Source: Crossiella sp. CA-258035
Lineage (GTDB): Bacteria; Actinomycetota; Actinomycetes; Mycobacteriales; Pseudonocardiaceae
Length of the DNA stretch: 64,000 nt
NCBI RefSeq assembly: GCF_030064675.1
Contig: NZ_CP116413.1
Location: 6,604,001-6,668,000, forward strand
Direction: 5' to 3'
This document shows positions 1 through 64,000 of this stretch, piece by piece. Position numbers and translations under genes: made by a program. The notes below the pieces were generated by a model, which worked only from the letters and a program-made list of their open reading frames with translations, had not been told where the DNA came from and did no database searches. How positions within the stretch are numbered: position 1 is the stretch's first letter; each line of letters begins with the position of its first letter.

Positions 1-712
1 CGGCCTGCGGCACGTCCAGCTCGACCACGTCGAACGGGGTGAAGCCGAGGGTGTCCTGGGCGTAGCCGACCAGGTCGGCCAGCCGCTCCCCCGCGGGTCG
101 CTGGTCCTGCCGCCACGGCGGTCCGTCACCGGCGACCCGCTGGCCGAGCGCGGTGACCGGGAAGGGCAGCATCGAGCCGTAGAGGGCGGCCAGCTCGACC
201 ACGGTGGGCCCGGCGAGCCAGGACTCCGCGCCGGGCCGGGCGGACAGGGTGACCGTGGTGCCGGGTTCGGCGCGTTCGGCGGGGCCGAACCGGTAGGTGC
301 CGTCGGCGCGGCCGACCCACTCCACCGCGGGCGCGCCGGTGGCCGAGCGGGTGGTCACGGTGACCTCGTCGGCGACCAGGAACGCCGAGAGCAGGCCGAT
401 GCCGAACTGGCCGAGGAACTCGTGCCGGGCGAAGCCCAGCTCGTCCCGCTTGGAGCTGCGGCCGATGGTGGCCAGCAGCTCGTGCACCTGTTCCTCGGTG
501 AGCCCGATGCCGGTGTCGGTGACGGTGAGCGTGCCGCCGGTGCTGTCGATGGTGATCCCGGCGGGCGCGTCCGGATCGGCGGCGCGGCGGGCGGTCACCG
601 CGTCCACCGCGTTCTGCAGCAGCTCGCGCAGGTAGACCCGTGGGCTGGCGTAGAGGTGGTGGCTGAGCAGGTCGACCACGCCACGCAGGTCGACCTGGAA
701 GGTGCGGTCCAA
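1..712 (-). CDS. htpG: HSP90-family chaperone (HtpG-like), N-terminal part
   Basis: About 237 codons are visible before the gene runs off the left edge. They encode the GHKL ATPase domain of an HSP90-type cytosolic folding chaperone. Seen motifs, in order: ELLQNAVDA (N-box, Mg/ATP), DTGIGLTEEQV (G1), GQFGIGLLSAF (G2 lid region) and a GTTVTL strand. The middle and C-terminal dimerisation domains lie outside the window. I chose the TTG at 712, which gives MDRTFQVDLRG, because a GGGGGGA stretch lies 9 nt upstream; an in-frame ATG at 745 would add 11 residues. It is divergent from the GNAT gene, with a very short shared promoter space. Family assignment is firm; the start is uncertain. Confidence 0.9.
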   Translation of the reverse strand, partial: MDRTFQVDLRGVVDLLSHHLYASPRVYLRELLQNAVDAVTARRAADPDAPAGITIDSTGGTLTVTDTGIGLTEEQVHELLATIGRSSKRDELGFARHEFLGQFGIGLLSAFLVADEVTVTTRSATGAPAVEWVGRADGTYRFGPAERAEPGTTVTLSARPGAESWLAGPTVVELAALYGSMLPFPVTALGQRVAGDGPPWRQDQRPAGERLADLVGYAQDTLGFTPFDVVELDVPQA

Positions 713-754
713 AATGATTCGTCCCCCCAAGTGCGGTGGGGCCATCCTAAGGCG

Positions 755-1618
755 GTGAACGCCACCAGGTCCGGGAAATATGAGCACGGGCTGCGCGGGA
801 TGCAGGAGCTGGCCGACGCGGTGTGGACGCCGGGCAGCCGCTGGCACCCCGGCGAGCTGGCCTGGGCGCGGTTGCAGCACCTGGGCCGCGAGCCGGACTG
901 GCCGACCCGGTTGTGGCGGCAAGGATCCACGGTGCTGGCCTGGGGCTGGGTGGACCTGCCCGGCACGCTCTACCTCCAGGTGCGGCCCGGCTCGGCGGAG
1001 CTGCTCGGCGAGGTGCTGGCCTGGGCGGAGTCGGTGGCCACTGAAGCGCTCTCGGTGCTGGCGCTGGACCGGGAACGTCACCTGCTGGAAGGCTTGCGCG
1101 CCAACGGATACGCCGAGTCCACTTCGGACGGTCCGTTCTTCCGGCGGATGGTCGGCGGTCTGGCCGAGCTGCCCGAAGTGGTGCTGCCGCGGGGTTTCAC
1201 CATCCGGGAGGCCACCGATCTGGCGGCCAGGACCGAGCTGCACCGGGCCGCCTGGCACCCCTCGCGGGTGAGCCTGGCCAGCTACACCAACGTGACCAGG
1301 GCCTGGCTGTACCGGCGGGAGCTGGACCTGGTGGCGCACGCCCCGGACGGCACACCGGCCGCCTACTGCCTGGGCTGGCTGGACTCGCGCGGCCGGGTCG
1401 GGGTGTTCGAGCCGGTGGGCACCGCGCCGGAGTTCCGGGGGCGCGGGCTGGGCCGGGCGGTGTGCCTGGCGGCGATGCGGCGGATGCGGGAGCTGGGCGC
1501 GGACACCGTCACCGTGCTGCCCCGCGGCGACGCCGCCTACCCGGTGCCGGCGCGGCTCTACGCCGGGCTGGGGCTGACGCCGATCGGCCGAACGGTGGTC
1601 TTCACCCGGGCGCGCTGA
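755..1618 (+). CDS. GNAT-family N-acetyltransferase
   Basis: Predicted cytoplasmic acyl-CoA-dependent N-acetyltransferase of about 287 residues; substrate unknown. The C-terminal half carries the GNAT acetyl-CoA signature: a strand followed by APEFRGRGLGRAVCLAAM, a classic (R/Q)xxGxG motif A. The N-terminal half (GELAWARLQ and following) resembles a degenerate first GNAT fold, so this may be a tandem-GNAT protein. I chose GTG 755 (VNATRSGKYEHGLRG), which has AAGG just upstream; ATG 800 (MQELADAVW) is a plausible shorter start. It is divergent from the HSP90 gene and followed after 33 nt by a small membrane protein. Confidence 0.8.
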   Translation: MNATRSGKYEHGLRGMQELADAVWTPGSRWHPGELAWARLQHLGREPDWPTRLWRQGSTVLAWGWVDLPGTLYLQVRPGSAELLGEVLAWAESVATEALSVLALDRERHLLEGLRANGYAESTSDGPFFRRMVGGLAELPEVVLPRGFTIREATDLAARTELHRAAWHPSRVSLASYTNVTRAWLYRRELDLVAHAPDGTPAAYCLGWLDSRGRVGVFEPVGTAPEFRGRGLGRAVCLAAMRRMRELGADTVTVLPRGDAAYPVPARLYAGLGLTPIGRTVVFTRAR

Positions 1619-1651
1619 ACCATTCCACGACCGGCGGCCGTTGGCCGGAAC

Positions 1652-1969
1652 ATGAGCACCGCGTCGATCGCCGGAATCCTCGTCATGCTGCCCGCGCTGG
1701 TCGGGATCGCCATCCTGTGGCGGTGGAGCGCGCCCGGCCTGGCCGAGCCCAAACCCCTGCCCCAGCCCAGAGACCTGATCGCCAGGGCCAAGGAGGTCGC
1801 GGAGCGGTTCACCCCGCAGCGCCGCGCGCCGATCGGTCCCCGGATCGGCGCGCACCGCAGCCGGGTGCCGCGGTACGCGCCGATGCCGACGATGCGGTCG
1901 GTGGCCGAGCTCCGCGCCAGGGAGGACGCGGACCACCTGTCCTACTACCCGAAGCTGCGCCGGGACTAG
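1652..1969 (+). CDS. Small single-pass membrane protein, unknown function
   Basis: A 105-residue protein with one clear transmembrane segment at about residues 5-24 (IAGILVMLPALVGIAILW), followed by a basic, proline-rich cytoplasmic tail ending in YYPKLRRD. No catalytic motif is visible and I do not recognise the family. It follows the GNAT gene by 33 nt on the same strand, and its stop overlaps by 4 nt the stop of the convergent secreted-protein gene. Coding is supported by actinobacterial codon bias and the sensible hydrophobic segment. Confidence 0.6.
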   Translation: MSTASIAGILVMLPALVGIAILWRWSAPGLAEPKPLPQPRDLIARAKEVAERFTPQRRAPIGPRIGAHRSRVPRYAPMPTMRSVAELRAREDADHLSYYPKLRRD

Positions 1970-2799
1970 CGGCGGAAGCGCCAGGTCTTGCTGTCGAAGG
2001 CGACGCAGATGCTCGGCGAGAGCACGACCACCCGCAGCGTGCCGTCCCGGAAGTCGTAGTCCACGCCCTCGACCTCGAAGTTCCCGGAACACCCGCTCTG
2101 CAACGGCAGCTGGCCCAGCTCCCGGACCACCCCTCGGACGTCCGCACCGCCCAGCGCGGCGTCCAGGTCGACCTGGAGCAGCTGCTTGCCCGGTCCGTCG
2201 GAGGCGCAGAGCAGCTGGGTGGCCGAGGTGAACTCGCAGCCCTGGATGTTGGTCACCGTGCGGTCCAGCCGGATCGCGAAGGCGTACGGCAGGTTCTTCC
2301 CCGGATCCGTCACGGCCACCCCGGGGTTGGGGAAGACCAGGAAGCGGTTCATCTGGCCCCACTCCCCCGACACCAGCCACCTGGCGTCGGGGGAGACGGC
2401 GGCGAAGGAGTTGTTGACCGCTTCCCAGGACTCCAGCTGGTGCACGTACTCCGCGCGCCTGCCGTCGGCGGTCTCCACCCGGAACATCTTGGCGCGCAAG
2501 GTGCTGCTCTGGTACGGCTCCACGTAGACGCCCTGCCGGGAGCCGGGGTCGCCGATGTGGTCCCAGCCCCTGGTGCGCACGTCCAGGGGGATGGTGCCGA
2601 TGCCGGTGTAGCGGATGGATCCGTTGCCGTTGCGGATGATCGTGGCCAGGCCCTGGCTCTCGTCCAGCGGCCGGGCGTGGTCGGAGCCGAGGGTCCTCCA
2701 CGGGCCGACGTCGGCGGAGGCGGGCAGGGCGCCCAGGATGAGGGCGGTCAGGACGAACAGGGTGGTGGTGGCGCTGCGCAGGACGTTCCCGCGGGTCAT
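1966..2799 (-). CDS. Secreted protein of unknown function
   Basis: A 277-residue exported protein. A Sec signal peptide covers residues 1 to about 29 (hydrophobic core TTLFVLTALILGALPASA, cleavage before DVGPW). The mature part reads like a beta-rich, propeller-like fold (repeated WLVSGEWGQ-, FAIRLDRTV- and LLQVDLDAAL-type strands), with Cys residues probably forming disulphides. I do not recognise an enzyme family. Its ATG overlaps the stop codon of the upstream regulator gene by 4 nt (ATGA), so the two are translationally coupled and the regulator may control or sense this product. Confidence 0.7.
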   Translation of the reverse strand: MTRGNVLRSATTTLFVLTALILGALPASADVGPWRTLGSDHARPLDESQGLATIIRNGNGSIRYTGIGTIPLDVRTRGWDHIGDPGSRQGVYVEPYQSSTLRAKMFRVETADGRRAEYVHQLESWEAVNNSFAAVSPDARWLVSGEWGQMNRFLVFPNPGVAVTDPGKNLPYAFAIRLDRTVTNIQGCEFTSATQLLCASDGPGKQLLQVDLDAALGGADVRGVVRELGQLPLQSGCSGNFEVEGVDYDFRDGTLRVVVLSPSICVAFDSKTWRFRR

Positions 2800-3815
2800 G
2801 CTCGCTCCTGGGGGACGGAGGGGTGGCGCGGCGGAACCGGATCGGAGACTACCCGGTTCCGTTGCCCGCGGTCGAGCATGCCGCGGTCCAGCAGTCCCAA
2901 AGCGGCCGCGCGCAGCCCGGCCTGGAACCGGCTGGTCGCGCCGAGGGTGTCCATCAGCGCCCGGACGTGGCGTTGCGCGGTGCGCAGGCTGACGCCCAGG
3001 CGCAGCGCGATGGTCTTGTCAGTGAGCCCGGCGGCCAGCAGCTCCAGCACCCGCCAGTCGATGCCGGGGGTGACGTGCTGGCCGGGCAGCGGGGCGGCGC
3101 GCTGCCAGCTGTGCTCGAACAGCGAGCGCAGCCCGGTCAGCAGCGCGGAGGCCGAGACCAGCAGCGCGCTGTCGGTCTCCTGCCCGATGGCCACCGGCAG
3201 GATCGCCCACCGCCGGTCCACCAGCCCCAGCTTGGTCGGCAGCCCCGGCAGCACCCGGATCCGCTCACCCCGGGACCGCCTGCGGTGCAAGGCGTCCAGC
3301 ACATGCGCACAGTCCACATAGGACGCGTCGTAGACAGTTCGGTAGACCACACCGGCGGCCAGCGCGCTGCGCGCCTCCTCGTTGGCCGCGCCGGCGACAT
3401 AGGGCGGCCGCTCGAACTGGCAGACCTCGAACCGGGCCGCGCGCTGCAACCCGGCCCAGCGCCGCCCGATCGCGGCGTGCCCGTGCAGCAGCTCCACCGG
3501 CCCGTGGCTCTCCGAGTCGCCACTGGCCCGGTCGTAGAGGGTCATCAGCGCCGGGATGAGCGCGCGCACCCGGTGCAGACGCTGGTGGTGGGAGACGATG
3601 TAGGACTCGATCGCCGAGTCCGGCGGCACCCGGGCCCACCGCCCGTCCGCGCCGACCACCAGCCCGGCCTGGTCGAGCAGGCCGAGCAGGGCGGCGGTGC
3701 GGTCGGGGTCGAGGCGGGCCGCGGCGGCCAGCTCGCCGGTGGTCCAGGACGGGCGGGTCAGCACGATCTCGTACACGCGCTGTTGGTCGGCGGTGAGGCC
3801 GAGCACCTCCAACAT
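2796..3815 (-). CDS. Two-HTH transcriptional regulator (TrmB-like N-terminus, LuxR-type C-terminus)
   Basis: A 339-residue regulator. The N-terminus (LGLTADQQRVYEIVL, TTGELAAAA, LLGLLDQAGLV) looks like a TrmB/winged-helix domain. The C-terminus is a LuxR-type HTH (LLAAGLTDKTIALRLGVSLR followed by TAQRHVRALMDTLGATSR). The central region has no recognised sensor. This architecture is common in actinobacterial regulators of antibiotic or developmental loci. I use the ATG at 3815 (MLEVLGLT); an upstream in-frame start at 3848 adds 11 unconvincing residues. The gene overlaps the downstream secreted-protein gene by ATGA. No operator is evident. Confidence 0.8.
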   Translation of the reverse strand: MLEVLGLTADQQRVYEIVLTRPSWTTGELAAAARLDPDRTAALLGLLDQAGLVVGADGRWARVPPDSAIESYIVSHHQRLHRVRALIPALMTLYDRASGDSESHGPVELLHGHAAIGRRWAGLQRAARFEVCQFERPPYVAGAANEEARSALAAGVVYRTVYDASYVDCAHVLDALHRRRSRGERIRVLPGLPTKLGLVDRRWAILPVAIGQETDSALLVSASALLTGLRSLFEHSWQRAAPLPGQHVTPGIDWRVLELLAAGLTDKTIALRLGVSLRTAQRHVRALMDTLGATSRFQAGLRAAALGLLDRGMLDRGQRNRVVSDPVPPRHPSVPQERA

Positions 3816-3898
3816 GCCACACACTCCGAGGCAGGGGTACCTCGACATCTACCGCCCCGGGCGGCGGGCCACTACCCGCCGCCCGGAGGGTCACCCAC

Positions 3899-5939
<2,041 letters not shown>

Positions 5940-6007
5940 CCGGCCCTTCCCCGCTGCCACGTACCATGGCCAGTCGGCAGACCAGCAGCGGAACGGATTG
6001 AGCGGCG

Positions 6008-7474
6008 ATGACGGCGAGTGTCGACGAGGAGATCGAGCAGACCGGCGGCCCGGGGATCGACCCGGACCGGATGGCGATCTGCCTCCAGGTGCTGGCCGAG
6101 GTCGAGGAGCTGCCCACCGAGCACCCGGACGCGGTGGCCGTCCGCCGGGCCACCGCCGCGATCTTCAAGGACGTGCGCAAGCGCCGTCGCCAGGCCAAGC
6201 GGCAGGCGGTGGCCGAGGCCGACCGCGCGGTGACCGCGGCCACCGCCACCGGCTCGCCGGAGCGGATCGACGACGAGACCCGCGGCATCCCGCTGGTGTC
6301 CAACGCCGCCGGCGCCACCGCGGGCACGCTGATCCGCTCCCGGGCCTGCTACCACTGCAAACAGCGCTACCACGTGGTGGACGCCTTCTACCACCAGCTG
6401 TGCCCGCCGTGCGCGGAGCTGAACCGGTCCCGCCGGGACGCGCGCACCGACCTGACCGGGCGGCGCGCGCTGCTCACCGGCGGCCGCGCCAAGATCGGCA
6501 TGTACATCGCGCTGCGGCTGCTCCGCGACGGCGCGCACACCACCATCACCACCCGCTTCCCCAACGACGCGGTGCGCCGCTTCGCCGCCATGGAGGACAG
6601 CGGCGACTGGCTGCACCGGCTGCGCGTGGTCGGCATCGACCTGCGCGACCCGGCCCAGGTGGTCGCGCTGGCCGACTCGGTCGCCGAGCAGGGCCCGCTG
6701 GACATCCTGGTCAACAACGCCGCGCAGACCGTGCGCCGCTCCCCCGGCTCCTACGCGCTGCTGGAGTCCGCCGAGTCGGCGCCACTGCCCGCGGGCCCGC
6801 TGCCCGAGCTGATCACCTTCGGCCACACCAGCGACGCCCACCCCAAGGCGCTGGCCGGGTCACTGGCCGAGGCCAGCGTGCAGGCGCACAACCTGACCGC
6901 GCTGGCGCTGACCGCCGGTTCGGCCTCGATGGACCGGGTGGCCGCGGACATCGCCATCGACGCCGGTGGCCTGGTGCCCGACCTCCAGGACGTGAACAGC
7001 TGGACCCAGCGGGTGCACGAGGTGGACGCGCTGGAGATGCTGGAGGTCCAGCTGTGCAACCAGACCGCGCCGTTCATCCTGATCAGCAGGCTGCGCCCGG
7101 CGATGGCCGCGGCCACGGCGCGGCGCAAGTACGTGGTGAACGTCTCCGCGATGGAGGGCCAGTTCAGCCGCAAGTACAAGGGCCCCGGCCACCCGCACAC
7201 GAACATGGCCAAGGCCGCGCTGAACATGCTCACCCGCACCAGCGCGGAGGAGATGCTGACCACCGACGGCATCCTGATGACCGCGGTGGACACCGGCTGG
7301 ATCACCGACGAGCGCCCGCACCCGACCAAGATGCGCCTGGCCGAGGAGGGCTTCCACGCCCCGCTCGACCTGGTCGACGGCGCGGCCAGGGTGTACGACC
7401 CGATCGTGCGCGGCGAGGCGGGCGAGGACCTGTACGGCTGCTTCCTGAAGGACTACGCGCCCGCGGCCTGGTGA
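6008..7474 (+). CDS. Zinc-ribbon/SDR fusion oxidoreductase-like protein
   Basis: A 488-residue protein with three parts: an N-terminal helical region; a zinc-ribbon-like knuckle with Cys114, Cys117, Cys132 and Cys135 (CYHC and CPPC); and a Rossmann short-chain dehydrogenase domain from about residue 148. The nucleotide-binding TGGRAKIG (157-164), NNAA (236-239) and VNVS (Ser380) are present. The YxxxK catalytic motif is not canonical: Lys402 is preceded by Thr398 (TNMAK), and the nearest Tyr is Tyr390. The family is therefore SDR-like with altered chemistry, or a nucleotide-dependent sensor. The start has no strong RBS, but the reading is continuous. The substrate cannot be told. Confidence 0.85.
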   Translation: MTASVDEEIEQTGGPGIDPDRMAICLQVLAEVEELPTEHPDAVAVRRATAAIFKDVRKRRRQAKRQAVAEADRAVTAATATGSPERIDDETRGIPLVSNAAGATAGTLIRSRACYHCKQRYHVVDAFYHQLCPPCAELNRSRRDARTDLTGRRALLTGGRAKIGMYIALRLLRDGAHTTITTRFPNDAVRRFAAMEDSGDWLHRLRVVGIDLRDPAQVVALADSVAEQGPLDILVNNAAQTVRRSPGSYALLESAESAPLPAGPLPELITFGHTSDAHPKALAGSLAEASVQAHNLTALALTAGSASMDRVAADIAIDAGGLVPDLQDVNSWTQRVHEVDALEMLEVQLCNQTAPFILISRLRPAMAAATARRKYVVNVSAMEGQFSRKYKGPGHPHTNMAKAALNMLTRTSAEEMLTTDGILMTAVDTGWITDERPHPTKMRLAEEGFHAPLDLVDGAARVYDPIVRGEAGEDLYGCFLKDYAPAAW

Positions 7475-7475
7475 G

Positions 7476-8390
7476 TCAGCACGGCAGCCGGTAGGCGAGC
7501 CACTCGTCGGCCACCACCAGCCCGGCCCCGGCCAGCGCCTCGGCCAGCACCGGGTCCTCCAGCTCGCGCACCACCAGCGTGGCGACCTCCAGCCGCGCCT
7601 GCTCGATCACCGCGACCAGCAGCACCAGCAGCTCGGCCGAGGTGGTGTCCCGGTGCACGACCAGCTCGACCTCGGCCGTCTCGTCGTCCACCAGCACCGC
7701 GGTGGCGAAGGCCTTGGGCTTGCCGTCGACGTCCCGCAGGTCCACGGTCAGGTACCCGGCCAGGTCTGCGCCGACCGCGTCGGCCACGTCGTCGACGGTC
7801 CACTCCCCGCCCAGCACGCCCGCGCACAGCGGCACGTACTCGGTCAGCTCGGCCTCGGTCGGCTCCACGGGCAGCTCCCGCACCGCGACCTCCGGCAACC
7901 CGCCGGGCGGCTGCCACCCGGCGAGCTCCAGCCGCCACACCCGCCCCAGCTCCGCCGCGGTCACCGCGTCCACCGCCGCCGCGGCCAGCCGGTCCAGCCG
8001 CCCCTCGGTGTCACACCAGCGCACCCCGGTGCACCCGGCCTCGCGAGCCAGCTCCACCGCCGCCCGCACCAGCACCGCCAGCACCTCGACCTCGGCCGCG
8101 GTGCCCTCGCCGACCGCGCCGGCGACCCGCCGGGCCTCGCGTTCGACCAGGACCCACTGCAACCCGGCGTCGGTCTCCGGCAGCTCCGGCCAGAACAGCT
8201 CGGCCCAGCCCAGCAGGGTCTCTCCCCGCCGGGCCACCACCGCGCCCAGCAGGCCGCGGTCCTCCTCTTCGAGGTCCGGCTCCGGCTCACCGAGCTCGGT
8301 GAACATCTCGCGAACCAGCTCGAGGTCGATGTGCTCGTCCCGCCGGAGCTCGACGGTGAGCGCGGTGGCGTCAGTGGTCCCGGTGCTCAT
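7476..8390 (-). CDS. GNAT-like hypothetical protein, probably tandem domain
   Basis: A 304-residue acidic cytoplasmic protein with no clear catalytic signature. Two segments resemble the GNAT fold: an N-terminal GAVVARRGETLLGWAELFW strand pair and a C-terminal AFATAVLVDDETAEVELVV followed by a helix. The acetyl-CoA loop is degenerate in both, so activity is doubtful. I chose ATG 8390 (MSTGTTDATALTVEL); a longer open frame upstream is not protein-like. Its 3' end lies 1 nt from the end of the convergent SDR gene. Confidence 0.7.
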   Translation of the reverse strand: MSTGTTDATALTVELRRDEHIDLELVREMFTELGEPEPDLEEEDRGLLGAVVARRGETLLGWAELFWPELPETDAGLQWVLVEREARRVAGAVGEGTAAEVEVLAVLVRAAVELAREAGCTGVRWCDTEGRLDRLAAAAVDAVTAAELGRVWRLELAGWQPPGGLPEVAVRELPVEPTEAELTEYVPLCAGVLGGEWTVDDVADAVGADLAGYLTVDLRDVDGKPKAFATAVLVDDETAEVELVVHRDTTSAELLVLLVAVIEQARLEVATLVVRELEDPVLAEALAGAGLVVADEWLAYRLPC

Positions 8391-8500
8391 GCTTTCCCCG
8401 TTCGCCGTGCCTGGCGCGAAGGTACTGGCAGACCCGGCCCGCTGACCTGCGGAACCACCCGGTGGGGCGGTGAACGCAACCCGGTCGGCGGCGCGGTTCA

Positions 8501-8731
8501 CTAGGTGAATGCGGTGACCGTGGGCAGGCGGTGATGGCGGTCGGCGAACTGCCACTCGTGCCACAGGTACACGTGCACCCCCATCACGTCCGCCACGATC
8601 TCGGCGACATGGCTGCGCACCGTGACCCCGCAGCGGTACGGGCACTCCATCACCAGCCGGACGTCGCCGGGTTCGGTGTCGGGGCGTCGGCGCTGGACTG
8701 GGATCGGCGTCTGGTTCGGGTTTCTCCCCAT
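8501..8731 (-). CDS. Small conserved-type hypothetical protein
   Basis: A 76-residue protein starting MGRNPNQTPIPVQRRRPDTE, with a CPYRCG motif and a His/Trp-rich tail (YLWHEWQFADRHHR). The single CxxxC could bind a metal or form a disulphide. I do not recognise a family. It is divergent from the DUF885 gene and read toward the GNAT-like gene. Reality of the gene is moderately supported by codon bias only. Confidence 0.5.
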   Translation of the reverse strand: MGRNPNQTPIPVQRRRPDTEPGDVRLVMECPYRCGVTVRSHVAEIVADVMGVHVYLWHEWQFADRHHRLPTVTAFT

Positions 8732-9039
8732 GCCCCAAACCTGTCCGGTGACTTTCGGGCAAGGCAGGTTCCGACTGCGTGACAGAGTCGCCGGTTTGCC
8801 GGACACGGGGGGACAGTGATGGGGTATGGCTAACACCCGTGGGAGTGAGTCCGATCCCACGAATGAGGTACGAGGAGAGAGTGGGGAGGTCACTCAGTGA
8901 ACCCGAAGAAGCACGAGATCCTGGACACCGGCAACTCAGGCACACACTGACACCAGTCTCGGCGCGAGTGCGGCGCCGAGGCCCGTGGGGGACGGCAAGG
9001 GGCCGCCGTCCTCCGGCCACAGACGGGCACACTGGGGGC

Positions 9040-10716
9040 ATGACCGAGGTGGGGGCGCTGGCCGACCGGTTGGTCGAGGTGCTGGCGACAGAGGATCCGC
9101 TCAACGACCTGCTCGACGGGCAGCCCGGTTTCCAGGGGCTGCTCCCACAGATCTCCGCGGCCGACCAGGCGCGGACCGCGGCCGCGGCGGCCGATCTTGC
9201 CGCCGCCGCAACGGAACTGACGGTATCCGGGCCGGACGCGGTCACCAGGGACGTCCTGGTGCAGCAGGCCGAGGCGGTCCGGACCCGCGCCGCCACCCGG
9301 CTGGCCGAGCACACCCTCCTCGACCTGATGCACGCGCCCGCGGTGGTCGCGCTCAACCGGCTGCCCTCGGCCCGGCCCGCGACCGCCGAACAGGAGGAGT
9401 TCTTCCTGGCCCGGATGGCCGGGCTCCCTGACTTCCTCGCCCAGGCCGCTGACCGGCACCGCGAGGGCGTGGCCTCCGGCCGCACCCCGGTGGCCCGTTC
9501 CCTGCACACGCTCACCGGGCTGCTCGAGAACCACCTCGCCCGCCCTGACCAAGATCCGCTGGCCCAAGCGCCGCTGACCGGCGACCGCACCACCCGGCGG
9601 GAACGGCTGCTGGCCGAGGAGGTCCGCCCCGCGGTCGCCGCCTACCGGGCCGCGCTCCGCGAGATCACCGGCCGCCCCGACGAGCGACCGGGCCTGTGCT
9701 GGCTGCCCGAGGGCGAGGCGAACTACACCGCGCTGGCCCGCATGCACACCACCACCGAGCGCACCCCAGCCGAGCTGCACGCCGAGGGCCTGCGCCTGCT
9801 CGCGGAGCTGGAGGCGGAGTTCGCGCGGCTGGGCGGGCCGCTGTTCGGGGTGCGCACCGGGGCCGAGGTCAGGGCACGGCTGCGCACCGACCCGGCGCTG
9901 AAGCTGCGGGACGGGGCCGAGCTGCTCGCGCTGTCCCGGGCGGCCATGGACCGGGCCGAGGCGGCCGCGCCGCGCTGGTTCGGCCGGATGCCGGGGCACC
10001 GCTGCGAGCTGCGCGAGACGCCGCCGGACAAGGCGCCCACCGCCTCCACCGCCGCCTACCTGCCGCCGCCGCTGGACGGCTCGCGGCCGGGCATCTACTA
10101 CGCCAACACCTACCGGGTCACCGAGCGGGACCGCTGCGTGACCGAGGCCAACGCCTTCCACGAGGCGGTGCCCGGCCACCACTTCCAGCTGGGCCTGGCC
10201 GCCGAGCTGACCGGCCTGCCCGCGCTGCGCCGGGTGGCCTGGGTGAACGCCTACATGGAGGGCTGGGCGCTCTACTGCGAGCACCTGGCCGAGGAGATGG
10301 GCCTGTACTCCGGCGACCTGATGCGGCTGGGCGCGCTGGCCAACACGGCCATGCGCGCGGCACGGCTGGTGGTGGACACCGGGCTGCACGCCTTCGGCTG
10401 GCCGCGCGACCGGGTGGTGACCTTCCTGCGCGAGCACACCGCGATGACCGAGGTGGAGATCGCCTCGGAGACCGACCGCTACATCGAGACCCCCGGCCAG
10501 GCCCTGTCCTACCTGGTCGGCCGGATGGAGTTCCAGCGGCTGCGGGCCCGCGCCGAGCGGGAGCTGGGCGCGGGCTTCGCCATCCGCGGCTTCCACGACC
10601 TGGTGCTCGGCGGCGGCCCGCTGCCGCTGACCGTGCTGGACCGGGTGGTGGACGACTGGCTGAAGGTCGTGTCTCGCGGGTCTCGCACGCGATCGCCGGG
10701 CCCAGCCCGTCCCTGA
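9040..10716 (+). CDS. DUF885-family hydrolase (putative zinc peptidase)
   Basis: A 558-residue protein of the DUF885 family, thought to be zinc metallohydrolases. The family hallmark HEAVPGHHFQ is present about two-thirds along, followed by VNAYMEGWALYCEHLAEEMG, which supplies the second Glu. No signal peptide is seen, so it is cytoplasmic. I start at ATG 9040 (MTEVGALADRLVEV), preceded by GGGG; the upstream open frame is unlike protein. The last 17 codons (VSRGSRTRS and on) lie inside the 162-bp palindrome and look like an acquired tail; the family-like sequence ends about DDWLKV. Confidence 0.88.
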   Translation: MTEVGALADRLVEVLATEDPLNDLLDGQPGFQGLLPQISAADQARTAAAAADLAAAATELTVSGPDAVTRDVLVQQAEAVRTRAATRLAEHTLLDLMHAPAVVALNRLPSARPATAEQEEFFLARMAGLPDFLAQAADRHREGVASGRTPVARSLHTLTGLLENHLARPDQDPLAQAPLTGDRTTRRERLLAEEVRPAVAAYRAALREITGRPDERPGLCWLPEGEANYTALARMHTTTERTPAELHAEGLRLLAELEAEFARLGGPLFGVRTGAEVRARLRTDPALKLRDGAELLALSRAAMDRAEAAAPRWFGRMPGHRCELRETPPDKAPTASTAAYLPPPLDGSRPGIYYANTYRVTERDRCVTEANAFHEAVPGHHFQLGLAAELTGLPALRRVAWVNAYMEGWALYCEHLAEEMGLYSGDLMRLGALANTAMRAARLVVDTGLHAFGWPRDRVVTFLREHTAMTEVEIASETDRYIETPGQALSYLVGRMEFQRLRARAERELGAGFAIRGFHDLVLGGGPLPLTVLDRVVDDWLKVVSRGSRTRSPGPARP

Positions 10717-10825
10717 CGGCGGCGCCGAGACGACCAAGTACGCCCGGTACGAGGCCGCCTCGACGCCACCGTCAGGAACGACCTGGACTCCGGCGCTCAC
10801 GCACGAGACCCGCGAGACACGACCT
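10664..10825 (-). repeat. 162-bp palindrome; possible structured RNA at tryptophanase 3' end
   Basis: Arms at 10664-10741 and 10747-10825 are inverted copies around a 5-nt loop (GCCCG). The outer 22 bp are identical (AGGTCGTGTCTCGCGGG and on). By hand alignment 64 of 78 aligned positions match, with one single-base bulge. All ten transition differences run the same way (C or A in the left arm, T or G in the right). As minus-strand RNA these become G-U wobbles; as plus-strand RNA they would be A-C mismatches. The right arm starts inside the tryptophanase TAG codon and the left arm overlaps the last DUF885 codons. It may be a terminator, a stabilising 3' element, a small RNA or a remnant inverted-repeat element. 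The palindrome is directly seen; the RNA role is inference. Confidence 0.8.
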
Positions 10826-12191
10826 ACGACCGGGGGGCCAGCCGGCAGTTGAAGTGCCGCAGCAGCGGCGGGTTGTGCGTGAGCCGGTAGCCGGGCACCC
10901 GCTCGGGGTCCTTGGCGATCTCGGCCAGGACCTCGCCCACGTACTCCAGGTGGCTCTGGGTGTAGACCCGGCGCGGGATGGCCAGCCGCACCAGCTCGTA
11001 CGGGGCAGCCTTGGTCAGCTCGTCGTGCTCGTCGAACTCGCCGAGGTAGAGCGAGCCGAGCTCGGCGGCCCGGATGCCGCCGCGCCGGTACAGCTCCAGG
11101 GCCAGCGCGTGCCCGGGGAAGGAGCTGGGTGGCAGGTGGGTGAGCAGGCGGCCGGCGTTGAGGTAGATGGCGTGGATCCCGGCAGGCTGCACGATGGACA
11201 CGCCACCGGCCACGGCCAGCTCGCCGAGGTGGCGGGACTGCTCGGCGCGGGCCCGCAGGTAGTCCGGTTCGGTCACCTCGCGCAGGCCCTGGGCCAGCAT
11301 GTCCAGGTCCCGCCCGGCCAGGCCGCCGTAGGTGCGGAAGCCCTCGGTGGCGATCAGCAGCAGCTCGCAGCGCCCGGCCAGCTCCGGGTCGCGCACCGCG
11401 AGCAGGCCGCCCATGTGCACGATGCCGTCCTTCTTCAGGCTGGCCACGCACCCGTCGGCCAGCGCGAAGGCCTCCCGGGCCACCTCGCGCGGGCTGCGGT
11501 GCTCGTAACCGGGTTCCCGCTGGGTGACCAGCCAGGCGTTCTCGGCGAAGCGGGCCGCGTCCAGGAAGTAGGGCACCCCGTGCGCCCGGCACAGCGCCGC
11601 GGCGGCCTTGAGGTTGGCCATGGACACCGGCTGCCCGCCGCCGCCGTTGTTGGTGATGGTCATGATCACCAGGCCGACCGGGGTGCCGTCGGTGAGCACC
11701 CGCGCCAGGGCGTCCAGGTCGATGTCGCCCTTGAACGGGGCCGGTTCGTCCAGGTCCTTGGCCGCCGGGCCGGGCAGGTCCAGCGCGGTGCAGCCGAGCA
11801 GCTCCACGTTGGCCCTGGTGGTGTCGAAGTGCGTGTTGCTGACGCTGACCTGGCCCGGCTTGAGCAGGGCGGTGAACAGGATCCGCTCGGCCGCGCGGCC
11901 CTGGTGCACCGGCCACAGGTGCGGGTAGCCGGTCAGCTCCTCGACCACCTCCTTGAACCGGAAGAAGGAGCGCGCCCCGGCGTAGGACTCGTCACCCAGC
12001 GCCGCGGCGGCCTGCTGGGCCGCGGACAGCGCGCCGGTGCCGGAGTCGCTGAGCAGGTCGATGGTGACCACGTCGGCGGGCAGGTTGAACTGGTTGTACC
12101 CGGCCTCGGCCAGCGCGGCCTCGCGCTGTTCCGGCGTGGTGATCGGGATCGGCTCCACGACCTTGATCCGGTAGGGCTCCATCAGCGGCAT
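10824..12191 (-). CDS. tnaA: Tryptophanase (L-tryptophan indole-lyase family)
   Basis: A 455-residue PLP enzyme of the tryptophanase/tyrosine phenol-lyase family, cleaving the side chain of Trp (or prenyl-Trp) to indole, pyruvate and ammonia. Family motifs: GDESYAGARSFF (residues 67-77), HQGRAAE (96-102, phosphate), TNNGGGGQPVS (180-190), FLDAARFAENAW (209-220) and SLKKDGIVHMGG (251-262, PLP lysine). Full length is typical. It starts 22 nt after the stop of the tryptophan prenyltransferase on the same strand, so the two form an operon; the true substrate is probably dimethylallyl-tryptophan. The gene ends at the start of the 162-bp palindrome. Confidence 0.92.
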   Translation of the reverse strand: MPLMEPYRIKVVEPIPITTPEQREAALAEAGYNQFNLPADVVTIDLLSDSGTGALSAAQQAAAALGDESYAGARSFFRFKEVVEELTGYPHLWPVHQGRAAERILFTALLKPGQVSVSNTHFDTTRANVELLGCTALDLPGPAAKDLDEPAPFKGDIDLDALARVLTDGTPVGLVIMTITNNGGGGQPVSMANLKAAAALCRAHGVPYFLDAARFAENAWLVTQREPGYEHRSPREVAREAFALADGCVASLKKDGIVHMGGLLAVRDPELAGRCELLLIATEGFRTYGGLAGRDLDMLAQGLREVTEPDYLRARAEQSRHLGELAVAGGVSIVQPAGIHAIYLNAGRLLTHLPPSSFPGHALALELYRRGGIRAAELGSLYLGEFDEHDELTKAAPYELVRLAIPRRVYTQSHLEYVGEVLAEIAKDPERVPGYRLTHNPPLLRHFNCRLAPRS

Positions 12192-12213
12192 ACGGGGTGG
12201 CTCCGCTCTCTCT

Positions 12214-13317
12214 TCAGGATGCGAGGGACTCCGGGCGCGGCGGGGTGACCGCGTAGCTCTCGGCCGAGAGGTACACGGTGAGCCCGGTGTGCGGGCGGCC
12301 CGTGCGCAGGGACAGGTGCGGGATGAGGCCGACGCCCTCGTTGAGCGGGCGGCGGGCCAGCACGGTCAGCGCCCGGTCCAGCAGCGCCCGGTCCAGGCCG
12401 TGCCCGGCCAGCAGCGCGTGCGCCCTGGCCAGCGCGACCTCGTCGTCCTCGGCGTAGTCGCGCACCGGGAGGTAGACGGAGAAGCCGCTGGCCCGGTCGG
12501 TGTCCCCAGCCAGGAAGCTCAGGCTGGAGATCAGCGGCCGCCCGGTGAAGCGGCCCCGGTGGCCGCCGGCGATCGCGGTGAACTCGCGGATCTGCTCCTC
12601 CTCCACCTGCCGGGCCGCGCCCGCCGTGCGCAGCAGCTGGGCCAGGTCGCCGTCGTGGTGGGAGAGGTAGACCTTGACCCTGGGGTCGGGCTGGGTGTGC
12701 AGGTCGATGGAGAAGAAGGAGTAGCGGTCCAGCTCGTCGCCGGGGCGCAGCCGCCGCCGGAGGTTGGGGTAGGCGCCGCCGAAGCCGAGCCGGTCCAGCC
12801 CGGCCTCGACCAGCTCGCCCGCGACGGCCCGGCCGCGGACCTCCGGGTTGAAGTAGATCTTGAACGCCGGGGGCAGGCCGAGGCGCAGCACCACCGACCA
12901 CCACCAGGCGAAACGGCCCTGCGGGTGCTTGGGCAGGAAGAGGTCGGCCACCGCGTCGAAGGCGGCGAGGGAGAAGCCGTAGCGCTCGGCCAGCCGGGGC
13001 AACAGCTCCTGAGCTGCACAAACGTTTGCTTCGATGGACGTGCCCTCGCCGAGGGTTTCCAGCAGCAGGCGCACCGCGGGGCGGCCGGCCCGGTCGACGG
13101 CGAGGGAGAACTCGACCGGGGTGTGGTCGTCGGCGACGTCGGAGGGCCAGGCGGGCGGTTGCCCGATCGGCCGGTCGCCACCGGGTCCGAGCATTTCCCG
13201 CACAAGGTCGGCGTATTCTTCGGCCGCATTTGTGGAATGGGAAAGACCGACCGCCCGGCAGAGCTCGCTGGTTAGTCCGGAAATGTCGTCAGCCAGCGAG
13301 AGCGTTGCCTTGCCCAT
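12214..13317 (-). CDS. ABBA/DMATS-type tryptophan (indole) prenyltransferase
   Basis: A 367-residue soluble aromatic prenyltransferase of the bacterial tryptophan dimethylallyltransferase type (IptA/SCO7467-like family). It should transfer a dimethylallyl group from DMAPP to the indole ring. Seen features: HTPVEFSLAVD with Glu69, the conserved acid that deprotonates indole N-H in this family; FKIYFNPEVRG, RVKVYLSHHD and GFSVYLPVRDY, the Lys/Arg/Tyr strands that line the PT barrel and hold diphosphate; and a final LTVYLSAESY strand. No DDxxD motif, as expected. It is first gene of an operon with tryptophanase. Regiochemistry (C4-C7) cannot be read from sequence. A GTCGT-T-ACGAC dyad lies at 13331-13341. 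Confidence 0.9.
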   Translation of the reverse strand: MGKATLSLADDISGLTSELCRAVGLSHSTNAAEEYADLVREMLGPGGDRPIGQPPAWPSDVADDHTPVEFSLAVDRAGRPAVRLLLETLGEGTSIEANVCAAQELLPRLAERYGFSLAAFDAVADLFLPKHPQGRFAWWWSVVLRLGLPPAFKIYFNPEVRGRAVAGELVEAGLDRLGFGGAYPNLRRRLRPGDELDRYSFFSIDLHTQPDPRVKVYLSHHDGDLAQLLRTAGAARQVEEEQIREFTAIAGGHRGRFTGRPLISSLSFLAGDTDRASGFSVYLPVRDYAEDDEVALARAHALLAGHGLDRALLDRALTVLARRPLNEGVGLIPHLSLRTGRPHTGLTVYLSAESYAVTPPRPESLAS

Positions 13318-13330
13318 CTGACTCCGTATC

Positions 13331-13341
13331 GTCGTTACGAC
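13331..13341. promoter_or_regulatory. Short dyad upstream of prenyltransferase
   Basis: GTCGTTACGAC is a perfect 11-bp dyad 13 bp upstream of the prenyltransferase start codon, in the 188-bp gap to the conservon. It is a possible operator, or chance at this length. Confidence 0.25.
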
Positions 13342-13505
13342 ACCGACGGCTGATCAACTTAGCCGAGCGGAGATCACGACGACACCGCTCTCCCGGTGAC
13401 CGCGACGAACTGCTGCAAGTTACGGAACGCACATCTCAGCGCGACCGGGCATGACCGGCGGACGCCGCGCGCCCGCCGTTCGTGCACAGGTCAGAGATCA
13501 CACGA

Positions 13506-14135
13506 CTACCCACCGTTGCCCGGACTGACCAGCTCCGCGTCGTCGCCCGCCGATTCGGCCAACCGGGCGAGCACGTGCTCGACCAGGGTCACCAGTGCGT
13601 CCTTGCTGGACTCGCGCTGGCGCGCGTCGACCATGAGCACCGGCACGTCCGGGTTGAGCACCAGCGCCTTGCGGATCTCCTCCGGCTCGTAGCTGTGCGC
13701 GCCTTCAAAACAGTTGACCGCGACCACGAACGGAATTTTCCGGCGCTCGAAGAAATCGACCGAGGGAAACGAGCTGTCCAGCCGTCGGGTGTCCACCAGG
13801 ACAATCGCGCCAATCGCGCCATTGGCCAGTTCGTCCCACATGAACCAGAACCGGTTCTGGCCGGGTGTGCCGAAGAGGTAGAGCACGATCTCGGTGTTGA
13901 TGCTGATCCGGCCGAAGTCCAGCGCGACCGTGGTGGTGGTCTTGCCCTCCACCCCGGCCAGGTCGTCGACGTCCTCGCCCGCCTCGGTCAGCAGCTCCTC
14001 GGTGCTCAGCGGGGGGATCTCGCTGACCGAACTGACCAGCGTCGTCTTCCCCGCCCCGAAACCGCCGGCGACCAGCACCTTCACCGAGGTGGGGATCACC
14101 ACCTCGGACTGCGGGTCAGATCCTGCGGACACCAT
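13506..14135 (-). CDS. cvnD: Conservon small GTPase (CvnD)
   Basis: A 209-residue MglA/Ras-like GTP-binding protein, last gene of a conservon. P-loop GGFGAGKTTLV at about residues 24-34, switch-region TTVALDFGRI, G3-like FGTPGQNRFWFMWD, and a GAIVLVDTRRL strand. In Streptomyces conservons the four products form a membrane-associated complex likened to GPCR signalling and influence development and antibiotic production. Its start lies 20 nt inside the DUF742 gene, so they are coupled. The divergence from the prenyltransferase unit is only positional (same strand, 188-bp gap); a functional link is not shown. Confidence 0.93.
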   Translation of the reverse strand: MVSAGSDPQSEVVIPTSVKVLVAGGFGAGKTTLVSSVSEIPPLSTEELLTEAGEDVDDLAGVEGKTTTTVALDFGRISINTEIVLYLFGTPGQNRFWFMWDELANGAIGAIVLVDTRRLDSSFPSVDFFERRKIPFVVAVNCFEGAHSYEPEEIRKALVLNPDVPVLMVDARQRESSKDALVTLVEHVLARLAESAGDDAELVSPGNGG

Positions 14136-14487
14136 CGAGCACCGCCTCCAATAGATTCCTACTCGGTCGTTCCACGGCCCCGGCGTACCGGGTGACCACG
14201 TCGCCGCGTTCGATCAGGTCGCTGACCAGGACCTTGACCACGATGAGCGGCACATCGATGTAGGCGGCGACCTCGGCGACCGACAGGGGGTGCCTGCACA
14301 GGTCGATGATGGAGAACTGCTCCGGGGTCAGGGTCTGCAGGTCGTTGTCGGTCAGCACGCTGACGATCTGGGTGGCCAGGTCCAGCTCGGTGTTGCCCGG
14401 CCTGGTCCGGCCCCTGGTCATCGCGTACGGCCGCACCAGCGGACCGGCCGCCTCGTCGAACCAGTGCGCTTCCTCGTCCACTGGCAT
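14116..14487 (-). CDS. cvnC: Conservon DUF742 protein (CvnC)
   Basis: A 123-residue DUF742 protein. Typical signature: RPYAMTRGRTRP near the N-terminus, then a winged-helix-like half (FSIIDLCRHPLSVAEVAAY, VKVLVSDLIERG, DVVTRY). In conservons it joins the roadblock protein and GTPase to the membrane kinase. It sits 4 nt after the roadblock gene and overlaps the GTPase gene by 20 nt, consistent with co-translation. Confidence 0.93.
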   Translation of the reverse strand: MPVDEEAHWFDEAAGPLVRPYAMTRGRTRPGNTELDLATQIVSVLTDNDLQTLTPEQFSIIDLCRHPLSVAEVAAYIDVPLIVVKVLVSDLIERGDVVTRYAGAVERPSRNLLEAVLDGVRRI

Positions 14488-14491
14488 GCGC

Positions 14492-14917
14492 TCAGCTCCT
14501 CGGGGGGTTGGCGGCGGCGGTTTCCCGTGGGGCTGAGCTGAGGTAGACGCCCACCTGCTTGACCAGCAGGTTCATCTCGTAGGCGATCATGCCGACGTCG
14601 GCGGTCTCCTCGGCCAGCAGTGCGAGGCAGGCGCCCCGTCCGGCCGCGGTGACGAAGAGGTAGGCGTGCTCCATCTCCACGATGGTCTGGCGCACGGCGC
14701 CACCGCCGAAGTGCCTGCCGGTGCCGCGGGCCAGGCTCTGGAAGGCCGAGGCCATCGCCGACAGGTGCTCGGAGTCATCCTTGGACAGGTCCTGCGAACG
14801 GCCGATCAACAGGCCGTCGGAGGAGAGCACGACCGCGTGCCGGACCCCGACGGTCCGCTGCACCAGCTCGTCCAGCAGCCAGTTCAGATCGGTGTTCCGA
14901 GAAGCCTTGTCGCTCAT
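14492..14917 (-). CDS. cvnB: Conservon roadblock/LC7 protein (CvnB)
   Basis: A 141-residue roadblock/LC7-domain protein: LNWLLDELVQRTVGVRHAVV, SSDGLLIGRS, then FVTAAGRGACLALLAEE and the terminal helix EMNLLVKQVGVYL. Such proteins act as GAP-like partners of MglA-type GTPases. I start at ATG 14917 (MSDKASRNTD), which has GAAGAAGG 10 nt upstream. An in-frame ATG at 14974 overlaps the kinase stop codon (ATGA) and would add 19 residues; it has a poor RBS but would give tight coupling. Confidence 0.92.
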   Translation of the reverse strand: MSDKASRNTDLNWLLDELVQRTVGVRHAVVLSSDGLLIGRSQDLSKDDSEHLSAMASAFQSLARGTGRHFGGGAVRQTIVEMEHAYLFVTAAGRGACLALLAEETADVGMIAYEMNLLVKQVGVYLSSAPRETAAANPPRS

Positions 14918-14970
14918 GCTGGGCTGACCTTCTTCGTCGAGGCCGACGTCGGGCGGGCGGCGGCCATTGA

Positions 14971-17673
14971 TCATCCTGGGAATGGGTCTGCGTCGCGTCC
15001 CTCGCGGGTCCCGCGCTGGAAGGCGGCCATGGTGTCGCGAACCTGCTCCGGCGAGCGTCCCGTGGTGGCCGGGACCTCGTTCTCGCCGGTGTCGGTGGCG
15101 CCGGAGTCGGCGAGCAGCTGTGGCGCCAGGTTCTGCTGCGGCCGACGGACCGGCAGCGCGGGCCGTTCCCCGGCGGGCGCGCCGGTGCGGGCCGGCGCCG
15201 GTGTGGCGGCGCGGGCGTTGACCACCGGGATCTCCCCCGTGGTGGCGTTGCGGTCCGCCTCGGCCCGGGTCTGGGGCTGCTCCCCGGTCGGGGTGTTGTG
15301 CGTGAGCAGTGGCGCGTGGGTGAGCAGCGCGCCCGGCCCGGTCTGCTCCAGCGGAAGCCCGCCGGTGCGCTCGGCCGGCTGTTCCGGCGGGGCCAGGTCC
15401 TCGTGCTCGTAGCGGTCCTCCGGGGTCGAGGGCTTCTCCTCCTGGATGCTGGCGAAGGTCGCCCCGCCGAGCAGGTTGATCGAGCGGCCGGGGGTGTCCT
15501 CGCCGCTGCTGAGCGGGTCGGCCCAGAAGCTGTGCAGGTCCCGGCCGGGGCGGTCGTGCTCACCCTCGGCCCGCTCGTCGTCGTCCACCTGGTCTTCTTC
15601 TGCCGCGCGCTGCTGGTGGACCGGTCCGAGCGGCGTGCGAACGGGTTTTCCCGAGCCGGTCGCCCGCTCCCGCTTGGTCAGTTCGCGCAGGGTGTCCTCG
15701 GAGAGCTGGGTGCGCACGTCGGAGGCGAGGATCTCGTTCGGCACCAGGATGACCGCCCTGGTGCCGCCGTAGGGCGAGTCGCGCAGCTCGACCCGCACGC
15801 CCAGGCGCAGCGCGAGCCGGGCGACCACGAACAGGCCGAGCCGGGAGTCGCCCTTGAGCGCCATCGCGTCGAACTCGGGCGGGTCGGCCAGCATCGCGTT
15901 GGCCCGGTCCCGGTCCTCCTCGCTCATGCCCAGGCCGTGGTCCTCGACCTCGACCACCACGCCCTTGGCCGCGATCGAGCCGTGCACCTGCACCTGGGAG
16001 CGCGGCGGGGAGAAGGAGGTGGCGTTGTCCACCAGCTCGGCGACCAGGTGGATGGTGTCGGCCACGGCGGAGCCGATGACCGCGGCGTCCGGGATCCGCT
16101 GCAGGCGGACGCGGGCGTAGTGCTCGGTCTCGGAGATGGCCGCGCGCAGCACGTCGACCAGCCGGATCGGCTTGCGCCAGCGGCGGCCGGGCTGCTCGCC
16201 ACCGAGGATGATCAGGTTCTCCGCGTTGCGGCGGGCCCGGGTGGCCAGGTGGTCGAGCTGGAAGAGGCCCTCGATCTGCTCGGGGTCCTCCTCGTGCCGC
16301 TCCATCCGGTCCAGGATCTTCAGCTGCCGGTGCACCAGGGCCTGGTTGCGGTGGGCGATGCCGAGGAAGACGTTGTTGACGCCCTCGCGGGCCTGGGCTT
16401 CCTGCACGGCAGCGGCGACCGCGGTGAGCTGGGCGGCGTTGAAGGCGCGGGCCACCTGGCCGATCTCGTCCCGGCCGTAGTCCAGGTCGGGCACCTCGAC
16501 GGAGACGTCCACCGGCTCGCCCTTGCGCAGGCGGCGGACGATGTCGGGCAGCCGTTCGTGCGCGAGCTCCAGCGCGTCCCGCCGCAGGCTGTCCAGGCGC
16601 ACCACCAGTGCCCGGTCCACGAGCTTGCGGGAGACCTTGAGCGCGACCATGATCGCGATCACGGCCAGGATGAGCGCGATGAGCGAGCCGATGAGCGCGT
16701 TGGTCAGCGAGTCGCCGCCGTCCTGCAGCGCCCGGCCGGAGACCAGGTCGGCCTGCTGGGTGGTGAGCTTGGTCAGCTGGTCGGCCACGCCGACGGTCAG
16801 CCGCTGCCACTCCTCCTCGCTGATGCCCACCGCGCCCTGGCTGCCCCGGCCGGTGCGGGCGACCCACGGGCCGTTGCTGATCAGGGAGTTCTCAACCTCG
16901 GTGAGCCTTTTCCAGGAATCGCTGTCGCGCAACTGGCGATAACTGTCCTGGACCTCCTGGCGAGCAAAGGGGATTGCGCTCTCCAGCTCGGAGTGGTATG
17001 CGCTGACCAGGTTGGTGAACTCAAGGTGGTCAGCCGCCGGAAGGCTCCCGGTGGCGATGGCCCCGGCCATCAGCGAACCGGCCCTGGACATGCGGTCACC
17101 GGACCGGAAAATTGCCGTCGCGCCGATACCGCCCTGGGTGGAGGTGACATCGGGCACGATACGGGCCTGGGTGTCGAACAACCGGGCGGCGGAATCCAGC
17201 AGCCGGTTGTAGAAGGCGTAGACCTGCGCCTTGTCGATACCGGAGGACTCGATCCTGGTGCGAATCCGGGGCAGCTCCTCCAGCAGGGAGTTGAGCTGGT
17301 TGATGCGGTCGACCACCGCGGGCGGGGCGTTGCTGACCACCGGCGGCAGGGCGGCCTTCATGACCCCGAGCGCCTCGTCGGTCTGCTGCTGCACCATGCG
17401 CAGTTCGGTGGTCAGTCCCGTGGCGGGTTTGCCCAGGTAGACCATGCCGAGCTGGCGTTCCTTCTGGGCCGAGGCGAGCGCGTTGACCGCGGGGATGGAC
17501 ACCGCGCGCACACCGGCGGCGACCTCACGCAGGTAGTACCCGTCGAAGATCAGGTAGGACGAGCCGGACACCCACATGACGAGCAGGGCCACACTCGGGA
17601 TCAGCACGGCGCCGGTCAGCCGTGTCCTGATCGACCGGTGGCTCCTCTGAGAACCGTTTTCTTCCGAGCTCAC
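14971..17673 (-). CDS. cvnA: Conservon sensor histidine kinase-like protein (CvnA)
   Basis: An ~900-residue membrane sensor. Two TM helices, at about residues 20-40 and 325-350, enclose an extracellular helical NIT-type (nitrate/nitrite-sensing-like) domain. A HAMP-like linker follows, then a region with NQALVHRQLKILDRME in place of a standard H-box, and the HATPase motifs ELVDNATSFSPP (N-box), VEDHGLGMSEE (G1) and SRLGLFVVARLALRLG (G2). The last ~200 residues are Pro/Glu-rich and disordered, usual for CvnA. I start at GTG 17673 (preceded by GGAG); GTG 17700 is in frame. It is first in the cvnABCD operon. Confidence 0.92.
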   Translation of the reverse strand: MSSEENGSQRSHRSIRTRLTGAVLIPSVALLVMWVSGSSYLIFDGYYLREVAAGVRAVSIPAVNALASAQKERQLGMVYLGKPATGLTTELRMVQQQTDEALGVMKAALPPVVSNAPPAVVDRINQLNSLLEELPRIRTRIESSGIDKAQVYAFYNRLLDSAARLFDTQARIVPDVTSTQGGIGATAIFRSGDRMSRAGSLMAGAIATGSLPAADHLEFTNLVSAYHSELESAIPFARQEVQDSYRQLRDSDSWKRLTEVENSLISNGPWVARTGRGSQGAVGISEEEWQRLTVGVADQLTKLTTQQADLVSGRALQDGGDSLTNALIGSLIALILAVIAIMVALKVSRKLVDRALVVRLDSLRRDALELAHERLPDIVRRLRKGEPVDVSVEVPDLDYGRDEIGQVARAFNAAQLTAVAAAVQEAQAREGVNNVFLGIAHRNQALVHRQLKILDRMERHEEDPEQIEGLFQLDHLATRARRNAENLIILGGEQPGRRWRKPIRLVDVLRAAISETEHYARVRLQRIPDAAVIGSAVADTIHLVAELVDNATSFSPPRSQVQVHGSIAAKGVVVEVEDHGLGMSEEDRDRANAMLADPPEFDAMALKGDSRLGLFVVARLALRLGVRVELRDSPYGGTRAVILVPNEILASDVRTQLSEDTLRELTKRERATGSGKPVRTPLGPVHQQRAAEEDQVDDDERAEGEHDRPGRDLHSFWADPLSSGEDTPGRSINLLGGATFASIQEEKPSTPEDRYEHEDLAPPEQPAERTGGLPLEQTGPGALLTHAPLLTHNTPTGEQPQTRAEADRNATTGEIPVVNARAATPAPARTGAPAGERPALPVRRPQQNLAPQLLADSGATDTGENEVPATTGRSPEQVRDTMAAFQRGTREGRDADPFPG

Positions 17674-18248
17674 GACGCTCCACTGCTTGTGAAAGACCAC
17701 CCCGAGAAACCGCGGCGGAAATTCACCGCGCCGCTATCCACCAGGGGAAGTTGGACCGGAGGGGACGGTAACGAGTTCCTGGTTGAATATGACACCTTCC
17801 ATACCGAGGAGTTCTCCCGCCCAAGCGCGGGGAGATTAACACGGACGCTGGCTTCGTTACCAGCCCCAACGAATGCGCATTAACGCAGAAGACGCGAAAC
17901 CTTACCAGCGCGAGCACCCGCAAGCCCAGACCCGATTGACGGGGATTGGACTGTAAGTGCTGTCACCTGCGCTTTTTCCGCGAGTAACCTACCTCACTCC
18001 AGGTCATCACCCGACCCCGGCACGTGTCGATCACCGCCAAGGTCCCCCGGACGGCGGTCGCGCCCCACTCACAGACCCTGCTCACACCCACACCGGCCGC
18101 CGATGCCCGAACGGGCGCTAGCACAATGCGCGAGGCACGAGCGTGACCACGATCACGAACCCGGGGAGAATCACCACCGGCTGTTCTCCACACCCTTTCC
18201 GAATAAAACGTGAGCAGTTTTCAAGTCTCTTTGCGAGGATCCAGCACC
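17674..18248. other. 575-bp region without a gene, between conservon and VOC gene
   Basis: It must hold the divergent promoters of the conservon and of the VOC-family gene. I see a 10-bp palindrome AATGCGCATT at 17872-17881 and no convincing coding sequence; small open frames here lack codon bias. No RNA gene is evident. Confidence 0.5.
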
Positions 18249-18641
18249 ATGAAGTCCGCCATCCGCCACATCACGGTCAACTGCGCCCCACCCCTGGAGC
18301 CCTACACCCTGGCCGAGTTCTGGAGCGCCACCCTCGGCCACCCGATCCACCCCGACGACGCACCGGGCGACGACGAGGTCCTGATCGAGCTCCCCCACTC
18401 CCCCGGCCTGCTCTTCGTCCGAGTCCCCAACCCCAAGCCCCCCACCATCCGCAACCGCCTGCACCTGGACCTCCAGCCAGAACAACCAAGAGACGAAGAG
18501 GTCACCCGCCTCCTGGCCCTGGGCGCCACCTTCGTCGACGACCAGCGCACCGAAGACGGCCGAGGCTGGGTGGTCCTGGCCGACCCAGCAGGCAACGAGT
18601 TCTGCGTAGAACGCAGCAACACCGAACGCACCACGCCGTAG
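18249..18641 (+). CDS. VOC-family (glyoxalase-like) protein
   Basis: A 130-residue protein with the vicinal-oxygen-chelate fold: AIRHITVNCAPP at the N-terminus, HLDLQPEQ in the middle and WVVLADPAGNEFCV near the end, the usual beta-alpha-beta-beta-beta pairs. The metal ligands are partly conserved (an H at residue 7, the Glu of NEFCV), so it could be a dioxygenase, lyase or a binding/resistance protein. ATG 18249 has GCGAGGATCC upstream as RBS. It stands alone. Confidence 0.8.
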   Translation: MKSAIRHITVNCAPPLEPYTLAEFWSATLGHPIHPDDAPGDDEVLIELPHSPGLLFVRVPNPKPPTIRNRLHLDLQPEQPRDEEVTRLLALGATFVDDQRTEDGRGWVVLADPAGNEFCVERSNTERTTP

Positions 18642-19234
18642 CCCGCCCCCTGTCCGGGCCGCCCGCACCCCGGTCCGCGTGCGGTGACCGTACGAGACCG
18701 CGGTATGCTGCCAACGTGATCAGCGCAGCTCAGAGCGCTGGCCACACCCCGCCCCGACCGCCGCCTCACCCGTCCGAGTGCTAAGCCAAAACGCGAAGGC
18801 AACCAAAACGGGGGTTCGAGCGTTCCGCAGAGGAACGGTGGCGGCGGCGGGCAGGACCGGAGCAGCACCCGGCCCACCCCCACCACAGGAAACAAGCAGC
18901 CCCGGCCCAGCAAGCCGCCCGACCCCGGCCACCCAGCCCCGGCCACCCAGCAGCAGCCGCTTGGCTGCCCAGCCCCGGCCACCTAACCCCGGCCGCCCGG
19001 CCGCAGCCGCTTGGCCCCCCAGGAGCCCGGGCTCGCCGGAGCCCACGCACGGCGGGACCCACCCACGCCGGGTCCCCCGCATGCCGGGGCCCGGTCTGCG
19101 GGGGCCCCCGGGCGGGACCGGGCGGGACCGAGCGGCGAGACCCGGCGGCGGGATCGGGGCAGCGGGACCGGGCAGCGGGACTGGGTCGCGGGACTCGGCT
19201 GCGGGCTGGGCCGCGGGGCTGGGGCGGGCTGGGG
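18642..19234. repeat. 593-bp noncoding low-complexity tract with short tandem repeats
   Basis: No credible gene. From 18921 to 19014 a 14-bp unit CCCCGGCCACCCAG occurs four times with changes, in two blocks each ending GCAGCCGCTTGG (18953-18964 and 19003-19014), a 50-bp period. From about 19105 to 19232 GCGGGAC-type units repeat every 10-13 bp. The tract lies between convergent genes and may form strong secondary structure or be a slippage hotspot. Confidence 0.6.
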
Positions 19235-20170
19235 TCAGGTGGCGGGGACCGTGTCGATGAACTGGGTGCCGTTGGCTCGGTGGGTGTCGACCTGGTGGCG
19301 GACCTGGGCTGGGGTCAGGACCTGGTTGCGGGCGAAGTAGACCCAGTCGGCCTGCTGGTGGTACCGGCGTTCCGGGCCCGCGCCGTTGAGGTCGATGAAC
19401 CAGTGGTTGAAGTTGATCAGCATGGGGGTCTCGGGGTAGTACCTGTCGCCGTGGTCGGCGATGAGCTGGCCGTCGATGTAGTACTTCATGCGGCCGTTGG
19501 CGACCTGCAGGACCAGGTCGTGCCAGCCGGCGAAGCTGCGATGGGCGCGGGTTGAGGTGTTGTCGGCCCACCACGGGTCCGGCTGGTAGGTCTCCCACGA
19601 GGTCAGGAACATGGTGTTGGTCTGCTCTCCCCAGCCGCCGTTGGGCAGGTACTCGAAGTCCTGTTCGCCGTAGTCCGGGTCGCGGTCGTGGCGGAGCGGG
19701 GTGATCGTGTAGAAGGTCTGCACCACGTGGTCGCCGTCGGGGCCGTGGGCCGGGGCGTCGGTCATGTGGAAGCGGGTGGCGTAGGTGCCCTCGAAGAACT
19801 TGCGGCCGGTGTTGAGCTGCGACTGCCTTGTGCCGCTTGGGGTTCCGTTGGTCTGGGCGCTCAGCTGGGCGACCTGTTGACCGCCGACGGTGGGGAAGCT
19901 GACCAGGTTCGGGTCCCAGGTCGCGCCGCCGACTCCTGGGCCGCCGGTGCCGGAGCGGACGGTCCAGCCTCGTTGGGGCAGGCGGGGGTCGGCGCTGCTG
20001 GTGTAGTTGAAGTCGTCGAAGAGGGCTTCGGTCGGCTGGGTGGGGGTGGTGCCGTGCTGGAGCACCGGTTGGGATGGGGCGGCGGCGCTCGTGGGGGGCA
20101 GGGTGGTCAGGCCGAGGGTGACCAGGGTGGACAGGCCGGCGGACAGCAGCCGGATTCGTTGCGGGGACAC
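19235..20170 (-). CDS. Secreted GH16-like glucanase
   Basis: A 311-residue exported protein with signal peptide residues 1 to about 31 (RIRLLSAGLSTLVTLGLTTL to TSAAA) and a concanavalin-like jelly roll. The catalytic GH16 ExDxE motif is EQDFE (Glu169, Asp171, Glu173); WHDLVLQV and MKYYIDGQLIADHG are typical later strands. GH16 enzymes hydrolyse beta-1,3/1,4-glucans or related polymers; the exact substrate is open. Start GTG 20170 has GAGGAGG 6-7 nt upstream; longer readings lack a signal at the N-terminus. It is divergent from a GntR regulator with a dyad operator between them. Confidence 0.82.
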   Translation of the reverse strand: MSPQRIRLLSAGLSTLVTLGLTTLPPTSAAAPSQPVLQHGTTPTQPTEALFDDFNYTSSADPRLPQRGWTVRSGTGGPGVGGATWDPNLVSFPTVGGQQVAQLSAQTNGTPSGTRQSQLNTGRKFFEGTYATRFHMTDAPAHGPDGDHVVQTFYTITPLRHDRDPDYGEQDFEYLPNGGWGEQTNTMFLTSWETYQPDPWWADNTSTRAHRSFAGWHDLVLQVANGRMKYYIDGQLIADHGDRYYPETPMLINFNHWFIDLNGAGPERRYHQQADWVYFARNQVLTPAQVRHQVDTHRANGTQFIDTVPAT

Positions 20171-20227
20171 GACTTCCTCCTCAACACCGCGGGGATGTGC
20201 GGGGTGGCGGCGGTGTCGGGCGTCCTG

Positions 20228-20247
20228 ACTTGACCAATTGGTAAGTT
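20228..20247. promoter_or_regulatory. Putative GntR operator between GH16 gene and gntR-type gene
   Basis: The core ACCAATTGGT (20233-20242) is a perfect 10-bp palindrome with further symmetric T/A pairs outside. It lies 58 bp upstream of the GH16 start and 83 bp upstream of the regulator start. HutC-type GntR proteins bind dyads of this size, so it is the natural candidate for shared control. Confidence 0.5.
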
Positions 20248-20329
20248 CAGTGACGTGAACGACCGTTGCACAGAAGCCGGGCGGCGTCAACCGGTGGCCG
20301 GGTCCGGTCCTCACGGACATACTGGGGCG

Positions 20330-21040
20330 GTGGCGAGACCGGTGGCGCGCAAGCGCGAGCGCGTGCGCGACTACCTGGTGGAACTGGTCGAGACCCGGCC
20401 GCAGGGCACCGCGATCCCCTCCGAGCGCACCCTCTGCGCACTGCTGTCGGTCTCCCGGCCCACACTGCGCTCGGCGGTGGACGAACTGGTCAGCTCCGGA
20501 CTGCTGGTGCGTGAGCACGGGCGCGGCATGTTCGTGGCGCGGGACAAGGTCACGCAGGAGCTCCTCGGCGAGCAGGTGCCGCTGGCCGCGCCCAAGGCGG
20601 AGGGTGACTGGTCAAGTCGGGTGCTGGAACTGGTCAGGATTCCGGCTGGGGCCAGGATCGGGCGCAAGCTGGAGCTGTCCCCCGGGGCCGAGATCACCTA
20701 TGTGGCCCGGTTGCGACTCGTGGACGGCATGCCGATCGCGTTGGAGCAGCTGCACATCCCGGTCGCGGTCGCCCCCGATCTGTCCACAGTGGACTTCGAG
20801 CGGCCCGGACTGCACGTCGCGTTGCGGAGACGCGGGGTGGTGGTGCGCGAGGCGGTGCAGTCGATCGAGCCGACGGTGACCGATGAGACCGAGTCCGAGC
20901 TGCTCGGCGTGCCACTGCTGACTCCGGCGCTGCTGTTCGACCGGCGCACCACCGACGCCGACGGCCGTGCGGTGGAGTACGCGCGCTCGATCTACCGCGG
21001 CGACCGCTACCGGATCGTCTCCCGCCTGTCGCTGGCGTGA
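20330..21040 (+). CDS. GntR/HutC-family transcriptional regulator
   Basis: A 236-residue regulator. N-terminal winged helix: IPSERTLCALLSVSRPTLRS, then VDELVSSGLLVREHGRGMFV. The C-terminal UTRA effector domain (ITYVARLRLVDGMPIALEQL, then PALLFDRRTTDADGRAVEYA, and YRIVSRL) binds small sugars or phosphosugars in relatives. GTG 20330 is 7 bp after a CATACT -10-like element, so the mRNA may be leaderless. Divergent from the GH16 glucanase, which it probably represses until oligosaccharide appears (inference). Confidence 0.88.
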   Translation: MARPVARKRERVRDYLVELVETRPQGTAIPSERTLCALLSVSRPTLRSAVDELVSSGLLVREHGRGMFVARDKVTQELLGEQVPLAAPKAEGDWSSRVLELVRIPAGARIGRKLELSPGAEITYVARLRLVDGMPIALEQLHIPVAVAPDLSTVDFERPGLHVALRRRGVVVREAVQSIEPTVTDETESELLGVPLLTPALLFDRRTTDADGRAVEYARSIYRGDRYRIVSRLSLA

Positions 21041-21045
21041 CCCGG

Positions 21046-21077
21046 CCGGCCACCGCAGCAGGGGTGGCGGTGGCCGG
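21046..21077. terminator. Bidirectional hairpin terminator
   Basis: CCGGCCACCGC (21046-21056) pairs perfectly with GCGGTGGCCGG (21067-21077) across a 10-nt loop, between the convergent gntR-type and GH64 genes. No U-tract, which is common in actinobacteria. Confidence 0.65.
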
Positions 21078-21104
21078 ACGGGCGCACGTCGCGGTGTGAC
21101 GGGA

Positions 21105-22295
21105 TCAGCGGAGGCGCTTGACCTCGACGGTGAGCGTGCCCGGGTCGCCGGAGCGGGTGGCGCCGCTGAAGTCCGGGCCCGGGGAGACGTCGTCGTAGGG
21201 GAAGGCGTAGCCGCGGTTGTCCGGCAGGCGCTCGTGCACGATCCGGGCGTAGTGGTTGGTGGCCGGGGTGCGGTAGAAGTTGCTGGCCACCTCGCCGTGC
21301 GGCTGGTTCGGGTTGGACAGCAACGTGGTGCGGTTCAGCGCCGCGGCCAGCCGCGGGATGATCGCCTTGCGCACCTCGCTGGCCCCGGCCAGGCTGAACG
21401 GCCCGGAGTCGCAGCTGAACACGTCAGCGGTGCTGGGCTTGGTGAAGGTCTCGCCGTTGTTGAAGCGCAGCACCCCGCCGCTGACCCGGCCGGTGAGCCT
21501 GCCCGGCCCGCTCTGGGTGTCCACCACCAGGTTGGTGCCCGCGTACTTGGCCCAGCACTGGTCGATGTAGCCGCCCAGGTAGTTGGCGAACGCGCTCGCC
21601 TTGTAGTGCGCGCTCATCGCCCGCAGGTTGCGGCCGTCCGGACCCTTCTGGATCAGCTGGTTCCAGGCCGAGCCCTCCTTGGACGCCTGGGCCTGCAGCG
21701 CCGCGCAGATCCCGTCCAGCGCGCCGGCCGGCAGGCCCGGCACGGTCTCCACCCGGCCGGAGAGCGAGCGCAGCGAGATGCCCAGCGGCGCGGCCACGAA
21801 GTCCACGTAGCTGATGTTGGCGAACAACTCGGCCTCGTTGAAGGTGAACTCGGCGAAGGTCCAGTTCTTGTTGATGTTGGGATCGCCCGGGTTGAGGAAG
21901 CTGGGGTGCACGATGTGCGGGCCGGGGTTGACGAAGAAGTTGAGCTTCGCCCCGGTCACCACGTAGATCCGCGCGCCGTACATGCGCGGGATGGACACCG
22001 TGGTGGAGGAACCGGGACCGCCCAGGGCGATCGAGGGGTCCTCGCCCAGCGGGGTGACCGGTGAGCCGGGCGAGGGCGGGTAGTAGGAGCTGCCGTCCCG
22101 GCGGACGAACAGCGGGCGGTTGCCGGACAGGCCCACGACATAGGCGTAGGCGGTGGCCGATCCGGAGTTGTTGACCAGGTTCAGGGTGAATCTCTGCGGC
22201 GTCGCGGCGGTGGTGGCGTGCGCGGCGAGCTGGCCGAGGGCAGGGGTGGCCAGAGCTGTCGCGGACGCGCCGAGGAAGAGGCGACGAGAGATCAT
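21105..22295 (-). CDS. Secreted GH64 beta-1,3-glucanase (laminaripentaose-producing type)
   Basis: A 396-residue exported enzyme with a twin-arginine signal (MISRRLFLGASATALATPAL, RR at 4-5). The mature domain is GH64/thaumatin-like. NWTFAEFTFNE and ANISYVDFV carry Glu149 and Asp165, 16 residues apart, as the catalytic pair is in the Streptomyces matensis enzyme. GH64 enzymes cut curdlan or laminarin, the main fungal wall beta-glucan, into pentaose. No carbohydrate-binding module follows. A CebR-like operator lies 89 bp upstream of the start. I start at ATG 22295, which has GGAGG before it. Confidence 0.92.
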   Translation of the reverse strand: MISRRLFLGASATALATPALGQLAAHATTAATPQRFTLNLVNNSGSATAYAYVVGLSGNRPLFVRRDGSSYYPPSPGSPVTPLGEDPSIALGGPGSSTTVSIPRMYGARIYVVTGAKLNFFVNPGPHIVHPSFLNPGDPNINKNWTFAEFTFNEAELFANISYVDFVAAPLGISLRSLSGRVETVPGLPAGALDGICAALQAQASKEGSAWNQLIQKGPDGRNLRAMSAHYKASAFANYLGGYIDQCWAKYAGTNLVVDTQSGPGRLTGRVSGGVLRFNNGETFTKPSTADVFSCDSGPFSLAGASEVRKAIIPRLAAALNRTTLLSNPNQPHGEVASNFYRTPATNHYARIVHERLPDNRGYAFPYDDVSPGPDFSGATRSGDPGTLTVEVKRLR

Positions 22296-22372
22296 GAACT
22301 TTCCTCCACGTCGAGGAAGCTGATCCATGCCACTGGCGGCTGCGACCTGGAAACTCAGCTGGTAGGGACACA

Positions 22373-22406
22373 GGGGGTGTGCGTGAGAGCGCTCTCGCAC
22401 ACCCCC
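22373..22406. promoter_or_regulatory. LacI/CebR-like operator within a 34-bp inverted repeat
   Basis: The core TGAGAGCGCTCTCG (22384-22397) resembles the CebR-type consensus TGGGAGCGCTCCCA of actinobacterial beta-glucan regulators. It is nested in a larger dyad, GGGGGTGTGCG on the left and CGCACACCCCC-type sequence on the right, with a 2-nt asymmetry. It stands upstream of the GH64 start on that strand and downstream of nothing coding, so a regulatory site is likelier than a terminator. Confidence 0.6.
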
Positions 22407-22480
22407 TACGGTGGCCCTGGTTCCCGAGGAAAGTCAAGGTGTTCAGATCGGAAACATATTCTGGGCCGCGTTATATACCG

Positions 22481-23617
22481 TCAGGCGGTATGCAACGCCA
22501 GTCCGTACACGGACAGGATCTCGTTGATCGGCTGGAACCAGGTCCGCCCGCCGCCGCGGCAGTCGCCGTAGCCGCCGGAGGTGACGCCCTGGGCCTGGTC
22601 GCCGGTGATGAACGAGCCGCCGGAGTCACCGCCCTCGGCGCACACGCTGGTGCCGGTCATCTGGTGCACCGCGCCCTGGGCGTAGTTGATGGTCTCGTTG
22701 TGCGACAACACCTGTCCGCAGTGCCACTTGGTGGTGGAACCGGAGCGGCACACCGAGGTCCCGACCGGCGCCACCCAGGAGCCGCGGACCAGGGCGTCGG
22801 AGACGGTGCCCCAGCCGAGCACCACCGGCACCGTCCACCAGCCGCCGCCGGTGCGCACGAAGGCGTAGTCGTTGCCGGGGAAGGAGGAGCCGGCGAAGGT
22901 GCCCATCCAGGAGCGGTCCCAGCCGTTGACCTGGGCGCCGGTCCCCGCGCAGTGCCCGGCCGTGACGAAGCCGCCGTGCACGGAGAAGCCGATGGAGCAG
23001 CGCACGTTCCCGGTGTAGTACGGGTCGCCGCCGACCACCCCGGCCGCGTAGGTGCGCGGGGTCCGGACCCCGGCGCGGTGCACGGTCACCGGGCCGCTGG
23101 CGCGGGCCTGGTCGAGGAAGTCGCGGACCGATGCCTCCTCGGCGTCCTCGACGACGTTGACCACCACCGTGTTGGCGCGCGGGTCGACGTGCCAGCTGGC
23201 CACTCCGGCCGGGGCGCGCTTGGCCGCGGCGAGCCGGTCGAGGGAGTCCTTGGTGGCGGCCAAGGCTTTCGCGGTGTGGGTGACCGGCACGGCTTCGGCT
23301 CCGGTGGCGCGCACGGCGTCGGCCCTGGCCGGGTCGGTGACCGCCACCACCAGCCTGCCGCGGCCGGGGTCGAACCAGGAGCCGCCCAGTGCCGCGCCCG
23401 CGGCGGCCTCGGCGGCCGGGACCAGCCGGGAGGCCTGGTTCTCCTGGCGGACGCGGAGCGCGGCCCGCTCCGCGGTGAGCCCGAGGTCCTGCCGCATGGC
23501 GGGCAGCAGTCCGGGTGAGAGGACGGGATCGGCCAGGGCCGCGGGCGCGGCTCCGGCGGCGACGGACAGGGCGAGTGACACGGCGAGGCCCAACCGGCCC
23601 GCTGCGCTGCGGTGCAT
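22481..23617 (-). CDS. Secreted streptogrisin-type serine protease (S1, with prodomain)
   Basis: A 378-residue prepro-protease. Signal peptide residues 1-29; an alpha-lytic-type prodomain follows to about residue 190 (WFDPGRGRLVVAVTDPA, VVVNVVED). The mature chymotrypsin-like domain starts near TYAAGVVGGDPYY. Catalytic triad: His222 (TAGHC), Asp250 (PGNDYAF), Ser332 (GGDSGGS). Cys pairs match streptogrisins. It degrades protein outside the cell after autocatalytic removal of the prodomain. ATG 23617 begins the signal. It lies between two glucanases on the same strand, fitting attack on fungal wall mannoprotein. Confidence 0.94.
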   Translation of the reverse strand: MHRSAAGRLGLAVSLALSVAAGAAPAALADPVLSPGLLPAMRQDLGLTAERAALRVRQENQASRLVPAAEAAAGAALGGSWFDPGRGRLVVAVTDPARADAVRATGAEAVPVTHTAKALAATKDSLDRLAAAKRAPAGVASWHVDPRANTVVVNVVEDAEEASVRDFLDQARASGPVTVHRAGVRTPRTYAAGVVGGDPYYTGNVRCSIGFSVHGGFVTAGHCAGTGAQVNGWDRSWMGTFAGSSFPGNDYAFVRTGGGWWTVPVVLGWGTVSDALVRGSWVAPVGTSVCRSGSTTKWHCGQVLSHNETINYAQGAVHQMTGTSVCAEGGDSGGSFITGDQAQGVTSGGYGDCRGGGRTWFQPINEILSVYGLALHTA

Positions 23618-23747
23618 CTGAGTCTCCTTGTGGCGGAAGGAAATGTGACCCAACTGCGTGGCGGCGGACGCTCAACGTGACACGGTGGTCCAGACCGGTC
23701 AAGGGATCGGGTGCGGCTGACCGGTTCCGGACAGATGCGGGCGCGGA

Positions 23748-23789
23748 CACCACAGGACCCCCGCCCGAACGGACAGGGGCCCGGTGGTG
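23748..23789 (-). terminator. Hairpin after GH87-type gene
   Basis: CACCAC (23748-23753) and GTGGTG (23784-23789) close a stem that also contains CCCC/GGGG pairing. It begins 9 bp downstream of the GH87 stop on the minus strand. Confidence 0.45.
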
Positions 23790-23797
23790 CAGGGGAA

Positions 23798-26044
23798 TCA
23801 GGCCGGGTACACCCGCAGCTCCGCCAGCTGCCCCGCGGGCCAGCCGGTGTTGCCGGTGAACCGCACCCGCAGGTACCGCACGCCGGTGGCGGCGAAGTTC
23901 GCGGTGGCGGTGTTGCCGGAGCCGGGATCGAAGGCGTAGCCGCGGGAGGCGGCGAGCTCGGTGTAGCCGGAGCCGTTGGCGCTGCCCAGGATGGTCGCGG
24001 TCTGGGTGCGGGCGCCCCAGGCCGGGCTGGGCGGCAGGGCCAGGGTGACCCGGTTGACCTGGTGGGTGGCGCCGAGGTCGACGGTGATCTCCTGCGGGAA
24101 GGCGTGGTTCGCGCTTTCCCAGTAGCTGTCGGCGTTGCCGTCCACCGCGCGGGCCGCGGCCAGGTCGTGCACGTGGCTGCTCGCGCTGATCGCCTTGCCC
24201 TGGGCCACGTTCACGCCGCCGGGCGGCGGGGTGGTGGTGGTCGGGTTGCCGCCGCTGCCGGGCTCGGGCCAGGAGCAGCCCGGCCACACGTTGCCCTGCC
24301 AGCCGTTGTTGCCCGCGCCGGCGTGCAGGGTGAAGGTGCCGTTGGGGTAGGGGCAGTTGTAGACCCCGGCGCGACCGAGGCCGCTGGCGGTGACGTTGCT
24401 CGCGGTGATCGAGCCGCGGGTCTCGGCTTGCAGCAGCACGGTGCGCGCGTTGCGCACGGTGGCGCCGTTGACGTGCACGCTGTTCACCGGCAGGCCCTTG
24501 CCGCCGCCGCTGACGGTCTGGATCGCGCTGTAGGGGCTGTCCAGGAACTGGTTCCCGGTCAGCTCGACCCGCACGCCGCCGTCCACCGGGTGGTCGTAGG
24601 AGTCGATGCGCAGCGCGCTCATCGGGTGGTTCCAGTTGGGGTTCATCGCCCCGGCGCGGACGGTCACGTTGTCCCGCACCGTGATCAGGCCGGTCAGCGG
24701 GGTGAAGTACTTGCCCGCGATGAACTCCTGGTTGGACAGGGCGATGCCGCTGCCGAGTGCGTTGGTGTCCAGCACGGCGTTGCGGGTCAGCGTGGTGTCC
24801 GCGCCGCCGTAGATGGCGATGCCGTTGGCCAGGTTGGGCTGCACGATGGTGTTGTGGCTGAAGGTGTTGCCGCGGTTGGCCGAGTGGATGGACCACATGG
24901 CCAGCGCGTCGTCGCCGGTGTTGCGCAGGAAGTTGTTGCGCACCACCGAGTTGGTCACCGAGCCGTTGAAGTTGAGGCCGTCGGCCTTGAGGTCGAGGAA
25001 CCTGCTGTTCTCGATGGTGAGGTTGTGGTTGTTCGGGCCGACCAGCCACAGGCCGACCTTCTGGTGCTGGATCCAGATGTTGGACACCACGGATCCGTTG
25101 CCCAGGCTGCCGTTGACGAAGTTGTCCGGCCGGTCGTCGACCCGCTGGGACACCTCGCCGATCACCGCGAAGTCGTGCAGCCGCAGGGCGCCCGAGGTGC
25201 TGGCGTTGTCGATGAGGTGGGTGCCGCGCAGGGTGGCGTGCCAGGGCCCGGCGCCGCGCACGGTGACGTTGTCGATCTCCAGCTTCGAGCTGAACCTGAA
25301 CTCGCCCTGGGGGATCCACACCGAGCGGCCCTGGGCGCGGGCCTCGGCGATGGCGCGGTTGATCGCGGCGGTGGAGTCGGCCGCGCCGCTGGGGTCGGCG
25401 CCGGTGGCGGTGATGGCGACCGAGTCAGCCGGTTGTGGCGCGGGGTCCGCGACCTGCTCGAAGTCGGCGAGGTCGATCACCGCGGGCAGGTCGCCGCCGT
25501 CGACCTGGAGCCGCACCCGGTCGCCGGGGCCAGCTTGGCGGCCCAGCAGCAGCCGGGCGTGCCCGAACAGCTGGTGGGTCTTGGATCCGGCGATCCAGCC
25601 GGTGTCCAGGTAGCCGAAGCGGGCGGTGAGCGCGAGCTTGCCGGGCAGCTTCTGGCCGTTGAGGTAGACCGAGAGCGAGCCGGACTGGCCGCGTTCGACG
25701 TTGTGCGAGACGACCACCGCGTTGGCCTGGCGGGCCAGGGTGAACTCGACGTACTGGCCGTGGCCCAGCCGGACCGCGCGGCGGCTGGAGGCTTCGGAGG
25801 CGACGGTGCCCTGGGTGTGGTCGGGGCCGACCGCGCCGCCGTTGGTGGCCGCGGCTTCGGCCTCGTAGGTGGTGAACGGGACGCTCGCGCCATAACCGGC
25901 GGGTATGTCGGAGTTGGGCGCCGCCTGCGCGCCGGTCGCGGGCGCGGTGGCCAGGACGGTGACGGCGCCTGCGGTGAGCAGCGCCGCCGACAGCGCGGCC
26001 AGCGGAGCCAGTCGCCGTGGGGACTTGCGGGGAAGGTCTGTCAT
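23798..26044 (-). CDS. Secreted GH87-type alpha-1,3-glucanase (CBM35-like, beta-helix, F5/8 discoidin)
   Basis: A 748-residue exported protein. After the signal peptide (to about residue 41) comes a CBM35/CBM6-like beta-sandwich (TTYEAEAAATNGG to about 197), then a right-handed beta-helix (DPSGAADSTAAINRAI on), and a C-terminal F5/8-type C module (about 620-748). The helix carries ADGLN (Asp355) and NTGDDALAMWS (Asp378, Asp379). Spacings of 23 and 24 residues match, as I recall, the three catalytic Asp of the GH87 enzyme Agl-FH1. GH87 enzymes cut alpha-1,3-glucan or nigeran of fungal walls; a pectate-lyase-like protein is the alternative. Palindromic sites at 26091-26256 precede it. Confidence 0.8.
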   Translation of the reverse strand: MTDLPRKSPRRLAPLAALSAALLTAGAVTVLATAPATGAQAAPNSDIPAGYGASVPFTTYEAEAAATNGGAVGPDHTQGTVASEASSRRAVRLGHGQYVEFTLARQANAVVVSHNVERGQSGSLSVYLNGQKLPGKLALTARFGYLDTGWIAGSKTHQLFGHARLLLGRQAGPGDRVRLQVDGGDLPAVIDLADFEQVADPAPQPADSVAITATGADPSGAADSTAAINRAIAEARAQGRSVWIPQGEFRFSSKLEIDNVTVRGAGPWHATLRGTHLIDNASTSGALRLHDFAVIGEVSQRVDDRPDNFVNGSLGNGSVVSNIWIQHQKVGLWLVGPNNHNLTIENSRFLDLKADGLNFNGSVTNSVVRNNFLRNTGDDALAMWSIHSANRGNTFSHNTIVQPNLANGIAIYGGADTTLTRNAVLDTNALGSGIALSNQEFIAGKYFTPLTGLITVRDNVTVRAGAMNPNWNHPMSALRIDSYDHPVDGGVRVELTGNQFLDSPYSAIQTVSGGGKGLPVNSVHVNGATVRNARTVLLQAETRGSITASNVTASGLGRAGVYNCPYPNGTFTLHAGAGNNGWQGNVWPGCSWPEPGSGGNPTTTTPPPGGVNVAQGKAISASSHVHDLAAARAVDGNADSYWESANHAFPQEITVDLGATHQVNRVTLALPPSPAWGARTQTATILGSANGSGYTELAASRGYAFDPGSGNTATANFAATGVRYLRVRFTGNTGWPAGQLAELRVYPA

Positions 26045-26090
26045 GGCAGGGCGCACCTTCGGTTGATCTGGGTATGGCCGGTGGCGGCGG

Positions 26091-26106
26091 CGATCCCCGG
26101 GGATCG
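26091..26106. promoter_or_regulatory. 16-bp perfect palindrome upstream of GH87-type gene
   Basis: CGATCCCCGGGGATCG is a perfect palindrome 46 bp upstream of the GH87-type start codon. Possible operator. Confidence 0.4.
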
Positions 26107-26163
26107 GTGCGGTGTCGACGAAGGTAGATGTTTCCAGCAGATGACCGCAATACTTCAACCGAT

Positions 26164-26256
26164 TTGCGCAAGAGTTGCACAATCAGGCCTGCGGTTGGCG
26201 TGGACTCGGTAACGCGGCGCAAGGGGCTTGCCCGGATCGGCGCAAGCGGCTTGCGC
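26164..26256. promoter_or_regulatory. Cluster of GCGCAAG/CTTGCGC LacI-type operators
   Basis: TTGCGCAA (26164-26171) and TTGCACAA (26175-26182) are followed by two long dyads, GCGCAAGGGGCTTGCCC (26217-26233) and GCGCAAGCGGCTTGCGC (26240-26256, perfect arms of 8 with one central base). The last two are 23 bp apart centre to centre, about two helical turns. They lie between the GH87-type gene and the 26322 gene. Related GAGCGCAA and CTTGCAG elements occur at the ABC and LacI promoters. Confidence 0.6.
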
Positions 26257-26321
26257 GGGCCGAACGGGGTAACCGTGGCCGGTGGCTGAACCGAACCGGG
26301 GCGCTCGCGCGTTGCCCGGAC

Positions 26322-26822
26322 ATGGACCACGTCGTCGAACCGCCTCGCGCCGCCTCGGTCTGGACGCCCTACCCCGACGCGGAGGACGGTGTGCACGACC
26401 CGGCGCGGGATGTGCTGTGGCGGATCAGCGAGCTGCTCGTCGCGCACGGCGTGGCCAGCGCGGACGTGCACCTGCTGCTGCCACCGGAGCGGCAGGTGCG
26501 CGCCGCGCTGCGCTGCAAGGAGGCGCGCAGGCAGGACGCCGCGCTGGCCGCCGACCTGTCGGTGTGCGAGTCCTTCGCCGCGGTCTGCCCGGTGCACGAT
26601 CCGTTGGTGCGCAGGGTGTTCCGGGGTCGCGGGCTGCGCTGCACCGGTCGCAGGGACAGCTGCCCGTGGCGCGGGGAGGGCTGGCGGCGGCACTGCGCGG
26701 CGCCGATGGCCGCGGTGGTGGAGCACCCGGTCACCGGCGAGCGGCGGCGGTGGTGCCTGGTGCACCTGGAGGTCGAGCGGGCGATGAACCCCGGGCTACG
26801 GGTGGTCGCGGCGGCGCACTGA
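26322..26822 (+). CDS. Cysteine-rich hypothetical protein
   Basis: A 166-residue cytoplasmic-looking protein starting MDHVVEPPRAASVWTPYP. The second half is rich in Cys, His and Arg: VCPVHD, RCTGRRDSCPW, RRHCAAP and WCLVHLEVE, a spacing that could hold a zinc or Fe-S centre. No family recognised. It is divergent from the GH87-type gene, with the double GCGCAAG operators 66 bp upstream of its start, so it may share that control. A strong terminator follows. Confidence 0.6.
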   Translation: MDHVVEPPRAASVWTPYPDAEDGVHDPARDVLWRISELLVAHGVASADVHLLLPPERQVRAALRCKEARRQDAALAADLSVCESFAAVCPVHDPLVRRVFRGRGLRCTGRRDSCPWRGEGWRRHCAAPMAAVVEHPVTGERRRWCLVHLEVERAMNPGLRVVAAAH

Positions 26823-26829
26823 CCGGGCC

Positions 26830-26855
26830 GGTTCGGGAGACGGACCTCCCGAACC
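26830..26855. terminator. Bidirectional hairpin terminator
   Basis: GGTTCGGGAG (26830-26839) and CTCCCGAACC (26846-26855) form a perfect 10-bp stem with a 6-nt loop, between the convergent 26322 gene and GH13 gene. Confidence 0.8.
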
Positions 26856-26872
26856 AGCCAGGGGCTGGGGCA

Positions 26873-28531
26873 TCAGGCCAGCCAGACCGCGGTGTCGGCG
26901 GGCAGTTCGTCCTGCCCGGTCAGCGGCCCGCTGGCCAGCAGCACCCGCTCGTGCGCGGGCAGCGGGACCGGTGCGCCGGAGAGGTTCAGCACGCAGGTGA
27001 AGCCGGGCGGGCGGTGGAAGGCGAGGACCTGCTCGCCGCGGTCCAGCCAGCGCATCGGGCCGTCGCCGAGCGCGGGCAGCTCCCGGCGCAGCCGCAGCGC
27101 CTCCCGGTAGAGCGCGTGCATCGAGCCCGGATCCCGTTGCTGCGCCTCGGCGGTGCAGCCCACCCACTCCTGGGGCTGCGGCAGCCAGGGCCGGGAGCCC
27201 TCGGGGCCGAAGCCGAACGGGGCGGCCTGGCCGGCCCACGGGAGCGGCACCCGGCAGCCGTCCCGGCCGGGGTCCGCACCCTGGGTGCGTGCGAACACCG
27301 GGTCCTGGCGCAGCTCGTCCGGCACGTCCTCGACCTCCCACAGGCCGAGCTCTTCTCCTTGGTACACATAGGCTCCGCCGGGCAGGGACAGACTGAGCAG
27401 CGCGGCCGCGCGGGCCCGCCGGGTGCCCAGCTCGCGGTCCACCGGGGTGCCGTGGCGGCGGTCGGCGAAGGTGAAGCCGGTGTCGCCGGCGCGGCCGTAG
27501 CGGGTGACGTGGCGGGTCACGTCGTGGTTGGACAGCACCCAGGTGGGCGGCGCGCCCACCGGCGCGTGACTGTCCACAGTAGACTGGATGACGGACCTGA
27601 GCTGACCGGCTTCCCACGGGCAGGACAGGAAGTCGAAGTTGAAGGCGGAGTGCAGCTCGTCCGGCCGGAGGTAGCGGGCGAAGCGCTCGGGGTCGGGCAG
27701 CCACATCTCGCCGACGAAGATCCGGTCCGGGCCGTACTCCTCGGCGATCCGCCGCCAGGCCCGGTAGATCTCGTGCACGCCGTCCAGGTCGGAGAACGGC
27801 AGCTGCCCGTTGACCCCGGCCACATCGGGTAGGCCGGGCGCCTTGACCAGCCCGTCGGCCACGTCGATGCGCAGGCCGTCCACGCCGCGGTCGAACCAGA
27901 ACCGGAGGATGTCGGCGAACTCGGCGTGCACCTCGGGGTTGGTCCAGTTGAGGTCGGGCTGCTCGGCGGCGTAGAGGTGCAGGTACCACTCCCCCGGCGT
28001 GCCGTCGGCGTTGACGGTCCTGGTCCAGGCCGGGCCGCCGAAGCGGGACTGCCAGTCGTTCGGCGGTTCGGCGCCGTCGGCGCCCCGGCCGGGCCGGAAC
28101 CAGAACCGTTGCCGCGCGGGCGATCCCGGCGCCGCGGCCAGCGCCTCGGCGAACCAGGGGTGCTGGTCGGAGCAGTGGTTGGGCACGATGTCGATGATGA
28201 TCCGGATGCCCAGCCGGTGCGCCTCGGCGATGAACTCCTCGGCCTGGGCCAGGGTGCCGAAGACCGGTTCGATGTCCCGGTAGTCGGCCACGTCGTAGCC
28301 GCCGTCGGCCATCGGCGAGGGATACCACGGGCAGAACCAGATCGCGTCGATGCCCAGCTCCGCCAGGTAGGGCAGCTTCGCGCGGGCCCCGAGGAGATCA
28401 CCGATACCGTCCCCGTCGCCGTCGGCGAAGCTGCGCAGGTACACCTGGTAGATCGCCGCCCCGCGCCACCAGGACGACGAGGTTCCGTCCACAGTGGACT
28501 GAGTGGTTGTGGTGCGCTCGGAGGAGATCAC
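26873..28531 (-). CDS. GH13 alpha-glucosidase
   Basis: A 552-residue intracellular alpha-glucosidase/oligo-glucosidase of glycoside hydrolase family 13. N-terminal WWRGAAIYQVYLRSFADGDG; (beta/alpha)8 motifs DIVPNH, GLRIDVAD (nucleophile Asp223), VGEMW (acid/base Glu275) and LSNHDVTRH (Asp337). No signal peptide, so it acts on imported malto-, isomalto- or nigero-oligosaccharides. GTG 28531 has GGAAGG upstream. It is last of the operon binding protein, MalF-type, MalG-type, GH13. Confidence 0.92.
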   Translation of the reverse strand: MISSERTTTTQSTVDGTSSSWWRGAAIYQVYLRSFADGDGDGIGDLLGARAKLPYLAELGIDAIWFCPWYPSPMADGGYDVADYRDIEPVFGTLAQAEEFIAEAHRLGIRIIIDIVPNHCSDQHPWFAEALAAAPGSPARQRFWFRPGRGADGAEPPNDWQSRFGGPAWTRTVNADGTPGEWYLHLYAAEQPDLNWTNPEVHAEFADILRFWFDRGVDGLRIDVADGLVKAPGLPDVAGVNGQLPFSDLDGVHEIYRAWRRIAEEYGPDRIFVGEMWLPDPERFARYLRPDELHSAFNFDFLSCPWEAGQLRSVIQSTVDSHAPVGAPPTWVLSNHDVTRHVTRYGRAGDTGFTFADRRHGTPVDRELGTRRARAAALLSLSLPGGAYVYQGEELGLWEVEDVPDELRQDPVFARTQGADPGRDGCRVPLPWAGQAAPFGFGPEGSRPWLPQPQEWVGCTAEAQQRDPGSMHALYREALRLRRELPALGDGPMRWLDRGEQVLAFHRPPGFTCVLNLSGAPVPLPAHERVLLASGPLTGQDELPADTAVWLA

Positions 28532-28557
28532 GATGCCGCCTTCCAGACAGGTGGGGT

Positions 28558-29436
28558 CTAGCCCTTGAGGCTGCCGGCGGTGAGGCCGGCCAGGATCTGG
28601 CGTTGGAAGATGAGGAACAGCACGATCATCGGGATGCTGGCCAGCACCAGTCCCGCGGTGAGCACGTTGAGCGCGGTGTCCGGCGCGACGCGTTCCAGCG
28701 CCACGCTGAGGGTCTGCTCGTTCGGGTCGGAGAACACCAGCAGCGGCCAGATGAAGTCCTTCCACGCGGTGACCAGCGCGAGGATGGACACCACCGCCAG
28801 GATCGGCCGGGAGATCGGCAGCACGATGCTGATCAGCACCCGCACCGGGCCTGCCCCGTCCATCCTGGCCGCTTCCAGCAGCTCGCCGGGGATCTCGTCG
28901 AAGAACCGCTTGAGCAGGTAGATGTTGAACGCGCTGGCCGCCGCGGGCAGCCAGATCCCGGCTGGGTTGTTGAGCAGGTTCACCCCGAGCAGCGGCACGT
29001 CCGCGATGGTCAGGTAGGTGGGCACCAGCAGCGCGGAGGCCGGCAGCATCAGGGTGGCCAGCATCAGGCCGAGGATCGCGTTGCCCAGCACCGGTCTCAG
29101 CTTGGACAGCGCGTAGGCGGCAGGCACGCACACCGCCAGCTGCACCAGCACCGCGCCGCCGGCCACGATGAAGGTGTTGAGGAAGTAGCGGCTCAGGTCC
29201 AGCTCCTGCCAGGCCTGCCAGAAGGTCTCCGGGAACCAGGTCTCCGGCACCACCGACGGCGGCGTCCTGGCCAGCTCCACCGGCGACTTCATCGCGCCGG
29301 TCACCGCCCAGTACAGCGGGAAGACGAAGGCCAGCAGGAACACCACCAGTACCAGGCCGAAAACCAGCCAGTACAAGGCTTTCCCGCGCGGGGAGCGCAG
29401 GGCCGCCGGGGAGACCAGGGTGCGGGTGGACGACAT
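28558..29436 (-). CDS. Sugar ABC transporter permease (MalG type)
   Basis: A 292-residue inner-membrane permease with six TM helices, the first at about residues 20-42. The EAA loop EAARMDGAGPVRVLISIVLP contacts the ATPase. It pairs with the MalF-type permease, whose stop lies 1 nt before this start. The operon has no ATPase gene; a shared MsiK-type ATPase elsewhere is expected in actinobacteria. Confidence 0.93.
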   Translation of the reverse strand: MSSTRTLVSPAALRSPRGKALYWLVFGLVLVVFLLAFVFPLYWAVTGAMKSPVELARTPPSVVPETWFPETFWQAWQELDLSRYFLNTFIVAGGAVLVQLAVCVPAAYALSKLRPVLGNAILGLMLATLMLPASALLVPTYLTIADVPLLGVNLLNNPAGIWLPAAASAFNIYLLKRFFDEIPGELLEAARMDGAGPVRVLISIVLPISRPILAVVSILALVTAWKDFIWPLLVFSDPNEQTLSVALERVAPDTALNVLTAGLVLASIPMIVLFLIFQRQILAGLTAGSLKG

Positions 29437-29437
29437 G

Positions 29438-30361
29438 TCAGCTCCTCGTCCTGGTCAGGCGCACGTAGGTGGCGGAGAAGATGCCGAGCACCACGAACAG
29501 CAGCAGGCTCAGCGCGCTGGCCGTGCCGAAGTCGTTGTAGTAGAAGGCATACCGGTACAGCAGGAGCAGCACGGTGACGGTGGCGTCCTCCGGCCCGCCG
29601 CCGGTCATCACGTACGGTTCGGTGAAGACCTGCATGGTGGCCACCACCTGCAACAGCAGCAGCACCAGCAGCACGAACCGGGTCTGCGGGATGGTGACGT
29701 GCACCAGCCGCCGCCACAGGCTCGCACCGTCCAGCTCGGCCGCCTCGTACAGCTCGCCGGGGATGGTCTGCAGCGCGGCCAGGTAGATCAGCGTGGTGCT
29801 GCCCATGTTGGCCCAGGTGGAGACCAGCACCAGGGAGATCATGGCGGTGCTGCTGGAGTCCAGCCAGCTCAGCCCGGACAGGCCGACCGCGCGCAGGCCC
29901 TCGTTGAACAGGCCGGGGCCGGGGTTGTAGAACCACTTCCACAGCAGCGCGGTCACCACCGGCGGCAGCATCACCGGCAGGTACACCGCGATCCGGAAGA
30001 ACGAGCGGGCGTGCCGCAGCTCGTTGAGCACCACCGCGGTCAGGAACGGCACCGCGAAACCCAGCAGCAGCGCCAGTCCGGTGAACAGCAGGGTGTTGCG
30101 CCAGGCCGCGCCGAAGAGCGGGTCGTTGAACAGCCGCTCGAAGTTGTCGAACCCGACCCAGGTCGGCGGGTTGACGAAGTCGACCTGCTGGAAGCTGAGC
30201 AGCACGCCGCGGATCAACGGCCACCAGGAGAACAGCGCGAAGACCACCAGCGCGGCGGCGAGCAGGCCGTAGGCGGTGAGGTTCTCGCTGAGCTTGCGGC
30301 GCCACCGGCCCCGCCCCGGCGCCGCCGCCGCGCTCAGCTCACCGGAGCTGCGCAAGAACAC
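29438..30361 (-). CDS. Sugar ABC transporter permease (MalF type)
   Basis: A 307-residue integral membrane protein with about six TM helices and the EAA motif EAAELDGASLWRRLVHVTIP. Its start overlaps the end of the binding-protein gene by 23 nt, so translation is coupled. Together with the MalG-type subunit it forms the sugar channel. Confidence 0.93.
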   Translation of the reverse strand: MFLRSSGELSAAAAPGRGRWRRKLSENLTAYGLLAAALVVFALFSWWPLIRGVLLSFQQVDFVNPPTWVGFDNFERLFNDPLFGAAWRNTLLFTGLALLLGFAVPFLTAVVLNELRHARSFFRIAVYLPVMLPPVVTALLWKWFYNPGPGLFNEGLRAVGLSGLSWLDSSSTAMISLVLVSTWANMGSTTLIYLAALQTIPGELYEAAELDGASLWRRLVHVTIPQTRFVLLVLLLLQVVATMQVFTEPYVMTGGGPEDATVTVLLLLYRYAFYYNDFGTASALSLLLFVVLGIFSATYVRLTRTRS

Positions 30362-31700
30362 CGTTGACCTTGGTTTCCGCTTCGGCGAGCAGCTGGCCGA
30401 TGTTGACCTCCTTGTTGGTCAGCACCGCCTGCATCACCGTGTCCAGCGCGGCGTAGACCTGTTGCGCGTTCGGCGGTTCCAGGTTGCCCTTCAGGCTGGG
30501 CGCGGCGGTGATGTAGGGCTGGTAGTTGGCCACCGGGATGGTCGCGTTGGCGGCCTTGACCTTCTCCTGCTGCTCGCGCACCGGGCCGACCCAGACGTCG
30601 GCGGCCGGTGGCACGGGCAGGCCGATCGGCTGCTTCTGCTCGGCGTAGCGCTTGAGGTTGCTCTCGATCCTGGCCGGGTCGAGGAACTTCCAGCGCAGCC
30701 AGGTGAGTCCGGCCTTGATCTTCTCCGGGGTGGCCTTGGGGTTGATCATGTAGCCCTCGCCGCCGATCAACGTGCCCTGACCGCCGGGCAGCGGGGCCAG
30801 GCCGTAGTCCTCGTACCTGCCGTTGAACTGGTTGACCAGCACCGGCACGTTGTCCGGCGCGGCGATGTACATGCCGAGCTGACCCGCGCCCATCAGGCGT
30901 TGCAGGTCGGGGATCTCCAGCAGCTGCTTGCTGCCCATGGAGTCATCGGTCCAGCGCATGTCGTACAGGTGCTGGAGCGCGGCCCTGCCCTTGTCGTTGT
31001 TGAAGTCGGCCTTCCAGCTCTCGCCCTCCTGGCGGGCCACCGCGCCGCCGACGGAGTTGAGCCAGCTGGTCAGGTGCCAGCCGCCCTGGTTGTTCTTGCT
31101 CAGCTCGCCGAAGCCGACCACGCCGCCGCCCAGCGCGCTGATCTTCTTGGCGGCCGCGCGCACCTCCGCCCAGGTGGCGGGCGGCTTGTCCGGGTCCAGT
31201 CCGGCCTTGCCGAACAGGGTGCGGTTGTAGAGCAGGCCCATCGAGTAGTTGGCGGTGGGCAGGCCGTACTGGCGGCCCTTGCCGTCGGTGAACACCTGCA
31301 CCAGCTGCGGGTTGAGCTCACCGGCCAGCGGGACGTCCTTGAGGTGGTCGGTGATGTCGGCGGCCTGACGGCGGGCGATGATCTGCGCCGGGTCGGTGAG
31401 GTAGACGTAGTAGACGTCCTCCAGCTGGCCGCCGGAGAGCTTGGTGGCGAAGGTCTTCGGGTCCATGAAGCCTTCGTGCGGCTCGATGTCGATGTTCGGG
31501 TTGGCCGCCTCGAACGCGGCCACGTCCTCGTCGAAGATCTTGCGCTGGAAGGCCTGGGTGCCGGGCGGCTGCCCGTTGACGGAGATCTTGACCTTGCCGC
31601 CCGCCGTGGGCGGGGCATCGCCGCCGCACCCGGCCATGGTCAGGCCGAGTCCGGCGACGAGCAGAGCGCCAAGGGCGCTGCGGGTACGAGGTCTCATCAT
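30339..31700 (-). CDS. Sugar-binding lipoprotein of ABC transporter (family 1)
   Basis: A 453-residue extracellular solute-binding lipoprotein. The signal peptide ends in LTMAGC, with Cys25 as lipidation site. The mature protein has the cluster B sugar-binding fold: FDEDVAAFEAANPNIDIE, LPTANYSMGLLYNRTLF, and GEGYMINPKATPEKIKAGL. It captures oligosaccharides for the two permeases; with a GH13 alpha-glucosidase in the operon, alpha-glucosides are likeliest. I start at ATG 31700 after GAAGAGG. It is first gene of the operon, facing the LacI gene. Confidence 0.92.
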   Translation of the reverse strand: MMRPRTRSALGALLVAGLGLTMAGCGGDAPPTAGGKVKISVNGQPPGTQAFQRKIFDEDVAAFEAANPNIDIEPHEGFMDPKTFATKLSGGQLEDVYYVYLTDPAQIIARRQAADITDHLKDVPLAGELNPQLVQVFTDGKGRQYGLPTANYSMGLLYNRTLFGKAGLDPDKPPATWAEVRAAAKKISALGGGVVGFGELSKNNQGGWHLTSWLNSVGGAVARQEGESWKADFNNDKGRAALQHLYDMRWTDDSMGSKQLLEIPDLQRLMGAGQLGMYIAAPDNVPVLVNQFNGRYEDYGLAPLPGGQGTLIGGEGYMINPKATPEKIKAGLTWLRWKFLDPARIESNLKRYAEQKQPIGLPVPPAADVWVGPVREQQEKVKAANATIPVANYQPYITAAPSLKGNLEPPNAQQVYAALDTVMQAVLTNKEVNIGQLLAEAETKVNGVLAQLR

Positions 31701-31776
31701 CGCTCGTGCCTCTTCTCGGTGGGAGGTCGCTCCGGCGGGACCTGTGGCGCGGCTCACGATAGGAGCCCGGTCCACC

Positions 31777-31788
31777 GGAGCGCAATAT
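31777..31788. promoter_or_regulatory. GGAGCGCAA element at ABC operon promoter
   Basis: GGAGCGCAATAT stands 77 bp upstream of the binding-protein start. An almost identical GGAGCGCAAAAT occurs at the LacI gene promoter (32869-32880), and GCGCAAG dyads occur at the GH87 promoter. It is a candidate half-site for the LacI regulator. Confidence 0.45.
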
Positions 31789-31838
31789 CCCGATGAGATC
31801 TAGCAAGAAGTCGACTGAGCCTTGTTATGTACTGACGG

Positions 31839-32849
31839 TCACTTCTCCGGCGCGGGCGCGGTCGACCCGCGCACCACCAGCTCCGGCTCGAACAGCAGCT
31901 CCTCGGCGGTGACCTCGGCGCCGTTGATCTGCGCGGCCAGCAGGTCCACCGCGGCCCGGCCCATCGCCTCGATGGGCTGGCGGATGGTGGTCAGCGGCGG
32001 GTCGGTGCAGTTCATGAACGCGGAGTCGTCGTAGCCGATCACCGAGACGTCGGCGGGCACCGCCATGCCGCGCCGCCGCACCGCGCGCACCGTGCCCAGC
32101 GCGAGCGGGTCGGAGGCGCAGACGATGCCGGTGACCCCGCGTTCGATCAGCCGCGCGGCCGCGGCCTGCCCGCCCTCCAGGGAGAACATGGCGTGCCCGA
32201 CCCATTCGGCAGGCACGCTGAGCTCGGCCTTGGCCGCCGCGGCGGTGAAGGCGGCCAGCTTGCGCCGCGAGGGCAGGTGGTCCGGCGGGCCGAGCACCAT
32301 GCCGACCTTGGTGTGCCCGAGGGAGAGCAGGTGGGTCAGCGCCTGTTCCGCGGCGACCGCGTCGTCGCAGGAGACCCGGGGGAAGCCCAGCTCGTCGATG
32401 CCCGCGTTGATCAGCACGGTGGGCAGCTGGCGCTCGACCAGGCGGCGGTAGTGCTCGTGCGAGGCGTCGGCCTGGGCGTAGCTGCCACCGGCGAACAGGA
32501 CTCCGGAGACGTGCTGGGCGAGCAGCAGCTCGACGTAGTCGGCCTCGGAGACACCGCCGGCGGTGCGAGTGCACAGCACCGGGGTGAAACCCTGCTGCGC
32601 CAACGCGTTGCCCATGATCTCGGCGAAGGCGGGGAAGATCGGGTTCTGCAGTTCGGGCAGCACCAGGCCGACCAGCCGGGCGCGTTCGCCGCGCAGCTGG
32701 GTGGGTCGCTCGTAGCCCAGCACGTCGAGGGCGGTGAGCACGGCGTTGCGGGTGGACTCCGAGACGCCGGGCTTGCCGTTGAGCACCCGGCTGACCGTCG
32801 CCTCACTCACCCCGACCTTGCGCGCCACCTCGGCGAGTCGTCGAGTCAT
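31839..32849 (-). CDS. LacI-family transcriptional regulator
   Basis: A 336-residue LacI/GalR repressor. HTH at residues 1-25: RRLAEVARKVGVSEATVSRV followed by LNG; hinge helix VLTALDVLGYERP; then a periplasmic-binding-like effector core (LVGLVLPELQNPIFP, GVLFAGGSY, VSVIGYDDSAF, TTIRQPIEAMG). It lies immediately upstream of the ABC/GH13 operon on the same strand, 138 bp away, and is its likely repressor. The ATG at 32849 gives the standard N-terminus. The promoter has GAGCGCAA and two CTTGCAGC repeats, suggesting autoregulation. Confidence 0.93.
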   Translation of the reverse strand: MTRRLAEVARKVGVSEATVSRVLNGKPGVSESTRNAVLTALDVLGYERPTQLRGERARLVGLVLPELQNPIFPAFAEIMGNALAQQGFTPVLCTRTAGGVSEADYVELLLAQHVSGVLFAGGSYAQADASHEHYRRLVERQLPTVLINAGIDELGFPRVSCDDAVAAEQALTHLLSLGHTKVGMVLGPPDHLPSRRKLAAFTAAAAKAELSVPAEWVGHAMFSLEGGQAAAARLIERGVTGIVCASDPLALGTVRAVRRRGMAVPADVSVIGYDDSAFMNCTDPPLTTIRQPIEAMGRAAVDLLAAQINGAEVTAEELLFEPELVVRGSTAPAPEK

Positions 32850-32861
32850 GAGGCAATGATG

Positions 32862-32909
32862 ACGCAAGGGAGCGCAAAATGCATACATTTCTTGCAGCTG
32901 GCTTGCAGC
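32862..32909. promoter_or_regulatory. Candidate LacI autoregulatory sites
   Basis: ACGCAAGGGAGCGCAA (32862-32877) is followed by two direct CTTGCAGC repeats at 32891-32898 and 32902-32909, 11 bp apart. These resemble maltose-regulator half-sites (TTGCA) known from Streptomyces. They lie just upstream of the lacI-type start codon. Confidence 0.5.
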
Positions 32910-32959
32910 GTGTCGAATCCGCTCCGCCGGGTCACCGGGACGTGCGAAAATCCGCGGTG

Positions 32960-33496
32960 ATGTCCGAGAACTTCGGCCGGTTGGCCATCTTCCTGGCTGT
33001 GATCGGCACGGCCGCGGCGGTCGTGTCCGCGTCCACCGATGTCTTCGGCTTGCTGAAGGACGATCCGGCGACGCAGGAGAGTCCCGCGCCCGCGCCCGTG
33101 GGGCAGCCCGGTAACAGCACCGCGCCGACCAGTCCGGTGGCGAAGGCGGAGCCCTGGCGGGGCAGCCTCGTGCTGGACGGCACCGGGCTCGACCTGGACA
33201 CCACCCCGCCGATCCGCGACCCCAAGAGCTCCGCCGACTGGGACTTCTACTACGGCTCGCCGCTGCTGATCACCTTCGGCGCCGGTCGCAAGAACCTGGC
33301 CCGCTGGACCGGGAAGCACACCCCCAGCGAGAAGGAATGCGTTGATCTGCTGGCCGCCGAGTCGGTGGGCAATGCGCCGATCGCCCAGGGCCACCTCTAC
33401 TGTGCCCGTTCCCGGCTCGGCCGCCTCGCCCTGCTGAAGATCACCGGCCGCAAGGGCGACGGTCAGGGCGCGGACATCACCCTGTGGGGTCCGTGA
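32960..33496 (+). CDS. Membrane-anchored extracellular hypothetical protein
   Basis: A 178-residue protein: short N-terminus, one TM helix (about residues 7-25, LAIFLAVIGTAAAVVSA), a Pro/Ala/Ser-rich linker, then an extracellular domain (GTGLDLDTTPP, DWDFYYGSPLL, CVDLLAAESVG, LYCARSRLGRLALLKIT) with two Cys likely to be disulphide-linked. A sensing or binding domain is plausible; no family recognised. Its stop overlaps the endonuclease V start (GTGA). Confidence 0.7.
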   Translation: MSENFGRLAIFLAVIGTAAAVVSASTDVFGLLKDDPATQESPAPAPVGQPGNSTAPTSPVAKAEPWRGSLVLDGTGLDLDTTPPIRDPKSSADWDFYYGSPLLITFGAGRKNLARWTGKHTPSEKECVDLLAAESVGNAPIAQGHLYCARSRLGRLALLKITGRKGDGQGADITLWGP

Positions 33497-34158
33497 CCGA
33501 GCATCCCTGGCCGGCCACGGCCGAGCAGGCCCGCGCGATCCAGCTCCGGCTGCGCGCCCAGGTCGACATCACCGGCCCCGGCCCACAGGCCCCGGCCACC
33601 GTCGCGGGCCTGGACGTCGCCTACGCCAAGGACGACCGCACCCTGGCCGCCGCCGTGGTCCTGCTCGACTTCGCCACCCACGAGGTCCTGGCCGAGTCCA
33701 CCGCCACCGGCGTCCCGGCCTTCGACTACATCCCCGGCCTGTTCGCCTTCCGCGAGCTGCCCACCCTGCTCACCGCGCTGTCCAGTCTCCCGGCCACCCC
33801 TGACCTGCTCGTCGTCGACGGCCACGGCCTGGCCCACCCGCACCGCTTCGGCCTGGCCTGCCACCTGGGCGTGCTGACCGGCCTGCCGGTCTTCGGCGTC
33901 GGCAAGACCCGGCTCATCGGCACCGCCCCGGAACCCGGCCCGGACCGCGGCGACGCGACCGACCTGGTCGACGACGGCGAGGTGGTCGGGCGGGTGCTGC
34001 GCACGCAGCGCGGGGTGAAACCGGTGTACGTCTCCGCGGGACACCTGATCGACCTGGACACCGCCTGCGCGCACACGCTGGCGCTGACCCCGCGCTACCG
34101 GCTGCCGGAGACCACCCGCGCCGCCGACCAGGCCTGCCGCCGCGCGCTGTCCGCCTAG
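33493..34158 (+). CDS. nfi: Endonuclease V (deoxyinosine 3' endonuclease)
   Basis: A 221-residue cytoplasmic repair nuclease that nicks DNA (or RNA) one phosphodiester 3' of inosine after adenine deamination. Signature motifs: VAGLDVAYA (metal Asp), YIPGLFAFRE (strand-separating PYIP-like wedge and Glu), VVDGHGLAHPHRFGLACHLG (metal Asp and His). Length is normal. Start GTG 33493 overlaps the previous stop by 4 nt. It ends 4 nt inside the convergent lipoprotein gene. Confidence 0.93.
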   Translation: MTEHPWPATAEQARAIQLRLRAQVDITGPGPQAPATVAGLDVAYAKDDRTLAAAVVLLDFATHEVLAESTATGVPAFDYIPGLFAFRELPTLLTALSSLPATPDLLVVDGHGLAHPHRFGLACHLGVLTGLPVFGVGKTRLIGTAPEPGPDRGDATDLVDDGEVVGRVLRTQRGVKPVYVSAGHLIDLDTACAHTLALTPRYRLPETTRAADQACRRALSA

Positions 34159-34871
34159 GACTTCCCGCGCCCGGTCCGCAGGTCCACGAGGTTGGAGGCG
34201 GGCCCGTAGTAGAACGCGCGCACCCGGTAGGTCGCGGTGCGCTCCTCCGGCAGGGTCACCAGGCCGAAGGAGTTGATGTTGGGGTCCAGCAGCGCCGCGG
34301 TCCCCCACTGCGCCGCGCCCGCCGCCTTGGACTCGATCGCGTAGTGGTCCTCGTCGGTGGCGTTGTCCCGCCAGGTGAACCGGATGCCCTGGCTGGTCAT
34401 CACGGTCGCCTTGACCTCGGTCGGGGCCGAGGCGGAAGCGTTGGCGCGCAAGGACTGCGTGGCCGCGGGCGCGCCGGGCAGGGTCTGCGGCACGGCCCAC
34501 TCGTGCGAGTCCTCCTCCGGCTTGTCCCCCGGTTTCGGCTCGGGCATGGTCACCGACTGCTCGGGCGAGGCGGCGCCGTAGTAGGGCCGGAGCCGGTAGT
34601 AGAACCGGGTTTCCGGGATCAGGTCGGCGTGCCGGTAGCTGGTCTCCTCCGGGGCCAGGAACTTCAGCACGGTGTAGTCGCCGTTGGGCTCGTGCGAGTA
34701 CTCGATCACCCGCCCGGCCACCGGCGGCCCGGAGTTCGTCCAGCGCAGCGTGATGTCCACCGGAGTGTCCAACTGACCGGTGAGCTGACCGGCCGGGGAC
34801 GCGGATTCCGTTGAAGCGCAAGCGCAGAGCAGCAGGGCGAGCGCGGGCAGCACGGCGCGGAGCTTGGTCAC
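34155..34871 (-). CDS. Lipoprotein with two fibronectin type III domains
   Basis: A 238-residue surface lipoprotein. The signal MTKLRAVLPALALLLCAC ends in a lipobox with a lipidation Cys near residue 18. Two FnIII-like repeats follow: DITLRWTNSGPPVAGRVIEY with YYRLRPYYG, and GIRFTWRDNATDEDHYAIES with TYRVRAFYYG. They are joined by an acidic Pro-rich linker. Role unknown; possibly adhesion or wall association. Start GTG 34871 fits the signal peptide. Confidence 0.75.
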   Translation of the reverse strand: MTKLRAVLPALALLLCACASTESASPAGQLTGQLDTPVDITLRWTNSGPPVAGRVIEYSHEPNGDYTVLKFLAPEETSYRHADLIPETRFYYRLRPYYGAASPEQSVTMPEPKPGDKPEEDSHEWAVPQTLPGAPAATQSLRANASASAPTEVKATVMTSQGIRFTWRDNATDEDHYAIESKAAGAAQWGTAALLDPNINSFGLVTLPEERTATYRVRAFYYGPASNLVDLRTGRGKS

Positions 34872-34898
34872 GGCGGGCCTCGAGACGTCGAAGGGCAC

Positions 34899-34933
34899 GC
34901 GGTCGTCCCGGCGGGTGGCACCGGGACGACCGC
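34899..34933 (-). terminator. Strong hairpin terminator
   Basis: GCGGTCGTCCCGG (34899-34911) and CCGGGACGACCGC (34921-34933) form a perfect 13-bp stem with a 9-nt loop, downstream of the jelly-roll gene on the minus strand and upstream of the lipoprotein gene. Confidence 0.8.
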
Positions 34934-34963
34934 GCGGGTCAGGGCTGGGGTGTCAGCGCGGGA

Positions 34964-35566
34964 TCACTTGCGCCAGAAGCGGATTCCGCTCCACACCACG
35001 GTGGCCGGACCCTGACCGCTGCTGGTGCGGTAGGCGCCGAACTTGTCGTAGAACTGGCTGCCAGAGCTGGCGTAGCTGTGCCGCAGGGAACCGTTGATGT
35101 AGGTGCGGTGCTCGCTGCCGACCTGGTGCACGGTGTTGACCCGCACGGTCGCGCCGACGGTGGCCCCGGAGGCGATGGTGGCGCCGCCGTGCACCGCGTA
35201 CATCCGCCCGCCGCGCTCCACCGCGAGCATGAAGAACGGTCCGGCGGTGGGACCTTCGCGGAAAGTCTGCTTCAGCGAGATCCGGGTGCCGCCCAGGCTC
35301 TGCACCCGGAAGGATCCCTCGAACTGGTAGGTGCCACCTCCGTAGGTGTCGTACCTGCGTTCCGCGCGCTGGTCCCCGCTCGCGGTGGAGCAGGTCAGGG
35401 TGAAGGTCAGGTTGTTCACCTGGCCGCAGCCGCGCTGCTGGACGTTGAAGCCAGGGGAACGGGAGGACCAGCCACCGCCCTCGACCTGGGCCTGCGCGGC
35501 AGGGGCGGTGAGCACAAGCCCACCCAGGACCGCGAGCACGGCAAGGACACGGCGTTTTCTCGGCAT
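34964..35566 (-). CDS. Secreted jelly-roll protein, polysaccharide-lyase-like
   Basis: A 200-residue exported protein with a signal peptide (MPRKRRVLAVLAVLGGLVLT to AAQA). The mature part is a beta-jelly roll: RYDTYGGGTYQFEGSFRV, GGTRISLKQTF, FFMLAVERGGRMYAVHGG, EHRTYINGSLRHS, KFGAYRTSSGQGPATVVWSG. It resembles alginate/glucuronan lyase folds (PL7/PL20-like), with His, Arg, Gln and Tyr that could serve lyase chemistry, but I cannot assign the family with certainty. ATG 35566 has GGAGG 6 nt upstream. A LacI-like dyad lies at 35636-35647. Confidence 0.7.
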   Translation of the reverse strand: MPRKRRVLAVLAVLGGLVLTAPAAQAQVEGGGWSSRSPGFNVQQRGCGQVNNLTFTLTCSTASGDQRAERRYDTYGGGTYQFEGSFRVQSLGGTRISLKQTFREGPTAGPFFMLAVERGGRMYAVHGGATIASGATVGATVRVNTVHQVGSEHRTYINGSLRHSYASSGSQFYDKFGAYRTSSGQGPATVVWSGIRFWRK

Positions 35567-35635
35567 TCCAACCTCCAAGAAAAGGCGCGTCCGAACGACG
35601 AATACCGACGTTTGCAGGGGCCGGTATCAGAGTTC

Positions 35636-35647
35636 GAAAGCGCTTAC
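35636..35647. promoter_or_regulatory. LacI-type dyad upstream of jelly-roll gene
   Basis: GAAAGCGCTTAC contains the AAGCGCTT palindrome typical of LacI-family operators and lies 70 bp upstream of the secreted protein's start. It suggests carbohydrate-responsive control. Confidence 0.4.
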
Positions 35648-35775
35648 CAGGTTGGCGGGGTGACGTCACATTAGGACACGGAACGTAGTCCGACAAGGCT
35701 TTCACATATGCGACCAGAATCCGGCGGCTCTCCCTTCCTCGACCCGGACCGGACTCGCCGACGGAGAAAAGGACC

Positions 35776-36186
35776 TCAGGCGTCGAACGCGCTCGGCACC
35801 ACGCCGCGCTCGAACACCAGCGACATCAGCTCGGTGACGAACTCCGGCACGCTCGCCCCGTCGTAGAGGCCCCGGCTGGCCTGCGCCAGCACCACCCGGC
35901 CGAAGGCGCCGACCAGGATGACCTGGCAGGCCAGCTGTGGCGGGACCCGCAGCGGATGGCCGGTGGCGGCGCAAGCCTCCAGCGCCTCGATGACGATCAG
36001 GCCGACCTTCCCGCCGGGGCGGGTGGTCGCGCGGTCGCTCCAGGAGACGCCGACGCCCTTGGGGAAGCTCAGCAGCACGCGCTGGTGCGCCGGGTTGCCG
36101 GTGGCGAAGCACAGGTAGGCCCGCAAGATCGCGCCCAGCTTGCCCAGCGGGTCGCCCGGCTCCGCCTCGTCCCTGGCCCGCGCCAC
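35776..36186 (-). pseudogene. TetR C-terminal (ligand-binding) domain remnant
   Basis: A reading frame of 136 codons matches the ligand-binding half of a WHG-type TetR regulator (GKLGAILRAYLCFATGNPAH, QRVLLSF, VIEALEACAATGHPL, ACQVILVGAFGRVVL). There is no HTH. In frame upstream the reading continues as HRERGRRAAV and then meets the TGA that ends the neighbouring TetR gene. It is thus likely a 5'-truncated copy left behind the intact TetR gene, or less likely a free ligand-binding protein started at GTG 36186. Confidence 0.6.
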
Positions 36187-36213
36187 GGCTGCCCGGCGAC
36201 CTCGTTCACGGTG

Positions 36214-36816
36214 TCAGTGGCCCTGCTGTTCCGGTAGCGGGACCGCGCCCGCGTGCAGCAGCTTGAGCGCGTCGCGGGTGATCTCGGGCAGTGGCCGGGT
36301 GCCGCCGCCGTCCACCCATTCCCGCAGCACGACCTCGATCAGTCCCATGGCGGTGGCCGCGGCCAGCGCGGCCACCAGGCGGACCGAGGGCCCGCCGATC
36401 CTGGCGGCGATCTCGGTGGCCAGCTCATCGCGCCAGCGCCAGGTCTGCTCGGCCAGCCTGGCCTGCAGCGAGTCGGTGTGCCTGGCCAGCGCGTACACCG
36501 CGACGACCCGGTCGGAGTCCTCGGCGACCACCCGCATCAGCCGGGCCAGCACCGCGTGCAGCGCCTCGGGCAGCGGGCGGTCCGCGGGCTGGGCGCGCAT
36601 GACCTCGAGGGAGTCGGTGAGGTGCTCCTCGACGAAGCCCGCGATCAGCGACTCCTTGGTCGGGAAGTAGCGGTAGAGCGTGCGGGTGCCGACCTCGGCC
36701 GCGGCGGCGACCTGTTCGATCGTGGTCGCCTCGAAGCCCTGCGCCGCGAACAGCTCCAGCGCCTTGTCGGCGATCAGCAGCCGGGTGCGCTGCATCTTCA
36801 CCTCGCGCAGCCCCAT
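36214..36816 (-). CDS. TetR/AcrR-family regulator
   Basis: A 200-residue repressor. N-terminal HTH: ALELFAAQGFEATTIEQVAA followed by AEVGTRTLYRYFPTKESLI. The C-terminal domain is helical with no recognised ligand. It is divergent from the P450-ferredoxin pair and is its likely regulator; a 15-bp perfect dyad lies between them. ATG 36816 has AGGAGGT upstream. The C-terminal TetR remnant follows directly. Confidence 0.92.
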   Translation of the reverse strand: MGLREVKMQRTRLLIADKALELFAAQGFEATTIEQVAAAAEVGTRTLYRYFPTKESLIAGFVEEHLTDSLEVMRAQPADRPLPEALHAVLARLMRVVAEDSDRVVAVYALARHTDSLQARLAEQTWRWRDELATEIAARIGGPSVRLVAALAAATAMGLIEVVLREWVDGGGTRPLPEITRDALKLLHAGAVPLPEQQGH

Positions 36817-36894
36817 CGGCGCACCTCCTGACCAGCCCCTCTTCGCCCGGAGGCTAACAGCACGGACCGTGCCCGACAGGTGTTCGACACACGT

Positions 36895-36933
36895 GGCATA
36901 GTGGCAGCGTTGGCATAGTGGCAGTAACTGCCA
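36895..36933. promoter_or_regulatory. Operator region of TetR/P450 divergon
   Basis: A 17-bp unit GGCATAGTGGCAGCGTT (36895-36911) is repeated directly at 36912-36928 (last four bases differ), and TGGCAGTAACTGCCA (36919-36933) is a perfect dyad with 7-bp arms. It lies 79 bp from the TetR start and 56 bp from the P450 start, a good place to block both. Confidence 0.65.
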
Positions 36934-36988
36934 GTTTTCTCCACATGCCCCGCCGCTCGACTCCCACCACCGAGAGGACTCCCCGGCC

Positions 36989-38221
36989 ATGACCGAGACC
37001 GCCAGCGCCCCCGCCACCGCCGCCTTCCCCGACACCCGGCCCCCGGGCTGTCCGTTCGACCCCGCCGCGGAGTACCGGGAGCTGCGGGAGAGCGCCCCGG
37101 TGAGCAGGGTGAGCTGCCCGGTCGGCGTGGACGCGTGGCTGGTCACCCGGTACGAGGACGTGCGCAGCGTGCTGGCCGACCCCCGGCTGAACTCGCGGGC
37201 CGCCTCGCCGTCCAACCACGTCAACACCGAGGCCGACCTCGACGCCCCGGCCAACCCCGGCTCGATCCTGCACCACGACGGTCCCGAGCACTCCCGGCTG
37301 CGCAGGCTGCTGACCCCGGAGTTCACCGTCAAGCGCATCCAGGCGATGCGGCCCTACATCGCCGAGCTGGTGGACCAGCACCTCGACGCGATGCTCGAAG
37401 GCACGGAGGCCGACCTCTACCACGACTTCGGCCTGCCGATCCCGTCGCTGGTGATCTGCGAGCTGCTCGGCGTGCCCTACGCCGACCGGGAGATGTTCCA
37501 GGCGGCCAGCGGCGTGCTGCTCAAGGTCGACATCACCCAGGAGCAGCGGCTGGCGGCCAGTGGTCAGATCCAGGGCTACATGGCCCAGCTGGTCATGGCG
37601 AAGCTGGCCAACCCGACCGATGAGGACCTGCTCGGCAGGCTGATCCAGCGCGCCAACGCCTCCGGCACCCCGCTGACCGTGGAAGAGCTGGTCACCCTCG
37701 GCATCTCGCTGCTGATCGCCGGGCATGAGACCACCGCGAACATGATCGCGCTCAGCGCCGCCGCGCTGCTGCAGCACCCGGACCGGCTGGCCGAGCTGCG
37801 CGCCGACCCGTCGATCGCCCCCGCCGCGGTCGAGGAGATGCTGCGGTACCTGTCGGTGGTGCAGTTCGGCGTGTTCCGCCGGGTGGTGGAGGACCTGCCG
37901 GTGGGCAACGTGGTGTTCAAGGAGGGCGAGTTCGTCATCGCCGCGCTGTCCTCCGGCAACCGGCAGGAGTCGGTGTTCGACCGCCCCGACGAGATCGACT
38001 TCAGCCGCAACGCCAGCGCCCACCTGACCTTCGGCTACGGCGCCCACCAGTGCCTCGGCCAGCAGCTCGCCCGGGTGGAGCTGCAGGAAGTCTTCGCCAG
38101 GCTCTACACGAGGATCCCGACGCTGCGTCTGGGGATTCCCTTCGAGAAAATCGAGTTCAAGCACGACGCTCTCGTGTACGGCGTACGTTCGTTGCCGGTC
38201 ACCTGGGACACCCAGGCCTGA
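36989..38221 (+). CDS. Cytochrome P450
   Basis: A 410-residue soluble bacterial P450 (CYP105/107-like class). Motifs: I-helix AGHETT (244-249, proton relay), ExxR as EEMLR (282-286), heme loop FGYGAHQCLGQ with Cys355. The N-terminal GCPFDPAAEYRELR is typical. It oxidises an unknown small molecule with electrons from the ferredoxin encoded 44 nt downstream; no reductase gene is near. Divergent from a TetR regulator, suggesting induction by the substrate. Nothing else biosynthetic adjoins, so a detoxification or tailoring role are both possible. Confidence 0.95.
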   Translation: MTETASAPATAAFPDTRPPGCPFDPAAEYRELRESAPVSRVSCPVGVDAWLVTRYEDVRSVLADPRLNSRAASPSNHVNTEADLDAPANPGSILHHDGPEHSRLRRLLTPEFTVKRIQAMRPYIAELVDQHLDAMLEGTEADLYHDFGLPIPSLVICELLGVPYADREMFQAASGVLLKVDITQEQRLAASGQIQGYMAQLVMAKLANPTDEDLLGRLIQRANASGTPLTVEELVTLGISLLIAGHETTANMIALSAAALLQHPDRLAELRADPSIAPAAVEEMLRYLSVVQFGVFRRVVEDLPVGNVVFKEGEFVIAALSSGNRQESVFDRPDEIDFSRNASAHLTFGYGAHQCLGQQLARVELQEVFARLYTRIPTLRLGIPFEKIEFKHDALVYGVRSLPVTWDTQA

Positions 38222-38265
38222 CCGGCCGGCGGCCGCGACCCACCACCGCACAACAGGAGTTGGAA

Positions 38266-38460
38266 ATGCGCGTCAACATCGACGAAGAAGCCTGCGTCGG
38301 CGCCGGCCAGTGCGTGCTGGCCGCCGCCGAGGTGTTCGACCAGCGGGACGAGGACGGCGTGGTCGTGCTGCTCCAGGCGGAGCCGCCGGCCGAACTGGGT
38401 GAGGCGGTGCGCGAGGCCGCGGTGCTGTGCCCCGCGATGGCCATCCACGTCGAAGACTGA
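38266..38460 (+). CDS. 3Fe-4S ferredoxin
   Basis: A 64-residue ferredoxin with Cys10, Cys16 and Cys55 (ACVGAGQC and LCPAMAI). The second position of the 4Fe-4S motif is Ala13, giving the [3Fe-4S] type that feeds actinobacterial P450s. It lies 44 nt after the P450 and has AGGAG before its ATG. It is the probable redox partner. Confidence 0.94.
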   Translation: MRVNIDEEACVGAGQCVLAAAEVFDQRDEDGVVVLLQAEPPAELGEAVREAAVLCPAMAIHVED

Positions 38461-38921
38461 ATTCCCCCGCGGGTCACATATCTGAACCGACCGGCGCGCG
38501 CAGGCAATTGCCGCGCCGGTCGGCGACCAATACCCGAGGCAATTTCGACCGCCTCCCCAGCGCTTCGCTCCTGGACGCGCCGACGACATTCCACCCATCC
38601 GGCCCTAGCCATTCGGCCACACCCATTAGGCCGTAGCCGTGCGACCCGTCAATCCACCGCGCCCGCCCCTACCGATCCGCCAGCCCTCGTCCCGGCCTGC
38701 TCCCCGGCCCCGGCCACCGCCAACCCGCTGCCCCGCTGCCGCCAATCCGCTGCCCCGCGGCCGCCGATCCGCCAGACCCCGGCCTGCGCCGTCCCCCGCC
38801 GCGGCGGAAACCGCCGCTCCCGGTGATCAACGCACCAGCCATCCAGCGGACATCCCGCGCACACCCGACCCGGCTAGTTTCTCCTCATCCGCCACCGGGT
38901 TTCGGTTTGAGGAGCACAACG
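38461..38921. repeat. 461-bp noncoding gap with terminator and tandem repeats
   Basis: No gene. It holds the ferredoxin terminator and, at 38718-38761, two 22-bp tandem units beginning CGCCAACCCGCTGCCCCGC, with a partial third to about 38775. The rest is Pro-codon-like GC-rich filler without coding bias, then the phospholipase promoter. Confidence 0.55.
38487..38523 (+). terminator. Terminator of P450-ferredoxin operon
   Basis: CCGACCGGCGCG (38487-38498) pairs perfectly with CGCGCCGGTCGG (38512-38523), a 12-bp stem with a 13-nt loop, 27 bp after the ferredoxin stop. Confidence 0.8.
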
Positions 38922-39929
38922 ATGCATCGCCCACTCGCTCGCGCGGCCACCGCCGTCGGCGCCGCCCTGCTGGCCCTGGCCGCCACCGCCACTCCCGCCC
39001 AGGCGAGCACCGCGACCGGGGCCACCACGGTCGGCGTGCACAACGCCTACATCCAGTCCACCTTCCCGTACCTGGTGGACGCCCTGGACACCGGCGCGGG
39101 CATGCTCGAGCTGGACGTCTGGACGAACTTCTTCGGCACCAGGGACTTCAAGGTCAGCCACGATCCCGGCAACAGCAACAACTGCGCCGCCGCGGACACT
39201 TACCAGCAGCTGCGCACCGGCGCCCGCGACCAGAACCTGGCCACCTGCCTGCGCAACATCCGCCTGTGGCACGAGACCCAGCCGAACCATCCCCTGGTCG
39301 TGCTCAAGCTGGAGATGAAGAACGGCTTCGACGGCCGCGGCGGCTTCGGCCCCGCGGAACTCGACCGCCTGATCGCCGACAACCTGGGCGCCGCCAACGT
39401 CTTCGGCCCTGCCCAGCTCAAGGGCGACCACCCCACCCTGGACGCCGCCGCCCAGTCCGGAGCCTGGCCTGCCCGCGCCGCCCTCACCGGCAAGTTCCTG
39501 CTCCTGGTCGAACGCGGCACCCTCGAGGCCGCGAACCCCTTCGACCGCTACCACACCGACGTGGAGTACGCCGACCGCCTGATCAACGCCAACAGCACCG
39601 GAACCCTGGCCACCACCATGGCCTTCCCGGCGATCAACGGCGCCGCGCCGTCTGACCCGCGCACCGGCGACCGCGCCGGCAACCGCGCGCCCTGGCTGGT
39701 CGCCTTCGACGGCGACGCCAGCGCCTACGCCGGTTATCCCGGCACGTACCTGGGCGGCAAGTACTTCGTCGTCATGACCGACGCCCACCGCGTGGCCCCG
39801 GCGATCGACGGCGTGAACCCACCGGTTCCCGACGCCCAGGCCCGGGTCCGCGACCTCTCTGCCAAGGGCGCCACCATCGTCTCCAGCGACTGGCGCGCCC
39901 CGGCAATCGTCGCCTACACCACCGGCTGA
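38922..39929 (+). CDS. Secreted phosphatidylinositol-specific phospholipase C-like protein
   Basis: A 335-residue exported protein with a signal peptide (residues 1-28, ending AQA). The TIM-barrel PI-PLC X-domain motifs are visible: VGVHNAYI (first catalytic His), MLELDVWTN (Glu/Asp metal or substrate ligands), KVSHDPG (second His) and VVLKLEMK. The calcium-type ligands suggest the Ca-dependent bacterial PI-PLC subgroup. It would cleave phosphoinositides or GPI anchors outside the cell, which fits attack on eukaryotic membranes. ATG 38922 has GAGGAG upstream. Confidence 0.85.
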   Translation: MHRPLARAATAVGAALLALAATATPAQASTATGATTVGVHNAYIQSTFPYLVDALDTGAGMLELDVWTNFFGTRDFKVSHDPGNSNNCAAADTYQQLRTGARDQNLATCLRNIRLWHETQPNHPLVVLKLEMKNGFDGRGGFGPAELDRLIADNLGAANVFGPAQLKGDHPTLDAAAQSGAWPARAALTGKFLLLVERGTLEAANPFDRYHTDVEYADRLINANSTGTLATTMAFPAINGAAPSDPRTGDRAGNRAPWLVAFDGDASAYAGYPGTYLGGKYFVVMTDAHRVAPAIDGVNPPVPDAQARVRDLSAKGATIVSSDWRAPAIVAYTTG

Positions 39930-40504
39930 CCCACATCGCCCGGACGGCTCCCGCCCACCACGGAGCCGCTCAGACAGCACGCCCGTCATCACGTCCGAGT
40001 CCGACATCGGACGTTGTCACCGCTTCGGCCCAATCGTAGGATGATTGGTGTCCGCACCAGCGGCCGTGGACGCTGTGCGGGCCGGCCCGCCGCCCTGGCC
40101 CGCACAGCCCGCGCCCGGGGTCCCGGACCGCAAGCCACACCAGCCTCGCTCACTGGCCACTACCCGCTTCTGCCCAAACGGATCGCGTATCAGCGACGCG
40201 AAGTGCGACGCCCACACCGCTAGCAGGCCGCCACGGGCACTGGCCAGCCGCCAGCGGAGCCGGTCCTCCCAGCTACGCCGATGGCGCCAGCTACCCAGCC
40301 GTCAGCACCAGCCGCCGACCACACCGGCCACACCGGACCTGCTCGCCGCACCGGTCCTGCTCGCTGCCCAGCCCTGCTGGGGCCGCCAACTGCGCTACCT
40401 CAGCTTGACCGGTCATCCCGGCCTGACCTTTCGTCCGGCCCGGCCGCCAGCGCGCCAACCCGTTGCCCCGCCTTGGCGGCCGAACAGTCGAGGCGAGCTC
40501 GTGT
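39930..40504. other. 575-bp noncoding gap with hairpins and short tandem repeat
   Basis: No gene. Besides the terminator it has two adjacent dyads: ACGTCCGA (39991-39998) with TCGGACGT (40007-40014), and CCAATC (40030-40035) with GATTGG (40043-40048). An 18-bp tandem pair CACCGGACCTGCTCGCCG / CACCGGTCCTGCTCGCTG lies at 40331-40366. Function unknown. Confidence 0.5.
39945..39968 (+). terminator. Terminator after PI-PLC gene
   Basis: CGGCTCC (39945-39951) and GGAGCCG (39962-39968) form a 7-bp stem with a 10-nt loop, 16 bp past the stop codon. Confidence 0.55.
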
Positions 40505-41428
40505 TCAGTTGTCCCGGGGGTCGGTGAAGCCCTGCTGCTCGGCCAGGAACCGCTCCACCTCAGCGCCCAGTTCCTCGGCGCTCGGCATGTCCTCGGCCGT
40601 CTCCAGCAGCAGGCTCTCCTTGCCCGCGGCTTCGGCGAACGCGTCGTACTGCCGCTCCAGTGCGCCCACCACCTGCGCGATCTCCTCCGACTCCACGACC
40701 TGCCGCTGAACCTCGGCGTCAGCCCGGCGCGCGGTCTCCCGCAACGAGTCCGCGGGCAGCACCAGCCCGGTGGTGCGCACCACGTGGTCGAGCAGGGTCA
40801 TCGCGACCGCCGGATAGGTCGACTGCGCGAGGTAGTGCGGCACCTGCGCGGCGAACCCGACGGCGTCGTGACCGCTCTCGCCGAGGCGGAGCTCCAGCAA
40901 CGCGCTCACGTTGCCGGGCACCTGCACCCGGTTGAAGAACGGCTGGTGTTCGGAGATCAGTTCCCGGCGCGTCGCGTGGGCCACCACGCCCAGCGGTCGC
41001 GTGTGCGGGACACCCATGGGAATCCCGTGGAAACCGACGGTCAGCCGGACGCCCCACCGTTCGATCAGGCTGCGCACAGCCTGGGTGAAAGCTTCCCACC
41101 GCACATCCGGCTCAGGCCCAGTGAGCAAGAGGAACGGGGTGCCGATGCCGTCGTGCAACAGATACACCACGAGCTCGGGTCCGGCAAAATCGGCCCACCG
41201 GTCCGTCGAGTAGGTCATCAGCGGCCGCCGCGAGCGGTAGTCGATCAGGCCGTCCACGTCGAACCGCGCGATCTCGCGGTGCTCGTAGTTCTCCAGCAGG
41301 TGCTCGACCAGCACCCGCCCGGCCGCTCCCGCGTCCATGAACCCGTCGAAGTGGTGCAGCAGTACCGCTCCGGTCAGGTCCGGGACATCGGAGTCCACCT
41401 CGTACAGGTTCTCCGGATTCAGCACCAC
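40505..41428 (-). CDS. PAC2-family protein
   Basis: A 307-residue PAC2 (proteasome assembly chaperone-like) protein, universal in actinobacteria and probably linked to the bacterial proteasome or to small-molecule ligation. Features: AVLLHHFDGFMDAGAAG near the N-terminus, RPLMTYSTDRW, VVYLLHDGIGTPFLLLTGPE, VGFHGIPMGVPHTRP, and a C-terminal acidic coiled-coil (EEIAQVVGALERQYDAF). The start gives the typical N-terminus (MVLNPENLYEVD). Confidence 0.9.
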   Translation of the reverse strand: MVLNPENLYEVDSDVPDLTGAVLLHHFDGFMDAGAAGRVLVEHLLENYEHREIARFDVDGLIDYRSRRPLMTYSTDRWADFAGPELVVYLLHDGIGTPFLLLTGPEPDVRWEAFTQAVRSLIERWGVRLTVGFHGIPMGVPHTRPLGVVAHATRRELISEHQPFFNRVQVPGNVSALLELRLGESGHDAVGFAAQVPHYLAQSTYPAVAMTLLDHVVRTTGLVLPADSLRETARRADAEVQRQVVESEEIAQVVGALERQYDAFAEAAGKESLLLETAEDMPSAEELGAEVERFLAEQQGFTDPRDN

Positions 41429-41784
41429 AGCCTCCTGCTCGTCTTACCGCGCTTCTGTATCGAGAACGCCCGACCGGGTGACACCATTCCCGTCAGATCA
41501 ATTTGACGCACCAGATGTCCAAGCGGTTATATGCCATACATGGCACCCAGAACCGCGGCGCCCCCGTCGCCAGCCCCCACCCGGCAGCCGCCCGCACCTC
41601 CGGACGCGGACGCCGGCCTCGCCTCCCGGCAGCACCGCCACACCTTCGAACACAGCCTCAAAAATCCCTCGCTTGTCAGCGTTTTTTCGTTACCTGACAA
41701 CACAATTTACTGACCACCGGGCCACGAGTTTCACCCGTGGTGAACCTGCCAATCCCGCCCCATTCCGCACGCTAGGCTGATGCC
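41429..41784. other. 356-bp gap with an AT-richer stretch and a dyad
   Basis: No gene. The stretch 41645-41715 is distinctly less GC-rich than the rest of the window. It contains TTGTCAG (41673-41679) and CTGACAA (41694-41700), a 7-bp inverted repeat with a 14-nt spacer, upstream of the DUF222/HNH gene. Probably its promoter region. Confidence 0.45.
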
Positions 41785-42987
41785 ATGTTCGAGCAGCTCG
41801 CCGTGCTCGACGCACCTCAGCCCCGGTCTGTTGACGCCACGATGGGCGCCCTCTCCGCTGATATGTCCACTTTGGACGACGACGCGTTGCTCGATCGTTT
41901 GCAGGACTGCCAACGGATCAAGGCTTTCGTCGAGTCGGTCGAGATGCAGACCCTGGCCAGGTTCGCCGAACACCGAACCCATGACAAGTACGGAATCCAC
42001 GAGTTCGTCGAGGACGAGATCGCCGCGGCGCTGGGCTGGAGCCCGCGCGCGGCCGCGATCAGGCTGGCCACCGCCCTCGACCTCCGCCGCCTGCCCAGAA
42101 CCCTGGACGCGTTGGCGGAAGGCCGGATCGACTACATGAAAGCCAAGGCGATCACCGAAGCCGTGGCGCCGCTCACCGGTGACCAGGCGGCCTCGGTCGA
42201 GGACCGGGTGCTGCCCGACGCGCGGTCCCGCAGCGTGGGCAGCCTGCGTTCGATGCTGCGCCGCGCGGTCATCCGCGCCGACCCCGGCGCCGCCCGCAAG
42301 AGAGAGGAGAAGGCAGCGGAGTCCCGGCAGCTGTCACTGTGGGCGGAGGAGGACGGCATGGCCGTGCTCTCGGTGAAGGCGCCGGCCCCGCAGACCCAGG
42401 CCGCCTTCTGCTACGTCGACAAGCTCGCCCGCACCGTGAAGGACGAGGAGCGGACACTCGACCAGACCCGCACCGACGTGGCGCTGGACCTGTTGTCCGC
42501 CAAGGCGAACGGCGGTTCGGTCAGCACCGAGATCCGGGTGACCGTGCCGATCACCACCCTGCTCGGCGACGACGAGCCAGCCGAACTGGCCGACCACGGT
42601 CCCATCACCGCCGAGATGGCCCGCGAACTGGCCATGGACGCCAACATCAAACGACTGCTCACCGGCCCGGACGGCTCGGTGATCGGCTATGACGCCCGGC
42701 GCTACAAACCGCCGACCTGGATGACCGAGCTGGTCAAGGCGCGCAACCCGCGTTGCACCTTCCCCGGTTGTCGTCGCAAGGCCCACGACTCGGACCTCGA
42801 CCACACCATCCCGCACGAGAACGGAGGCCCCACCAGTCCTGACAACCTCGGTCCGCTGTGCCGTCACCACCACCGGCTCAAGCAGACCGCCGCCTGGCCC
42901 TGGCGGCTGAACCAGCATCCGGGTGGCCGCTTCACCTGGACCTCGCCCACCAACCGCGTCTACCACACCTCCCCGGAGCCGCGATGA
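41785..42987 (+). CDS. DUF222 / HNH endonuclease-domain protein (13E12-like family)
   Basis: A 400-residue protein. N-terminal helical DUF222 (residues ~30-290), then a C-terminal HNH nuclease motif: CTFPGCRRKAHDSDLDHTIP, HENGGPTSPDNLGPLCRHHH. The Cys pair and the final CRHHH form the zinc/treble-clef site. These proteins are multicopy in many actinobacteria and their role (defence, mobile or recombination-linked) is not settled. No integrase, repeat or partner gene is adjacent here. Confidence 0.9.
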   Translation: MFEQLAVLDAPQPRSVDATMGALSADMSTLDDDALLDRLQDCQRIKAFVESVEMQTLARFAEHRTHDKYGIHEFVEDEIAAALGWSPRAAAIRLATALDLRRLPRTLDALAEGRIDYMKAKAITEAVAPLTGDQAASVEDRVLPDARSRSVGSLRSMLRRAVIRADPGAARKREEKAAESRQLSLWAEEDGMAVLSVKAPAPQTQAAFCYVDKLARTVKDEERTLDQTRTDVALDLLSAKANGGSVSTEIRVTVPITTLLGDDEPAELADHGPITAEMARELAMDANIKRLLTGPDGSVIGYDARRYKPPTWMTELVKARNPRCTFPGCRRKAHDSDLDHTIPHENGGPTSPDNLGPLCRHHHRLKQTAAWPWRLNQHPGGRFTWTSPTNRVYHTSPEPR

Positions 42988-43228
42988 CCTGAACCGCAAG
43001 CCCCGCCTCGCCACCGGCCCGCGGCCCACGGAGTCGAGCGGCAGGGCGGATCGCCGACCACCGCGTGCCCCGCTCAGCACGCGGAGGCCACCGGGCACCT
43101 CACGCCGGCATGAGGTGCCGCCAGCACTGTCCACAAAGGAGAGTTCCGACCAACGGGAACAGAGCCCCGGGAGGTTCGCTGGAAGTCAGAGCATTGGGTA
43201 TTCAAACGGTCTCGTCTACCGTGGGGAT

Positions 43229-43684
43229 ATGAGTTCGCCGCGCCCGTGTTCCATCGCCGCCACGCTGGCCGTGGTCGGTGAGAAGTACTCGCTGCTGGTG
43301 CTGCGTGAGGTGTTCTACGGGATGCGCCGGTTCGATGGCATGGTCCGGAACATCGGGGCACCGCGCGACATTCTCGCCGCCCGGCTGCGGAAGCTGGTCG
43401 ATGCGGGTGTGCTGGAACGTGTCCAGTACAGCGAGCGGCCGCCGCGGTTCGAGTATCACGCCACGGAGGCGGGACTGGAGCTACGCGGAGTACTGCACCT
43501 GTTGCGGCAGTGGGGTGACCAGCACCTCATGGACGTCGCGCCGGTGACGTTCGAGCACAGCTGCGGTGCGGACCTGGAGACCGTGCCGACCTGCAGGTCC
43601 TGCGGCGCCGAACCGGCCGTTGGCGAACTACGCGCGAAGTTCGCCAGTCCGGAGTGGACGGCGCAGGGCCGGACGGTCGACTGA
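43229..43684 (+). CDS. HxlR-family winged-helix regulator
   Basis: A 151-residue regulator. Near-N-terminal PCSIAATLAVVGEKYSLLVL contains the conserved Cys used for redox or electrophile sensing in HxlR proteins. Winged helix: LREVFYGMRRFDGMVRNIG, RDILAARLRKLVDAGVLERV, RPPRFEYHATEAG. The C-terminus has CRSCG, an unusual possible zinc pair. No obvious target gene adjoins. I start at ATG 43229 after GGGG. Confidence 0.88.
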   Translation: MSSPRPCSIAATLAVVGEKYSLLVLREVFYGMRRFDGMVRNIGAPRDILAARLRKLVDAGVLERVQYSERPPRFEYHATEAGLELRGVLHLLRQWGDQHLMDVAPVTFEHSCGADLETVPTCRSCGAEPAVGELRAKFASPEWTAQGRTVD

Positions 43685-43818
43685 GTCGCTCGGCCGGGCG
43701 GCTGGCGTCTCCAACGCCCCGCACGCTGTGCTCGAACCGCTCCGCCGCACAAGAAGAAGCCAGCGCCGGCAGCGAGGCCAGGGCGAGTCGTGCCTGGGCC
43801 TGATCGTCGGCCCCGGAT

Positions 43819-43868
43819 GTGCCCTGGGGCAGCCGGTTCAGGTCTAGCTGTCCGGCTGCCCAGGGCAC
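43819..43868. terminator. Long bidirectional hairpin terminator
   Basis: GTGCCCTGGGGCAGCCGG (43819-43836) pairs with CCGGCTGCCCAGGGCAC (43852-43868), 17 bp with one bulged G and a 15-nt loop. It lies between the convergent HxlR and ketosynthase genes. Confidence 0.8.
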
Positions 43869-43907
43869 GAGCCTCGGGGTGGCCCGGTTGGTTCGGGCCG
43901 TGGCTGG

Positions 43908-45128
43908 TCAGGGCTTGCGGAAGACCAATGCGGTGTTGTGGCCGCCAAAACCGAAGGAGTTCGACAATGCGGCGTTGATGGGCAGGTTGACCGGGGTGTC
44001 CCTGGTGACCTGGATCTGGAGATCGTCCTCCGGGTCCTCCAGGTTGCGGGTCGGCGGGGCCACGTCGTGGTGGATGGCCAGGACGGTGAACACCGCTTCC
44101 AGGGCGCCGGCCGCGCCGAGGAGGTGGCCGGTCATGGACTTGGTGGCCGAGACCAGGGGCTGGTCGCCGAAGACGTCGTAGATGGCCTTGGCCTCCAGCA
44201 TGTCGCCGCCCGGGGTGCCGGTGGAGTGGGCGTTGACGTGGTGGATGTCCTTGGCGGACAAGCCCGCTTCGCGCAGGGCCGTCTCCATGGCGCGGATCTG
44301 GCCGTCGCCCTGGGGGTGCAGGCCGACCATGTCGTAGGCGTCGGAGGTGATGGCGGCGCCGGCGAAGGTGGCGTACGGGGTGCGGCCCCTGGCGGCGGCG
44401 ACGTCGGCGCGTTCGATGACCAGGACGGCGGCGCCCTCGCCGAGGACGAAGCCGTCGCGGCCCTTGTCGTAGGGCCGGGAGGCGCGGTGCGGCTCGTCGT
44501 TGCGGGTGGACATGGCCTGGGCCTGGGCGAAACCCGCCATGGTCACCGAGCGGACGCAGGCCTCGGTGCCACCGGTGACCACGACGTCGGCGCGACCCAG
44601 CCGGATCAGGTCCAGGGCGTGGGCCAGGGCCTCGGCGCCGGTGGCGCAGGCGCTGGCCGGGCAGATGGCGCCGGCGCGGGCGTCCAGGTCGATGCTGACC
44701 GTGGCGGCAGCGCTGTTCGGCATGATCATCTGGACCATGCGCGGGGAGACCCGGCGGTAGCCGCGGCCGAGGAGCGCGTCGTAGTTGTCCAGCAGGGTGC
44801 CGACACCGCCGATGCCGGTGCCCAGGACGACCGCGACCCGGTTCGGGTCGACCGCGCCCTTCTCCAGGCCGGCGTCGGCCCACGCCTGGCGGGCGGCGAC
44901 CAGGGCGGCCTGGGTGCACCGGTCCATCCGGCGGGCCTGCACGCGTTCGAGCTGACTGGCCGGGTCGACCGCCATCCGGGCGGCGAGCCGGGCGGGCAGT
45001 TCCCGCGCCCAGTCGTCGGTGAGCGTCTCGACCCCGGACTGGCCAGCCAGCAGCGCGGACCAGGTGTCGGCCGTGGTGCCGCCCAGGGGGCTCAACGTGC
45101 CGAGCCCGGTGATCACAACCTCGGTCAT
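43908..45128 (-). CDS. Beta-ketoacyl-ACP synthase II (FabF-like)
   Basis: A 406-residue condensing enzyme joining an acyl-thioester to malonyl-ACP. Active-site triad: Cys161 (PASACATG), His301 (NAHSTGTP), His335 (TGHLLGAAG), with Lys330. The terminal GFGGHN glycine loop is present. It could serve fatty-acid or specialised metabolism; no ACP, reductase or malonyl-transferase is adjacent. Its ATG overlaps the stop of the Fe-S protein gene by 1 nt (TGATG), so the two are translationally coupled. Confidence 0.93.
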   Translation of the reverse strand: MTEVVITGLGTLSPLGGTTADTWSALLAGQSGVETLTDDWARELPARLAARMAVDPASQLERVQARRMDRCTQAALVAARQAWADAGLEKGAVDPNRVAVVLGTGIGGVGTLLDNYDALLGRGYRRVSPRMVQMIMPNSAAATVSIDLDARAGAICPASACATGAEALAHALDLIRLGRADVVVTGGTEACVRSVTMAGFAQAQAMSTRNDEPHRASRPYDKGRDGFVLGEGAAVLVIERADVAAARGRTPYATFAGAAITSDAYDMVGLHPQGDGQIRAMETALREAGLSAKDIHHVNAHSTGTPGGDMLEAKAIYDVFGDQPLVSATKSMTGHLLGAAGALEAVFTVLAIHHDVAPPTRNLEDPEDDLQIQVTRDTPVNLPINAALSNSFGFGGHNTALVFRKP

Positions 45129-46198
45129 CAACCGTCCTTCTCTTCCTGCCGCGGCCTGGTGACGGGCAGTCCGTTGCCGACCACCTTCACCGGCTTGTGC
45201 GGGAACCGACGTCGGGCGTAGTCCCCGGCTGGTGAGCCGGGAGTGACGTAGAGCGTTTCCACCTTGTCCTGCAAGGGCTTCACCACGGTGTTCATGAAGT
45301 CCTTCCGATCGGCGAGGTAGGGCTCGAGTACATCCTCCCCTGCCGGGCAGACGGCCAGGCAGTAGGCCGCCTTGTAGTTGGGCTTGAAGGCCAGGCTCTG
45401 CCACATGGAAGCGCTCTCACCCGGGCTGACCCGGGCCCGGTACTCCTCGGCGTCGGCACTCTCCGCGATCGTCTCCACCCAGTCGGTGAAGCCACCCATG
45501 AACTCTCGGTAGTTGTGCGTGGCGCAGGCGCGGAAGTCGAACTCCCCGTTCTTGCCGATTGCCCCGACCGGGCAAGCCGCGACGCACAGCTTGCACTCCA
45601 GGCAGGGGTTGTAGTCCAGCTCAACCCCGTACGCGCTGACCTCGGCGTCCACCAGCAGGGTGGCCAGCAGGACGAAGCTGCCGAAGCGTGGGTGGATGAC
45701 GTTGCGGTGGATGCCCATGGCACCCAGGCCCGCGGCCACCGCGACCGGCTTGTGCGCCACCACCCAGATCCGGCCGGGGTAGTTCTCCATCTCCATCGGG
45801 AAGGTGGCGGAGGGGTTGAGTGCGCGGTGCCCGGCGTCCTCCAGGGCGCGGACGATGGTGCGCGCGGCCTCGTTGATGATCTCGCCGGTGCGGTGGAACT
45901 CCTGGTTGGCGACGCTGCGCGCGGGTGAGCGGACGTTGTCCCGGTTCATCCGCACCACCAGCGAGACCAGGCTCCGAGTGCCGGGCAGGGCGTGCAGCGC
46001 GGGCTCGCGTTCACCGGTCAGGTCCGGATGGTCGAGGGGGACCACGCCCATGTCGTCGGCGCCCGCGGCCAGGCAGAGCTCGCGCAGCCAGGCCGCGTCG
46101 ATGACCCGGGGTTCGCGGGGACCGGTCGCAGCCTGCCGCTCGCGGACCGCGCGGACCGACGGGTGGCCGGCCAGCCGGGCCGGAAGTCTTGCCATCAC
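45128..46198 (-). CDS. QueG-like 4Fe-4S reductase-type protein
   Basis: A 356-residue protein related to epoxyqueuosine reductase/reductive-dehalogenase-type Fe-S enzymes. The middle (HKPVAVAAGLGAMGIHRN, FGSFVLLATLL) matches the cobalamin-fold region of QueG. It is followed by two ferredoxin motifs, CLECKLCVAACP and CLAVCPAGE, with an extra Cys (RACATHNYREF). The length and C-terminal extension differ from true QueG, so queuosine function is not claimed. It is first in a two-gene operon with the ketosynthase and divergent from a WYL regulator. Confidence 0.8.
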   Translation of the reverse strand: MMARLPARLAGHPSVRAVRERQAATGPREPRVIDAAWLRELCLAAGADDMGVVPLDHPDLTGEREPALHALPGTRSLVSLVVRMNRDNVRSPARSVANQEFHRTGEIINEAARTIVRALEDAGHRALNPSATFPMEMENYPGRIWVVAHKPVAVAAGLGAMGIHRNVIHPRFGSFVLLATLLVDAEVSAYGVELDYNPCLECKLCVAACPVGAIGKNGEFDFRACATHNYREFMGGFTDWVETIAESADAEEYRARVSPGESASMWQSLAFKPNYKAAYCLAVCPAGEDVLEPYLADRKDFMNTVVKPLQDKVETLYVTPGSPAGDYARRRFPHKPVKVVGNGLPVTRPRQEEKDG

Positions 46199-46223
46199 AC
46201 GCTCCTGAGGTCAGATGGAAAAG

Positions 46224-46252
46224 CAAACTCACCATGTCATCCGGTGAGTTTG
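46224..46252. promoter_or_regulatory. Operator dyad between WYL regulator and Fe-S/ketosynthase operon
   Basis: CAAACTCACC (46224-46233) and GGTGAGTTTG (46243-46252) are a perfect 10-bp inverted repeat with a 9-bp spacer, about two turns centre to centre. It is 26 bp from the Fe-S gene start and 37 bp from the WYL gene start, so it probably overlaps both promoters. Confidence 0.75.
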
Positions 46253-46288
46253 AAATCAAGACTTACTTGGTCGCGGCAGAATGGGACG

Positions 46289-47272
46289 GTGAAGGAGACC
46301 TCGGCGCGGCTGCTCCGGCTGCTGACCCTGCTGCAGATGCGACGCGAGTGGTCGGGTTCGGAGCTGGCCGAGCGGCTGGGCGTGACCGGTCGCACGGTGC
46401 GGCGGGACGTCGAGAAGCTGCGGGACCTGGACTACCCGGTCGAGTCGACCAAGGGCATCGCCGGTGGTTACCGGCTGGGCGCGGGGGCGGACCTGCCGCC
46501 GCTGCTGCTCGACGACGAGGAAGCGGTGGCGGTGGCGATCGGGCTGCGCACCGCGACCAACGGCAGCGTCGAGGGCATCGGCGAGGCTTCGCTGCGGGCG
46601 CTGGTGAAGCTGGAACAGGTGCTGCCGTCACGGTTGCGGCACCGGGTGGCGGCGTTGCAGATCTCGACCGTGCCGAGCCGGTCCTCGATGCCGACGGTGG
46701 CCGCGGACACGCTGACCGCGATCGCCGCGGCCTGCCGGGACCACCAGCGGCTGCGGTTCGACTACCGCAACCACGACGGCACCGAGAGCCTGCGCGAGAC
46801 CGAGCCGCACCGCCTGGTCACCTGGGGCCGCCGCTGGTACCTGGTGGCCTGGGACGTGCACCGGTCGGACTGGCGGACCTTCCGGGTGGACCGGTTGCGG
46901 CCGAGGGTGCCGACCGGTCCCCGGTTCACCCCGCGCGAGCTGCCCACCGACGACGCGGGGGCGTTCGTGGCCGAGCGGGTGGCCCGGTTGTGGCAGTACC
47001 AGTCCACGGTGCGGCTGCCGGTGCCCGCGGACGCGTCGGAGGCGCAGAACTTCGCCGGAATCGGGCGGGTGGAGCCGGAGGGGCCGGAGAGCTGCCTGCT
47101 GCACGTGGGCGCGACGGATGTGCGGCAGCTGGCGTGGATGCTGGGGGCGATGGAGATCGAGTTCGAGGTGGTGGACGCGCCGGAGCTGGCCGCGAACCTG
47201 CTGGCGATGGCGGAGCGGTTGCAGCGAGCGGTGCCCGAGGCGGCGCGGGGGCAGGCGCGGGCGAGCGACTAG
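46289..47272 (+). CDS. WYL-domain transcriptional regulator (YafY type)
   Basis: A 327-residue regulator. N-terminal HTH: RREWSGSELAERLGVTGRTV, then RRDVEKLRDLDYPVES. WYL domain: RLVTWGRRWYLVAWDVHRSD followed by WRTFRVDRLRPRVPTG. A WCX-like C-terminal domain follows. WYL proteins sense nucleic-acid or small ligands and act as repressors or activators. GTG 46289 gives the standard start VKETSARLLRLL. It most likely acts on the perfect dyad just upstream and controls the divergent operon. Confidence 0.92.
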   Translation: MKETSARLLRLLTLLQMRREWSGSELAERLGVTGRTVRRDVEKLRDLDYPVESTKGIAGGYRLGAGADLPPLLLDDEEAVAVAIGLRTATNGSVEGIGEASLRALVKLEQVLPSRLRHRVAALQISTVPSRSSMPTVAADTLTAIAAACRDHQRLRFDYRNHDGTESLRETEPHRLVTWGRRWYLVAWDVHRSDWRTFRVDRLRPRVPTGPRFTPRELPTDDAGAFVAERVARLWQYQSTVRLPVPADASEAQNFAGIGRVEPEGPESCLLHVGATDVRQLAWMLGAMEIEFEVVDAPELAANLLAMAERLQRAVPEAARGQARASD

Positions 47273-47530
47273 CGGCCGCGCGGGAAGGATGCGGGCGCGG
47301 CGGCCAGGGGCGGCGGGCAACGCGGGTGCGGTGGCTAGGCAGGCGGGCGAGGGCGGGCGCGCGGGGCTACGGGGGGCCAAGGGCGTTGCGGGTGAACGCT
47401 GGTGCGACGACTGGAGGCGGCCGGACGTGCGCGGGCGCGGCGGCGAGGGGCAGTGCGGTGGGAAGGCGGCGCGGGCGAAGGCGTGTGGCAGGCAGGGTGG
47501 TGGAGCGGGAGTTCAGCGGGGTGGGGTGGG

Positions 47531-47836
47531 TCAGCTCAGGCGACGGCGCTGGGCGCGGGTGGTCCAGTGGTGGGCTCGGCGGACGCGTTCGCGGTAGGCG
47601 GTGACGGCCCAGCCCAGGCCGAACAGGGCCACGAACAGCAGGGGCAGGGACAGGGTTGCCATGGCGATGAGGAAGGCCGTGGCGGCGAGGAGGCCGGTGG
47701 CGATGACCGGCCAGCGGCGGTCGTCGCTGGGCGGGGCTGGACGGCCGGCGCGCAGGCCCTCGGCGAAGACGGGGTCTTCGGCTTCCAGCTGGCTCGCCAG
47801 TTCCTCCAGCCGGCGGCGGTCACCCTGACTGAGCAT
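47531..47836 (-). CDS. DUF3040 membrane protein
   Basis: A 101-residue protein typical of actinobacterial DUF3040: acidic/basic N-terminus MLSQGDRRRLEELASQLEAE, DPVFAEGLR, then two closely spaced TM helices (about residues 42-58 and 60-80), and a basic tail. Function unknown; in relatives it is often near cell-division or envelope genes. ATG 47836 gives the family's standard start. The 258 bp to the WYL gene are G-rich with no gene. Confidence 0.9.
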   Translation of the reverse strand: MLSQGDRRRLEELASQLEAEDPVFAEGLRAGRPAPPSDDRRWPVIATGLLAATAFLIAMATLSLPLLFVALFGLGWAVTAYRERVRRAHHWTTRAQRRRLS

Positions 47837-47914
47837 GGCGGTCCTCCCGCTTGTGCGTCTGGTTTCCGCCGTGCGGGGCGGGCGCTGGGACGGCAGCGCA
47901 GGTACCGGATTTCC

Positions 47915-47992
47915 GCTACCGGGTCTGGTCAAACGCGGGGGTGGGGCTCGTCAGACGTGGGGGCGGGCCTTGTCAGATGCGGCGGCGGCCGG
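47915..47992. repeat. Short direct repeats at the 3' end of the HAD gene
   Basis: GTCAAACGCGGGGGTGGGG, GTCAGACGTGGGGGCGGG and GTCAGATGCGGCGGCGG follow one another about 22-24 bp apart. The third copy contains the stop codon of the HAD gene (47973). It looks like tandem duplication with drift. Confidence 0.4.
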
Positions 47993-48803
47993 CCACAACG
48001 GCGGTGATCGCGGCGGCCAGGGCGCAGGTGGCCAGGATGGTGGGGAGGCCGATCTTGATCGCTTTGCGGCCGGTGCGGAAGTCGCGGATCTCCCAGCCTC
48101 TCGTGCGGGCGATCTCGCGCAGGCCGGAGTCGGGGTTGACCGCGATGGCGGTGCCCACCGCGGAGAGCATCGGCAGGTCGTTGTGCGAGTCGGAGTAGGC
48201 CACGCAGTTGGCCAGGTTCAGGCCCTCCCGCTCGGCCAGCACGCGCAGCGCGTCGGCCTTGGCCTGGCCGTGCATCAGGCCGCCGACGAGCCTGCCGGTG
48301 TAGACGCCGTTCTCGCGTTCGCCGACGGTGCCCAGCGCGCCGGTCAGGCCCAGGCGGCGGGCGATGATCTCGGCGAGCTCGACCGGGGCGGCGGTGACCA
48401 GCCAGACCCGTTGGCCCGCGGCCAGGTGCAGCTGGGCCAGGGAACGGGTGCCGGGCCAGACGCGGGAGGCGATGCGGGAGTCGAAGATCTCCTCGCACAG
48501 GGCGGCCAGCTCGTCGGTGCGGCGACCGGCGACGAAGGAGAGGAGCTGTTCTCGGCTGTCCTCGATGCCCTGGTGGTCTTCGCGGCCCAGCACCCGGAAC
48601 TTGACCTGTTTCCAGGCGAAGCCCAGCAGGTCGGCGGTGCGGAAGAACTTGCGCTCGACCAGGCCGCGGGCCAGGTGGAAGATCGAGGCGCCCATGATCA
48701 TGGTGTTGTCCACGTCGAAGAAGGCGGCCGCGGTGGGATCGGGGGCGGGCATCCGCTCGACCACCGTCTCGGTCATGCTGCCGACTTGCCGTCGCACCGA
48801 CAC
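47973..48803 (-). CDS. HAD-IB family phosphatase with C-terminal TM helix
   Basis: A 276-residue SerB/IB-type HAD hydrolase. Motif I FFDVDNTMIMG (nucleophile Asp, DxDxT-like), motif II LVTAAP, motif III GQAKADALRVL, motif IV YSDSHNDLPML. A hydrophobic helix near the end (LPTILATCALAAAITAVVA) anchors it to the membrane, as in actinobacterial relatives tied to lipid or phosphoserine-like metabolism. I start at GTG 48803, with AGGAG 5 nt upstream; ATG 48776 is the alternative. 66 bp separate it from the upstream ABC exporter. Confidence 0.9.
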   Translation of the reverse strand: MSVRRQVGSMTETVVERMPAPDPTAAAFFDVDNTMIMGASIFHLARGLVERKFFRTADLLGFAWKQVKFRVLGREDHQGIEDSREQLLSFVAGRRTDELAALCEEIFDSRIASRVWPGTRSLAQLHLAAGQRVWLVTAAPVELAEIIARRLGLTGALGTVGERENGVYTGRLVGGLMHGQAKADALRVLAEREGLNLANCVAYSDSHNDLPMLSAVGTAIAVNPDSGLREIARTRGWEIRDFRTGRKAIKIGLPTILATCALAAAITAVVAGRRRI

Positions 48804-48869
48804 CAGAACTCCTTTGTCCCCAACGTCCGCTCGCGGCGCCGCGTCCGGCGGCGCCGCGAGGCGTACAGG

Positions 48870-50750
48870 CTATCCAGCGATCACGGATTCCTTGCTGTCC
48901 GCGAACTGCGTGTTGTACAGCTCGGCGTAGCGGCCGCCCTTGGCCAGCAGCGCCTCGTGGGTGCCGCGCTCGACCACCTCGCCGTTCTCCACCACCAGGA
49001 TCAGGTTCGCCGCCCTGATGGTGGACAGCCGGTGCGCGATGACCAGCGAGGTCCGGCCGGCCAGCGCCTCCACCAGCGCCTCCTGCACCGCGGCCTCCGA
49101 GCTGGAGTCCAGGTGCGCGGTGGCCTCGTCCAGGATCACCACGCGTGGCTGGGCCAGCAGCAGGCGGGCGATGGTCAGCCGCTGTCGCTCACCGCCGGAG
49201 AGCCGGTAGCCGCGCTCCCCCACCACGGTGTCCAGGCCATCCGGCAGCGAGGCCACCAGCTCGTCGAGGCGGGCGCGGCGCAGCGCGTCCCACAGGTCCT
49301 CATCGCTGGCGCCGGGCCGGGCCAGCCGCAGGTTCGCGCCGATGCTCTCGTGGAAGAGGTGGCCGTCCTGGGTGACCATGCCGACGGTGTCCCTGATCGC
49401 GTCGAAGGACAGGTCGCGCACGTCCACGCCGCCGAGCCGGATGCTGCCGGAGTCCGCGTCGTAGAGCCGCGGGGTCAGCGAGGCCAGGGTGGACTTGCCC
49501 GCGCCGGAGGAGCCGACCAAGGCGATCAGCTGACCGGGTTCGGCCCGGAAGGACACCCCGCGCAACACCTCCTCGCCGCCGCGACTGTCCAAAGTGGCCA
49601 CTTCCTCCAGCGAGGCGAGGGAGACCTTGTCCGCGGCCGGGTAGCTGAAGCGGACGTCGTCGAACTCCACCGACACCGGACCCTCCGGCACCTCGCGGGC
49701 GTCCGGCTTCTCCTCGATCAGCGGCTTGAGGTCGAGCACCTCGAACACCCGGTCGAAGCTGACCAGCGCGGTCATCACGTCCAGCCGGGCCCCGGCCAGC
49801 GCGGTCAGCGGCGAGTACAGCCGGGTGATCAGCAGCGCCAGGGTGACCACGGTGCCGGCCTCCAGCTGGCCGGTCAGCGCGAAGTAGCCGCCGAGGCCGT
49901 AGACCAGGGCCAGGGCCAGCGCGGAGACCAGGCCCAGCGCGACCATGAACACCCACTGCCGCACCGCGGTGCGCACGCCGATGTCGCGCACCCGCTGGGC
50001 CCGCGCGCCGAACTCGGCCTCCTCGTCGGCCGGCCTGCCGAACAGCTTGATCAGGGTGGCGCCCGGCGCGGAGAACCGCTCGGTCATCTGGGTGGTCATC
50101 GCCGAGTTGAGGTTGGCCGACTCGCGTTCCATCCCGGCCAGCCGCCGCCCGACCCGCCGGGCCGGGATCACGAAGACCGGCAACAGGATCAGCGCGAGCA
50201 GGGTGACCTGCCAGGACAGGCTGACCATGACCGCCACGGCCAGCACCAGCGCGATGATGTTGGTGACCACGCCGGAGAGCGTGCTGGAGAAGGCGCGCTG
50301 GGCGGCGATCACGTCGTTGTTGAGGCGGCTGACCAGCGCGCCGGTGCGGGTGCGGGTGAAGAAGGCCACCGGCATCCGCTGCACGTGCGCGAACACCGAC
50401 TCGCGCAGCCGCAGGATCAGGTCCTCGCCGACCCTGGAGGACTGCCAGCGCTCGGCCATGCTCAGCCCGGCCTCCACCACCGCGATCCCGGCGATGAGCA
50501 CCGAGAGCCAGACCACGGTGTCCACCGGCTGCTTGTTCACGATCGCCTCGACCACCCAGCCCGCCAGCACCGGTGTGGCCACCGCGAGCACCGCGGCCAG
50601 CGCGCTGAGCACCAGCAGGACGGCCACCGCGCGGTACTGCGGCTTGGCGAAGCGGGCGATGCGGCGCAGGGTGGCACGGGTGACCGTGCGCCCTGACTTG
50701 TCCTGCATCGCGCTTTCCAGCGCCATCCAGGCGTTCATGTCGATGTCCAT
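48870..50750 (-). CDS. ABC exporter (fused permease and ATPase)
   Basis: A 626-residue half-transporter of the MsbA/multidrug type. Six TM helices in residues ~35-330, then the nucleotide-binding domain: Walker A GSSGAGKST, Q-loop VTQDGHLFHES, signature LSGGERQRL, Walker B VVILDEATAHLD, H-loop IAHRLST. It works as a dimer, exporting a lipid, drug or peptide. An insert SLASLEEVATLDSRGGEE precedes Walker A, a modest family variation. The start at 50750 has GGGGAG upstream. It is upstream of the HAD gene on the same strand. Confidence 0.93.
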   Translation of the reverse strand: MDIDMNAWMALESAMQDKSGRTVTRATLRRIARFAKPQYRAVAVLLVLSALAAVLAVATPVLAGWVVEAIVNKQPVDTVVWLSVLIAGIAVVEAGLSMAERWQSSRVGEDLILRLRESVFAHVQRMPVAFFTRTRTGALVSRLNNDVIAAQRAFSSTLSGVVTNIIALVLAVAVMVSLSWQVTLLALILLPVFVIPARRVGRRLAGMERESANLNSAMTTQMTERFSAPGATLIKLFGRPADEEAEFGARAQRVRDIGVRTAVRQWVFMVALGLVSALALALVYGLGGYFALTGQLEAGTVVTLALLITRLYSPLTALAGARLDVMTALVSFDRVFEVLDLKPLIEEKPDAREVPEGPVSVEFDDVRFSYPAADKVSLASLEEVATLDSRGGEEVLRGVSFRAEPGQLIALVGSSGAGKSTLASLTPRLYDADSGSIRLGGVDVRDLSFDAIRDTVGMVTQDGHLFHESIGANLRLARPGASDEDLWDALRRARLDELVASLPDGLDTVVGERGYRLSGGERQRLTIARLLLAQPRVVILDEATAHLDSSSEAAVQEALVEALAGRTSLVIAHRLSTIRAANLILVVENGEVVERGTHEALLAKGGRYAELYNTQFADSKESVIAG

Positions 50751-50923
50751 GGCTCCCCACAGTGTCCGGGCCGGGGCGGTGCGTGAGGTGATGGTTGCGC
50801 ACACCCCCGACAAAGTCGGCGTGAACTTCTCGCCGTGGTCCTCGATGGACCGAAGTCGCTGATGAGGAGAGTGTGTTAGCTCTACGTAACTAGAGGTCAA
50901 GCGGCTGTGGCAGGCTGGTCCGC

Positions 50924-51289
50924 ATGGGACTGTTCACCGTGGCCGAGGCCAGGGCCGAGCTGGCCGCGCTGCTGCCGGTGCTGACCGAGGTCGTCGCGCT
51001 GCGCGCCGATGCCGCCGAGCTGGCCGTGGCGGTGGCGCCGGGTGGCGAGCCGAGTCCGCTGGGCGGACTGCCGGAGTTCAAGGCGGCGCAGGCGCGGCTG
51101 GACGAGCTGATGACCCAGGTCCAGCAGACCGGGGCGGAGCTGAAGGGGTTCGCGCCGCTGCTGGTGGACTTCCCGGCCGAGCTGGACAACGTGCCAGTGC
51201 TGCTGTGCTGGCTGGAGGGCGACACCGAGCTGCTCTGGTACCACCGGCGGGATCTGGGGTTCGCCGGGCGGCGACGCCTGCCGGAGTAG
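50924..51289 (+). CDS. DUF2203-family protein
   Basis: A 121-residue protein matching DUF2203: LFTVAEARAELAALLPVLTE at the start, a central coiled-coil (QARLDELMTQVQQTG), and the signature GFAPLLVDFPAEL, VPVLLCWLEGD, YHRRDLGFAGRR. Function unknown but widely conserved. Its TAG stop abuts the stop of the convergent small HTH gene (TAGCTA). Confidence 0.88.
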   Translation: MGLFTVAEARAELAALLPVLTEVVALRADAAELAVAVAPGGEPSPLGGLPEFKAAQARLDELMTQVQQTGAELKGFAPLLVDFPAELDNVPVLLCWLEGDTELLWYHRRDLGFAGRRRLPE

Positions 51290-51529
51290 CTAGTCGGCGC
51301 GGCGGCCGAACAGCGCGGTGCGGCCGTGCTTCTTGTGCACCGCCTGCTTGCTGACGCCCAGCGCCGCCGCCACCTCGGTCCAGGTCCGGCCCGCGACCCT
51401 GGCCCGGCGGACCAGCACGGCCTCCAGACGTTCCAGTTCGCGGCGCAGTTCCGCGGCGGCGGCGAGTCCCTCGATCGGGTCGTCCACGCCGGTCGCCCTG
51501 GTCAACGTCATCAACCGGTCCATCTCCAC
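51290..51529 (-). CDS. Small HTH protein
   Basis: A 79-residue protein with a helix ELRRELERLEAVLVRRARVA and a single HTH, TWTEVAAALGVSKQAVHKKHG. Such HTH-only proteins occur next to DUF2203 and Clp-type genes in actinobacteria. GTG 51529 has AGGA 7 nt upstream; ATG 51523 has no spacing. Probably a DNA-binding regulator of unknown target. Confidence 0.8.
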   Translation of the reverse strand: MEMDRLMTLTRATGVDDPIEGLAAAAELRRELERLEAVLVRRARVAGRTWTEVAAALGVSKQAVHKKHGRTALFGRRAD

Positions 51530-51655
51530 CTGGTCATCCTAGGTTGACACCCGGCAAGAAAGCGGATGCGGTATCACCGGATGTCTACAGCGTGTGGCAG
51601 GATCCCCTATTCGAGTGACACCCGAGGCTCCCGAAATGGCGGAAGAAGGAACCCG

Positions 51656-52153
51656 GTGACCCCACAGACTGCACAGGTCGACGACATCCAGCTAGTCGCG
51701 CTCCCCACCGCGGTGAACTGCGCCGACCTGTTCGCTCAGTTCACCCTGCGCGAGTGGTCCCTGCGGCCGCTGTTGGAGGAGGCCTCCACCGCGGCGGGCC
51801 AACTGGTGGCCGCGGTGGTGGAAAGCGCTGACCCGAAGCGGCCCGGCATGCTGACCGTGCGCCTGCGGGTCAGCGGGGACAGCCTGGTGATCGAGGTGGC
51901 CGACGGCCGCCCGGCCGAGGCGACCCCCGACATGGAGGGCCCGAACCTGGGCGTGGTGGCCCTGGACCGGGGCCGGATGCTGTGGTGCGAGCTGCCACTG
52001 CCGGGCGGGGTGACCGCCGAGGCGGTGCCGCTGCCGCGCCGGGAGCGCAGGCGCTCGCCCGAGGCCGAGCGGCTGGCCAACGACCCGCACGAGGTCGACC
52101 CCGAGGTGATGGAACGGCTCCTGACCGGGTTGAGCCGGGTCCAGCGCAACTGA
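51656..52153 (+). CDS. ATP-binding/anti-sigma-like protein (degenerate HATPase)
   Basis: A 165-residue protein of the RsbW/SpoIIAB-like class seen by the hundred in Streptomyces relatives. LVALPTAVNCADLFAQFTLR, WSLRPLLEEASTAAGQLVAA (N-box position, but without the Asn-Asp signature), LTVRLRVSGDSLVIEVAD (G1 position) and LGVVALDRGRMLWCELPL. ATP-binding residues are weak, so it may be a partner-binding rather than kinase domain. GTG 51656 has GGAAGAAGG upstream. Confidence 0.65.
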   Translation: MTPQTAQVDDIQLVALPTAVNCADLFAQFTLREWSLRPLLEEASTAAGQLVAAVVESADPKRPGMLTVRLRVSGDSLVIEVADGRPAEATPDMEGPNLGVVALDRGRMLWCELPLPGGVTAEAVPLPRRERRRSPEAERLANDPHEVDPEVMERLLTGLSRVQRN

Positions 52154-52179
52154 ACGACATCGGTCCGGCGGCGCGGTAC

Positions 52180-52211
52180 GGGAGCTGGACGAGCGAACGC
52201 TCACAGCTCCC
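52180..52211. terminator. Hairpin terminator between convergent genes
   Basis: GGGAGCTG (52180-52187) pairs with CAGCTCCC (52204-52211), and GAGCG with CGCTC inside. The right arm lies in the last codons of the lipoprotein gene. Confidence 0.6.
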
Positions 52212-52779
52212 ATTCCCACAGCCCCTCGGCGTTGACGACCTTCGTTGCGTCATCCGGCAGGTAGACCTCGATCGCCCCGGCGTAAGTCTTGCCGGGCAGC
52301 CAGTTCTCGTCGCCGAACCCGATCCGGTCCTTCGTCGGCGCGCACTCCCAGCCCGTTGATGGATTGATCTGGCCCGAGGTCACGCCTTGGCGACTGATCG
52401 CCTGGAATTGGGTGAACCAACTCGAGGGCAGGTTGTCTACCCGGTACTCGGTGCCGGTCCGCACCTCGATCCACAGCAGCCGACGCTGGGTGCCTTCCGG
52501 CGGCGAGTCGCCTGGGTGGCCCCTGCCGACGCACTTGGTGACCTTGGTGATGGTGAAGCGCATCGTGCAGTCGTCCGGGCCGCTGCTCGGGCAACCGACG
52601 GAAGCGGTGTCGCCGACACGCCGGGACACCGGTTTCGGAGGCGCGGAGGTGGTGGTGGCCGGTGACGAGTGGGTCGTGGTGGTGCTGGTGACCGGTGACG
52701 GTTGATCGGCCGGCGGCGAACCCGCGCACGCGGTCAACGTGCACAGGACCGCGGCTGGCAACAGCAGGCGACGAGTCAT
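52201..52779 (-). CDS. Hypothetical lipoprotein
   Basis: A 192-residue surface lipoprotein. Signal MTRRLLLPAAVLCTLTAC has lipobox LTAC with Cys18. A Thr/Ser/Pro-rich linker (residues ~20-50) is followed by a beta-rich domain like DUF4352/telomeric-repeat-binding-like lipoproteins: DTASVGCPSS, CTMRFTITKVTKC, RRLLWIEVRTGTEY, WLPGKTYAGAIEVYLP. Two Cys pairs may form disulphides. Function unknown. Confidence 0.75.
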   Translation of the reverse strand: MTRRLLLPAAVLCTLTACAGSPPADQPSPVTSTTTTHSSPATTTSAPPKPVSRRVGDTASVGCPSSGPDDCTMRFTITKVTKCVGRGHPGDSPPEGTQRRLLWIEVRTGTEYRVDNLPSSWFTQFQAISRQGVTSGQINPSTGWECAPTKDRIGFGDENWLPGKTYAGAIEVYLPDDATKVVNAEGLWEWEL

Positions 52780-52915
52780 GTGGTGTACCTCCGATCAGCC
52801 AGTCGTCGCGGCGACAGTGCGGAGTGTTATCGGCCACGGCTTTCCGCGATCGGAATGTGATAGCGAACGGCCCGGGTCGCGAGGTGCGACCCGGACCGTT
52901 GCGGCTACTGGTGAG

Positions 52916-55102
52916 CTACGGGTAGCTCACCAGGTTCTGCACCACCTGTCCCGGCCCCGCGGTGCCGCCGGAGTTGTTGATGACGCGGTTGATGGTGCCC
53001 GCGCCGCCGCCCAGGGACACCGTGACCATGTGCCGGAAGCGGACGCCGGGGTGGTTGGGCACCTCGAAGGCCCGCTCGGCCACCACGCTGCGGTTGACGT
53101 TGAAGAAGCAGTAGCTGCCCAGCCCGTAGGCCTCGTGGCTGGTGACGTGGTTGCCCACCTTGTAGGCCGCGTAGCCCCTGGTGGAACCGTTCATCCAGGC
53201 CGCCTGGTTCGGCGGGTCGTAGGGCATCTCGTTCTGGTAGAAGAACGTCTTGCCGCCCTGGCCGTTCCAGATGGTCTGGTACTTCTGGTAGTGCTCGACG
53301 AACAGGCCGTACATGCTCACGTTGTCGCCGTTGACCACCAGGCCCACGTCCGCGGTGTTGGTGTGCCAGCCGATGCCGTCGCCGTGGTCGCCGCGCCAGA
53401 GCCACAGGTGGTCGCCGATCACGTTGCGGCTGTTGACCACCAGGCTGGTGGTGGCCTTGCCCGCGACCATGCCGCCGATCCGGATGAACACATCGTGCAG
53501 CGAGGTCGGGTTGGCCGCGTGGTTGCCGGTGGAGCCCTGCGGGCCGACCTCCATCAGCAGGTTGGAGTTGGTCGTGCCGGCGTCGATGAGCAGTCCGGCG
53601 ATCTTCACGCCGGGCACGTCGGCCACGGTCAGTGCGGTGATCCCGTTGCCGGGCATCAGGGTGGCCAGGCCCATGCCCAGCACCACGGTGTCCGGGCGGG
53701 TGACCCGCAGGGTCTGGTCCAGACGGTAGATGCCGGGGGTGACGATCAGGTTCTTGCCCTCGGCCAGCGCCTGGTTCATCGCGGCGGCGCTGGTGCCGGG
53801 CTTGGCGATGAAGAAGGAGCTGATCGGCAGCGCCTGGCCGGGCTGGTTGCCGCTCTCCCAGGTGGTGCCCCTGGAGTTGTCGCGCAGCGTGGGCACGAAG
53901 ACCTCGTAGGCCCCGGCGGCGTTGACCTGGAGGAAGGGCTTCTCCCGGATCTGCGGGGTGTGGTCGATCCTGGTGTAGGGCGGGTTCGGGAAGTTGCCGG
54001 CGGGGGCGTTGTTCGCCCCGACGAAGACCATGTTCCAGTTGGACCCGCTCCAGCTGCCCCAGTTGGTGTTGCGGGACAACCACTGCTGCTGGCTGCCTGA
54101 GCGCACCTGGCCGTCGATCTTGCTGTCGGCCATGAACCCGCCGCTGGACCAGCCGTTGTCGTCGAGCTGCAGGTCGCCGCGCACGTGCATGCGGCGGTAC
54201 GGCGCGGCCTGGGAGACCGCCCAGCGGTCCATGCCACCGGTGGGGGTCACCGACAGGTTCTCCGCGGCCCGCCAGAAGTTGTGCGTGGCGTTGCCCTGGA
54301 ACCAGTCCGCCTCCACGTGCACCGCGCCGCGGATGTTCACCTGGTCGGGGTGCCTGCCCAGGCCGAGGACCTGGGTGTAGTAGCCGACGTTGACGTCGAC
54401 GTCGTAGGTGCCCGGCTTGAACAGCATGGCGTAGCGGTCCGGGCCGAACTGGGCCCGCTCCTGCCGCTGGAAGATCGTGTTCGCCCGGTTCTGGATGGTG
54501 GACTGCGGGGTGGACGGGTCGAAGACGAAGACGTTCGGGCCGAAGTCCGGGTCGCCGGGGCCGGGGTCGCCGCCGACGAGCACCAGGTCGAAGGACTGGT
54601 TGGGCGAGCCCTCGAAGCAGGTCCACTGCTGGAACTGGACACTGTCGGCCTGCGAGCCCTCGGTCAGGTCGAGGCACTTGCCGCTGTTGCGGTTGACCAG
54701 CCGGTGCGAGCCGTCGGCCTGCTGCACCGGCTGCCACTGCTGGTTCGCGCCGCCGCCGTAGGTCCACAGGTGGGTCAGGCCGCCGTCGGCGGTGGAGCTC
54801 TCCGCCACGTCGATGACCTGGGCGGCGTCGATGCGGCTGTTCAGCCGGAAGAAGCCGCCGCCGCTCTCCTGGAACTGCCACTGCTGGGCGGTGGTGTCGT
54901 TGCAGGTGTACTGCTGCACGGCGGTGCCGTTGACCGCGGCCGCGCCACGGGCGTCCACGCACTTGCCGCTGGCCTTGCTCACCACCTTGTACCAGGCGTT
55001 GGGCGTGACCGCCGCGCCGGCGGCCGGTGCGGACACCAGGGTCAGCGAACTCGCGGCGACCACCGCGGCTGTCGCCGCCGTCGCCATCCGTCTCCACGTC
55101 AC
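52916..55102 (-). CDS. Secreted RICIN-domain/right-handed beta-helix protein
   Basis: A 728-residue exported protein. Signal peptide residues 1 to ~30 (start GTG 55102, RBS AGAGGAG). A ricin-type beta-trefoil lectin (CBM13) spans about residues 35-165: SGKCVDARG, VQQYTCNDTTAQQW, SGKCLDLTEGSQ, VQFQQWTC. A long beta-helix follows: MLFKPGTYDVDVNVGYYTQV, then VLGLG, WAVSQAAPYRR, NLIVTPGIYRLDQTLRVTRP, DTVVLGMGLATLMP. Similar proteins are often mislabelled adenylyl cyclase; no cyclase domain is visible. It probably binds and cuts a polysaccharide, but no catalytic set is assigned. Confidence 0.85.
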   Translation of the reverse strand: MTWRRMATAATAAVVAASSLTLVSAPAAGAAVTPNAWYKVVSKASGKCVDARGAAAVNGTAVQQYTCNDTTAQQWQFQESGGGFFRLNSRIDAAQVIDVAESSTADGGLTHLWTYGGGANQQWQPVQQADGSHRLVNRNSGKCLDLTEGSQADSVQFQQWTCFEGSPNQSFDLVLVGGDPGPGDPDFGPNVFVFDPSTPQSTIQNRANTIFQRQERAQFGPDRYAMLFKPGTYDVDVNVGYYTQVLGLGRHPDQVNIRGAVHVEADWFQGNATHNFWRAAENLSVTPTGGMDRWAVSQAAPYRRMHVRGDLQLDDNGWSSGGFMADSKIDGQVRSGSQQQWLSRNTNWGSWSGSNWNMVFVGANNAPAGNFPNPPYTRIDHTPQIREKPFLQVNAAGAYEVFVPTLRDNSRGTTWESGNQPGQALPISSFFIAKPGTSAAAMNQALAEGKNLIVTPGIYRLDQTLRVTRPDTVVLGMGLATLMPGNGITALTVADVPGVKIAGLLIDAGTTNSNLLMEVGPQGSTGNHAANPTSLHDVFIRIGGMVAGKATTSLVVNSRNVIGDHLWLWRGDHGDGIGWHTNTADVGLVVNGDNVSMYGLFVEHYQKYQTIWNGQGGKTFFYQNEMPYDPPNQAAWMNGSTRGYAAYKVGNHVTSHEAYGLGSYCFFNVNRSVVAERAFEVPNHPGVRFRHMVTVSLGGGAGTINRVINNSGGTAGPGQVVQNLVSYP

Positions 55103-55544
55103 AGGGCACTCCTCTGCCACGATGCAGGGACGCGACACCCAGGCAGAGCAAGCGTTTTCCCGGGCGTCACGCAGGGGGTGGCGGCGGTGAGTTTGTTGGC
55201 GGGCCGAACGTAATGACGGCCACGGCCACAAGTCAATACAGGGCTAAAAATAAGGCTTGAACATTACACTGATAACAGCCAGAGGCTAGCGCCGCTAACG
55301 CGCGAGTGTTATCGTCGATCGCATAGTTAGCGAATCACCGCTAACAAGAAGCACGGAGAACTCCGGCGGCCGGCCGGGACCACGACGGCAGGCCCTACCG
55401 CACCCACGTCGACCCGGCCGACGATGTTCGGAGGTGGTCAGCCTGGCCGCCGGCGAGATCCGGGCCGACTTCGACCGCCGGATCGAGCTGACCGAGCTGC
55501 CGCACCCGGCGAACTGACCTGACCGGCTGAGACGAGGAGGCGCG
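55103..55544. other. 442-bp divergent promoter region with possible gene remnant
   Basis: The stretch 55230-55350 is AT-rich for this genome and holds the operator-like repeats. From 55439 to 55517 a short frame VVSLAAGEIRADFDRRIELT, ending ELPHPAN and a stop, reads like the tail of a lost gene, but it is too short to assign. No other gene. Confidence 0.4.
55293..55345. promoter_or_regulatory. GTTAGCG/CGCTAAC operator repeats
   Basis: GTTAGCG (55326-55332) and CGCTAAC (55339-55345) form a perfect 7-bp inverted repeat with a 6-bp spacer; a third CGCTAAC lies at 55293-55299. They lie between the divergent beta-helix gene and the aldehyde oxidoreductase operon. No cognate regulator is adjacent. 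Confidence 0.55.
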
Positions 55545-56165
55545 GTGTCCGATCACCCACAGGTCCGGCCCACCCGGCGGACCGTGCTCAGGGCAGGCGG
55601 CGTCACCGCGGCGGGCGCGATCGCGGCGGGCGCCCTGCCCGCCACCGCGGTCGCTGCCGAATCAGAGTCCACAGTGGACGGTGTGGAACCGGGGGCGAGC
55701 GTGGAGATCACGTTGCGCGTCAACGGCGCCGACCACCGGGTCTCGGTGGAACCCCGGGTCACCCTGCTGGACGCGTTGCGCGAGCGGCTTGGCCTGACCG
55801 GGACGAAGAAGGGCTGCGACCGCGGCGAGTGCGGGGCGTGCACGGTGCTGGCCGACGGGCAGCGGATCAAGTCCTGCCTGACCCTGGCGGTGATGCGGCA
55901 GGGCCAGCGGATCACCACGGTGGAGGGGCTGGCGCGGGACGGGGAGCTGCATCCGGTGCAGGCGGCGTTCATCCGCAGGGACGCCTTCCAGTGCGGGTTC
56001 TGCACGCCGGGGCAGATCATGTCCGCGGTGGCCGCGATCGAGGAGGGGCACGCCGGGTCGGACGCGGAGATCCGGGAGTGGATGAGCGGGAACCTGTGCC
56101 GGTGCAGCTGCTATCCCAACATCGTGGCCGCGGTGCGAGATGCGGCGAAGGAGGGGCGGGGATGA
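55545..56165 (+). CDS. Aldehyde oxidoreductase, 2Fe-2S subunit (PaoA/YagT-like)
   Basis: A 206-residue small subunit of a xanthine-oxidase-family molybdoenzyme. A twin-arginine signal (TRRTVLRAGGV, RR at 11-12) exports the folded complex. Plant-type [2Fe-2S] cluster: Cys91, 96, 99, 111 (CDRGECGACT); second cluster: Cys150, 153, 185, 187 (CGFC, CRC). It passes electrons from the Mo site to FAD. The stop overlaps the next ATG (ATGA). First of a three-gene operon matching PaoABC. Confidence 0.93.
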   Translation: MSDHPQVRPTRRTVLRAGGVTAAGAIAAGALPATAVAAESESTVDGVEPGASVEITLRVNGADHRVSVEPRVTLLDALRERLGLTGTKKGCDRGECGACTVLADGQRIKSCLTLAVMRQGQRITTVEGLARDGELHPVQAAFIRRDAFQCGFCTPGQIMSAVAAIEEGHAGSDAEIREWMSGNLCRCSCYPNIVAAVRDAAKEGRG

Positions 56166-57142
56166 GGGCCTTCGGCTATGTCCGCCCTCGGGCGACCGAG
56201 GAAGCCGTGCGCGCCGCCGCGACTCCCGGAGCCGCGTACGTGGCCGGTGGCACCGAGCTGCTGAACCTGATGAAGGACGGCGTGCAGGCGCACGACCGGC
56301 TGGTCGACATCAACGCCTTGCCGCTCAACGACATCGAGGTGCTGCCGGACCGCATCCGGATCGGCGCGCTGGCCCGGATGGCCGAGGTGGCCGCGCATCC
56401 CGCGGTGCGCACCCGGGCGCCGGTGCTGGCCTCGGCGCTGCTCAACTCGGCCTCGCCGCAGATCCGGAACATGGCCGCGATCGGCGGGAACCTGGTGCAG
56501 CGCAACCGGTGCGGCTACTTCCGGGACAGCGGGTTCCCGTGCAACAAGCGGCAGCCCGGCAGCGGCTGCCCCGCCCGTTCCGGGCACAACCGGATGCACG
56601 CGCTCTTCGGCGGCAGCGAGCACTGCGTGGCGGTGCACGCCTCAGATCTCGCGGTGTCCCTCCAGGCGCTGGAGGCCACCGTGCTCACCCAGGGCACGGC
56701 CGGGGCGCGGCGGATCGCCTTCGCCGAGTTCTACCGGCTGCCGGGTGACTCGCCGCAGGTGGAGCACGTGCTGCGGCCGGGTGAGCTGATCACCGGGGTG
56801 GAGGTGCCGACCGGGGCATTGGCCGCGCGGTCGCGGTACCTGAAGCTGCGGGACCGGGAGAGCTTCGAGTTCGCGGTGGTGTCGGTGGCCGCCTGCCTGA
56901 CCCAGCGCGGCGGACGGGTGCGGGAGGTGCGGCTGGCCTTCGGCGGGGTGGCTCCGTTGCCCTGGCGGGTGCCGGAAGCCGAGGCGGTGCTGCGGGGCAG
57001 GCCGCTGGATGGGGCCAGCCTGGCCGCGGCCGCTGATGCCGCGGTGCGCGGGGCGCGGCCGTTGGCGCACAACGGTTTCAAGGTGGAGCTGATGCGCAGG
57101 GCGCTCACCGGGGTGCTCACCGAGCTGGGGAGGCAGCGATGA
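56162..57142 (+). CDS. Aldehyde oxidoreductase, FAD and 4Fe-4S subunit (PaoB/YagS-like)
   Basis: A 326-residue FAD subunit of the CO-dehydrogenase/xanthine-oxidase medium-chain type. The FAD loop is VAGGTELLNLMKDG (residues 27-40) with IGGNLVQRNRCGYF (107-120). An insertion with Cys117, 127, 136 and 155 is the extra [4Fe-4S] site that marks PaoB-type subunits. Coupled to both neighbours by 4-nt ATGA overlaps. It has no signal and would travel with PaoA through Tat. Confidence 0.92.
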   Translation: MRAFGYVRPRATEEAVRAAATPGAAYVAGGTELLNLMKDGVQAHDRLVDINALPLNDIEVLPDRIRIGALARMAEVAAHPAVRTRAPVLASALLNSASPQIRNMAAIGGNLVQRNRCGYFRDSGFPCNKRQPGSGCPARSGHNRMHALFGGSEHCVAVHASDLAVSLQALEATVLTQGTAGARRIAFAEFYRLPGDSPQVEHVLRPGELITGVEVPTGALAARSRYLKLRDRESFEFAVVSVAACLTQRGGRVREVRLAFGGVAPLPWRVPEAEAVLRGRPLDGASLAAAADAAVRGARPLAHNGFKVELMRRALTGVLTELGRQR

Positions 57143-59310
57143 GCGGGGACCTGATCGGGCGGCCGGTGGACCGGGTGGACGGGCACGCCAAGGTCACCGG
57201 CGCCGCGACCTACGCCGCCGACCAGCGGATTCCCGGGCTGCTGCACGGGGTTCTGGTGCTCAGCACGATCGCCAAGGGCCGGCTCACCGGCATCGAGGTG
57301 GCCGCGGCCGAACGGGCGGCGGGGGTGGTGCGGGTGTTCACCCACCTCACCATGCCGCGGCTCACCGTGCCGGCCGCCGCCTACCGCAAGACCTACATCC
57401 CGGTGCAGGACGACCGGATCCACCACAGCGGCCAGCCGATCGCACTGGTGGTCGCCCGGACCCTGGAGGAGGCGCAGCATGCCGCCACGCTGGTGAACGC
57501 CCAGTACCGGGCCGAGCGGCACCGCAGCGCGCTGCACGAGGCCGAGGGCGAGGAGTTCGTGCCGCCGGTGACCGGTGGCGAACCCAACGAGAGCGTGCGC
57601 GGCAACCCCGAGGCCGGACTCGCCGAAGCGGATATCCGGATCGACGCTATATACAGTTCGCCGATGCATCTGCACAACCCGATGGAGCCGCACGCGAGCA
57701 TCGCGCACTGGGCGGACGGGCAGCTCACGCTGTACGAGTCGACCCAGGCCGGGAACTTCGCGCGGACCGCGGTGGCCCAGGCGCTGAACCTGCCGCCGGC
57801 CTCGGTGCGGGTGGTCTCGCCGTACCTGGGCGGCGGGTTCGGCGCCAAGAGCGCGGCCTGGCCGCACCTGCTGCTCACCGCGGCCGTGGCCAGGGAGCTG
57901 GCGCGGCCGGTGAAGCTGGTGCTCTCCCGGGCGCAGACCTACACCGCGCACGGCCACCGCAGCGAGTTCCGGCAGCGGATCACCCTGGGCGCCAAGCGGG
58001 ACGGCCGGATCACCGCGCTGGTGCACGTCTCCACCCAGCAGTGCTCGGCCACCGAGGACCGGATCTACAACGCCAGCCACTCCTCCCGCACCCTCTACGC
58101 CATCCCGAACCTGCGCATCCGGCAGCAGGCGGTGCGGCTGGACCTGCAGACCGGCAGCTTCATCCGCTCCCCCGAGCTGGCCGCCCACCACGGCCTGGAG
58201 ACCGCGCTGGACGAGCTGAGCCACGAGCTGGGCATCGACCCGGTGGAGCTGCGGCTGCGCAACTACGCCGCCACGCACCCCGGCACCGGCCAGCGCTGGG
58301 GCAGCAAGCACCTGGACGAGTGCTACCGGATCGGCGCCCGCGCCTTCGGCTGGTCCCGGCGCGACCCCAGGGTCGGCTCGATGCGGGACGGGGACATCCG
58401 GATCGGCTGGGGCATGGCCACCGAGGCGCACTCCTGCACCGCGCTGCCCTCGGCCGCCCAGCTCACCCTGGGCACCGACGGCCGGGCCACGCTGCGCACC
58501 GGCGCGCACGACATCGGCACCGGGACCTACACCGTGCTCACCCAGGTCGCCGCGCAGGCGCTGGGCATGCCGCTGACCGCGGTGACCACCCAGCTGGGCC
58601 ACACCGACTACCCGGCGGCGACCGGTTCCTTCGGCTCGGCCACGGTGAACAGCGTGACCGGCGCGGTCGACCAGGCCGCGACCGCGGCCCGCGCCGAGGT
58701 CATCCGGCTGGCGGTGGCCGATCCGCGCTCACCGCTGCACGGCCTGCCGCCGGAGCGGATCGGCGCCGAGCACGGCTACCTGTTCGACCGGGACCGCCGT
58801 CGCCGGGACAGCTACCGCGATGTCCTTGCCCGGCACGGGAAACCGGTGACGGCCACCGGCAACAGCACGAACACGCCGAACCACACCACCGGCGCGGTGT
58901 TCGTGGAGGTGCGGGTGGATCCGCGCTACGGCAAGGTCTCGGTGAGCCGGGTGGTCGGCGCCTACGACCCCGGCCGGGTGCTCAACCGGCGCACCGCGCA
59001 CAGCCAGGCCATCGGCGGCACGATCTGGGGCATCGGGTTCGCGCTGATGGAGCACGCGGTGGTGGACCCGGCGCACGCGCGGATCATGAACGCCACCCTG
59101 TCGACCTACCTGATGCCGGTGCACGCGGACGTGCCGGCGATCGAGACGCACTTCGTGGACAAGCCGGACCCGACCAGTGCCGCGCTGGGCGCGCGGGGGT
59201 TCGGCGAGACACCGCTGACCGGGGTGCCGGCGGCGATCGGCAACGCGGTGTTCCACGCGACCGGGCGGCGGATCCGGGAGGTGCCGATCACTCAGGACAA
59301 GCTGTTGTAG
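57139..59310 (+). CDS. Aldehyde oxidoreductase, molybdopterin subunit (PaoC/YagR-like)
   Basis: A 723-residue molybdenum-cofactor subunit oxidising aldehydes (or related compounds) to acids, expected in the periplasm-equivalent space. Typical motifs: GHAKVTGAATYAAD near the N-terminus, YLGGGFGAKSAAWPHLLLTA, GMATEAHSC, TGSFGSATVNSVTGAV, and the catalytic Glu in GARGFGETPLTG near residue 690. No chaperone (PaoD) or cofactor gene follows, unlike in E. coli. Its 3' end overlaps the convergent response-regulator gene by 19 nt. Confidence 0.93.
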   Translation: MSGDLIGRPVDRVDGHAKVTGAATYAADQRIPGLLHGVLVLSTIAKGRLTGIEVAAAERAAGVVRVFTHLTMPRLTVPAAAYRKTYIPVQDDRIHHSGQPIALVVARTLEEAQHAATLVNAQYRAERHRSALHEAEGEEFVPPVTGGEPNESVRGNPEAGLAEADIRIDAIYSSPMHLHNPMEPHASIAHWADGQLTLYESTQAGNFARTAVAQALNLPPASVRVVSPYLGGGFGAKSAAWPHLLLTAAVARELARPVKLVLSRAQTYTAHGHRSEFRQRITLGAKRDGRITALVHVSTQQCSATEDRIYNASHSSRTLYAIPNLRIRQQAVRLDLQTGSFIRSPELAAHHGLETALDELSHELGIDPVELRLRNYAATHPGTGQRWGSKHLDECYRIGARAFGWSRRDPRVGSMRDGDIRIGWGMATEAHSCTALPSAAQLTLGTDGRATLRTGAHDIGTGTYTVLTQVAAQALGMPLTAVTTQLGHTDYPAATGSFGSATVNSVTGAVDQAATAARAEVIRLAVADPRSPLHGLPPERIGAEHGYLFDRDRRRRDSYRDVLARHGKPVTATGNSTNTPNHTTGAVFVEVRVDPRYGKVSVSRVVGAYDPGRVLNRRTAHSQAIGGTIWGIGFALMEHAVVDPAHARIMNATLSTYLMPVHADVPAIETHFVDKPDPTSAALGARGFGETPLTGVPAAIGNAVFHATGRRIREVPITQDKLL

Positions 59311-59906
59311 CCGGTCAGCCAGCCGTGGTCGGTGGCCAGGCGGATGGCGTCGACCTTGTTGCGCGCGCCGAGCTTGTCCAGCACCCGGGTCATGTGGTTC
59401 TGCACGGTGCCGGTGGCCAGGTTCAGCGTGCGGGCGACCTCCTTGGCGGTGTCGCCGCGGGCCATCAGCTCCAGCACCGCCAGCTCGCGCCGGGTCAGCG
59501 GGCTGGGCGCGCCGATCCGGCCGTCGGAGGTGATCACCGTCTCGCCGCGGTGCACCCGGCGGATCGCGTCCAGCACCACGGTCACCGACCGGCCCTTGGG
59601 CAGGAAGCCGTGCACGCCAAGGGAAAGGGCCTCCTGGAGCACGGCGGGGCGGTCCAGCACACTGAGCAGCAGCAGGCGGAGCTCGGGGGTGGTGGCGCGC
59701 AGGTGGCGGGCCACGGTCAGGCCGTCGGCGCCGGGCAGCTCGATGTCCAGCAGCAGCACGTCCGGCCTGGTCCGCTCGACCAGCTCGGCCACGGTGTCGC
59801 CGCGGCCGGTCTCGGCGACCACCTCGATGTCGGCTTCCAGCCGGAACAGGCTGACCAGGGCCTCGCGCAGCACGGTCATGTCCTCGGCCACCGCGACCCG
59901 GATCAC
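59292..59906 (-). CDS. NarL-family response regulator
   Basis: A 204-residue response regulator. Receiver: AEDMTVLRE, phospho-acceptor Asp54 (DVLLLDIELPG), GFLPKG Lys. LuxR HTH: LTRRELAVLELMARGDTAKE, VARTLNLATGTVQNHMTRVL. Start GTG 59906 overlaps the kinase stop by 4 nt (GTGA), so both are made together. Targets unknown; the oxidoreductase operon is convergent and not obviously controlled by it. Confidence 0.94.
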   Translation of the reverse strand: MIRVAVAEDMTVLREALVSLFRLEADIEVVAETGRGDTVAELVERTRPDVLLLDIELPGADGLTVARHLRATTPELRLLLLSVLDRPAVLQEALSLGVHGFLPKGRSVTVVLDAIRRVHRGETVITSDGRIGAPSPLTRRELAVLELMARGDTAKEVARTLNLATGTVQNHMTRVLDKLGARNKVDAIRLATDHGWLTGYNSLS

Positions 59907-60979
59907 CGCGTCACCGGGAGCTCGACCAGCAGCCGGAAGCGGCGACCGGCGGCCGGTCCGGCCCGCACCCGGCCGCCGAGGGCGGTGATCCGGTCGGTGA
60001 GGCCGGTCAGGCCGCTGCCGGGGCTGCCGGGGCTGGCGTGGGCGCCGTCGTTGTCGACCGTCAGGCGGAACATGCCGTCCTTCTCCTCGGTGGTCACCAC
60101 GCAGCGGCGCGCGGTGCTGTGCTTGAGCACGTTGGTGATCGCCTCGCGCAGCGCCCAGCTCGCCCCGGGCGGCGCGGCGGCGCGCAGGCGCAGCTCGGCG
60201 CGGACACCGGCGGCTTCGAGCAGGGCCGTGCCGCGTTCGAGCTCCTCGTCGAACTCCGGGCGCCAGAGGCCGGTGGCGACCTGGCGGACGCCGTCGAGGG
60301 CGCGTTCGGTGGCGCGCTGCACCGCGAGCAGCTGCTCGGCGGCGGCGGCCGGGTCGATGGCGGTGAGGCGGGCGGCGAGCTCGGCGCGCAGGCCGGCCGC
60401 GGTGAGCTCCTGGCCGAGGGAGTCGTGCAGGTCCCTGGCCACCCGCAGCCGCTCCTCGGCGACCGCGAGGCGGGCCAGCGCGTGCCGGTTGCGGGCCAGG
60501 CGCTGGGCCAGTTCGGCGGCCCGGATGGTGGCGAACAGGGCGATCGAGGCGACCAGGCCCGCCGGCACCGCCTGCAGGACCACCTCCGGATACGCCGGAA
60601 CCAGGAAAAGACAGGCTCCGGCCGCGACCACCAGAAAGGAAATCCGGTCCCACGGCGCGGGCAGCACCACCAGCAGGGTGCAGGCGGTGAGCAGAACGGC
60701 GAAACCGCTCAGCAACGGGTACGGCATGATCAAGGCCGGGACCGCGAGCTGGCCACTGACAAAGGCGGCCGCCACGGCGCGGGATGGTTGTCCGCGCCGG
60801 ATCCGGAACAGGATCGCACCGCCCAGCAGCACCAGGCCGAACAGAAAAATCCACTCCTGTGCGACCACCGGGCTACGGTCGAAGAACACCCTCGAACCGA
60901 TTACCGGGAAACCGACCAGCAGCGGCACGGCGATCGCGAGCAGGCTGGTCAGCTGGCCCGGCCGGACCGTTGTCGGCAT
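59903..60979 (-). CDS. NarL-type sensor histidine kinase
   Basis: A 358-residue membrane kinase. Five to six TM helices occupy residues ~10-150. The HisKA_3 box ARDLHDSLGQELTAAG has His185 as phosphorylation site. The ATPase half is reduced: LREAITNVLKHSTA (N-box), GSGLTGLTDRITALGG (G box). Upstream in an operon with the NarL-type regulator. It likely senses a membrane or envelope signal. Confidence 0.92.
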   Translation of the reverse strand: MPTTVRPGQLTSLLAIAVPLLVGFPVIGSRVFFDRSPVVAQEWIFLFGLVLLGGAILFRIRRGQPSRAVAAAFVSGQLAVPALIMPYPLLSGFAVLLTACTLLVVLPAPWDRISFLVVAAGACLFLVPAYPEVVLQAVPAGLVASIALFATIRAAELAQRLARNRHALARLAVAEERLRVARDLHDSLGQELTAAGLRAELAARLTAIDPAAAAEQLLAVQRATERALDGVRQVATGLWRPEFDEELERGTALLEAAGVRAELRLRAAAPPGASWALREAITNVLKHSTARRCVVTTEEKDGMFRLTVDNDGAHASPGSPGSGLTGLTDRITALGGRVRAGPAAGRRFRLLVELPVTR

Positions 60980-61212
60980 GCGCTCCCCCTCCTCGGCGTA
61001 CTACTGAGACGCCATTGCCCGGCCGCGATGACGAAACCACGACAACATGAGAGCCGGGTCATAAGCAATCCATGACTTTCTCACGGTGGAATCGTGCCCA
61101 AATCCAGGCTGCCCAGCGCCGGAAATCGGTGCCACGATTCATCCAGGGGGGAAACGGGGGGCGCGCGTCGGCGATTTCGCGGGGCGCGTCCTCCACCCCG
61201 TACGCTGACCCG

Positions 61213-62163
61213 ATGCGTCGCAGAACCCCGCCCCCGCTACCGCAGCGCTTCGGCCTGGACCCGGCCCGGATGCGCCTGCCGGAGGACGGGGCCTGGGCGA
61301 CCGTGCGCGCGCACCTGGCCGACCGGTTGCCGCTGGTCACCCCGGCGGTGCTGGACGCGATGTTCACCGAGCGGCGGATCGCCGACCTGAACGGACCCCT
61401 GGAGCTGGACGCGCCGTACGTGCCCGGCGGGGTGGTGTGGTTCCACCGGGAGCTGCCGGTGGAGGCCCCGGTGCCTTACCCGATCGGGATCGTGCACCGG
61501 GACGAGCACCTGCTGGTGGTGGACAAGCCGCACTTCCTGGCCACCATCCCGCGCGGCAAGCACATCCAGCAGACCGCGCTGGTGAAGCTGCGCCGGGAGC
61601 TGGACCTGCCGGAGCTCAGCGCGGCGCACCGGCTGGACCGGGTGACCGCGGGGCTGGTCATGTTCGTGATCAACCGGGCGGACCGGGGGCGCTACCAGAC
61701 GCTGTTCCGGGACCGGTTGGTGCACAAGGAGTACGAGGCCGTCGCGCCGGTGAACCCCGGGCTGGTGCTGCCCATGACGGTGCGCAGCCGGATCCACAAG
61801 GAACGCGGGGTGATCACCGCGCAGGAGGTGGACGGCCCGCCGAACGCGGTGACCACGCTCGAGCTGCTGGACCAGCGCGACGGGCTCGGCCGGTACCGGC
61901 TGCTGCCGCTGACCGGGCGCACCCACCAGCTGCGGCTGCACCTGAGCAGGCTGGGCATCCCGATCCTGGGCGACGACTTCTACCCCGAGATCACCGACCG
62001 GCCCCTCGATGACTTCACCCGGCCGTTGCAGCTGCTGGCCAAGACGCTGCGGTTCACCGACCCGATCACCGGGGAGGAACGGCACCTGACCAGCAGGCAG
62101 TCGCTGGCCGCGTGGACCGACTACCCGTCCTGGGCCAGCGCGGCCAGCCTGCGCCCCAGGTAG
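61213..62163 (+). CDS. RluA-family pseudouridine synthase
   Basis: A 316-residue RNA-modifying enzyme that isomerises uridine to pseudouridine in rRNA or tRNA. The catalytic motif [14 protein letters not shown] contains the Asp of [22 protein letters not shown] precedes it and [20 protein letters not shown], then LGDDFYP, follows, all typical. The N-terminal ~80 residues form an extra domain without a clear S4 motif. I start at ATG 61213; the earlier open frame is not protein-like. Its last 43 nt overlap the convergent sigma-factor gene. Confidence 0.92.
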
Positions 62164-63356
62164 CGGCGTTCCGCCTCGGCGGTGACCAGCTTGAGCGCGT
62201 CCCGGTAGGCCTGCGCGGCCTCGGCGTCGCGGCCCAGGCGGCGGAGCAGGTCGGCGCGGGTGGCCGGGAGCAGGTGGTAGCCGGCCAGCAGGCCCGACTC
62301 CTCCAGCTCCCGCACCAGCGTCAGGCCGGTGGCCGGGCCCTCGGCCATCGCGATCGCCACCGCCTGGTTGAGCCGCACCACCGGCGAGGGCACCCGGCGG
62401 GCCAGCTCGCCGTAGAGCCCGGCGATCTGCGGCCAGTCGGTGTCCGCCGCGGTCTTCGCGGTGGCGTGGCAGGCGCTGATCGCCGCCTGCAACTGGTACA
62501 CCCCCGGCCGCCCCCTGCGCAGCGCGGTCTCCAGCAGCGCCGCGCCCTCGGCGATCTCCTCGGCGTCCCAGCGCTCCCGGTCCTGCTCCTCCAGCGTGAC
62601 CAGGTCGCCGTCCGCGTCCACCCTGGCCGCGCGGCGGGCGTCGTGCAGCAGCAACAAAGCCAGCAGCCCCAACGCTTCCGGCTCATCCGGCATCAGTCCA
62701 CAGAGGACTCTGGCCAGCCGGATCGCCTCGCCGCTGAGGCCGCCGCGCAGCAGGTCCTCCCCCGCGGTGGCCGAGTAGCCCTCGTTGAACAGCAGGTAGA
62801 GCACGCCGAGCACCGCGGTCAGCCGCTCCGGCAGCAGCTCGGCGGGCGGCACCCGGTACGGGATCCCGGCGTTGCGGATCTTGCGCTTGGCCCGGACCAG
62901 GCGCTGCGCCATGGTCGCCTCCGGCACCAGGAACGCCCTGGCGATCTCCGGGGTGGTCAGCCCGCACAGCGTGCGCAGGGTCAGCGCGACCCGGCCCTCC
63001 AGCGGCAGCGCGGGGTGGCAGCAGGTGAAGATCAGCCGGAGCTCGTCGTCGCGCACCCCGCTGTCGTCGGCGGGTTCGGGTTCCGGCGGCGGCTGGGCGG
63101 CCAGCTCGCGCAGCTTGGTCTTGCCGACGGCCTCGCGGCGCAGCCGGTCCATCGCCCGGTTGCGGCCCGCGGTGGTCAGCCAGGCGCCCGGCCTGCGCGG
63201 CACCCCGTCCCTCGGCCAGGTCTCCATGGCCTGGGCGAAGGCGTCCTGGGCGCACTCCTCGGCCAGGTCCCAGTCACCGGTGACCCGGATCAGGGTGGCC
63301 ACCACCTGCCCCCACTCGGTGCGGAAGGCATCGGCGAGGACCGTCTCCACCGTCAT
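62121..63356 (-). CDS. ECF42-like sigma factor with C-terminal TPR-like extension
   Basis: A 411-residue extracytoplasmic-function sigma factor. Region 2: [20 protein letters not shown], then [20 protein letters not shown]; region 4: [20 protein letters not shown] and [18 protein letters not shown]. The C-terminal ~220 residues are a helical repeat extension (DUF6596 type) common to ECF42, where it regulates activity in place of an anti-sigma factor. The usual partner, a DGPF/YCII protein, is not next to it in this window. [15 protein letters not shown] is the standard start. Confidence 0.92.
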
Positions 63357-63392
63357 GGGCAGACGGTAGCCCGCACGGCCGACAGAAACCGG

Positions 63393-63890
63393 TCAGCGCA
63401 GGTCGGCGAGCAGGGTGCGCATGATCTCGTCCAGCACCGCGCGCTGCTCGGGGGTGACCTTGGCGGTCAGCCGGTGCAGGTTGGCGATGTGCGCGGTGAA
63501 GGTCTCGTCGATGAGCTCGCGGCCCCGTTCGGTGAGCGCGATGAGGAAGCTGCGCCGGTCGCCAGGGTCCAGCCGCCGCGCCACGTAACCGGCGCTCTCC
63601 AGGCGGTCCAGCCGGTTGGTCATGCCGGCGCGGGAGAGCATCAGCAGGTCGGCCAGCTCCGAGGGGGTCAGGATGAACGGGGCGCCCGCCCGGCGCAGCG
63701 AGGTGAGCACGTCGAACTCGCCGCGGCGCAGCCCGTGCTCGAGGAAGACCTTCTCCACCTCGGCCGCCAGCAGCTGGGTGACCTGCAAGGTCCGGATGAA
63801 CGGGGCCAGCGTGCACACCTCGAGGTCCGGCCGCTCCCGGCGCCAGGCCGCCAGGATCTCCTCCGCGTCGGCCATCCCGTCAATGCCCAT
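63393..63890 (-). CDS. MarR-family regulator
   Basis: A 165-residue MarR repressor: helices around EVEKVFLEHGLRRGEFDVLT, winged HTH LTPSELADLLMLSRAGMTNR followed by LDRLESAGYVARRLDPGDRR, and a dimerisation C-terminus. It binds phenolic or drug-like effectors in relatives. Starts at ATG 63890 or 63875 (MADAEE) both fit. It is divergent from a gene that begins at 63969, with a dyad operator between. Confidence 0.93.
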   Translation of the reverse strand: MGIDGMADAEEILAAWRRERPDLEVCTLAPFIRTLQVTQLLAAEVEKVFLEHGLRRGEFDVLTSLRRAGAPFILTPSELADLLMLSRAGMTNRLDRLESAGYVARRLDPGDRRSFLIALTERGRELIDETFTAHIANLHRLTAKVTPEQRAVLDEIMRTLLADLR

Positions 63891-63913
63891 GCGGGCACTC
63901 TAGTTTGCCGCGA

Positions 63914-63935
63914 GATAGTTAGGCTCCGTACTATC
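63914..63935. promoter_or_regulatory. MarR operator dyad
   Basis: GATAGT (63914-63919) and ACTATC (63930-63935) are inverted around 10 bp, typical spacing for a MarR dimer. It is 24 bp from the marR-type start and 34 bp from the divergent start. Confidence 0.65.
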
Positions 63936-63968
63936 AGCTGTGGAACTAGTGTTCTCACAGGGGAGCCG

Positions 63969-64000
63969 ATGACCCGTGCTGACCGCGGTGCGCACCACCC
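63969..64000 (+). CDS. Start of a divergent gene cut by the window edge
   Basis: ATG 63969 is preceded by GGGGAG at RBS distance and opens MTRADRGAHH before the edge. In MarR divergons this is often an efflux pump (MFS) or oxidoreductase, but ten residues cannot tell. Confidence 0.5.
   Translation, partial: MTRADRGAHH

Follow-up and report, generated by a model that had tools for sequence, protein, structure and literature searches.

A palindrome at a tryptophanase stop codon in Crossiella is probably a copy of a mobile actinobacterial hairpin element in which the fold of one strand is kept

Introduction

In Crossiella sp. CA-258035, the open reading frame of a tryptophanase-like enzyme ends at the edge of a long palindrome whose arms differ in one direction only. 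A sequence-only reading of the window (the whole stretch of 64,000 nucleotides analysed here) took this polarity as a sign of selection for an RNA hairpin in the tryptophanase/prenyltransferase transcript, and offered a 3'-UTR stability element, a small RNA or a mobile palindromic unit as candidates. The locus thus raises the question of what kind of element this is and what keeps its arms alike. The answer that we consider reasonably likely is that the palindrome is a copy of a mobile family in soil actinobacteria, the sequence of which is free to change while the fold of one strand is kept.

Results

The palindrome and its setting

Folding confirms a single hairpin with a 5-nt loop over positions 10664-10825 of the window, although the element proper has 160 rather than the 162 bp first recognized, the outermost A and T belonging to the flanking dinucleotides (Table 1). 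Folding of both strands, which had been proposed as a check, gives -155.9 kcal/mol for RNA of the minus strand and -119 for the plus strand. For neither strand does any of 200 dinucleotide shuffles fold equally well (z -17.99 for the minus, -13.12 for the plus strand). Energies calculated for single-stranded DNA have the same strand order (-85.7 minus, -66.5 plus). In a strand-neutral alignment, the arms of the focal copy (L050) contain 10 G.T and no A.C mismatches in minus-strand terms, in agreement with the ten arm transitions of one polarity originally described. The apex defines what we call the R strand, in whose hairpin G.U is retained in preference to A.C.

The hairpin does begin inside the tryptophanase stop codon, with the minus-strand left end of the element contributing to the TAG. 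Its contribution to the DUF885 gene, previously put at the last 17 codons, comes to 16 whole codons, part of one more and the stop. A tryptophan dimethylallyltransferase-like open reading frame (PF11991) adjoins that of the PF01212 lyase (window 10824-13317, minus strand), and the two possibly form an indole prenylation pair.

Table 1. Coordinates of features at the focal locus, in window positions.
Feature	Position	Strand	Remarks
Mobile hairpin element, 160-bp interior	10665..10824	-	Minus is the R strand; own-genome match place 6614684-6614803
R-left end, IS5-type terminal repeat GGTCGTGTCTCGCGGGTCTC	10800..10824	-	With TA, 18/22 against the IS of L189 (G003)
R-right end, inverted copy of the terminal repeat	10665..10689	+	From sequence and end comparison
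TA flanking the R-left end	10825..10826	.	With the element's first G, forms the TAG stop of the tryptophanase ORF
AA in place of the second TA	10663..10664	.	Focal copy lacks an intact TA duplication
Conserved apex CTCGTACCGGGCGTACTTGG: 2x2 internal loop, GUAC stem, 5-nt loop	10734..10753	-	From fold, apex pattern and copy alignment
Beta-eliminating lyase (tryptophanase-like) ORF, PF01212	10824..12191	-	Ends in TAG (10826-10824) at the element edge
DUF885 ORF, PF05960	8779..10716	+	C-terminal end reads into the element; listed start mechanical

A dispersed family of near-constant length

The palindrome recurs, as the sequence-only reading had suggested checking. Searches of its own 9.17-Mb genome with blastn returned 11 places at E 0.01 or better (one in two pieces), an apex pattern matched 14 times (reversed control, 0), and a covariance model built from 14 copies found 22 strong places and one weak one. 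Across 41 genomes, matches at E 0.001 occur in 14, a number that counts the genome of origin and one doubtful case, G016. That genome may not be a true carrier because its matches are weak (E 1.2e-4 only) and one of the two copies read there (L086, L099) folds about equally well on both strands. In 394 genomes drawn evenly from the class, again with the genome of origin counted, E 1e-6 matches are present in at least 14, which is a lower bound since nine candidates were scored per genome; every carrier in this draw belongs to the Crossiella family or to one genus of another family.

The matches listed (119 stretches) include Streptomyces, Kitasatospora, Pseudonocardia, Lentzea, Actinokineospora, Kibdelosporangium, Kutzneria and Crossiella, and those of Crossiella sp. 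SN42 (L343, L375, L388) are among the most stable folds of the named matches listed. Two further apex matches, one from Halobaculum (L316) and one from a MAG of the Granulosicoccaceae (L361), appear to be strays, with best folds of -92.4 and -53.1 kcal/mol. Length varies little: once the 13 of 87 elements without clearly delimited ends are left out, 65 of the remaining 74 measure 160-164 bp.

Searches of phage and plasmid collections with blastn found no match to the element. The apex 20-mer is present in two IMG/VR viral contigs (L391, L392).

Some sites carry partial or related structures. Shorter palindromes in G003 (L173, L181) and in the focal genome (L070) have the same outer arms with the apex missing, which looks like a deletion of the centre. 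Four short sites in G003 (L170, L179, L188, L192) consist of CTAGGNCGTGTCCTAG, the 10-bp end sequence with TA on both sides, and are possibly excision footprints. The same CTAGGGCGTGTCC ends are also present on a non-palindromic element of 180 bp (L175/L178, G002:C1:6954578-6954757), perhaps a MITE of a different construction.

Mobility and target site

Flanks were prepared for 16 copies in the focal genome, and 14 loci were examined against three genomes of the same genus. The insertion point is empty in at least one of the three at 12 of the 14 loci, while L054 and L056 could not be joined, and the empty site holds a single clean TA at six (L044, L045, L046, L055, L062, L065). At the focal locus, proposed earlier as a possible insertion, the element is missing in the same-genus genome G003. 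The empty site in G003 lacks a TA and the focal element ends in TA and AA, so the TA duplication is not demonstrated at this copy. Two insertions (L067/L252 and L231/L238) are common to different species. Another genome, G299, contains 25 end pairs 148 bp apart; the nine copies read are near-identical, with CTAG on both sides in eight and CTGG on one side in the other.

Among the 74 delimited elements, CTAG is present at the left end in 35 and at the right end in 30, in a setting where this tetranucleotide is depleted (21 in the whole window, whereas dinucleotide counts predict about 71). TAG stop codons naturally offer CTAG sites, which accounts for the frequent location of elements at stop codons: many copies lie at CTAG, often at a TAG stop codon, and of the 164 called gene 3' ends that face a member, 93 stop between -25 and +12 nt from an element end. 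An element that enters the favoured CTAG at a TAG stop restores that stop, since its own first letter is G.

These elements are MITE-like non-autonomous transposable elements. They are short, multi-copy and dispersed, have empty sites and target duplications, and, several copies in the focal genome excepted, have terminal repeats in common with autonomous insertion sequences (ISs). Among the three options first offered for the palindrome, the mobile palindromic unit is the one upheld by the dispersal of the family and by the absence of the element from a relative at 12 of the 14 loci.

Insertion sequence partners

Two kinds of IS have ends like those of the hairpin elements. In G003, L189 is an IS5-family IS (NCBIfam IS5 above cut-off on both frames, DUF4096 and DDE) that starts CTA-GGTCGTGTCCTGCGGATCTT, and the end match given for the focal copy in Table 1 is equalled by L046. 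The single IS630-type match in the focal genome, L143, starts CTA-GTGTCCTGAGTCGTTAGTTC; the ends of L057, L059 and L060 agree with it at 19/22, but with IS5 ends at only 9 or 10. As a yardstick, a score of 15 is reached at no position in the window by the IS630 end and at 3 of 63,978 by the IS5 end, the focal element lying within the scan. In G299, the end of a 1,732-bp IS630-family IS (L441) matches the hairpin end of that genome at 26/28. L441 also carries a GNAT acetyltransferase passenger gene beside its transposase. Other copies in the focal genome, including L044, L049, L053 and L055, match neither the IS630 nor the IS5 end well. Since a single model and a common apex extend across members with either end, the ends of two unrelated transposase families thus occur within one family.

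The hairpin elements share terminal repeats, a CTAG target and TA duplication with these IS630 (L143, L441) and IS5 (L189) elements, but differ from them in lacking a transposase. Conversely, 28 IS or end loci searched for the hairpin gave no strong match; weak ones were seen at L204 (26.6 bits, E 0.00067), L205 (22.2, E 0.0083) and L188 (18.1, E 0.089). No IS5 element with matching ends was found among the IS5-type loci of the focal genome, where L197 (differing ends) and L204 (ends not found) were discarded as partners. IS630 presence does not track the hairpins either, as the carriers G001 and G002 yielded no IS630 transposase at E 1e-5.

Covariation and strand polarity

The copies, for which a covariation check had been proposed, still fold although their arms diverge strongly. 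In an alignment from the focal genome, 29 of 49 consensus pairs show two-sided change and 93.9% of cells pair. None of 500 shuffles reaches the observed covariation by any measure, and slid registers pair at 36-48%, the structure having been taken from the same alignment. Compensatory changes thus exceed what column composition provides, as for structured RNAs.

The polarity of the focal arms extends throughout the family. In 87 elements from 13 genomes, G.T outnumbers A.C by 830 to 112, counts that include flank noise because boundary calling ran too long for some elements (188 bp for L050). The polarity is weaker in G003 (142 to 47) and G022 (15 to 10), and single copies with the opposite polarity exist (L259, 3 to 6). 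It tracks the apex in both genome orientations. After eight contig-edge matches were left out, the R strand folds better in 109 of the 112 named matches listed, the exceptions being L282, L316 and L334. An ungapped register breaks down more than about 15 pairs away from the apex, and the named arms were therefore aligned. Clean arms remain for 79 of the 112 named matches listed (33 with less than 70% Watson-Crick pairs were dropped; the stray L316 passed this filter and was kept), with G.T 563 to A.C 96, G.G 150 to C.C 31, G.A 145 to C.T 46 and A.A 27 to T.T 27. Adding back the 33 dropped arms gives G.T 795 to A.C 154 among the matches listed. L316 was removed from the ungapped-register, gene-orientation and sister-pair analyses.

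Recent changes were followed in 82 sister pairs that are disjoint, rather than phylogenetically independent, with mismatches scored against a Watson-Crick pair on the apex-defined strand. Among 4,757 base pairs, 700 changed, 184 of them by two-sided Watson-Crick change. G.T exceeds A.C by 295 to 28 (binomial p 2e-57) and G.G exceeds C.C by 49 to 6 (p 2e-9), whereas G.A and C.T stand at 26 to 18 (p 0.29). The claim that the polarity is not random thus holds for the family as a whole. Divided by part in 69 elements, G.T to A.C is 171/14 in the outer, 249/6 in the middle and 243/14 in the inner part. The inner part also has more C.T (92) than G.A (18) because the apex keeps a pyrimidine internal loop. 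Changes at the two insertions shared between species comprise three two-sided, six between Watson-Crick and G.T, one to C.A and one from G.G to G.T.

Discussion

Probable movement by insertion sequences and selection on the hairpin

We think it fairly probable that these MITE-like elements of about 160 bp are moved by IS630/IS5 transposases and carry a hairpin under selection on one strand, most likely as RNA. Terminal repeats common to IS630 and IS5 ISs would let the transposases of either move the element in trans. The element would enter at TA, preferably within CTAG, and duplicate the TA, as suggested by the end matches, the empty sites and the duplication observed at several copies; where the site is a TAG stop codon, its first G would restore the stop. 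Inside the ends, members of either type, recognized by a single model, carry a hairpin module with a conserved apex. Compensatory changes, together with G.U that keep pairs and the rarity of A.C, point to selection on the structure of one strand.

The molecule under selection is most likely R-strand RNA rather than single-stranded DNA, a preference that we infer from the dominance of G.T, the excess of G.G and the lack of a clear recent excess of G.A over C.T. A strong G.T and G.G bias without a clear G.A bias is a better fit to RNA than to DNA energetics. The apex may be read by a host factor common to the carrier actinobacteria, and the folded RNA may help the element to persist or spread. 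The best reading is thus a MITE whose hairpin module is maintained as RNA or, less likely, as single-stranded DNA. A more speculative extension, which we put forward tentatively, is that the hairpin RNA module is a hyperparasite. Its terminal repeats would have passed between two unrelated transposase superfamilies, the IS630/Tc1-mariner type and the IS5 type, which share the CTAG/TA target, while the apex and one-strand structure, read by an actinomycete RNA-binding factor or nuclease, would keep it spreading.

DNA energies give the same strand preference, and the selected molecule could accordingly be R-strand single-stranded DNA, forming a hairpin during replication or element movement like integron attC sites or IS200/REP hairpins. 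Excesses of G.G and G.A over their complements, as found in the clean named arms listed, fit DNA mismatch stability. This account sits poorly with the sister pairs, where recent G.A does not clearly exceed C.T whereas G.T leads tenfold, and with the TA duplication and terminal repeats, which speak for a cut-and-paste mechanism of DDE type acting on duplex DNA, one for which no folded single strand is known. Selection of DNA is on balance unlikely. It is more doubtful still that the fold is under no selection, with template switching keeping the arms alike and strand-biased mutation producing G.T over A.C. Two-sided changes even at a shared insertion (the three at L067/L252) and the arm recombination or slippage evident in the apex-less copies L070, L173 and L181 would suit such a process. 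Arm copying alone, however, comes without strand polarity, and a C to T bias accounts neither for the G.G excess between sister pairs nor for the conservation of the apex across genera or the nearly constant length. The polarity also follows the apex in both genome orientations and without gene bias.

A role in cis within the tryptophanase/prenyltransferase transcript, as a 3'-UTR stabilizer, terminator or small RNA, would explain a hairpin exactly at a stop codon, and the many facing gene 3' ends close to an element end could be read in the same way. The stop-codon position is nevertheless a consequence of the CTAG target, G003 lacks the element at this locus, and no T run lies beside the hairpin. 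Around 173 members, 14 of which lie inside a called gene, genes point in 78 times from the R-sense side and 86 times from the other, according to a simple GC-frame caller. In the absence of a neighbour orientation, the polarity belongs to the element and not to the tryptophanase mRNA, and we regard a cis-acting role as highly improbable. Selection on one strand's hairpin, the core of the original proposal, is thus retained as the best reading, whereas its link to the transcript is not, and a 3'-UTR feature private to that transcript is contradicted by the dispersal of the element and by a polarity independent of neighbouring genes.

Relation to known elements

Correia/NEMIS, RUP and ERIC are bacterial MITEs with hairpin RNA that are short, non-coding and multi-copy with inverted ends; NEMIS RNA stem-loops are cut by RNase III, ERIC RNA affects mRNA stability, and RUP inserts at TA and has ends like those of IS630-Spn1 (PMC2229807). 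The focal family resembles them in these general features, but in this family a single long hairpin of near-constant length takes up the entire element, its wobbles are strand-polar and its apex is conserved, copies differ widely in sequence, and two IS end types occur. We found no element with such a strand-polar hairpin and two IS end types in the available part of that review (PMC2229807). Among covarying single-stem repeats already described, the nearest is MRSC-65-2, compared by description only, which likewise has a single long stem, strong covariation and dozens of copies per genome, sometimes lies near a transposase gene, and may act as RNA or as DNA (PMC11109978). It differs in its more than 20,000 representatives from diverse phyla and its UYCCGG repeat (PMC11109978). 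On the transposase side, an IS630-family IS duplicates TA (PMC2170065, which cites a paper whose title gives the CTAG preference of IS630), and IS427-group ISs mostly make 2-bp duplications and have two overlapping frames (PMC3281130). The palindromes of REP/RAYT systems (PMC3733652, PMC2817692) are also dispersed and extragenic with a tetranucleotide (GTAG or CGTC) at the foot, but REPs measure 20-40 bp, and a length of 160 bp, TA duplication and IS ends led us to reject this identity. No published description of the hairpin family was found in the literature searched, outside of which lay subscription journals and supplements.

MITEs are usually regarded as DNA that needs only its ends. In the present family, the evolution of the interior resembles that of a structured RNA, with near-constant length and strict strand polarity, in several actinobacterial genera and with two IS end types. 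The family therefore offers a testable case for a function of the interior in a bacterial MITE, and for the ability of one module to serve unrelated transposases. Elements at stop codons also alter gene ends in antibiotic-producing genera.

Comparison with Rfam gave no family at gathering score for window positions 10400-11100 (best 23.2 bits against 51) and none for the hairpins in 10 named loci. One named locus, L278, has an ASpks match above the gathering score at 563-637, about 2 kb from the hairpin and unrelated to it.
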